A stretch of 28,638 nucleotides of DNA from Lachnospiraceae bacterium. Lineage in GTDB: Bacteria; Bacillota; Clostridia; Lachnospirales; Lachnospiraceae. The stretch is from positions 1 through 28,638 of the forward strand of contig JAGCCY010000283.1 in NCBI GenBank assembly GCA_017651385.1, read 5' to 3'. The position numbers and the translations under genes are program-made. This document shows positions 1-28,638 of this stretch, piece after piece. The notes under the pieces were generated by a model, which saw only the letters and a program-made list of their open reading frames with translations, was not told the DNA's origin and ran no database searches. The number at the start of each line of letters is the position of its first letter. The first letter of the stretch is position 1.

Positions 1-3
1 ATC

Positions 4-768
4 TTATTGCTCTACCATAGTTCTTACATAATCGCCCACGTATTTCGGAGCATCCGTACCGTATTTGGCCACAAGCTTCATGATGGCCGAGCCCACGATC
101 ACCCCGTCCGACAAAGAACGCATCTTAGCCGCCTGTTCCGGTGTGGATATACCGAATCCGACGGCGCAGGGAATGTCGGTATTGTCACGGATAAGCTTTA
201 CCATGGACGCAATATCGGTATTTATCTCGCTTCTTACACCCGTAACTCCGAGGCTTGAGACAATGTATATAAACCCTTCGGCTTCTTTTGCTATCATTGC
301 GATCCTTTCATGAGAAGTGGGTGCGATCAGCGATATAAAGTCTATTCCGTATTTTCTCGCTGTGGGCGCAAACTCTTCCTTTTCTTCGAAAGGAACATCG
401 GGAAGGATAAGACCGTTCATACCGACTTCGGCCGATCTTTTCATAAACTTATCGATCCCGTATGAATATACGACATTTGCATATGTCATAAACACAAGCG
501 GAACGGATACTTCTTTTCTTAACTCGATCACCATATCGAATATCTTATCGGTCGTGACACCTGTCTTTAATGCCCGAATGTTGGCTTCCTGTATAACAGG
601 TCCTTCCGCCGTCGGGTCCGAGAACGGGATACCGAGTTCCACTATGTCGGCTCCGTTTTTAACAGCCTCTTTTACTATTTCGATCGTATTCTCAAGCCCT
701 CCGTCTCCGCAGGTCACAAAGGGGATAAAGGCCTTTTTGTCTTTGAAAGCTTCTTTGATCTTACTCAT
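4..768 (-). CDS. trpA: Tryptophan synthase alpha chain
   Basis: Cleaves indole-3-glycerol phosphate to indole and glyceraldehyde 3-phosphate, and passes indole to TrpB in the alpha2beta2 complex. The reading frame extends upstream, but the ATG at 768 (MSKIKEAF) is preceded by GGGAGG at a good distance and gives 254 residues, close to the family norm. The barrel motif [15 protein letters not shown] is at residues 43-57. E44 matches the catalytic Glu49 of the enteric enzyme, but the second catalytic position (Asp60 there) is Glu55 here. It is the last gene of trpEGDCFBA; its start overlaps the end of trpB by 8 bases, implying translational coupling. No terminator is visible because the window ends 3 bases past the stop. 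Confidence 0.96.
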
Positions 769-1945
769 TGATATCCTCCCCTCTGTATCTTGCGATCGCT
801 GCGCAGTCCTTGTCACCGCGGCCCGAGATCGTTATTACCATAATCTGATCTTTTGTATAGTCTTTTGCATGCTTCATCGCATAAGCGACCGCATGAGCCG
901 ATTCGATAGCGGGGATGATACCCTCTGTCCTTGAAAGAAACTCAAACGCATTTACAGCTTCATCGTCGGTTATCGCTACATATTCGGCCCTTCCCGTATC
1001 ATGAAGATCGGCATGCTCGGGTCCTATTCCGGGATAATCAAGTCCGGCGGAGATCGAATACACCGGAGCGATCTGACCATATTCATCCTGGCAGAAATAT
1101 GATTTCATGCCGTGGAAGATACCGAGCCTGCCCGTATTTATGGTAGCGGCCGTCTCAAAGGTATCTATGCCGCGTCCTGCCGCCTCACATCCGATAAGTT
1201 TGACTTCCTTATCTTCTATAAAGTTATAAAAAGAACCTATTGCGTTTGAACCGCCGCCCACACAGGCCACAACGGCATCGGGAAGACGTCCTTCACGCTT
1301 AAGCATTTCTTCTTTTATCTCTTTTGATATTACCGACTGGAAATCTCTTACGATCGTCGGGAACGGATGCGGCCCCATTACGGAACCCAGACAATAATGA
1401 GTATCCGCGATCCTGCTCGTCCATTCACGCATTGCTTCGGAAACGGCGTCCTTTAATGTTGCGGTACCGCTCTTAACAGGGATCACGGTCGCACCCAGAA
1501 GTCTCATCCTGTATACGTTCAATGCCTGTCTCTTTGTGTCCTCTTCACCCATGAAAACAACACATTCCATATTCATAAGCGCTGCTGCCGTCGCGGTGGC
1601 AACACCGTGCTGACCCGCACCGGTCTCGGCGATAAGGCGTGTCTTTCCCATCTTCTTTGCAAGAAGCGCCTGACCGAGCACGTTGTTTATCTTATGCGAA
1701 CCCGTATGATTTAAATCTTCTCTCTTTAAGTAGATCTTTGCACCGCCGAGATCCTTTGTCATCTTCTCCGCAAAATAAAGTCTTGAAGGCCTTCCGGCAT
1801 ATTCGTTTAAAAGTTCACCCAGCTCGCGGTTAAAATCCGGATCGTTTTTGTACCTGTTGTACGCTTCTTCAAGCTCGATCACCGCATTCATAAGTGTTTC
1901 GGGAATGTACTGTCCGCCGTGGACACCGAATCTTCCTCTGCTCAT
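761..1945 (-). CDS. trpB: Tryptophan synthase beta chain
   Basis: PLP enzyme that condenses indole with L-serine to give L-tryptophan. The 394-residue length is normal for the family. The PLP lysine is K85 in HTGSHKINN, the phosphate-binding glycine loop reads [11 protein letters not shown], and the N-terminal [13 protein letters not shown] is characteristic of TrpB1. It starts at ATG 1945, overlapping the trpF stop as ATGA, with GGAG just upstream. It ends in TAA at 761-763. Confidence 0.98.
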
Positions 1946-2553
1946 CTTTTCTCCTCATTTCTCACTCTTTTGATAAAGAGTTCTATCTTTTCCCTGTCTT
2001 TTGCTCCGTCCGTCTCGACACCGGAACTTACATCAAGTCCTATAAGATGGACGCTTCTGTTTAAAAGAACGCCACCGACATTATCCGGACTTAAACCGCC
2101 CGCCAAAATGTAGTCCCGCTTCACGGATCTTATAAGTTCTTCGTTAAGCTTTTTCCCGCTTCCCTGCCCGCTGTCCAATAGTATCATATCGGCCGGAGAA
2201 TTGTTTATAAGATCGATATCCGTATCTTCTTTTACCACAAATGCCTTGATGACAGGCTTATCGGTTTTTTCTTTTAATGCTTTTATGTATGCTTCATCTT
2301 CGTCGCCGTGAAGCTGGGCTGCGTCGATGATGTTATCATCAAGAAGCGATAGGACTTCGTTAAGCGGATCGTCCACAAAGACTCCGACGGCTTTAATATC
2401 TTTATCAAGGCGTTCTTTTAACAGCCCTGCCGTTTCCATATCGATCGTCCTTTTACGCCCCTTTGCAAACACAAAGCCTATATAATCGGGCTTAAGCTCA
2501 TTGACATATGCTATATCGTTTTGTGTTTTAAGACCACAGATCTTTATTATCAT
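1942..2553 (-). CDS. trpF: Phosphoribosylanthranilate isomerase
   Basis: Converts N-(5-phosphoribosyl)-anthranilate to the carboxyphenylamino-deoxyribulose phosphate used by TrpC. At 203 residues it is a stand-alone TrpF, not a TrpC-TrpF fusion. KICGLKT at residues 4-10 holds the conserved general-base cysteine C6. The phosphate-binding end of the barrel shows [11 protein letters not shown] and GLDVSSGVE. It overlaps trpC by 4 bases (ATGA) and trpB by 4 bases, so these genes are probably translationally coupled. Confidence 0.96.
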
Positions 2554-3338
2554 ATAAGTCCTCTTAACTTATCAAGCTCGGCTTTTTTATCGGGTGCACG
2601 CATTAAGGATTCTCCTATGAGAACGCCGTCGACTTTTCCTTCGTATAAGGTTTTGATGTCCCCCGCGGTCTTTATCCCGCTTTCGGCCACAAACAGTATA
2701 TCATCGGGTACAAGGCTTCGAAGTCTTAGGGAATTTCCTATATCGACCGTAAAGTCCTTAAGGTTTCTGTTGTTTACCCCGATCATCCTCGCGCCCGCAC
2801 TTACGGCCGACTTAACTTCATCTTCGTCGTGAGCCTCCACCAAAGCCGAAAGCCCCAAAGAATCCGCGATCTTAATGTACTTTTCAAGCGTTTCCGTAGA
2901 TAGAAGCGAGCATATCAAAAGTACACAGGAAGCACCCAGGGTCTTTGCTTCGTATATCATGTATTCGTCGACCGTGAAATCCTTTCGAAGACACGGAATA
3001 TTTACATTTTCCGATATCTCCTTAAGATATCCGTCACTTCCCAGAAACCACTTAGGCTCGGTAAGTACCGATATACATGAGGCTCCCGCCGCTTCGTATT
3101 CTTTCGCTATCTTGACATAAGGAAAATCCTCTGCGATAAGACCCTTTGACGGAGAAGCCTTTTTACATTCGCATATAAAGCTCATACCGTCTTTCTTTAT
3201 TGCCTTTTCAAAAGAAAAAGCATTGTCTTTGGGAAGTGCGAGTGCTCTTTCTTTAAGAGCGTCCAAAGGAAGCGTTTTTTTGCCTGCTATTACTCTTTCC
3301 CTTGCATATTCGGCTATCGTGTTAAGTATGTTGTCCAT
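2550..3338 (-). CDS. trpC: Indole-3-glycerol phosphate synthase
   Basis: Closes the indole ring to form indole-3-glycerol phosphate, the TrpA substrate. The 262-residue protein is a single (beta/alpha)8 barrel. ECKKASPSKG at residues 57-66 carries a catalytic lysine, CLRKDFTVDEYMIYEA follows, and VGVNNRNLKDFTVD and VAESGIKTAGD are the expected later strands. The start ATG has GAGG a few bases upstream and lies 8 bases after the trpD stop. Its stop overlaps the trpF start. Confidence 0.97.
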   Translation of the reverse strand: MDNILNTIAEYARERVIAGKKTLPLDALKERALALPKDNAFSFEKAIKKDGMSFICECKKASPSKGLIAEDFPYVKIAKEYEAAGASCISVLTEPKWFLGSDGYLKEISENVNIPCLRKDFTVDEYMIYEAKTLGASCVLLICSLLSTETLEKYIKIADSLGLSALVEAHDEDEVKSAVSAGARMIGVNNRNLKDFTVDIGNSLRLRSLVPDDILFVAESGIKTAGDIKTLYEGKVDGVLIGESLMRAPDKKAELDKLRGLI

Positions 3339-3346
3339 GCTTTCCT

Positions 3347-4366
3347 CTATTTGTTTGACTTTTCAATGATCTCTTCAAGTTTCTTAAGCGCAAGACCCTC
3401 ATCGATGAGTCTGGCTGCTTCTTTAACACCGTCTTCGAAAGTATCTGCCTTGCCTCCCACATAGATCGCAGCGCCGGCGTTAAGTAATACTGCGCTTCTC
3501 TTTGCGCCTCTTTCTTTGCCGGATAAGATATCTCTGGTGATCTGTGCGTTTTCTTCAGCCGTGCCGCCCGTAAGGTCGCCCGCATTGCCTCTTACAAGAC
3601 CGAAATCTTCGGGTCTGATCTCATAATCCGTATATTTTCCGTTGTTGATCTCACAGACTGTTGTGGGTCCGCATGCCGAGATCTCATCGAGCTTTTCATG
3701 TCCGTATACCACAAGGCCTCTCTTTACGCCAAGGTCTGTAAGAACTCTTGCCAAAGGTCCCACAAGATAATCGTCATATACACCCAAAATCTGCATCGAA
3801 GGCTTTGCGGGATTGGTAAGGGGGCCTAAGATATTAAATACCGTTCTGAAACCGAGTTCTTTTCTGATGGCACCCACGTACTTCATGGATGAGTGATACT
3901 TCTGGGCAAAGAAGAAGCAGAATCCCGCATCATCGAGCATCGATACGCACTTTTCGGGTGACATGTCAATGTTGATGCCGAGTGCTTCAAGGCAGTCCGC
4001 TGCGCCCGACTTTGATGATGCGGCGCGGTTACCGTGCTTTGCGACTCTTATGCCTGCGGAAGCGATCACCATTGCGGAAGTTGTGGAGATGTTGAAACTC
4101 TGTGAATTGTCTCCGCCTGTTCCCACGATCTCAAGAACATCCTTATCGTAGGAGATCGTTGTCGCATGCTCTCTCATTGCCGTTGCACAGCCTGCTATCT
4201 CGTCCTGAGTCTCGGCCTTTGCGGACTTTGTGGAAAGTGCCGCAAGGAAAGCTGCGTTCTGTGTGGGCGTTGTTTCACCGTTCATGATCTCGTTCATAAC
4301 GGTATATGCTTCATCATAAGTTAAATCCTGCTTGCTTACAATTTTTACTATAGCTTCTTTGATCAT
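3347..4366 (-). CDS. trpD: Anthranilate phosphoribosyltransferase
   Basis: Transfers phosphoribosyl from PRPP to anthranilate. The length of 339 residues is normal for a monofunctional TrpD. The PRPP-binding loop GTGGD is at residues 82-86, followed by [40 protein letters not shown] and the [12 protein letters not shown] segment. The start follows a GAGAGGGA Shine-Dalgarno sequence. It lies 24 bases after trpG, the largest gap in the operon. TrpG and TrpD are not fused, unlike in enterics. Confidence 0.97.
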
Positions 4367-4390
4367 TTTTTGTCCCTCTCATATTTTGAT

Positions 4391-4972
4391 TTATTGTTTG
4401 CTGTTGCTTATATTGATAAAGTTTCTTATTATATCGCGTCCTGCCGGAGTTAGTATCGATTCGGGGTGGAACTGAAGACCGTATACAGGATACTCTTCAT
4501 GCTCTACCGCCATTATCTCGCCGTCTCTTGTGACTGCCGTGACCTTAAGTTCTTTGGGGATCGTGTTCTCATCCGCTGCAAGCGAATGATATCTTGCAAC
4601 CTCGATCACATCCGCACAGTCGTTAAAAAGCTTTGAGTTAACGTCGAGCCTTGCCATCGAACTCTTTCCGTGCATAAGCTTCTTTGCGTAGCCAACCTTT
4701 GCTCCGTATGCCGTACATATCGCCTGGTGGCCCAGACACACACCGAGTATCGGGATCTTGCTTCCGAGTTTTTTGACCGTCTCGATACAGATGCCCGCAT
4801 CTTCGGGTCTTCCCGGTCCGGGTGAAAGAATGATTGCATCGGGTTTTAATTCCTTAACTTCGTCAACTGTAAGTTCATCATTTCTTATCACTTTTATATC
4901 CGGCTCAAACTCACCGATAAGCTGGTAAAGGTTATAGGAAAAACTGTCATAATTGTCTATAAGTAAGATCAT
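4391..4972 (-). CDS. trpG: Anthranilate synthase, glutamine amidotransferase component
   Basis: Class I glutamine amidotransferase that supplies ammonia to TrpE. The start at ATG 4972 (MILLIDNYDSF) is preferred over an upstream extension because it begins exactly at the conserved LIDNYDSF strand, giving 193 residues. The catalytic triad is visible: C79 in GVCLGHQAI, H169 and E171 in FHPES. LSPGPGRPEDAG is the oxyanion loop. It overlaps the trpE stop by one base (TAATG). Clostridial TrpG can also serve 4-amino-4-deoxychorismate synthesis; no pab gene is present here. Confidence 0.97.
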   Translation of the reverse strand: MILLIDNYDSFSYNLYQLIGEFEPDIKVIRNDELTVDEVKELKPDAIILSPGPGRPEDAGICIETVKKLGSKIPILGVCLGHQAICTAYGAKVGYAKKLMHGKSSMARLDVNSKLFNDCADVIEVARYHSLAADENTIPKELKVTAVTRDGEIMAVEHEEYPVYGLQFHPESILTPAGRDIIRNFINISNSKQ

Positions 4973-6423
4973 TACAGTACCTCCTTTGCCATATCTATCG
5001 CCTTGGCTACAGCTGCGGCTTTGTTTAAACATTCGGTGAACTCCGATTCGGGTACGGAATCGGCTACGATGCCGGCTCCGCTTCTTACGAATACTTTTCC
5101 TTTTTTCTTGTATGCGGTCCTGATCGCTATGCAGGTATCAAGGTTTCCGGTAAAGTCTATATATCCGATCGCTCCGCCGTAGATACCGCGCTTGTTCTTT
5201 TCAAACTCGTTTATAAGCTCACAGGCCTTGATCTTGGGCGCTCCGGAAAGTGTCCCTGCAGGAAGTATCGCGCCGACAGCCGACATTGCGTCTTCGCTGT
5301 CTTTTATGATTCCTCTTACCGTTGAGCCTATGTGCATTACATGCGAGAACATGAGCACATCCCTTAAGCTTTCAACCTCTACCGTTCCGAATTTTGATAT
5401 ACGGCCTATATCGTTTCTTCCGAGATCCACAAGCATGTTGTGCTCGGCAAGTTCTTTGGGATCTCTTAAAAGTTCTTCTTTTAACGCTTCGTCTTCATCA
5501 TGGTTTCTGCCCCTCGGTCTTGTACCGGCAAGCGGGAAAGTATGAAGCACTCCGTCCTCGAGTTTTACAAGCGTCTCGGGCGATGCGCCCGCGATCTCAA
5601 GATCGTTGCTTCCGAAGTAGAACATGTAAGGCGAAGGATTGATGGTCCTTAAAACCCTGTAGGTATTTATGAGCGATCCCTCAAATTCGGCCGAAAGCTT
5701 ATTTGAAAGAACGATCTGGAAGATATCGCCTTCGATTATGTGATGCTTGGCCTTTTCGACCATTTCGCAAAACTCTTCTTTGGAAAACTCGGGCTTAAAC
5801 TCTTCCTTTGCATAACCCTTTATATCGTCGCTCATCTTACCGTTCGTGATAAGATCCACCATACCGTCCAGATCTTTCTGAGCTCTTTTGTATTCGTTGT
5901 CTATATCGTTGAGCTTTATGTTGGCGATAAGGATTATCTTCTGCTTTAAGTGATCGAAGGCTATGACCTTGTCAAAAAGCATTAAGTCCACATCGTTAAA
6001 CCCTTCATCGTCATCCTCGATAAGTTTAAGAGTAGGCTCTACATACTTTATGTAGTCATATGCGAAATATCCCACAAGACCGCCCGTGAACGGGGGAAGT
6101 CCTAAAACCTTGGGGCTTTTATATGTCTTTAAAAGGTTTCTTATGTATTTGTAAGGCTCATTTGTCATTATCACGTCCTTATCGATCTTAAGGACCCCGT
6201 TAAGACAGGTGATCTCGTGCTTGGGATCGTATCCCAAAAATGTGTATCTGCCCCAGTTATCGTTGTCCGCAACCGATTCAAGAAGATAGCAGTGATCCGA
6301 TACATTCTTAAGTATCCTCAATACCTCAAGCGGAGTCTTCATATCCGACAGCATTTCACGCGATACGGGTGCTATATCGTACCGGCCCGTTTCTTTTAAT
6401 TTCCTCAGTTCCTCGATCGTCAT
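4972..6423 (-). CDS. trpE: Anthranilate synthase component I
   Basis: Converts chorismate and ammonia (from TrpG) to anthranilate, the committed step to tryptophan. ATG 6423 is chosen because a strong GAGGAGGG Shine-Dalgarno lies just upstream; the longer open frame runs back through the T-box and is not coding. This gives 483 residues. LLES at residues 47-50 matches the motif that binds feedback-inhibiting tryptophan. The C-terminal chorismate-binding domain shows DIFQIVLSNKL, SPSPYMFYF-like NPSPYMFYF, FPLAGTRPRGR and PAGTLSGAPK. First gene of the operon, about 30 bases after the T-box terminator. Confidence 0.98.
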   Translation of the reverse strand: MTIEELRKLKETGRYDIAPVSREMLSDMKTPLEVLRILKNVSDHCYLLESVADNDNWGRYTFLGYDPKHEITCLNGVLKIDKDVIMTNEPYKYIRNLLKTYKSPKVLGLPPFTGGLVGYFAYDYIKYVEPTLKLIEDDDEGFNDVDLMLFDKVIAFDHLKQKIILIANIKLNDIDNEYKRAQKDLDGMVDLITNGKMSDDIKGYAKEEFKPEFSKEEFCEMVEKAKHHIIEGDIFQIVLSNKLSAEFEGSLINTYRVLRTINPSPYMFYFGSNDLEIAGASPETLVKLEDGVLHTFPLAGTRPRGRNHDEDEALKEELLRDPKELAEHNMLVDLGRNDIGRISKFGTVEVESLRDVLMFSHVMHIGSTVRGIIKDSEDAMSAVGAILPAGTLSGAPKIKACELINEFEKNKRGIYGGAIGYIDFTGNLDTCIAIRTAYKKKGKVFVRSGAGIVADSVPESEFTECLNKAAAVAKAIDMAKEVL

Positions 6424-6447
6424 TTTTCCCTCCTCATTTTGGCGTAT

Positions 6448-6484
6448 AAAAAAAGTCCCTGACAGTATAACTACTGTCAGGGAC
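6448..6484 (-). terminator. T-box intrinsic terminator before trpE
   Basis: A perfect 13-bp stem (arms GTCCCTGACAGTA and TACTGTCAGGGAC) with a 4-base loop, followed on the minus strand by seven T residues. It lies between the T-box core and trpE, so it is the regulated terminator of the leader and not an operon end. Confidence 0.93.
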
Positions 6485-6727
6485 GAATATACAAATACAC
6501 TATCCGCGGTGCCACCCTTATTCATCACGACATGACTCGTGACCTTAGCGGGATACCAACATATCCCCGGCAACTAACGCATGCCTCTCGTCGCGGTATT
6601 TCCACCGCGCCCTCCGAAGTCCATTCACTCAAGCCTTTACTACCCGGATCTCACCATCCCGGACTCTCTTTACAGCAAGTGTCCCAAGCTACTCCTCTTC
6701 GTCAACGGTTTAGTACTTTATTTGGTT
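6448..6727 (-). ncRNA. T-box leader, tryptophan-specific, for trpEGDCFBA
   Basis: A 5' untranslated leader that binds tRNA-Trp and allows readthrough when the tRNA is uncharged. On the minus strand it contains the T-box core GGGTGGCACCGCGGAT (6502-6517), whose UGGC pairs the tRNA acceptor end. A Stem I arm contains GAATGGACTTC, whose TGG at 6621-6623 sits where the specifier codon is expected. A terminator hairpin follows. The 5' end is estimated from the promoter about 7 bases upstream. I did not fold the full Stem I; the specifier is assigned from the local context, which is identical in the second T-box of this window. Confidence 0.93.
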
Positions 6728-6733
6728 GAAGTA

Positions 6734-6762
6734 AGAATAATATTTTTTTAAGCTCTTGTCAA
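6734..6762 (-). promoter_or_regulatory. Promoter of the trp operon
   Basis: Minus-strand TTGACA (6757-6762) and TATTCT (6734-6739) are separated by 17 bases, a good sigma-A type promoter in an A+T-rich stretch. It lies immediately upstream of the T-box leader and 27 bases after the stop of the upstream lipoprotein gene. Confidence 0.75.
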
Positions 6763-6788
6763 CAATTTTTTATATAACTGATATAAGT

Positions 6789-8081
6789 TTACTCACCTTC
6801 AAAAACCTTCACTCCGTGTTCAAGGTACATACCGTCTGCTGCGTATGCGAACTTTGTCATTTCGGTGATCTGCCCTGCCTCATCCGTTACGACTTTGACA
6901 AGACAAGGATCAAAGTAACCTCCGGATGCCATATACTGCATCCCTTTATATTCATAATTAACGGCCGAATATGCGTACTCATCGTTGGGAATAATGTATC
7001 CCATAGCATTCTCTTCCTTACCGTCCACGGTAACGGTCGTCTTAAATACCTCAACACGCTGGAGGGTACAACTGTTGCCAAACTCAGCCCATTTGAACGC
7101 ATAGAACGATGTTCCTTTCATTCGTACATCATCCTCGATCCCGACGGTTGAAGGGGTTGTCGAATCAGTCTCATACTCCCCATCGTAATCATACGAATCA
7201 GGTCTTCGTAAGAACCATGTTCCGTATGAACTCCTGTCATACATAAGGCCATCCGACGCAAACCCTGTCCTTTCGTCGCCCAGCTCTCTTAACATCATAT
7301 AATCAATTCCGAGATTATTGGCGATCAGTATCTGAAATGATTGTTCGGGTCTCACTTCATCCCAGCTGTATTCCCCTGATGTAAATTTGTTTGAAAGAAT
7401 CATTCGGTCATACGTTCCCTGTTTTTCTTTAAAAACATCCGAAAGTTCAACAGTAAAGGTCGTTTTATCACCGTTTGGCCTGATGAAACGCATCATATGA
7501 TAGTCCGGTGCCGAAAAATGAACGATATCCCGCATGATACCGGGTTCCTGCAACATCTCCCCGTTGTCCATTATCTCCCAGTCACCCTGTAAGAGTCCGA
7601 GCATGATCGTATCTCCGGGGTCGTACTCGTTCCTTTTAAACACGGTACGCTTATAACCTCCGTCACCGTCAAGTATGGGCCATGTGTATGCCTCGATCTT
7701 ATCTTCTCCGGCAAAATAATTAACCTCATAGAAGAAGAAAAATTTATCCTCAATAGCAAAGGATATCCGATCATCAACGGTCTCCGCCTTGAATGCCGTG
7801 GAACTGTTAAGATCATAACCTGTAACGGTAATGACCCCGTCCTCTATCAAAAGGGCCATGCCTGTTTCATCCTGAGCATACCATGTGCCGTCGCAATCAT
7901 GATAAGGCTCTGTTTTATCCTCTTTTTCCACAGATGTCGATGTCCTCCCCGTGTTTGCATCATCCTTAGAATCATTCTCCACCGAGATACTTTGCGGCAT
8001 ATCAACAGAAACTTCAAACGGCGAAGAACACCCGCCCAATGTCAATATCCCGATGAGAAAAACTATGATCACTGCTTTCAT
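6789..8081 (-). CDS. Lipoprotein of unknown function
   Basis: A 430-residue predicted lipoprotein starting at ATG 8081. The signal sequence MKAVIIVFLIGILTLGGC has the lipobox LGGC with the lipidated cysteine at residue 18, so the protein should be anchored on the outer face of the membrane. A Ser/Thr/Asp/Glu-rich linker of about 45 residues follows. Three G-x-W elements recur at residues 65-67 (DGTWYAQD), 166-168 (QGDWEIMD) and 287-289 (YGTWFLRR). They suggest repeated lipocalin-like or beta-barrel modules, but that is inference. No enzymatic motif was recognised. GGGGGA lies about 10 bases before the start. Its neighbours (znuB upstream, trp downstream) give no functional clue. Confidence 0.85.
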   Translation of the reverse strand: MKAVIIVFLIGILTLGGCSSPFEVSVDMPQSISVENDSKDDANTGRTSTSVEKEDKTEPYHDCDGTWYAQDETGMALLIEDGVITVTGYDLNSSTAFKAETVDDRISFAIEDKFFFFYEVNYFAGEDKIEAYTWPILDGDGGYKRTVFKRNEYDPGDTIMLGLLQGDWEIMDNGEMLQEPGIMRDIVHFSAPDYHMMRFIRPNGDKTTFTVELSDVFKEKQGTYDRMILSNKFTSGEYSWDEVRPEQSFQILIANNLGIDYMMLRELGDERTGFASDGLMYDRSSYGTWFLRRPDSYDYDGEYETDSTTPSTVGIEDDVRMKGTSFYAFKWAEFGNSCTLQRVEVFKTTVTVDGKEENAMGYIIPNDEYAYSAVNYEYKGMQYMASGGYFDPCLVKVVTDEAGQITEMTKFAYAADGMYLEHGVKVFEGE

Positions 8082-8114
8082 ATTTTTAAAATCCCCCAAA
8101 TCATACTTGAATGC

Positions 8115-8225
8115 TCACATATCAGAGCTTTCAGAACAGCCGCATGTTTTCAATATCCTTAAATTTTGACTGTCCTCATAATATTTTACATCATTGGGAT
8201 CTGTTTTTCCACTCTTCATCGGCAT
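8115..8225 (-). CDS. Possible small cysteine-containing ORF
   Basis: An open frame of 36 residues between znuB and the lipoprotein gene, beginning MPMKSGKTDPND and ending TCGCSESSDM. The composition is protein-like, with a C-G-C pair near the end. There is no convincing Shine-Dalgarno sequence, so it may be a chance ORF or a remnant. If real, a CGC motif beside a zinc transporter could bind metal; that is speculation. No terminator hairpin was seen elsewhere in the 8100-8253 gap. Confidence 0.22.
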   Translation of the reverse strand: MPMKSGKTDPNDVKYYEDSQNLRILKTCGCSESSDM

Positions 8226-8253
8226 TGTTTGATCTTTAATACAAAAGACTTTT

Positions 8254-9099
8254 TCAGGCGCCCTTAACCTTACCTATCACGAAACATATAAGGAATAAGA
8301 TCATGTCGCAGACCACTATCGTGGCGCCTACCGGAGTCGAAAGAAGTATCGAAATGAGGATCCCCGCAAAAGCACATATTACCGACATTATCGCTGATAA
8401 GATCACAACACTCTTAAAGCTGCTAAACAAGCTCATCGAAGAAAGTGCCGGGAATATGATAAGTGCCGAGATAAGGAGCGATCCCACAAAATTCATGCCG
8501 AGTACTATTACGATCGCGATCATAACAGCGATCATAAGGTTATTAAAATTTGCACTCCTGCCCGTTGCCGTCACAAAGTTTTCATCAAATGTGACCGCAA
8601 ATATCCTGTTATACAAAACAACGAACAATACCATCACAACCGCCGAAAGAACAAAACACAGAACAACATCTTTAACCTGAAGCGTAATTATCGATGCCGA
8701 TCCAAACAACGTGCTGCACACATCTCCCGATACATTGGCCGAAGTCGAAAAGACATTCATGAGCATATAGCCTACCGCAAGAGCGCCCACCGAAAGCATC
8801 GCTATCGCGGCATCGCCTTTGATCTTTGCGTTCTGCCCTGTTCTTAGAAGAAGTATTGCCGTAATGACCGTGACAGGAAGGACGAGCACCGACTGATCCG
8901 CAAGCTTAAGTACCGATGCTACAGCCATTGCGCCGAAAGCAACATGCGAAAGCCCGTCGCCTATGAACGAATAACGCTTAAGTACGAGCGTTACGCCCAG
9001 AAGCGATGAACAGAGTGCTATAAGTATACCTACAATGACCGCATACTTTACAAACGGGAATTCAAAATAGAATTGCAGTGTTTTGATCATATTCTGCAT
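8254..9099 (-). CDS. znuB: Zinc ABC transporter permease
   Basis: Integral membrane subunit of a zinc-uptake ABC transporter of the ZnuB/AdcB/MntB family (ABC-3). About 281 residues with seven to nine hydrophobic segments. The family signature near the N-terminus is present: LVLKRYSFIGDGLSHVAFGAMAVA, with the D-G-x-S-H-x-x-F-G pattern. The ATG at 9099 overlaps the znuC stop by one base (TAATG). An ATG nine bases further in is better spaced from the GGAAGGA Shine-Dalgarno, so the true start may be 9090. Last gene of the zinc operon. Confidence 0.92.
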   Translation of the reverse strand: MQNMIKTLQFYFEFPFVKYAVIVGILIALCSSLLGVTLVLKRYSFIGDGLSHVAFGAMAVASVLKLADQSVLVLPVTVITAILLLRTGQNAKIKGDAAIAMLSVGALAVGYMLMNVFSTSANVSGDVCSTLFGSASIITLQVKDVVLCFVLSAVVMVLFVVLYNRIFAVTFDENFVTATGRSANFNNLMIAVMIAIVIVLGMNFVGSLLISALIIFPALSSMSLFSSFKSVVILSAIMSVICAFAGILISILLSTPVGATIVVCDMILFLICFVIGKVKGA

Positions 9100-9791
9100 T
9101 ATCCTTCCTCCCCGCTGTTAAGCCCGATCTCTTTGGCGATACTGCTCTTTAAATATTCTTCGGTCGTGCCGAAGAATACATTATCCCTGCCTATATGCAA
9201 TATATGATCCGAAAACTCCATTATTGCCTTTATATCATGCGAGACCATGATGATCGTTATACCGCTTTTGTTGAGTTCTTTTGTAAGTTCGTAAAACTCG
9301 GCCGTAACTTTGGGATCGAGCCCGCTTACGGGCTCATCAAGCACCAAAAGCTTTTCAGAAGCACACAGCGCTCTGGCAAGAAGGACCCGCTGCTGCTGTC
9401 CGCCCGAGAGGTTTCTGTAGCATTCTTTTCTAAGATTCCAGATACCCATCCGCTTAAGATTGTCCTCAGCCCTTTTCTTTTCTTCGGCTCTGTAAAAAGG
9501 ACGCGCTCCCAGTTTTGAAATATTGCCCGAAAGAGCGATCTCCCATACGGAAGCGGGAAAATCCCTCTGGACAACGGTCTGCTGCGGAAGGTAGCCTATG
9601 CCTTCTTCCTTAAATACTATCTCACCCGACAAAGGCTTTGTAAGTCTTAAAAGGGTTTTGACAAGCGTACTTTTACCTGCGCCGTTTTCGCCCACTATAC
9701 AGAGGAAATCGCCTTCTTTTACCGAGAAATTTATATCTTCGGCTACAGGCTTTCCTTCATATCCGATCGATAGATTTTTAACATCCAACAT
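9099..9791 (-). CDS. znuC: Zinc ABC transporter ATP-binding protein
   Basis: Cytoplasmic ATPase that powers zinc import, 230 residues, the usual size for ZnuC/AdcC. The Walker A motif GENGAGKST, a Q-loop region GYLPQQTVVQRDFP, the signature LSGGQQQRVLLARAL, Walker B LLVLDEPVSGLD and the switch histidine in MVSHDI are all present. It starts after GGGAG. A short gap from znuA holds a hairpin that could set the ratio of binding protein to ATPase. Confidence 0.94.
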   Translation of the reverse strand: MLDVKNLSIGYEGKPVAEDINFSVKEGDFLCIVGENGAGKSTLVKTLLRLTKPLSGEIVFKEEGIGYLPQQTVVQRDFPASVWEIALSGNISKLGARPFYRAEEKKRAEDNLKRMGIWNLRKECYRNLSGGQQQRVLLARALCASEKLLVLDEPVSGLDPKVTAEFYELTKELNKSGITIIMVSHDIKAIMEFSDHILHIGRDNVFFGTTEEYLKSSIAKEIGLNSGEEG

Positions 9792-9807
9792 TTCTAAACT
9801 CCCTTAA

Positions 9808-9828
9808 GGTGCCGGAAAAACCGACACC
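9808..9828 (-). other. Intercistronic hairpin between znuA and znuC
   Basis: On the minus strand GGTGTCGG and CCGGCACC form an 8-bp stem (one G-U pair) around a TTTTT loop, between the znuA stop and the znuC ribosome-binding site. There is no run of T after it, so it is more likely an mRNA-stabilising or processing element than a terminator. Confidence 0.55.
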
Positions 9829-9845
9829 TGAAATTTATAAAACGA

Positions 9846-10838
9846 TCACTTAAGTGCTTTCTTTAATACTTCAAGGTTATCTTTCATGACACCCAGATAT
9901 GTGGTACCGTTTTCGATATCCTTTCCCGTGACGGACTGCATTGAATCAAGTACCAATACTTCCTGATCCTTGTCCTTCGTATTTGAGATTATCGTTTCCG
10001 CCATTTTCCCGTCAGAACTTTCGATCACCAAAACGGCACCAAGATCAAGCTCATCAACCTTTCCCGCAAGGAAAGTAACGGTCTCAAAGCTTGCTTCGGT
10101 CTCTGCGGAACATCCCGCAAATGCAGCAAAGTAATCAAGTCCGTAATCATCTGTAAGATATCGAAACGGGAACCTGTCACCGAAAAGAACGGTCTTTACC
10201 GATGCTTCGTTTACCGCATTTTGATACTCATCATCAAGTGCCTTGAGCTTTTCGTTATATGCCTTTGCGTTTTCTTTATAGATTGAGGCATTGTAAGGAT
10301 CTACAGCTGTCAGGGAAGCAGTTATCGCATCTACAAGCACTCCGGTGTTCTTAAGAGAAAGCCATACATGCTCATCATATTCGGGGCCTTCCTCTTCTTC
10401 ACCTTCGTCTTCTTCCGCTTCCATACCTTCGACTGTTTCCTCTTCCTTGACATGATCGCCTAAGACATCAAGAAGACTGACAACCTGCATATCCTTGTTT
10501 ACGGCTTCCGAAAGGGCATCATCGACCCATTTATCCGACTCGCCGCCCACATATATGAAAACATCGCATGATGCAATCTTTACTATATCTGCCGCAGAAG
10601 GCTGATAATTGTGAATGTCGACACCGTTATCAAGCAAAAGCGTGATCTCATAATCATCCGCCTTATCGCCGGTCACTTCTTTTACCCAGTCGTATTCGGG
10701 GAAGATCGTGCAGACTATACTCTTTTTATCCGAAATGTCCGGACCCTTATCGGCATTTGCATCACCGCAGGCAGCCAATGAGCAAAGACTGGTGCAAAGC
10801 ACCAGTATAAGTCCGGCAGTCTTGATCGCTTTTTTCAC
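9846..10838 (-). CDS. znuA: Zinc ABC transporter substrate-binding lipoprotein
   Basis: Captures Zn(II) outside the membrane and delivers it to ZnuB. 330 residues, cluster A-I binding protein fold. The lipobox LAAC places the lipid anchor at C24. Candidate metal ligands are H76 in HNYQPSAADI and H157 in DEHVWLSLKN. The His-rich loop common in ZnuA is replaced by a strongly acidic segment at residues 131-156. The third ligand region reads GDRFPFRYLTDDYGLDYF, where many homologues have a His. Metal specificity is assigned from the Zur-type regulator upstream; manganese is the main alternative. It overlaps the regulator gene by 4 bases (ATGA). Confidence 0.9.
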   Translation of the reverse strand: MKKAIKTAGLILVLCTSLCSLAACGDANADKGPDISDKKSIVCTIFPEYDWVKEVTGDKADDYEITLLLDNGVDIHNYQPSAADIVKIASCDVFIYVGGESDKWVDDALSEAVNKDMQVVSLLDVLGDHVKEEETVEGMEAEEDEGEEEEGPEYDEHVWLSLKNTGVLVDAITASLTAVDPYNASIYKENAKAYNEKLKALDDEYQNAVNEASVKTVLFGDRFPFRYLTDDYGLDYFAAFAGCSAETEASFETVTFLAGKVDELDLGAVLVIESSDGKMAETIISNTKDKDQEVLVLDSMQSVTGKDIENGTTYLGVMKDNLEVLKKALK

Positions 10839-11260
10839 TTTGATATCTCGCTTTCCTTATCAATGCAGTCCGGACATTTTCCTATCAGGACCGCTTCTTT
10901 CGGTTCCAGGACAAAGTTAAGCTCGTTTTGCACATAATCATTGAAAGAATCCATGACGGGCCCTTCAAGGTGAACTATCTTCCCGCATACCTTACATTGG
11001 ATATGAAGATGCTCCCTGCAGCACGAACCGTCACCCACATACTGATAATATCCCGTATCGTCGGAAGGATTCTTTGTCTTTAAAAGCTTGCCCTCTTCGG
11101 TAAGCTTCTCAAGATTCCTGTACACGGTCGCCTGGTTCATGGAGATCTCGCAGTCGTTTAGATAATCGAGCACATCTTTGGCGCAAAATCTCTTGCCGGT
11201 AGAACCCATAAAATATGTAAGCAAAATTTCTTTTCCTTTGGTGTGATACTGCTTTGCCAT
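10835..11260 (-). CDS. Fur-family transcriptional regulator, probably Zur
   Basis: 141 residues with the Fur-family layout: an N-terminal winged helix (recognition region ISMNQATVYRNLEKL, residues 39-53), then a dimerisation domain. HLHIQCKVCGK and KCPDC contain two CxxC pairs (C89/C92 and C129/C132) for the structural zinc. It is the first gene of the operon with znuACB, and the gene's own promoter is flanked by two 7-1-7 palindromes typical of Fur-family operators. Together these suggest autoregulated zinc repression. The Zur assignment comes from context; Fur or PerR cannot be excluded from sequence alone. ATG 11260 is preceded by AAAGGA. Confidence 0.9.
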   Translation of the reverse strand: MAKQYHTKGKEILLTYFMGSTGKRFCAKDVLDYLNDCEISMNQATVYRNLEKLTEEGKLLKTKNPSDDTGYYQYVGDGSCCREHLHIQCKVCGKIVHLEGPVMDSFNDYVQNELNFVLEPKEAVLIGKCPDCIDKESEISK

Positions 11261-11299
11261 GCTTATCCTTTCCCGCGCCTGTGCGCATCCTCGCGGAGC

Positions 11300-11350
11300 G
11301 TTTTTTACTTAATAGGTAATTTCGGAGGAATTTTCTGTTAAGTAAAAAAC
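11300..11350. repeat. 13-bp perfect inverted repeat in the zur leader
   Basis: GTTTTTTACTTAA (11300-11312) and its exact complement (11338-11350) flank 25 bases. It lies in the transcribed leader between the zur promoter and start codon, adjoining the larger inverted repeat. In the minus-strand RNA it would form an A-U-rich hairpin whose loop contains TTCCTCCG, a sequence complementary to Shine-Dalgarno elements. Function is unknown. Confidence 0.6.
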
Positions 11351-11354
11351 AAAT

Positions 11355-11371
11355 TTGCAAATCATTCGCAA
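11355..11371. promoter_or_regulatory. Candidate Zur operator, promoter-proximal downstream box
   Basis: TTGCAAAT-C-ATTCGCAA is a near-perfect 7-1-7 type palindrome, as recognised by Fur-family dimers. It lies just after the -10 element of the zur promoter, around the predicted transcription start, where binding would block transcription. The exact zinc-box consensus of this organism is unknown to me. Confidence 0.6.
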
Positions 11372-11374
11372 AAT

Positions 11375-11403
11375 AAGTTATCACTCTTTGACCGGAGTGT
11401 CAA
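11375..11403 (-). promoter_or_regulatory. Promoter of zur-znuACB
   Basis: Minus-strand TTGACA (11398-11403) and TAACTT (11375-11380) with a 17-base spacer. It lies exactly between the two operator palindromes, in the centre of the long inverted repeat. Confidence 0.6.
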
Positions 11404-11409
11404 TAACTT

Positions 11410-11426
11410 TTGCGAATGATTTGCAA
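11410..11426. promoter_or_regulatory. Candidate Zur operator, upstream box
   Basis: TTGCGAAT-G-ATTTGCAA is the mirror copy of the downstream box, a few bases upstream of the -35 element. The two centres are 55 bases apart, about five helical turns, so dimers bound at both would sit on the same face of the DNA. Confidence 0.6.
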
Positions 11427-11463
11427 ATTTTTAATAATTATGCTTTTTCTTTGTCTTTACGGG

Positions 11464-12690
11464 TTAAAAGAACGCTTCAAGCTTTGAAAGTATATCCTTG
11501 ACCGCGTCTTTGGGGACCGTATTATCGACAGTCATATCCGCGAACTGTTCATAATAGGGCTTACGCTCTCTAAAAAGCTCATTAAGGTCGCGTCCTTTTG
11601 ACAAAGGCCTGTCATCTGTCGGCAAAAGTGCCGCATCACGGCGGATCCATATGATGATGCCGTTTTGTTTAAGAAGGTTATAATTGTCTTTTCTTAATAC
11701 CGCGCCGCCACCGGTCGCGATTATCTTACCCGAAAGCTTTCCGAGATCTTTTATGACATCGGTCTCAATGTCGCGGAATACGCTTTCGCCGTCTTCGGTG
11801 ATTATGGCGGAAGGACTTCTGCCTTCACGCTCAGTGATCTTAATATCCGTATCAATGACCTCACGGTCCAGTCTTTCACCGAGAAGCTTCGCTATCGTTG
11901 TTTTACCGGATCCGGGCATTCCCACGAGCACAAGGTTCTGCATCCTGACCGAAAGGCAGTTGTAGATCTCATCTATCTTGGAGATCGGGATATCTTTTTT
12001 CTGAAACTGCTCCGAACTTTTAACGGCCTGGGCCACGAGCATGTAAAGTCCTCCGATCGCGGGAATACTCAGATCGTCGGCCTCAAGCACAAGTGCCGTT
12101 CTCGAAGGGTTGTATATTATATCGATCACTCCGCATAGTGCGGGAAAGAGTTTCAAAGAAAGAGCTGCCTTGCCGTTATCGGGATACATACCGAGCGGCG
12201 TTGTATTTACTATGACCCCGGCGTCCTTGTGAAGATCAAGATTGTCATAATTGTTCTCACCGCTTCTGCTTATGATGACCGGCTTTGCATTAAGCATTTC
12301 AAGTGCTGCAGTAACGGCTACGGAAGCACCGCCGCTTCCTAATACCAAAACCTTTTTGTTCCCGACCTCTATACCGGATTTTCTGACAAGCTCCATAAAT
12401 CCGTATACATCGGTATTGTCGCCGTAAAGCGTACCGTCGGGCCGCCTTACGATCGTGTTGACGCTTCCGACTTTCTTCGCTACATCGCTTAATTCATCCA
12501 TATAAGGCATAACGGTCTTTTTATAGGGAATCGTGACATTTATGCCGGTAAAATCGCCGTTTTTTATAAAATCGGCAACCTCGTCTTCTCCCTTTTCAAA
12601 AAGGGTGTACTCATAATCACCCAGCATACCGTGGATCTCAGGCGAAAAGCTGTGTGAAAGTTTTTTGCCAAGCAGGCCGCATTTTATCAT
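11464..12690 (-). CDS. Bifunctional shikimate dehydrogenase / shikimate kinase
   Basis: A 408-residue fusion of two consecutive-step shikimate pathway enzymes. Residues 1 to about 245 are AroE: SHSFSPEIH (shikimate binding), NVTIPYKK with the catalytic lysine at 57-58, GDNTDVYGF, the NADP-binding LGSGGAS and AIGGLYMLVAQA. Residues about 252-408 are AroK: P-loop GMPGSGKT (257-264), DTD, TGGGAVLR, and DDRPLSKGR in the lid. AroE makes shikimate and AroK phosphorylates it, so the product feeds AroA of the same operon. The reverse order of action to a random fusion makes substrate handover plausible. ATG 12690 is preceded by GGAG. Last gene of the aromatic operon. Confidence 0.95.
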   Translation of the reverse strand: MIKCGLLGKKLSHSFSPEIHGMLGDYEYTLFEKGEDEVADFIKNGDFTGINVTIPYKKTVMPYMDELSDVAKKVGSVNTIVRRPDGTLYGDNTDVYGFMELVRKSGIEVGNKKVLVLGSGGASVAVTAALEMLNAKPVIISRSGENNYDNLDLHKDAGVIVNTTPLGMYPDNGKAALSLKLFPALCGVIDIIYNPSRTALVLEADDLSIPAIGGLYMLVAQAVKSSEQFQKKDIPISKIDEIYNCLSVRMQNLVLVGMPGSGKTTIAKLLGERLDREVIDTDIKITEREGRSPSAIITEDGESVFRDIETDVIKDLGKLSGKIIATGGGAVLRKDNYNLLKQNGIIIWIRRDAALLPTDDRPLSKGRDLNELFRERKPYYEQFADMTVDNTVPKDAVKDILSKLEAFF

Positions 12691-12754
12691 ATCAGTCTCC
12701 GTTTTATCACTTCAGATGGCAGGAACGGTTACAAAAAATCAGGTACCGTACATG

Positions 12755-13897
12755 CTATATGATCTCGCTGTAGCTTCCGAGATAATTGAAGCTTTCGCAG
12801 GCACCCGGAAGCTCCGCCATAAGCTGGATAAGCTTCGGTGAATATACCGGTGCATCAAGGTCAAAGTAAAACATAAACTCAAACTCTCTGTTCGGAAGCG
12901 GACGGCTTTCGAGCTTGTTTAGGTTGATACCTAACGCATAAAGTCTTGAAAGTATCTTGTAAAGCGCACCGGGCTCGTGAGAAAGTGTGAGCATGATACT
13001 GGTCCTGTTGGCTCCGGGATAGATCTCAAGCTGCTTTGCGATACATATAAAACGTGTATAGTTGTTGTCCTGGTTCTGAACACTGTCCTTTACACAGGAA
13101 AGTCCGTAATATTTCATGCACATGAGCGATGAAAGTGCGGCAACATCGTTCCTTTTGGATTCCGCTACCATCTTGGCGGCAACCGCGGTGTTCTCGCAGG
13201 GTATGATCTTAACCCCCTTAAGTGTCGACAGAAACTCGGAACACTGGCTTATGGCCTGCTCGTGCGAATATATCTCTTTTATATCCGAAAGCTTTGTGCC
13301 TTCGTTGGCTAAAAGATTATGCTCTATCTTAAGCCTTATGCTCCTCACTATACTGAAATGATGTTTTAACATAAGGTCGTAAACCGAGTTGACCGAACCG
13401 GCGGTACTGTTTTCCACAGGAATGACCCCGTATTTGCAAAGTCCCTTTTCAATAGCCGAGAATACAGCCTCAAAGCTTGCAAAATACATGATGTTCGGAT
13501 TTCTGAAAAGCTTATCGGTCGCAAGCTGCGAATTGGCACCCTCGACACCCTGGCACGCCACATCCGCACGCTCCGGGAAAAGCTTGTCCGTAGTCTCTAT
13601 CGCATTTTCGATACGCTCCGTAAGATCCGATCTTGCACCGTTCAATTTGTTCTGATAGCTTCTGCTGAGCTCTAAGATAATTGAAAAGAAAACGGGTGCA
13701 TAATCTATCATTTCATCCGATGACGCATTGAATACGGAAAGCATCTTCTCACGCTCTCTTTTTAAGTCAAGCGTCGGAATGTTGTTTTCTTTTTTATATG
13801 CGGCGATCTCTTTTGAAATGCCCATACGTTCAGTAAAAAGTCTTAAAAGTTCCTTGTCGATCGCGTCAATCTTCTCACGACACTCGGGAATGTTCAT
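12755..13897 (-). CDS. pheA: Bifunctional chorismate mutase / prephenate dehydratase
   Basis: Converts chorismate to prephenate and then to phenylpyruvate, on the way to phenylalanine. Three domains in 380 residues: AroQ-type chorismate mutase (about 1-90, REKIDAIDKELLRLF and ERMGISKEIAAYK); prephenate dehydratase (about 112-285) with GVEGANSQLA, PVENSTAGSVN and the catalytic NYTRF (TRF 281-283); and a C-terminal ACT domain (about 298-380). The ACT motif ESRP at residues 330-333 is the phenylalanine-binding signature, so feedback inhibition by Phe is expected. ATG 13897 follows a GGAGG nine bases upstream. Confidence 0.97.
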   Translation of the reverse strand: MNIPECREKIDAIDKELLRLFTERMGISKEIAAYKKENNIPTLDLKREREKMLSVFNASSDEMIDYAPVFFSIILELSRSYQNKLNGARSDLTERIENAIETTDKLFPERADVACQGVEGANSQLATDKLFRNPNIMYFASFEAVFSAIEKGLCKYGVIPVENSTAGSVNSVYDLMLKHHFSIVRSIRLKIEHNLLANEGTKLSDIKEIYSHEQAISQCSEFLSTLKGVKIIPCENTAVAAKMVAESKRNDVAALSSLMCMKYYGLSCVKDSVQNQDNNYTRFICIAKQLEIYPGANRTSIMLTLSHEPGALYKILSRLYALGINLNKLESRPLPNREFEFMFYFDLDAPVYSPKLIQLMAELPGACESFNYLGSYSEII

Positions 13898-13925
13898 TTA
13901 TTATGTCCTCCTCATATCCGAAATC

Positions 13926-13946
13926 GGGTAAAAGAACGCTTTACCC
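13926..13946 (-). other. Intercistronic hairpin between aroC and pheA
   Basis: GGGTAAA and TTTACCC form a 7-bp stem with a 7-base loop, directly after the aroC stop. No T-run follows on the minus strand, so it is probably an mRNA processing or stability element and not a terminator. Confidence 0.45.
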
Positions 13947-13950
13947 AATC

Positions 13951-15006
13951 CTAATTTCCAAGCATTGCATCATATACGGCTATCGCTGCCGCCGCCTCCA
14001 CGACCGGTACGGCTCTTACGGCCACACAGGGGTCATGGCGTCCCTTTATGATAAGTTCTGTCTCTTCTTTTGTCTGAAGATTTACACTGGTCTGAGGCTT
14101 GTATATCGAAGGGGTCGGCTTTACGGCCGCCTTAAACATAACAGGCATACCGTTTGTGATACCGCCGAGTATCCCGCCCGAATTGTTGGTCTTTGTCATG
14201 ACACGGCCGTCAACATAAGTGAACGGATCGTTGTTCTCGCTTCCGAACATCTTCGTGGCTTCAAAACCCGCGCCGAACTCTATTCCCTTGACCGCAGGTA
14301 TACCGAACACTATCTTTGAGATCCGGTTCTCCATACCGTCAAACATCGGATCGCCCAGCCCTGCGGGGAGTCCCGTGATCACACACTCGATGATACCGCC
14401 GACGGAATCGCCGTCTGCCTTTGCGCTTTCTATCAAAGCGACCATCTCCTCGCCCTTTTTATCGTTTACGACCGGAAATGCCTTATCGGATACTGGCTTA
14501 TCAAACCTGCCTTCATCGCATATATCTTTTATGGAATATACTCTTGCGAATATCTCGATCCCTTTTTCTTTAAGAAACTGCTTTATGATACCGCCCGCAA
14601 TACACATCGGCGCGGTAAGCCTTCCCGAAAAATGTCCGCCGCCCGCAAAGTCCTGAAAGCCGTTATATTTGACCTCTGCGGTATAATCCGCATGACCCGG
14701 ACGGGGTATTACCTTAAGTTCGGAATAATCCTTTGAACGGGTATCGGTATTTCTTATGATCGCGGTTATCGGGGTCCCGCATGTTATATCATCCTTAAGA
14801 CCCGATAAGAATTCAGGCTCGTCGGCTTCTTTTCTCGCCGTCGAAATACTGTCCCTGCCCGGAGCGCGTCTTTTCATAAAGGCATTAAGTTCGGCCATGT
14901 CGACCTTAAGCCCCGCGGGAACTCCCTCAAGAGTCATTCCTATCGCAGGGGAATGTGACTGTCCGAATATTGTAAGTCTTATATTCTCTCCGTAGCTTGA
15001 ACTCAT
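13951..15006 (-). CDS. aroC: Chorismate synthase
   Basis: FMN-dependent enzyme that turns EPSP into chorismate, the branch-point compound for Trp, Phe and Tyr. 351 residues. GQSHSPAIG near the N-terminus corresponds to the usual GESHG block, RPGHADYT is conserved, and [12 protein letters not shown] corresponds to the GGRSSARET block of enterics. RMGG-type and GVEFGAGF-like segments ([12 protein letters not shown]) follow, with a C-terminal [19 protein letters not shown] 15006 is preceded by AGGAGGG. It sits between aroA and pheA, in metabolic order. Confidence 0.97.
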
Positions 15007-15057
15007 AGGTCCCTCCTAAGATGCAAATGATCCTTTTACGCTTCTTAAACGTATATC

Positions 15058-16314
15058 CTAAAGCCTGTTAAAATCCAAAAAGAACGCGGGATACGATTTA
15101 GAAACACACTCCGCTCCGAGAATGGTTATATCGCTTACCGCTCCGCAGGCACAGACCGCTGCAGACATTGCGATGCGGTGATCCTTAAACGCATCGACCG
15201 TACCTCCCTTATAACAGCCCACGCCTTCTATCAAAAGGCCGTCATTTGTCTCTGTCGCTCTGCCGCCCAAAGAATTAATAAGTTTGGCGGTTGTGGCAAG
15301 CCTGTCGGATTCTTTGATCCTTAACCTTCCGGCATTGTATATTTTCGTGGTGCCTTCGGCCAGACCCGCAAGCACCGAAACCACAGGCACAAGATCGGGA
15401 ATGTTCGAAGCATCGAGTTCTATGGCTTTAAGTTCTTTTTTCTTTACCGTGACGGAATCATCGCCCACATAAACGTAAGCTCCGAACCTCTTCACTATAT
15501 CCAATATCGCTCTGTCGCCCTGCTTGGACGATATCGACAGTTTATCAAGAGTTATGCCCTTATCGGAAAGCGCTCCCATACATACAAAGAAAGCTGCGTT
15601 GGACCAGTCTCTTTCCACAACCTCACGGCCGTGCGACGAATAGACCTGGTCTCCCGGTATCCTATAGCAGTTTTCGGGATACTCATCAAATTCGATATCC
15701 ATGCTTTCAAGGACATCTTCCGTCATATCGATGTATGACTTTGACTCGATCTCGCCCGTGACCGTCAGCGTACTTTTTCCCGATAATATAGGAAGTGCAA
15801 ACAAAAGGCCCGAGACATACTGCGAAGAGATATTGCCGGCTATGTTAAAGTCACCGCTTTCAAGCCGGCCGGAAACATACAAAAGGTTATCCTCCTGCTT
15901 AAAACTCATACCGTGTTTTGGAAGCTCATCGGTAAGTATCGTGTTGGGCCTTTCCTTAAGACGGCCTTCCATGTTGAATACAGCATTTATGCCGAGTGCT
16001 CCCACAACGGGGATCAGAAATCTTAAAGTAGAACCGCTCTCACCGCAGTTAAGAGTTGTGACATCACCGTCAGCCAAAACCTTTCCGAAGTCCTTCGGAT
16101 CGACATTGATCTCACGGTGTACAACCTCGATCTTCGCTCCGAGAGCTTTTAAACATTCTATCGTGGCTTCTATATCTTTTGAGATACCGTCACATTCGAT
16201 AACGGCGGGCGCATCCGCAAGCGCCGCACAGATAAGCAGCCTGTGTGCATAGGATTTTGAAGCGGGAACCGTAATATGTCCGCTCCTTGAGCCGGGTTCT
16301 ACAGTATGATCCAT
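15058..16314 (-). CDS. aroA: 5-enolpyruvylshikimate-3-phosphate synthase
   Basis: Transfers enolpyruvyl from PEP to shikimate 3-phosphate. 418 residues, two-domain EPSP synthase. VPASKSYAHRLLICAALA carries the catalytic lysine at the N-terminus, CGESGSTLRFLIPV is the second conserved block, and RLRIKESDRLATTAK and DHRIAMSAAVCA are the later ones. In the glyphosate-site region it reads ESGSTLRFL, not the LGNAGTAMR of class I, so the class should be checked by alignment. ATG 16314 is preceded by AAAGGA and lies 13 bases after the tyrA stop. Confidence 0.96.
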   Translation of the reverse strand: MDHTVEPGSRSGHITVPASKSYAHRLLICAALADAPAVIECDGISKDIEATIECLKALGAKIEVVHREINVDPKDFGKVLADGDVTTLNCGESGSTLRFLIPVVGALGINAVFNMEGRLKERPNTILTDELPKHGMSFKQEDNLLYVSGRLESGDFNIAGNISSQYVSGLLFALPILSGKSTLTVTGEIESKSYIDMTEDVLESMDIEFDEYPENCYRIPGDQVYSSHGREVVERDWSNAAFFVCMGALSDKGITLDKLSISSKQGDRAILDIVKRFGAYVYVGDDSVTVKKKELKAIELDASNIPDLVPVVSVLAGLAEGTTKIYNAGRLRIKESDRLATTAKLINSLGGRATETNDGLLIEGVGCYKGGTVDAFKDHRIAMSAAVCACGAVSDITILGAECVSKSYPAFFLDFNRL

Positions 16315-16327
16315 ACATAGTCCTTTC

Positions 16328-17158
16328 TCAGCCGTCTATTTCGGCTTTGATCTCGCGGCCCTCCTTAAGAAGACGTCTCATTTCTTCCTTGTCGTCGTTT
16401 TCGAGGGCTTTTTTGTATTCGTTAAGACTGTCAATAAAGATGTTGAGTTCTTTTAACAGATCATCCTTATTGTCAAAGAACAGTTCCGTCCACATCTCGG
16501 GATTGAGCCATGCCACACGTGTCATATCCTTGTAGCTGCCCGCGGAAAAGCCTTTATGCGACCTTACCGTGGGGCTTTTTACATATGCGTTCGACACTAT
16601 ATGCGCAAGCTGTGATGTGTACGCTATCATCATATCATGTTCTTCGGCAGTAGTAACGGTAAATCGGGAAAAACCTGCAGGTTCGAGCAGTTTTTTTATG
16701 TTATCGAGAAGAACGATATCATCGTTCCTTGGCGGCACTATTACCATTGGCGCCACTTTATAAAGGTTTTCTTTTGCATATTTAAAGCCCGATTACTGGG
16801 TTCCGGCCATCGGATGCCCGCCCACATATGTAAAACCGTAACGTTTGGCTGTTTCCATACCCTTGTCTACTATAACTTTCTTGGTACCGCAGCAATCGAT
16901 GACTATGGGCTTCTTTCCTATAAAAGGACCGTTCTTTTCCATGTAATCAAGGGCAGCGCCCGGATATGTACATATAAACACAAGGTCGCAGTTTTTTATG
17001 TTTTCCGTAGTAAGCTCACCCGAAACGGCACCGCTCAGCATTGCAAAATCCATTACGCTCTTATCGATATCCTTGGCAAGCACCGTTTCGCCCGCTTTTG
17101 AATATGCTTTCGCAAAAGAACCGCCTATAAGGCCGAGTCCCACTATTCCTACCGTCAT
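16328..17158 (-). pseudogene. tyrA: Prephenate dehydrogenase interrupted by an in-frame stop
   Basis: Encodes a prephenate dehydrogenase (prephenate to 4-hydroxyphenylpyruvate, towards tyrosine) of about 276 codons, split by TAA at 16793-16795. The N-terminal part (121 residues, 16793-17158) has the NAD-binding GIVGLGLIGGSFAKA and the substrate motif GGHPMAGTQ. Directly after the stop, in the same frame, the protein continues SGFKYAKENLYKVAPMVIVPP and runs to a normal C-terminus at 16328. Nothing is missing and no frameshift is needed; one base would restore the gene. The internal GTG at 16756 has no Shine-Dalgarno, so independent translation of the second part looks unlikely. The start overlaps the DAHP synthase stop by one base, with GGGAGG upstream. 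It may be a recent null mutation, a sequencing error or a readthrough site. Confidence 0.88.
16793..16795 (-). other. In-frame TAA within tyrA
   Basis: The codon follows MAGTQ and precedes SGFKYAKENL. In related clostridial proteins I expect an aromatic or basic residue here. If it was Tyr (TAT or TAC), the change is a single third-base substitution. TAA is an ordinary stop elsewhere in this window, for example at the ends of trpB and the DAHP synthase gene, so a reassigned code is ruled out. Confidence 0.85.
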
Positions 17159-18156
17159 TACAAAACCTCCCTGACAGCTTTGATCTTCTTAACAAGCTCC
17201 GCATACTCTTCGGGACGTAAACTCTGTGCTCCGTCGCAAAGCGCGTGAGGCGGATCGTTATGAACCTCGATTATGAGTCCGTCGGCTCCGGCTGCGGTTG
17301 CGGCCATTGCCATAGGAGGCACCATTCTTGCGATACCCGTTGCGTGGCTCGGATCCACTATCACGGGAAGATGCGAAAGTTCGTGAAGCATCGGGACTGC
17401 CGCAAGATCAAGAGTATTTCTTAAGTAATCGCTGTATGTTCTTATACCTCTTTCGCAGAGGTTTATATTCTCGTTGCCGCTTGCCATGATGTATTCGGCA
17501 CTCATTAAAAGTTCTTTTAACGTATTGGCAAGACCGCGCTTTAATAAAATGGGTTTGCCTGTCTGGCCGAGTTCTTTAAGAAGGTCAAAATTCTGCATGT
17601 TTCTCGCGCCGACCTGAAGCACATCGATATCTTCAAAAAGAGGAAGATCGTCTATACTCATTATCTCGGTCACGATCGGAAGACCGGTTTCTTTTCTTGC
17701 GATCTTCAAAAGTTCGATACCCTCACCCTTAAGACCCTGGAAATCGTAAGGTGAAGTACGGGGTTTGAATGCGCCGCCCCTTAACAGATTTGCTCCGGCT
17801 GCCTTGACATCCTTCGCTACCGATACTATCTGGTCCTCGTTTTCAACGGAACAGGGACCTGCGATCAGCACGAAGTTGCCGCCGCCGACCTTGACGTCTC
17901 CTATATTTACTACCGTGTCGTCCGGATGAAACTTTCTGTTACAGCACTTAAACGTCTCGGATACACGCTTTACCGAATCCACGATATCGAGGCTGTCTAT
18001 AAGCTCCATATCCACCTTTGCGGTGTCGCCGATAAGACCGAGCACCGTCTGGTATTCACCTTCGGAAATATGTACGCCGAGGCCCATGCCCTTAAGCCAT
18101 TCTATGAGTCTGTCCTTTTTCTCCTGTCCCACATTGGGTTTTAATACAACTATCAT
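17158..18156 (-). CDS. aroF: DAHP synthase with N-terminal regulatory domain
   Basis: 3-deoxy-7-phosphoheptulonate synthase, first step of the shikimate pathway (PEP plus erythrose 4-phosphate). 332 residues, type I-beta. An N-terminal ferredoxin-like domain (about 1-70) resembles the Thermotoga enzyme, where it mediates Tyr/Phe inhibition. The catalytic barrel follows with IAGPCSVE (residues 98-105), [17 protein letters not shown] (125-141), [25 protein letters not shown] and [20 protein letters not shown] 18156 is preceded by AGGAGGAG. It is the first gene of the aromatic operon, directly after the attenuator, so both the enzyme and its transcription appear tied to Tyr/Phe level. Confidence 0.96.
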
Positions 18157-18170
18157 GGTATCTCCTCCTG

Positions 18171-18211
18171 AAAAAGAAAAGCGACATCAGATCCGGTTAA
18201 TCTGTGTCGCT
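18171..18211 (-). terminator. Attenuator terminator before the DAHP synthase gene
   Basis: On the minus strand AGCGACA-CAGAT pairs with ATCTG-A-TGTCGCT (12 bp, one bulged A) around a 7-base loop, followed by TTTTCTTTTT. It lies between the leader peptide and the first structural gene, so termination here would switch off the operon. Its 5' arm is also one strand of the antiterminator. Confidence 0.88.
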
Positions 18212-18255
18212 TCACGAATTCGTATCTTTCACAATTCTCACAACGCAAACTAACC

Positions 18256-18321
18256 TTACTCAGAGTCGGTAAAGTAAAAGTAAAAGTAATAATAGTTTGC
18301 TGCAAAAAATGTGTTCTTCAT
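18256..18321 (-). CDS. Tyr/Phe-rich attenuation leader peptide
   Basis: A 21-codon ORF beginning MKNTFF, continuing NYYYFYFYF at residues 9-17 and ending TDSE before TAA. It has five Tyr and five Phe codons and no Trp codon. The ATG has AAAGGAAG about five bases upstream, as in a translated gene, and the ORF sits about 60 bases after a strong promoter. It resembles the pheA and pheST leader peptides of enterics in design, but includes tyrosine. The product is probably not functional as a protein; its translation rate is the signal for the downstream DAHP synthase, tyrA, aroA, aroC, pheA and aroE/aroK genes. Confidence 0.9.
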   Translation of the reverse strand: MKNTFFAANYYYFYFYFTDSE

Positions 18322-18390
18322 GTTTCTTCCTTTGGGTTTATCGCCCTTAAACTTAATTCTTACATTCAAGATATTTCTTAAGCTGAAAGA

Positions 18391-18420
18391 ATAATAACAC
18401 CGTGAAATCGGGTTTGTCAA
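18391..18420 (-). promoter_or_regulatory. Promoter of the aromatic operon
   Basis: Minus-strand TTGACA (18415-18420) and TATTAT (18391-18396) with an 18-base spacer. Transcription would start near 18384, about 60 bases before the leader peptide start. Confidence 0.78.
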
Positions 18421-18436
18421 CAAAAATATTTTAGCG

Positions 18437-18459
18437 CTTTAAACTGTAATGGTTTAAAG
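18437..18459. repeat. Palindrome upstream of the aromatic promoter
   Basis: CTTTAAAC and GTTTAAAG, perfect complements, flank a 7-base spacer. The site begins 16 bases upstream of the -35 element. It could bind a regulator, or be a weak terminator for birA, whose stop lies 35 bases away; no T-run follows it directly on the minus strand. Confidence 0.5.
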
Positions 18460-18494
18460 TTTTAAATCAGCGAAATATGCGGTGTTTTTCCCTT

Positions 18495-19505
18495 TTATAT
18501 AACTCTCGTTGATATCTCTCCCGAAGTAAGCGTTACCGGTTTATCTTCGCCTTCGAAGATCACGATAAGCCCGCAGCGGTCGTCGATACCTGTTGCGTGG
18601 GCACGTTTTTTGTTGCCCGCTCCGTCGATCACATCTATATCCTTATCCAGAGTAAGCTGACGCTTTCTGTATTCGGAAAGATATGTCACATCCGGAAGGG
18701 CTTTATATATGGGTAAAAAGGCGTTTAAAAACTCCGCCGCAAGACGGTTTCTCGTACCTGCGGGGCATAAGCCTTCATCAAACAGGCTTCCCGCCCTGTC
18801 CTTTATGTCGTCGGGCCAGCCGCCTTTCGGCGGTGCAAGGTTAAAACCTATACCCATGACCGCATAGTCAAAGCCTCCCGTTTCCATCGAAAGCCCCGCC
18901 TCGGTCAGTATTCCCGATATTTTCTTATCGTTTAAATAAAGATCGTTGACCCACTTTATCTTAACGTCGCCTTCTTTTATAAGATCATTGACCTTTTCCG
19001 AAGCGGTTGCCGCCGCGACCGCCGCAGCCGTTGTGATGAGCACGGCGTCGGATATTTCAAGTTCGGGTCTTAAAAGGATGCTTAGATATAAGCCTGTCGA
19101 ATCGGGTGAAAAGAAACTTCTTCCGCGTCTTCCGCGTCCCTTCGTCTGTTCTTCGGCGATATAGGTGACGCCCTCATAAGCACCGCTTTCGGCTTCGCTT
19201 TTGCACTTTAAGTTCGTGGAATCTATGGTCTTTACACAATTGATCCTGTAAAAAGAACGCGAATCTTCATTTAAAAGATCTTCGACCACATAAGAATTCA
19301 ATACATCGCTTTCGGGCGCAAGCGTATAGCCCGAATTCGTGGAGCCCCCGATCTTTACGCCTTCGTCTCTTAAAGCGTTGATCGCCTTCCAGACGGATGT
19401 ACGCGATATGTTTAAGGTGTCCGCAAGCTCCTGTCCCGAATAACTTGTGCCCTTTCTTTCATTTAATAGAGCGAGTATCTTTTCTTTTGTGCCGCTTTTT
19501 CTCAA
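18495..19505 (-). CDS. birA: Biotin--protein ligase and biotin repressor
   Basis: Activates biotin to biotinyl-AMP, attaches it to carboxylase carrier domains, and represses biotin genes when loaded. 336 residues. The N-terminal winged helix (about 1-60, SGQELADTLNISRTSVWKAINAL) marks the repressor type. The ligase domain has GRGRRG at 123-128, KWVNDLYLNDKKISGIL at 184-200 and a C-terminal SH3-like domain. The start is a TTG at 19505 with GGAG six bases upstream; no nearer ATG fits the helix-turn-helix. It follows bioY by 41 bases and is probably cotranscribed. Confidence 0.95.
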   Translation of the reverse strand: MRKSGTKEKILALLNERKGTSYSGQELADTLNISRTSVWKAINALRDEGVKIGGSTNSGYTLAPESDVLNSYVVEDLLNEDSRSFYRINCVKTIDSTNLKCKSEAESGAYEGVTYIAEEQTKGRGRRGRSFFSPDSTGLYLSILLRPELEISDAVLITTAAAVAAATASEKVNDLIKEGDVKIKWVNDLYLNDKKISGILTEAGLSMETGGFDYAVMGIGFNLAPPKGGWPDDIKDRAGSLFDEGLCPAGTRNRLAAEFLNAFLPIYKALPDVTYLSEYRKRQLTLDKDIDVIDGAGNKKRAHATGIDDRCGLIVIFEGEDKPVTLTSGEISTRVI

Positions 19506-19546
19506 GTTTCTCTCCGTTTCTTTTGCACATTAAGGTGCATAAGGCT

Positions 19547-20083
19547 TTACTTTATCGCTTTCTTAAGTGCCCTGTTTACTGCCGTTCCCAAAAGTATCGC
19601 CACTATTATCTTTGCAATGTCAAAAGGGATAAAGGGCCATACGCATACCGATAAAGCATAGCCTAACTCAACTTTCATGGATATCACAAACCATACCGTT
19701 CCGAATGCATAGGTTACGATAAGGCCAAAAAGCATGCCCACACCGGTAAGCCATATTTTTGCCTTAAACTTTGATACGAATATGCCGCCGATGATCACCA
19801 TGAATATAAATCCGATCAGATACCCGCCGGTAGGACCGATGAGTTTGCCCACACCGCCCGCATATCCGGAAAATACCGGAAGACCGACGGCTCCCAGCAA
19901 AAGATATATAAGATAGCTTACTATACCGAGTTTTGTACCGAGTATTACCGTCGTAAGGCATACCATAAGGGTTGAAAGCGTGACGGGTATCGGTCCTATT
20001 GGGATCGCCACCGGACTTAACACACACATCAACGCTGTCATTATACCGCATTTTGCCATATCATATATGCTTATTTTTTTCAT
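19547..20083 (-). CDS. bioY: Biotin transporter BioY
   Basis: Substrate-binding membrane subunit (S component) for biotin uptake, 178 residues, with about six hydrophobic segments. Family features seen: MKKISIYDMAKCGIMTALMCVLSP-like amphipathic start, GPIPVTLSTLMVCLTTVILGTKLG, LLLGAVGLPVFSGYAGGVGKLIGPTGGYLIGF and a C-terminal PFIPFDIAKIIVA. No EcfA or EcfT gene lies nearby, so it probably shares a housekeeping energising module or acts alone. Pairing with birA and a candidate BirA operator in its promoter support the assignment. Confidence 0.95.
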   Translation of the reverse strand: MKKISIYDMAKCGIMTALMCVLSPVAIPIGPIPVTLSTLMVCLTTVILGTKLGIVSYLIYLLLGAVGLPVFSGYAGGVGKLIGPTGGYLIGFIFMVIIGGIFVSKFKAKIWLTGVGMLFGLIVTYAFGTVWFVISMKVELGYALSVCVWPFIPFDIAKIIVAILLGTAVNRALKKAIK

Positions 20084-20154
20084 TTATGTATCGTTCTCCC
20101 TGCTTCTTTATCTTATTTGATCTTCAAAAGGCCTTTTGGTTTTACGCAAGAACG

Positions 20155-20182
20155 AGTATAACACTCATTTTTATATTGTCAA
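20155..20182 (-). promoter_or_regulatory. Promoter of bioY-birA
   Basis: Minus-strand TTGACA (20177-20182) and TATACT (20155-20160) with a 16-base spacer. The -35 lies inside one half of the candidate BirA operator. Confidence 0.62.
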
Positions 20183-20206
20183 CTTAAATTATTCTATGGG
20201 TAACAA
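20176..20206. promoter_or_regulatory. Candidate BirA operator
   Basis: TTGTCAACT and GGGTAACAA form an imperfect inverted repeat around 13 bases. It resembles the TTGTTAACC/GGTTAACAA style of BirA sites known from other Firmicutes, with a slightly shorter spacer. It overlaps the bioY -35 and lies 12 bases from the divergent trpX -35. Confidence 0.45.
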
Positions 20207-20217
20207 TCATTTTTCTG

Positions 20218-20246
20218 TTGACAAGATTTTTCTTTTGCGATAATAT
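20218..20246 (+). promoter_or_regulatory. Promoter of the trpXYZ transcription unit
   Basis: TTGACA (20218-20223) and TAATAT (20241-20246) with a 17-base spacer, directly upstream of the T-box leader and divergent from the bioY promoter. Confidence 0.82.
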
Positions 20247-20252
20247 CCTCTC

Positions 20253-20520
20253 AAACCGATGAGGAAGAGTGAGTACCGTTTTGGTGAGCATCCAAGCTAG
20301 TCGCAGATGGTGGGAGTGCGATATGCAGTCATTACGGGAATGGACTTCCAAGGGCGAACGGAAAGGCGAAAGCTTAGTATGGGAGACGGGTTTTGACTTC
20401 CCGTGATCAAAGGTCAGCATATGATAGTATGCATTGAGAGGGCGCTAAGGCGTCAAGCAGGGTGGCACCGCAGATAAGAATATCTGTCCCGGCAAATTTA
20501 ATTTGCACGGGACTTTTTTT
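20253..20520 (+). ncRNA. T-box leader, tryptophan-specific, for trpXYZ
   Basis: The core AGGGTGGCACCGCAGATA is centred at 20460-20471, followed by an intrinsic terminator. The specifier is read as TGG at 20341-20343 in GGGAATGGACTTCC, the same local context as in the trp operon leader. Conserved elements such as GATGAGGAAGAG near the 5' end match the start of Stem I. Uncharged tRNA-Trp should favour the antiterminator and expression of the downstream transporter. The 5' end is estimated from the promoter. Confidence 0.93.
20486..20520 (+). terminator. T-box intrinsic terminator before trpX
   Basis: GTCCCG-GCAAATT pairs with AATTTGC-CGGGAC (one unpaired A), followed by seven T residues. It lies between the T-box core and the trpX Shine-Dalgarno. 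Confidence 0.9.
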
Positions 20521-20569
20521 GTCCCGTAACTACTATCACACAGAGCAAAGGCTCAACAAGGAGGACAAA

Positions 20570-21634
20570 ATGAAAAAGACACTTAAGAAACTCACAGCAT
20601 TTGCATTAAGCGCCGTAACCGCACTTTCACTTATCGCATGCGGCGGCACCGCATCGGCATCCGCAACGGAGACCTCAGCCGAGTCCGTAGGGATCAGAGA
20701 TCAGTTTACCATCGGTATCTGCAACTACGTGGACGATGCATCCTTAAACCAGATCGTTGAAAACATCGAATCCGAACTTAAAGCCATCGGCGATGCAAAG
20801 GATTATGACTTCGTGATCAAATATGATAACTGCAACGCAGACGCAAACGTTCTTTCACAGATCGTTGCCAACTTCATAGCAGACGATGTGGATCTTATGA
20901 TCGGCGTTGCCACACCCGTTGCAATGACCATGCAGGGCGCGACCGAAGAAAACAAGATCCCGGTCGTATTCTCCGCAGTATCCGATCCTTTAAGCACAGG
21001 TCTTGTGGCTTCAATGGACGCTCCCGGCGCCAACATTACCGGTACATCCGACATGCTCAATACCGATTCTATCGTAAACATGATGATCGCTTTAAATCCC
21101 GACATCAAGAAGGTAGGCCTTCTCTATGATGCAGGTCAGGATGCTTCCACAACAGCCATCGCAGATGCAAAGGCTTTGCTTTCATCAAAGGGTATCGAAG
21201 TTATAGAGCATACGGGTACAAACGTTGAAGAGATCACTCTTGCCGCAAACGCACTTGTAACTGACGGCGTTGAAGCAGTATTTACCCCTACCGACAACAC
21301 AGTAATGACAGCAGAGCTTTCCATATATGAGATCTTCGCAGAAGCAGGTATCCCTCATTTCTGCGGCGCAGATTCTTTTGCCCTTAACGGTGCTTTCTTA
21401 GGCTTCGGTGTCAACTATGCCGATCTTGGAAAAGAAACCGCAAGAATGGCAGCCGAGATCCTTATCGAAGGAAAAGATCCCGCAGCTGTTGCAGTAAGGA
21501 CCTTTGATAACGGTATTGTTACACTTAATGAAGACATAATGGCAAAATTCGGTTATGATATTGATACACTTACCGAACTTTTCAAGGATTATGCAAGCAA
21601 GGTTCAGACCTTAAAGACAGCAGAATCCTTCTAA
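20570..21634 (+). CDS. trpX: ABC transporter substrate-binding lipoprotein, probable tryptophan uptake
   Basis: 354-residue binding protein of the ABC_sub_bind family (COG2984-like). ATG 20570 is chosen because AAGGAGG lies just upstream; the longer frame would run through the T-box terminator. The lipobox LIAC puts the lipid anchor at C24, after a typical signal sequence. The fold resembles periplasmic-binding-protein type I: FTIGICNYVDDASLNQIVENI, MIGVATPVAMTMQGATEENKIPVVFSAVSDPLSTGLV, then KKVGLLYDAGQDAST. Substrate is inferred from the Trp T-box upstream and from known T-box-regulated trpXYZ systems in Firmicutes, not from the protein itself. Confidence 0.9.
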   Translation: MKKTLKKLTAFALSAVTALSLIACGGTASASATETSAESVGIRDQFTIGICNYVDDASLNQIVENIESELKAIGDAKDYDFVIKYDNCNADANVLSQIVANFIADDVDLMIGVATPVAMTMQGATEENKIPVVFSAVSDPLSTGLVASMDAPGANITGTSDMLNTDSIVNMMIALNPDIKKVGLLYDAGQDASTTAIADAKALLSSKGIEVIEHTGTNVEEITLAANALVTDGVEAVFTPTDNTVMTAELSIYEIFAEAGIPHFCGADSFALNGAFLGFGVNYADLGKETARMAAEILIEGKDPAAVAVRTFDNGIVTLNEDIMAKFGYDIDTLTELFKDYASKVQTLKTAESF

Positions 21635-21657
21635 GAAATTAAAGATCAGGAGATTCT

Positions 21658-22590
21658 ATGGCAGCACTATTTCAGACAGCGCTGGAGCTCGGGCTTATAA
21701 GCTCGCTTACCGTTCTAGCACTGTACCTTAGCTACACAATGTTAAATGTCTGCGATCTATCCACCGACGGTGCCTTTACAATGGGCGCCGCGGTCGGAGC
21801 CGTAGTGGCAATATCGGGACATCCTTACCTGTCCATCGTTGCGGCGATCTGTGCCGGAGTTTTATCGGGTTTTGTGGTTGCCTTTCTGCAGACCAAGATG
21901 GGTATCGACAGCCTGCTTGCGGGTATCATAGTAAATACCGCTGCCTATTCGATAAATATTGCAATAATGGGAAATTCTTCCCTTCTTAACATGAACTCGG
22001 TCGAAACGGTTTTCTCAAAGCTTAAGGGCTTCCTTGGGGAAACCGCTTTGGCATCTTATTCAAAGCTTATCGTAATCGTCCTGTTCGTGGCGATCGTATG
22101 TATCCTGCTTGCGTTCTTTTTACGCACAAGACTCGGTCTTGCGATCAGAGCGACCGGCGATAATCCCGACATGGTCAAATCCTCTTCCATAAACACCGTT
22201 GTGATCACCATAGTCGGACTTTGCATCTCAAATTCTTTTACCGCTTTATCGGGCTGTTTACTGGCCCAGTACAATAAATCCGCCAACATCGATATCGGAA
22301 CCGGAATGCTGACCGTAGCTCTTGCTTCCCTTCTTATCGGAAGGATGTTCTTTAAAAAGCACGGGACAGGCTTCGGTGTGATCGGAGCCGTTATAGGCGC
22401 CGTTCTTTTCAGAGTCGTATACACACTGGCTCTTCGTCTTAACATGCCCGCCTCGATGCTTAAGCTTGTATCTTCCGTGATCGTCATAATCGCGATCGCC
22501 GGACCGTACTTTGCGGGAAAGATGAAAGAAAAGACCATGAAGAAGATCATGGTTTCAAAGCCTTCGGAAACGGAGGGAAAAAATGCTTAA
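21658..22590 (+). CDS. trpY: ABC transporter permease, probable tryptophan uptake
   Basis: 310-residue membrane protein of the COG4120-like permease family (branched-chain-type fold), with eight or more hydrophobic segments. Early signature: LYLSYTMLNVCDLSTDGAFTMGAAVGA; later LGLAIRATGDNPDMVKSSSIN, the cytoplasmic loop that contacts the ATPase. It starts after TCAGGAG, 23 bases behind trpX, and overlaps trpZ by 8 bases. Substrate is assigned by context. Confidence 0.9.
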   Translation: MAALFQTALELGLISSLTVLALYLSYTMLNVCDLSTDGAFTMGAAVGAVVAISGHPYLSIVAAICAGVLSGFVVAFLQTKMGIDSLLAGIIVNTAAYSINIAIMGNSSLLNMNSVETVFSKLKGFLGETALASYSKLIVIVLFVAIVCILLAFFLRTRLGLAIRATGDNPDMVKSSSINTVVITIVGLCISNSFTALSGCLLAQYNKSANIDIGTGMLTVALASLLIGRMFFKKHGTGFGVIGAVIGAVLFRVVYTLALRLNMPASMLKLVSSVIVIIAIAGPYFAGKMKEKTMKKIMVSKPSETEGKNA

Positions 22591-23368
22591 AATAGATCAT
22601 ATCTCAAAAGTTTTCAATAAAGGAACGGTCAACGAAAAGCAGGCTTTATATGATATAAGCCTTAACGTGGCCAAGGGCGATTTCATAAGCATAATCGGTT
22701 CAAACGGCGCGGGTAAATCCACTCTCTTAAATGCGATAAGCGGCGTTTTCCCCGTCGATGAAGGCTCTATCGTGCTTGACGGGATCGATATTACCGATAT
22801 GGCCGAGCACAAGCGCTCTACCATGATAGGACGGCTCTTCCAGGATCCCATGAAGGGCTCGGCGCCTTCCATGAGCATCGAAGACAACTTATATCTTGCC
22901 TCCGGCAACAACGGCTGGTTTGCAAAGATCACGGCCAAAGACAAAAAGGAATTCAGGGAGCGTCTTTCCCTTTTAAATATGGGACTTGAAGACCGCATGA
23001 AGAATCCCGTGGGCCTTCTGTCCGGCGGCCAGCGCCAGGCGCTTACGCTTTTAATGGCCACCTATCATATACCGAAGCTTCTTTTACTCGACGAGCATAC
23101 GGCCGCACTCGACCCCGCGACCGCCGAAAAAGTGCTTGATATCACCAAGAAGGTGGTAAGCGAGAACAACATAACCTGTCTTATGATCACTCACAACATG
23201 CAATCCGCACTTGAACTCGGAAACCGCACGATCATGATGAACGACGGCCGCATCATCTACGATGTATCCGGTGAAGAACGCACCCATACGACCGTGGCAG
23301 ACTTACTTAACCTCTTCAAAGAAAAAGCCGGTGAAAACCTCACAAACGACCGCATGCTTTTATCATGA
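22583..23368 (+). CDS. trpZ: ABC transporter ATP-binding protein, probable tryptophan uptake
   Basis: 261-residue ATPase (COG1101-like). Walker A GSNGAGKST, signature LLSGGQRQALTLLMA, Walker B LLLLDEHTAALD and switch histidine in MITHNM are all present. An inserted SAPSMSIEDNLYLASGNN segment is usual for this family. GGAGG precedes the start, which lies inside the end of trpY. Its stop lies just before the start of the cysteine desulfurase gene, so the two are probably read from one transcript. Confidence 0.92.
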   Translation: MLKIDHISKVFNKGTVNEKQALYDISLNVAKGDFISIIGSNGAGKSTLLNAISGVFPVDEGSIVLDGIDITDMAEHKRSTMIGRLFQDPMKGSAPSMSIEDNLYLASGNNGWFAKITAKDKKEFRERLSLLNMGLEDRMKNPVGLLSGGQRQALTLLMATYHIPKLLLLDEHTAALDPATAEKVLDITKKVVSENNITCLMITHNMQSALELGNRTIMMNDGRIIYDVSGEERTHTTVADLLNLFKEKAGENLTNDRMLLS

Positions 23369-23385
23369 TCCTATCGGAGGATATG

Positions 23386-24519
23386 ATGATCTATGCCGAT
23401 AATGCCGCGACAACGGCCCTAAGTGAACATGCTCTTGAAAAGATGATGCCGTATCTTAAAGAAACATACGGCAATCCTTCGAGTACGTACATTTTCGGAC
23501 AGAAGGCAAAAGAAGCGATAGAGACTTCGAGAGAAACGATCGCAAAGATATTCTGTGCGAAGCCTTCCGAGATCACATTTACCTCATGCGGAAGCGAGGC
23601 TGACAATCAGGCTTTATTCACGGCGGCAAGACTTGGACTCAAAGTCGGGAAAAAACATATAATATCCACAAAGATCGAGCATCATGCTGTCTTAAATACT
23701 TTAAAGGAACTTGAAAAAGAGGGCTTTAAGATAACCCTGCTCGATGTAGATGAAAGCGGCATCGTAAACCCCGAAAAAATAAGAGATTCAATATGTGATG
23801 ACACCTGTCTTGTCAGTGTAATGTATGCCAATAATGAGATAGGAACCATCCAGCCGATCAACAAGATCGGGGCGATCTGTCATGAAAAGAATGTGCTCTT
23901 TCATACCGATGCGGTGCAGGCCGCAGGTCATATAAAGATAGATGTAAACAATGATAATATAGATCTTTTATCGATCTCCGCCCATAAGTTTCACGGTCCG
24001 AAGGGGATCGGAGCTTTATATGCCAGAAACGGGATCGAATTATCTCCTGTGATATTCGGCGGAGCCCAGGAGCGCGGAAAGCGCGCGGGCACCGAAAACG
24101 TTGCGGCGATCGTGGGTATGGCTGCCGCACTTAAAGAAAGTTACGATAATCTTGAAGCATATACAAAAACTTTAATACCTTTAAGAGATAAACTTATCGG
24201 GGAACTTTGTAAGATACCCGGTTCAAAGCTTAACGGAGATAAGAACTTACGTCTTCCGGGCAATGTGAATCTTTCTTTTAAAGGTGTCGAGGGCGAGGAA
24301 CTTTTACTCCTTCTTGATAAAGCAGGTATCGCAGCATCATCGGGGGCCGCATGTGCCTCGGGTTCCCTTGAGCCGAGCCATGTTCTTAAAGCGATCGGCT
24401 GCCCGGATGATATGATACGGGGTGCGCTCAGGCTTACCATCGATACGGATATCAGCGAAAAGGACACAGAGTATATGGCAGAAACTGTCAGAACGGTCAT
24501 AACAAAGCTCAGACATTGA
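23386..24519 (+). CDS. Cysteine desulfurase, NifS/IscS type
   Basis: PLP enzyme that takes sulfur from cysteine as a persulfide. The ATG at 23386 (MIYADNAATT) is five bases from GGAGG; an ATG three bases earlier is also possible. 377 residues. PLP lysine K201 is in SISAHKFHGPKG, D175/Q178 in HTDAVQAAG, and the catalytic cysteine C323 is in SSGAACASGS, the longer-loop group I type. Placed directly before mnmA, it is likely the dedicated sulfur donor for tRNA thiolation, as YrvO is for MnmA in Bacillus. Neighbouring Fe-S scaffold genes are absent. Confidence 0.94.
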   Translation: MIYADNAATTALSEHALEKMMPYLKETYGNPSSTYIFGQKAKEAIETSRETIAKIFCAKPSEITFTSCGSEADNQALFTAARLGLKVGKKHIISTKIEHHAVLNTLKELEKEGFKITLLDVDESGIVNPEKIRDSICDDTCLVSVMYANNEIGTIQPINKIGAICHEKNVLFHTDAVQAAGHIKIDVNNDNIDLLSISAHKFHGPKGIGALYARNGIELSPVIFGGAQERGKRAGTENVAAIVGMAAALKESYDNLEAYTKTLIPLRDKLIGELCKIPGSKLNGDKNLRLPGNVNLSFKGVEGEELLLLLDKAGIAASSGAACASGSLEPSHVLKAIGCPDDMIRGALRLTIDTDISEKDTEYMAETVRTVITKLRH

Positions 24520-24539
24520 TGCCTGTCACGGGAAAATAC

Positions 24540-25610
24540 ATGAAAGCACTTATAGCAATGAGCGGTGGTGTTGACAGCAGTGTCGCAGCACTTCTTATGA
24601 AAAATGAAGGATATGAATGCACGGGTTGTACGATGAAGCTCTACGAGAATGACACCGTATGCAACTATAAAAAAGCAACCTGCTGCTCTCTTAAGGATGT
24701 AGAGGACGCAAGAAACGTCGCCTACCGTCTTTCCATGCCTTATTATGTCTTTAATTTCACGGGTGATTTCAAAGAAAAGATCATAGACAAGTTCATAGGC
24801 TGTTACGAAAAAGGCATCACGCCCAATCCGTGTATAGACTGTAACCGCTACATGAAATTTGAAAAGCTTTACGAGCGTGCTGTCTTAATGGATTGTGATG
24901 TGATCGTAACGGGGCACTATGCGATAGTCGAAGAAAAAGACGGCGAATACTTCCTTAAAAAGTCCGTTGACGCGAGCAAGGATCAAAGCTATGTGCTTTA
25001 TTCGCTCACCCAGGAACAGCTTAAGCACACCCGATTCCCGCTAGGAAGCCTTACAAAGGCAGAAGTTCGTAAGATTGCCGACGAAAACGGCTTTATAAAT
25101 GCTGCAAAGCCCGACAGTCAGGATATATGCTTCGTGCCGGACGGGGATTACAGCGCCTCCATAGAAAAGCTTGCCGGAAAGAAATATCCCCCCGGAGACT
25201 TTATACTTAAAGACGGAACCGTCATCGGAAAGCATAAAGGCATCATACACTACACTATCGGTCAGAGAAAGGGCCTTGGCATAGCAGCCGAGCACCCTTA
25301 TTACGTTGTTGCGATAGATGCCGAAAAGAACACGGTGACTCTTGGCGATAATGAAGATCTGTTCACAACGACTTTCTATGTAAAACATCTTAACTGGATA
25401 TCCGGAAAGGCTCCCGAAGGCGAATTTCGCTGTAACGCAAAAATACGCTACAGACATGCCGAAAAACCCGCAAGCGCATTTTTGATCGCCGAAGATACGT
25501 TAAAGGTTGTATTTGACGAACCCCAGCGTGCGGTCACGCCCGGCCAGTCAGCCGTTTTATACGATAACGACTATGTGATAGGCGGCGGTGAGATCGTATC
25601 TAAGCCCTAA
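24540..25610 (+). CDS. mnmA: tRNA 2-thiouridylase MnmA
   Basis: Places sulfur on U34 of Lys, Glu and Gln tRNAs using ATP and persulfide sulfur. 356 residues from ATG 24540 (MKALIAMSGG). The PP-loop SGGVDSS is at residues 8-14, catalytic cysteines are C98 in NPCIDC and C197 in DSQDICFVPDG, and ITGHYA-like VTGHYAIV and TIGQRKGLGI are conserved. An ATG at 24519 overlapping the desulfurase stop (TGATG) is an alternative start; neither has a strong Shine-Dalgarno, so coupling to the upstream gene is likely. Extra cysteines (CNYKKATCCS, residues 41-50) occur near the N-terminus. Confidence 0.94.
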   Translation: MKALIAMSGGVDSSVAALLMKNEGYECTGCTMKLYENDTVCNYKKATCCSLKDVEDARNVAYRLSMPYYVFNFTGDFKEKIIDKFIGCYEKGITPNPCIDCNRYMKFEKLYERAVLMDCDVIVTGHYAIVEEKDGEYFLKKSVDASKDQSYVLYSLTQEQLKHTRFPLGSLTKAEVRKIADENGFINAAKPDSQDICFVPDGDYSASIEKLAGKKYPPGDFILKDGTVIGKHKGIIHYTIGQRKGLGIAAEHPYYVVAIDAEKNTVTLGDNEDLFTTTFYVKHLNWISGKAPEGEFRCNAKIRYRHAEKPASAFLIAEDTLKVVFDEPQRAVTPGQSAVLYDNDYVIGGGEIVSKP

Positions 25611-25653
25611 TTTTCCGCCTTTTCTTTTACATCCTAAAAATTGAGTATTTAAA

Positions 25654-25677
25654 ATCCAAATATGAGTGGTTTTGGAT
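25654..25677 (+). terminator. Weak terminator-like hairpin after mnmA
   Basis: ATCCAAA and TTTGGAT form a 7-bp stem with a 10-base loop, followed four bases later by TTTT. The stem is A+T-rich and the T-run short, so termination may be partial. It separates mnmA from the xylanase gene. Confidence 0.35.
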
Positions 25678-25699
25678 CGCCCTTTTAAATATTATTAAT

Positions 25700-25718
25700 C
25701 CATAGCATAAAACTATGG
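25700..25718 (+). repeat. Small inverted repeat at the xylanase ribosome-binding site
   Basis: CCATAG and CTATGG flank 7 bases and overlap the start of the GGAGG Shine-Dalgarno element. A hairpin here could limit translation initiation; this is inference from a short repeat. Confidence 0.3.
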
Positions 25719-25726
25719 AGGATCAC

Positions 25727-26983
25727 ATGGACAATTCAAGATACGACCACCGAAAATCCAAAATAAATGTACGTTTTACCGATGCATCGGGAAATGCTCT
25801 TGCCGATACCGATGTAAAAGTAAGTCTTAAAAACCATGAGTTTTTCTTTGGCTCGGGCGCTTTTGATTTTCTGCCCGCAACAGCCGTAAAACCCCCTTCA
25901 AACATTCCTGCCGACAAAGCCGAGGCTTTTAAAGAAAAAGCCAAAGACCGTGTGGATAAATGGCTTGATATATTCAATTACGGAACTCTTCCCTTCAACT
26001 GGGGAGCATTCGAGCCCGTTGAGGGTTCACCCGAAACCGAAAGCCGCATGAATGCCGCAAAATACATGGTTTCGCACGGTGCTACACCCAAGGGCCATCC
26101 TCTTTGCTGGCATACGGGCTGTGCAGACTGGCTTATGGATTACGACAATCCCACGATACTTAGCAAACAGCTTGACCGTATCAACAGAGAGGTGAGCGAA
26201 TTTAAGGGAGTCATCGATATCTGGGATGTTATAAACGAAGTCGTGATCATGCCTGTATATGACAGATATGACAATGCGATCACGAGGATCTGCAAGGATC
26301 TGGGCCGCGTTAAGCTCATCAAGGAGGTCTTTGATGCGGCACATGCAGCCAATCCCGATGCTGTACTTCTTATAAACGACTTTAATCTTTCCGAAAGCTA
26401 CAGGATCCTTATCGACGGATGCTTAAACGCAGGCGTTCCGATCTCGGCGATCGGGATCCAGACCCATCAGCACCAGGGCTATATGGGATTGGAAAAGCTT
26501 AATGATATCCTCGACAGATTTTCATTCTTCGGTCTGCCGCTTCACTTTACGGAGAATACGCTTGTATCGGGTGAGATAATGCCCAAAGATATAGTGGACT
26601 TAAACGATTATCAGGTTGATAAATGGCCCACCACACCCGAAGGTGAGGAGAGGCAAAAGAACGAGTGGCGTGAAATGTATGAGACCCTCTTTTCACATCC
26701 GCTTGTTGAGGCAATGACAGGCTGGGATTTTGCCGACGGAGCATGGCTTCACGCACCCAGCGGCCTTATAAGGGAAGATAACTCGTTAAAGCCGTCATAC
26801 CTTGAACTTAAGAGGCTTATCAAAGAAGAATGGACCACAGATCTTACCGTTCATACCGATGCAAACGGAAATGCAACGATAGAAGGCTTCAGAGGTACAT
26901 ACGAAGCCTGTGCCGGAAGTTTTAAGGGATGTTTTAAAATTGCCAAAAACTCTCGTGAGGGCGAGACGATAGTGATCAAATAG
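25727..26983 (+). CDS. GH10 endo-1,4-beta-xylanase, intracellular
   Basis: Glycoside hydrolase family 10 enzyme of 418 residues acting on xylan or xylo-oligosaccharides. The ATG at 25727 follows GGAGG by six to seven bases. Acid/base glutamate E171 is in WDVINEV and the nucleophile E276 in LHFTENT. GHPLCWHTG, INDFNLSES, AIGIQTHQHQG and TGWDFADGAWLHAPSGL are the other family blocks. An N-terminal beta-sandwich (about residues 10-45) precedes the barrel. No signal peptide is seen, so it probably degrades imported oligosaccharides in the cytoplasm, as described for rumen Butyrivibrio-type bacteria. It stands alone, without transporters or other hydrolases next to it. Confidence 0.93.
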   Translation: MDNSRYDHRKSKINVRFTDASGNALADTDVKVSLKNHEFFFGSGAFDFLPATAVKPPSNIPADKAEAFKEKAKDRVDKWLDIFNYGTLPFNWGAFEPVEGSPETESRMNAAKYMVSHGATPKGHPLCWHTGCADWLMDYDNPTILSKQLDRINREVSEFKGVIDIWDVINEVVIMPVYDRYDNAITRICKDLGRVKLIKEVFDAAHAANPDAVLLINDFNLSESYRILIDGCLNAGVPISAIGIQTHQHQGYMGLEKLNDILDRFSFFGLPLHFTENTLVSGEIMPKDIVDLNDYQVDKWPTTPEGEERQKNEWREMYETLFSHPLVEAMTGWDFADGAWLHAPSGLIREDNSLKPSYLELKRLIKEEWTTDLTVHTDANGNATIEGFRGTYEACAGSFKGCFKIAKNSREGETIVIK

Positions 26984-27025
26984 ATCCGAAAACATACGGT
27001 GCCGTATAAGTTCGCCGAAGTTTTC

Positions 27026-27058
27026 AAAAAAAGAAGTCCTTAACGGACTTCTTTTTTT
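27026..27058. terminator. Bidirectional intrinsic terminator
   Basis: GAAGTCC and GGACTTC (7 bp, loop TTAAC) are flanked by seven A on the left and seven T on the right. It therefore works on either strand, ending the xylanase gene on the plus strand and the HD-GYP gene on the minus strand. Confidence 0.92.
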
Positions 27059-27060
27059 AC

Positions 27061-28164
27061 CTAATTAAGAATGATAAGATGCGCACACTCAATATCACCC
27101 GCAAGATCGTACACAACTCCGTGCTTAAGCCCCACAACCTTGGGCCTTAACGGGTAATCCGGATTATTTTCCACTACCTTTGCAAGCTCTCCGTTCGAAA
27201 GCGTGACTATCGAATCGACAGGGTAGAGGATGACTGTATGTAAGAAGATCTTCATCATGTCTATATCAAGTTCCTGAGACATACCCATGACCATTTCCGT
27301 TGCAACATTCTTTGAAAACGGATCCTTGTAAGGTCTTTTGGTCACAAGAGCATCAAAAACATCCGCAACGGAAATGATCTTTGCATACTTATGGATCCTC
27401 GACCGGTCAACTCCCTGCGGATATCCGTGACCGTTCATCTTCTCATGGTGCTGTAAGACACCCAGCATGATATTTTCGGAAAACCTTTTCTTTTCCTTTA
27501 AGATCTGGAACCCGAAAAGGCTGTGCTGTTTCATAAGCGCAAACTCGTCGTCGTTTAATTTTCCGGGCTTATTGAGTACTTCAGCCGGGATCTTTGCCTT
27601 GCCTACGTCATGCAAAAGTCCCGCGACACACAATTCTTTTAAGGCATCTATCGGAAGCCCCATGTTCTTTCCGATCACAACGGACATTCCCGCCACGTCG
27701 ACACTGTGCTTAAAAGTATATTCGTCGCTTACCTTAAGCATACCGAGATCGACCGCAACCGCATCGTCGGAAAGCACCGACTCAGTAAGATGATTGGCTA
27801 TATTGACAGAATTATCGGTGAAGTTTTCGGATGAAGGATCCGCAAAAAGATTCTGAACGCCTTCGCAGACCTGTTTTTTGACAGACTCCGAGAGTTTTAC
27901 CTTAGGTTTATCAGGCACTTTCGCCTTTTCGATAAGATCTCTCGTATACTGCGGGATCTGAAGCTCAAGCTCGTCGGGATCGACTTCGCCCTCTGCGATA
28001 AAGATGCTCGCAATACCCTTTGTCTTAAGATATGCAATTTGAAAATCATCCAGATAAGCACCCTTCTCGATAAGAGCACGCCCCGTACCGTCCACTATTG
28101 CCTGATCGATACGCATACCTTCTTTAAGAAGTCTGGTACTTACCAGTTTTCTTTTAACAGCCAA
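27061..28164 (-). CDS. HD-GYP domain protein, probable cyclic-di-GMP phosphodiesterase
   Basis: A 367-residue cytoplasmic protein. Residues 1 to about 65 form a small N-terminal domain (RLLKEGMRIDQAIVDGTGRALIEKG) common in this group. The catalytic HD-GYP domain spans about 145-330: GLLHDVGKAKIP (HD at 185-186), HHEKMNGHGYP (239-249) and ISVADVFDALVTKRPY. All metal-binding and GYP residues seen are intact, so hydrolysis of cyclic di-GMP is likely. The start is taken as TTG at 28164, seven bases after GGGGGGA; a TTG at 28179 lies too close to that element. It follows the membrane protein gene by 22 bases, probably in one operon. Confidence 0.9.
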   Translation of the reverse strand: MAVKRKLVSTRLLKEGMRIDQAIVDGTGRALIEKGAYLDDFQIAYLKTKGIASIFIAEGEVDPDELELQIPQYTRDLIEKAKVPDKPKVKLSESVKKQVCEGVQNLFADPSSENFTDNSVNIANHLTESVLSDDAVAVDLGMLKVSDEYTFKHSVDVAGMSVVIGKNMGLPIDALKELCVAGLLHDVGKAKIPAEVLNKPGKLNDDEFALMKQHSLFGFQILKEKKRFSENIMLGVLQHHEKMNGHGYPQGVDRSRIHKYAKIISVADVFDALVTKRPYKDPFSKNVATEMVMGMSQELDIDMMKIFLHTVILYPVDSIVTLSNGELAKVVENNPDYPLRPKVVGLKHGVVYDLAGDIECAHLIILN

Positions 28165-28186
28165 ATATCTTCCCCCCAATTATCTG

Positions 28187-28638
28187 TTACCACATAAACA
28201 GTCTATATATAAATCTCTTCTTCGTAAGGATATCAAGAAGAACCTTATTGCCGGAAAACGCATCGTCAAGATCGTCCTTATCGGCTTCACTTTCAGAATA
28301 CAGAAGTCTTTCGTAATTGGCAATAAATTTAAGTGCTTCTTTGGGATAATCCCCTCTCATCCTTTCATTATACTCCGAAAGCGTTTCACCCCTGTTAACT
28401 GGATTTCCGAGGACCGACATGATCTTAAGATTCCGCCTGCTTAAAAACCTGGTCTTTTCATCGGTATCAAGCTTTGAAAACTTTACTTTTGATATTATCC
28501 TGCTTATCACAAGATACAATATCACAAAGCCCAGAGTACCAAAAAGCGGTAAAAGAACAAGTCTTATATCCAAAGGTTCTTCCTCTTCCGGTTCCTCTAT
28601 AGGTGCGATATCCGCAATGTATTCTTTTTCGGCCGGAG
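28187..28638 (-). CDS. C-terminal part of a membrane protein, DUF4129/transglutaminase-like
   Basis: The frame is open to the right edge of the window, so the gene is cut off; no start lies within it. The visible 149 or so residues begin with an acidic linker (EEPEEEEP), then one membrane helix (VLLPLFGTLGFVILYLVISR), then a cytoplasmic tail with GETLSEYNERMRGDYPKEAL. That tail resembles the C-terminal DUF4129 region of TgpA-type transglutaminase-like proteins. The assignment is by resemblance of this short end only. It stands immediately upstream of the HD-GYP gene. Confidence 0.7.
   Translation of the reverse strand, partial: PAEKEYIADIAPIEEPEEEEPLDIRLVLLPLFGTLGFVILYLVISRIISKVKFSKLDTDEKTRFLSRRNLKIMSVLGNPVNRGETLSEYNERMRGDYPKEALKFIANYERLLYSESEADKDDLDDAFSGNKVLLDILTKKRFIYRLFMW

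Follow-up and report, generated by a model that had tools for sequence, protein, structure and literature searches.

A candidate ribosome-mediated Tyr/Phe attenuator upstream of the aroF operon of a Lachnospiraceae bacterium, and related leaders in Clostridia

A short ORF rich in Tyr and Phe codons lies between birA and aroF on the minus strand of a Lachnospiraceae contig (JAGCCY010000283.1; the window, which is the whole stretch of DNA analysed, comprises 28,638 nucleotides), and raises the question of how the aromatic amino acid genes downstream are regulated. In the usual account the Firmicutes control their amino acid genes by T-boxes, and translated attenuators belong to Proteobacteria and Actinobacteria. 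The passages of PMC1262725 and PMC2965389 that touch on the subject are in line with this account. The leader described here very probably constitutes a ribosome-mediated transcription attenuator of aroF-tyrA-aroA-aroC-pheA-aroEK, which should be opened when charged tRNA-Tyr or tRNA-Phe is scarce. The features of the region are collected in Table 1.

Table 1. Predicted elements of the aroF leader and genes of the downstream operon, in window coordinates.
Feature	Position	Strand	Remarks
Candidate attenuator region	18420 to 18171	minus	between birA and aroF
Predicted sigma-70 promoter	18391..18420	minus	TTGACA 18420-18415, 18-nt spacer, TG-extended TATTAT 18396-18391
Shine-Dalgarno-like AAAGGAAG of leader ORF	18326..18333	minus	read from sequence
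Leader ORF MKNTFFAANYYYFYFYFTDSE	18256..18321	minus	21 codons: 5 Tyr, 5 Phe, 0 Trp
Strand 1	18284..18313	minus	within leader ORF, 3' end at Tyr codons; fold, covariation
Strand 2	18230..18261	minus	1:2 helix uses 18261-18230, 2:3 helix uses 18255-18240; fold, covariation
Strand 3	18195..18211	minus	antiterminator with strand 2, terminator with strand 4; fold, covariation
Strand 4 and U-rich tract	18171..18193	minus	strand 4 18193-18180, U-rich 18179-18171; predicted intrinsic terminator
Predicted helix 1:2	18313-18284 with 18261-18230	minus
Predicted helix 2:3	18255-18240 with 18210-18195	minus
Predicted helix 3:4	18211-18199 with 18193-18180	minus	followed by U-rich tract
aroF, DAHP synthase	17158..18156	minus	NF006421 and TIGR01361 over cut-off; Shine-Dalgarno AGGAGGAG 18169-18162
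tyrA, prephenate dehydrogenase	16328..17158	minus	both pieces match prephenate dehydrogenase models, under cut-off
aroA, EPSP synthase	15058..16314	minus	TIGR01356 over cut-off
aroC, chorismate synthase	13951..15006	minus	TIGR00033 over cut-off
pheA, chorismate mutase-prephenate dehydratase	12755..13897	minus	NF008865 211 bits, just under cut-off 219; PF00800 over cut-off
aroE-aroK fusion, shikimate dehydrogenase and kinase	11464..12690	minus	best matches under cut-offs

The promoter of aroF was called strong in a preliminary description of this DNA, and it does match the consensus at 11 of 12 positions and has an extended -10 region, but the promoter scan by itself is not significant, as shuffles of the region yield 2.3 sites on average and the region itself one. 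The leader ORF stands as described there, preceded by a Shine-Dalgarno-like sequence and with Tyr or Phe at 10 of its 21 codons. The three helices of that description are likewise recovered as predicted folds, with -23.9 kcal/mol for 1:2 (equalled by 2 of 200 shuffles), -21.3 kcal/mol for 2:3 and -16.5 kcal/mol for the 3:4 intrinsic terminator (no shuffle of 200 as good in either case), and the full leader folds with a z of -3.4, again unmatched in 200 shuffles. The helices are mutually exclusive because they share strands. Strand 2 had been placed one base after the leader stop; it does abut the stop, but its first base in the 2:3 helix is the one directly following (18255), and in the 1:2 helix the stop itself is part of it. 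Scanning the leader with Rfam 15 gave no matching family, and a looser scan with E up to 10 gave four hits, each short of its gathering score and none to an amino acid leader.

The elements by which an attenuator is recognized are all predicted here, namely an ORF with a ribosome binding site, codons for the end products, exclusive helices and a terminator before the first structural gene. With Tyr and Phe both plentiful, the ribosome would reach the stop codon and cover strand 2, the 3:4 helix would form and transcription should end. When Tyr or Phe is short the ribosome would halt in the YYYFYFYF run and cover strand 1; with the ribosome stalled there the 2:3 helix could form before strand 4 is made, and RNA polymerase would read into aroF. 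If the leader is not translated, 1:2 should form and 3:4 terminate.

Judged from gene spacing, the genes from aroF to aroEK are inferred to form a single transcript. The tyrA gene of the window is interrupted by one in-frame TAA at 16795-16793 (codon 122), a position that is intact in the four relatives compared, and which could be an assembly base-call error or a real nonsense allele; a frameshift was considered and rejected, as the interruption is one in-frame TAA. At the gathering score the window has a single T-box (6476-6714, minus strand, 95.7 bits), which precedes the trp genes, with the specifier context GAAUGGAC read by eye as UGG, indicating that Trp would be sensed by a T-box and Tyr and Phe by the translated leader.

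The preliminary description proposed that a conserved Tyr/Phe-rich ORF be sought upstream of aroF in relatives. The loci were the 80 best matches of an AroF protein search of the genome collection together with same-genus matches (seven close AroF matches in 18 genomes, the window's own included); those with at least 300 nt upstream number 85, where L002 duplicates L001, L051 and L070 lack upstream DNA and L009 to L012 lack an AroF match. A strict rule (10 to 45 codons, a Shine-Dalgarno word, and at least five aromatic codons in eight) finds a leader ORF in 70 of these 85 loci, the window's included and among the matches listed, compared to 21 of 4250 dinucleotide shuffles. The rule fired six times in 774 control regions upstream of other ORFs, but all six are ORFs that start 63 to 90 nt before aroF, so that it was catching the aroF leader itself. 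A terminator-like hairpin is located 3' of the leader ORF in 68 of the 70 leader loci among the matches listed. The rule failed in 15 of the 85 loci, also among the matches listed, and seven of these hold an aromatic-rich ORF by looser rules (L015, L018, L021, L028, L037, L076, L089). In L006, L007, L008 and L019 aroF is immediately preceded by a promoter-like site, and the loose-rule ORF in L008 looks like chance, while L042, L047, L056 and L085 have no aromatic-rich leader ORF by the strict or the loose rule. The named relatives include many MAGs from gut and rumen.

Within the leaders the aromatic triplets follow the reading frame. In the 70 leaders, Tyr/Phe triplets account for 35% of the in-frame positions, compared to 10% and 13% for the two other frames. 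Both amino acids are encoded in all 70 leaders, with at least two codons of each in 65, and any Trp codon is present in only seven; Trp sensing by the aroF leader was considered and rejected, with 9 Trp codons against 570 for Tyr or Phe. In the five codons that end at the final aromatic one, 54, 60, 67, 64 and 68 of 68 leaders have an aromatic codon, where the last position is aromatic by definition. At the third codon from the end TTT (23), TAT (22) and TAC (21) are among the commonest, with the first base fixed, the second A or T and the third C or T, and Tyr and Phe swap freely at the same codon position across leaders. These patterns indicate that the leader codons are selected as codons.

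Covariation of the 2:3 and 3:4 helices had been suggested as a further test. When the whole leader was aligned over the 68 loci that have both ORF and terminator, the spacer aligned poorly, and covariation was therefore counted on two hand-picked subsets, A1 with 29 of the 68 loci (one structural type) and A2 with 57, which omits 11 divergent or near-identical rows (L003, L043, L052, L058, L071, L072, L079, L083, L084, L087, L092). The terminator bears out the expectation, as all nine of its pairs vary in A1, 93.5% of the cells stay paired and both sides change in six of the nine pairs. In A2 the inner 1:2 and the 3:4 helices have double changes in 15 of 19 pairs, with 99 cells compared to 33.7 in shuffles. 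The covariation is weakest for the 2:3 helix, and here the outcome is divided. In A1 85.7% of its cells are paired with both-side changes in 7 of 16 pairs, and in A2 there are 28 double-change cells compared to 15.6 in shuffles, but the number of pair types is not above shuffles (reached by 225 of 500 in A1 and 152 of 500 in A2), 55 of 500 shuffles have at least as many double-change pairs as the nine in A2, and many sequences leave two of the helix positions unpaired. An alignment-free swap test on all 68 loci, where each strand was paired with its own partner or with the partners from all other loci, gave -24.3 kcal/mol for cognate and -18.9 for swapped 1:2, -17.9 and -13.7 for 2:3, and -21.0 and -10.8 for 3:4. 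Pairings outside the model served as controls, with -9.0 and -8.9 for 1:3 (p 0.61) and -10.9 and -10.4 for 2:4 (p 0.06). Own partners are thus preferred for the helices of the model, 2:3 included, and little or not at all for off-model pairings.

The effect of the ribosome was predicted by folding with the RNA masked to 14 nt past the first base of the A-site codon and with strand 4 not yet made. The mean probability that strand 3 is paired upstream is 0.72 with the ribosome in the aromatic run, 0.36 with the ribosome at the stop and 0.44 without translation, whereas shuffled upstream RNA gives 0.43, 0.34 and 0.46, respectively. The value in the run exceeds that at the stop in 59 of 68 loci and that of the untranslated leader in 60 of 68, and the window has 0.66, 0.23 and 0.38 for run, stop and no translation. 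In the window leader strand 2 is freed to the same extent (0.64 to 0.66) by a ribosome at any codon from the start up to the run, and only the last codons, the stop and the untranslated state differ, so the folding model indicates where strand 2 is freed and not that the aromatic codons are singled out. The equilibrium probability of the terminator with a stalled ribosome still has means of 0.70 to 0.83 (it falls from 0.89 to about 0.70), and the switch must therefore be kinetic, acting during transcription as in trp.

A covariance model of the leader (R1) was searched in the class, order and phylum with Infernal's stricter filters, and has matches, the window's own counted, in 25 of 393 genomes of the class, 2 of 295 of the order and 5 of 398 of the phylum. 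R1 misses divergent leaders, and frequencies were therefore taken from the ORF scan. The 24 other matches in the class are located at aroF (20), pheA (2), tyrA (1) and ilvB (1), which led to a test of codon content against the genes of the operon. Downstream aromatic genes were sought by tblastn with the window proteins, a set that includes no aroB or aroQ. Leaders of aroF operons that include tyrA have a mean Tyr share of 0.50 (n=72), and those of operons in which tyrA was not detected one of 0.23 (n=10; p=2e-6); in 8 of the latter 10 the gene after aroF was scanned and proved to be aroB. The class-wide subset has 0.39 with tyrA (n=9) and 0.25 without (n=8; p=0.008); the loci are related and not independent, so both p-values are descriptive. 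The comparison omits the loci from the window's genus, as well as L048, L065 and L153, where the genes downstream could not be made out. The leader of L282, where aroF is paired with pheA and tyrA is absent, has seven Phe codons and at most one for Tyr, and mixed leaders are found where pheA heads an operon with common-pathway or tyrA genes (L279, L280, L281) or where tyrA is at the head (L283).

The pheA survey covered 70 upstream regions, 30 returned and 40 hand-picked, including all seven of genus g61 among the matches listed. Among these 70 the rule with a Shine-Dalgarno word is met by L211, L228 and L271, and the rule without it adds L216, L220, L230, L232, L264, L269 and five of the seven g61 regions, while the leaders of g61 L236 and L237 were read from the sequence. 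Firings other than L228, L269, L271 and g61 look like chance or belong with another gene. The g61 pheA genes (L234 to L240) have a leader in 7 of 7 cases, with 6 to 9 Phe codons, no Tyr and, in three, one Trp, and no other window-type aromatic gene was detected in the about 3.3 kb fetched downstream. The aroF leaders of the same genus mix Tyr and Phe (L107, L108, L110, L111, L119, L171; L108 and L110 by eye), and genomes G136, G224 and G240 have both a Phe-only pheA leader and a mixed aroF leader. No Shine-Dalgarno word precedes the g61 pheA leaders, which begin 6 or 7 nt downstream of TATAAT, and these regulatory ORFs are therefore predicted to be leaderless, which is probable. Strand 3 of these leaders is predicted to be paired upstream at 0.07 to 0.30 with the ribosome at the stop, 0.48 to 0.93 at a Phe stall and 0.47 to 0.93 untranslated; unlike in the aroF leaders the untranslated state is also paired, and no default termination is predicted there. 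At L113 (about 1479-1656) R1 matched a leader upstream of an acetolactate synthase gene. Its translation, made by eye, is MFLNFVISLLLVIIIINIIDNNDLCCADYKG, and its AUU AUU AUU is the UAU UAU run in another reading frame.

The codon content of the leader thus follows the genes downstream, and this weighs against the possibility that attenuation is real but answers to Phe only, the Tyr codons being kept because UAU and UAC are needed for the helix between strands 1 and 2. The run UAUUACUUU does pair with AAAGUAAUA of strand 2 in many loci, and the Phe-Tyr-Phe leader of aroF in Corynebacterium glutamicum is reported, in the part of PMC11802643 that deals with it, to respond to Phe and not to Tyr. 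Tyr and Phe are nevertheless interchangeable at the same codon, and the Tyr share follows tyrA down to zero in the single-gene pheA leaders (7 of 7), which makes a Phe-only sensor unlikely.

A palindrome near TAGCGCTTTAAAGCGCTA is located upstream of aroF in 13 of the 85 loci with up to four mismatches, where 0.0 are expected from shuffles. It is found with and without a leader (L003, L005, L006, L007, L008, L019, L026, L044, L054, L055, L061, L068), by eye mostly between the -35 and -10 boxes, and resembles the operator of a repressor. In the window, a degenerate copy with four mismatches lies at 18432-18449, upstream of the -35 box. Sites of the HisR/TrpR family, as given in a passage of PMC9413887, loosely resemble the palindrome; a regulon was considered and rejected, as the window's genome has no copy with three or fewer mismatches. 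L006-L008, three of the seven aroF genes from the window's genus, are without the attenuator and have only an operator-type promoter right before the start codon, so that one genus holds two regulatory solutions at aroF, an attenuator and an operator-type promoter. The main control could thus lie with a repressor at this operator, the terminator being a weak constitutive brake, and the frequency of the palindrome, its presence without a leader in L006-L008 and L019 and the degenerate copy in the window would fit. It is, however, absent at the threshold in 72 of 85 loci while the leader is present in 70 of 85, and a constitutive terminator needs neither covarying helices nor selected codons. 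We regard repression as the main control as quite improbable, although a repressor layer and an attenuator layer may coexist.

Drug-sensing uORFs with terminators are known in Firmicutes. One has been proposed at hflX in a section of PMC8632094, and a leader that reports slow translation in general, e.g. by antibiotics, via its nascent peptide and not Tyr/Phe charging would agree with the folding model, where a ribosome stalled anywhere before the run acts alike. Such a stall sensor is very improbable, as the leaders have no fixed peptide sequence with Tyr and Phe being interchangeable, the element sits at amino acid genes in the class-wide R1 matches, and its codons change with the target gene.

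This type of AroF is present in 282 of 393 Clostridia genomes. A class-wide sample of 70 aroF loci was not random but consisted of the 30 best-scoring and 40 hand-picked across families (L122 and L137 have less than 300 nt upstream), and 19 of the 70 have an ORF by the rule, or 18 after dropping L162, where the ORF is inside aroF. The background is 20 of 1400 shuffles and 1 of 70 on the reverse strand. T-boxes are located on the aroF strand in 10 of the 70, nine at the gathering score and one just below; the looser threshold was applied to 40 of the 70, and the T-box of L131 is on the opposite strand. Leader and T-box occur together in none of the 70 loci, and no T-box was found in the 10 loci without a strict leader that were scanned among the first 85. 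The preliminary description took the leader as an exception in Firmicutes that mostly use T-boxes, which does not apply at aroF with 18 leaders and 10 T-boxes in the sampled loci. That the leader itself is a T-box or some other riboswitch with a ligand, and holds an ORF by coincidence, is hardly credible: T-boxes do occur upstream of aroF in these Clostridia and before the trp genes of the window, but no T-box (RF00230) or riboswitch match was found in the leader even at E up to 10, and the ORF has in-frame periodicity.

Of 19 other genomes from the same family in the class sample, only 2 have a type I-beta AroF, the close AroF relatives among the matches listed bear many taxon labels, and the R1-type leader is rare in the window's order. 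From this patchy occurrence the aro operon and its leader may have moved horizontally.

Attenuation mediated by the ribosome, as the preliminary description read the leader, is supported by the conserved ORF, the covarying helices, the preference for native over swapped partners and the codons that follow the genes; ORF, codons, conservation, covariation and gene order are observed directly in the sequences. The pheL-pheA and trpL attenuators of enteric bacteria have the four-strand logic with the regulatory codons in or beside strand 1. Each of these gammaproteobacterial leaders reads one amino acid, whereas the window leader has codons for both Tyr and Phe; pheL is also mentioned in a passage of PMC11802643.

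The preliminary description knew of no described example of such a leader, but passages in several papers provide precedents. Stav et al. 2019 (PMC6429828, Fig. 6b) present two candidate uORFs encoding Phe and Tyr at shikimate genes, and the genomes named there include Clostridium novyi. By description, which is the level of the comparison, these are like the window leader short Phe/Tyr ORFs at shikimate genes, and the concluding section, the legend and the passages concerned contain no four-strand model, survey or codon-to-target rule. If they are from C. novyi, they may well be relatives of the aroF leader family of Clostridia. The uORFC-13-1 motif is described in a passage of PMC8632094 as a uORF upstream of aroF in Acholeplasma and environmental sequences (24 sequences). 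As described there, and not by consensus, it shares with the window leader the uORF and terminator upstream of aroF, but the passage names at least one Phe codon and not a Tyr/Phe run, and only Acholeplasma and environmental sequences. For the aroR-aroF leader of C. glutamicum attenuation has been reported (work of Neshat et al. 2014, as covered in parts of PMC11802643, PMC4046766 and PMC3890552). It resembles the window leader in having a leader peptide with Phe and Tyr codons before DAHP synthase; it differs in the Phe-Tyr-Phe sequence and the response to Phe without one to Tyr (PMC11802643, same part), belongs to another phylum, and is likened by design only. Leader-peptide attenuators in Firmicutes have been proposed, in the sections concerned, for hisS/hisZ in bacilli (PMC2965389) and for ilv-leu in Staphylococcus aureus (PMC5794164). 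These also have a translated leader, a terminator and codons for the product amino acid, but concern other amino acids and genes. In the literature searched, mostly open-access and without supplements, no Tyr/Phe aroF attenuator in Clostridia was found beyond the Stav 2019 candidates, and neither a four-strand model nor the distribution in Clostridia nor a connection of leader codons with operon content was met with. The mechanism is classical and candidates of this sort are in print; what is described here is a large family without an Rfam match.

A broader view is put forward tentatively, at somewhat less than even confidence. Much of the aromatic control in Clostridia may be exerted by a family of translated attenuators that occur class-wide, evolve fast and have their mixture of codons adjusted to the downstream genes, with Tyr and Phe where both are made, mainly Phe where tyrA is lacking, and Phe only on single-gene pheA, there probably on leaderless transcripts. 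The Tyr:Phe ratio would then constitute a weighted sensor of the two products, and at ilvB (L113) this A/U-rich strand, shifted to another reading frame, may even provide a sensor for Ile, Leu and Val. At the gene for the entry step of aromatic biosynthesis, the sampled Clostridia have translated leaders at least as often as T-boxes, and the natural codon swaps, in three cases within a single genome, offer a direct test of whether the specificity of an operon, and the proportions in which it senses, are determined by the codons of its leader.
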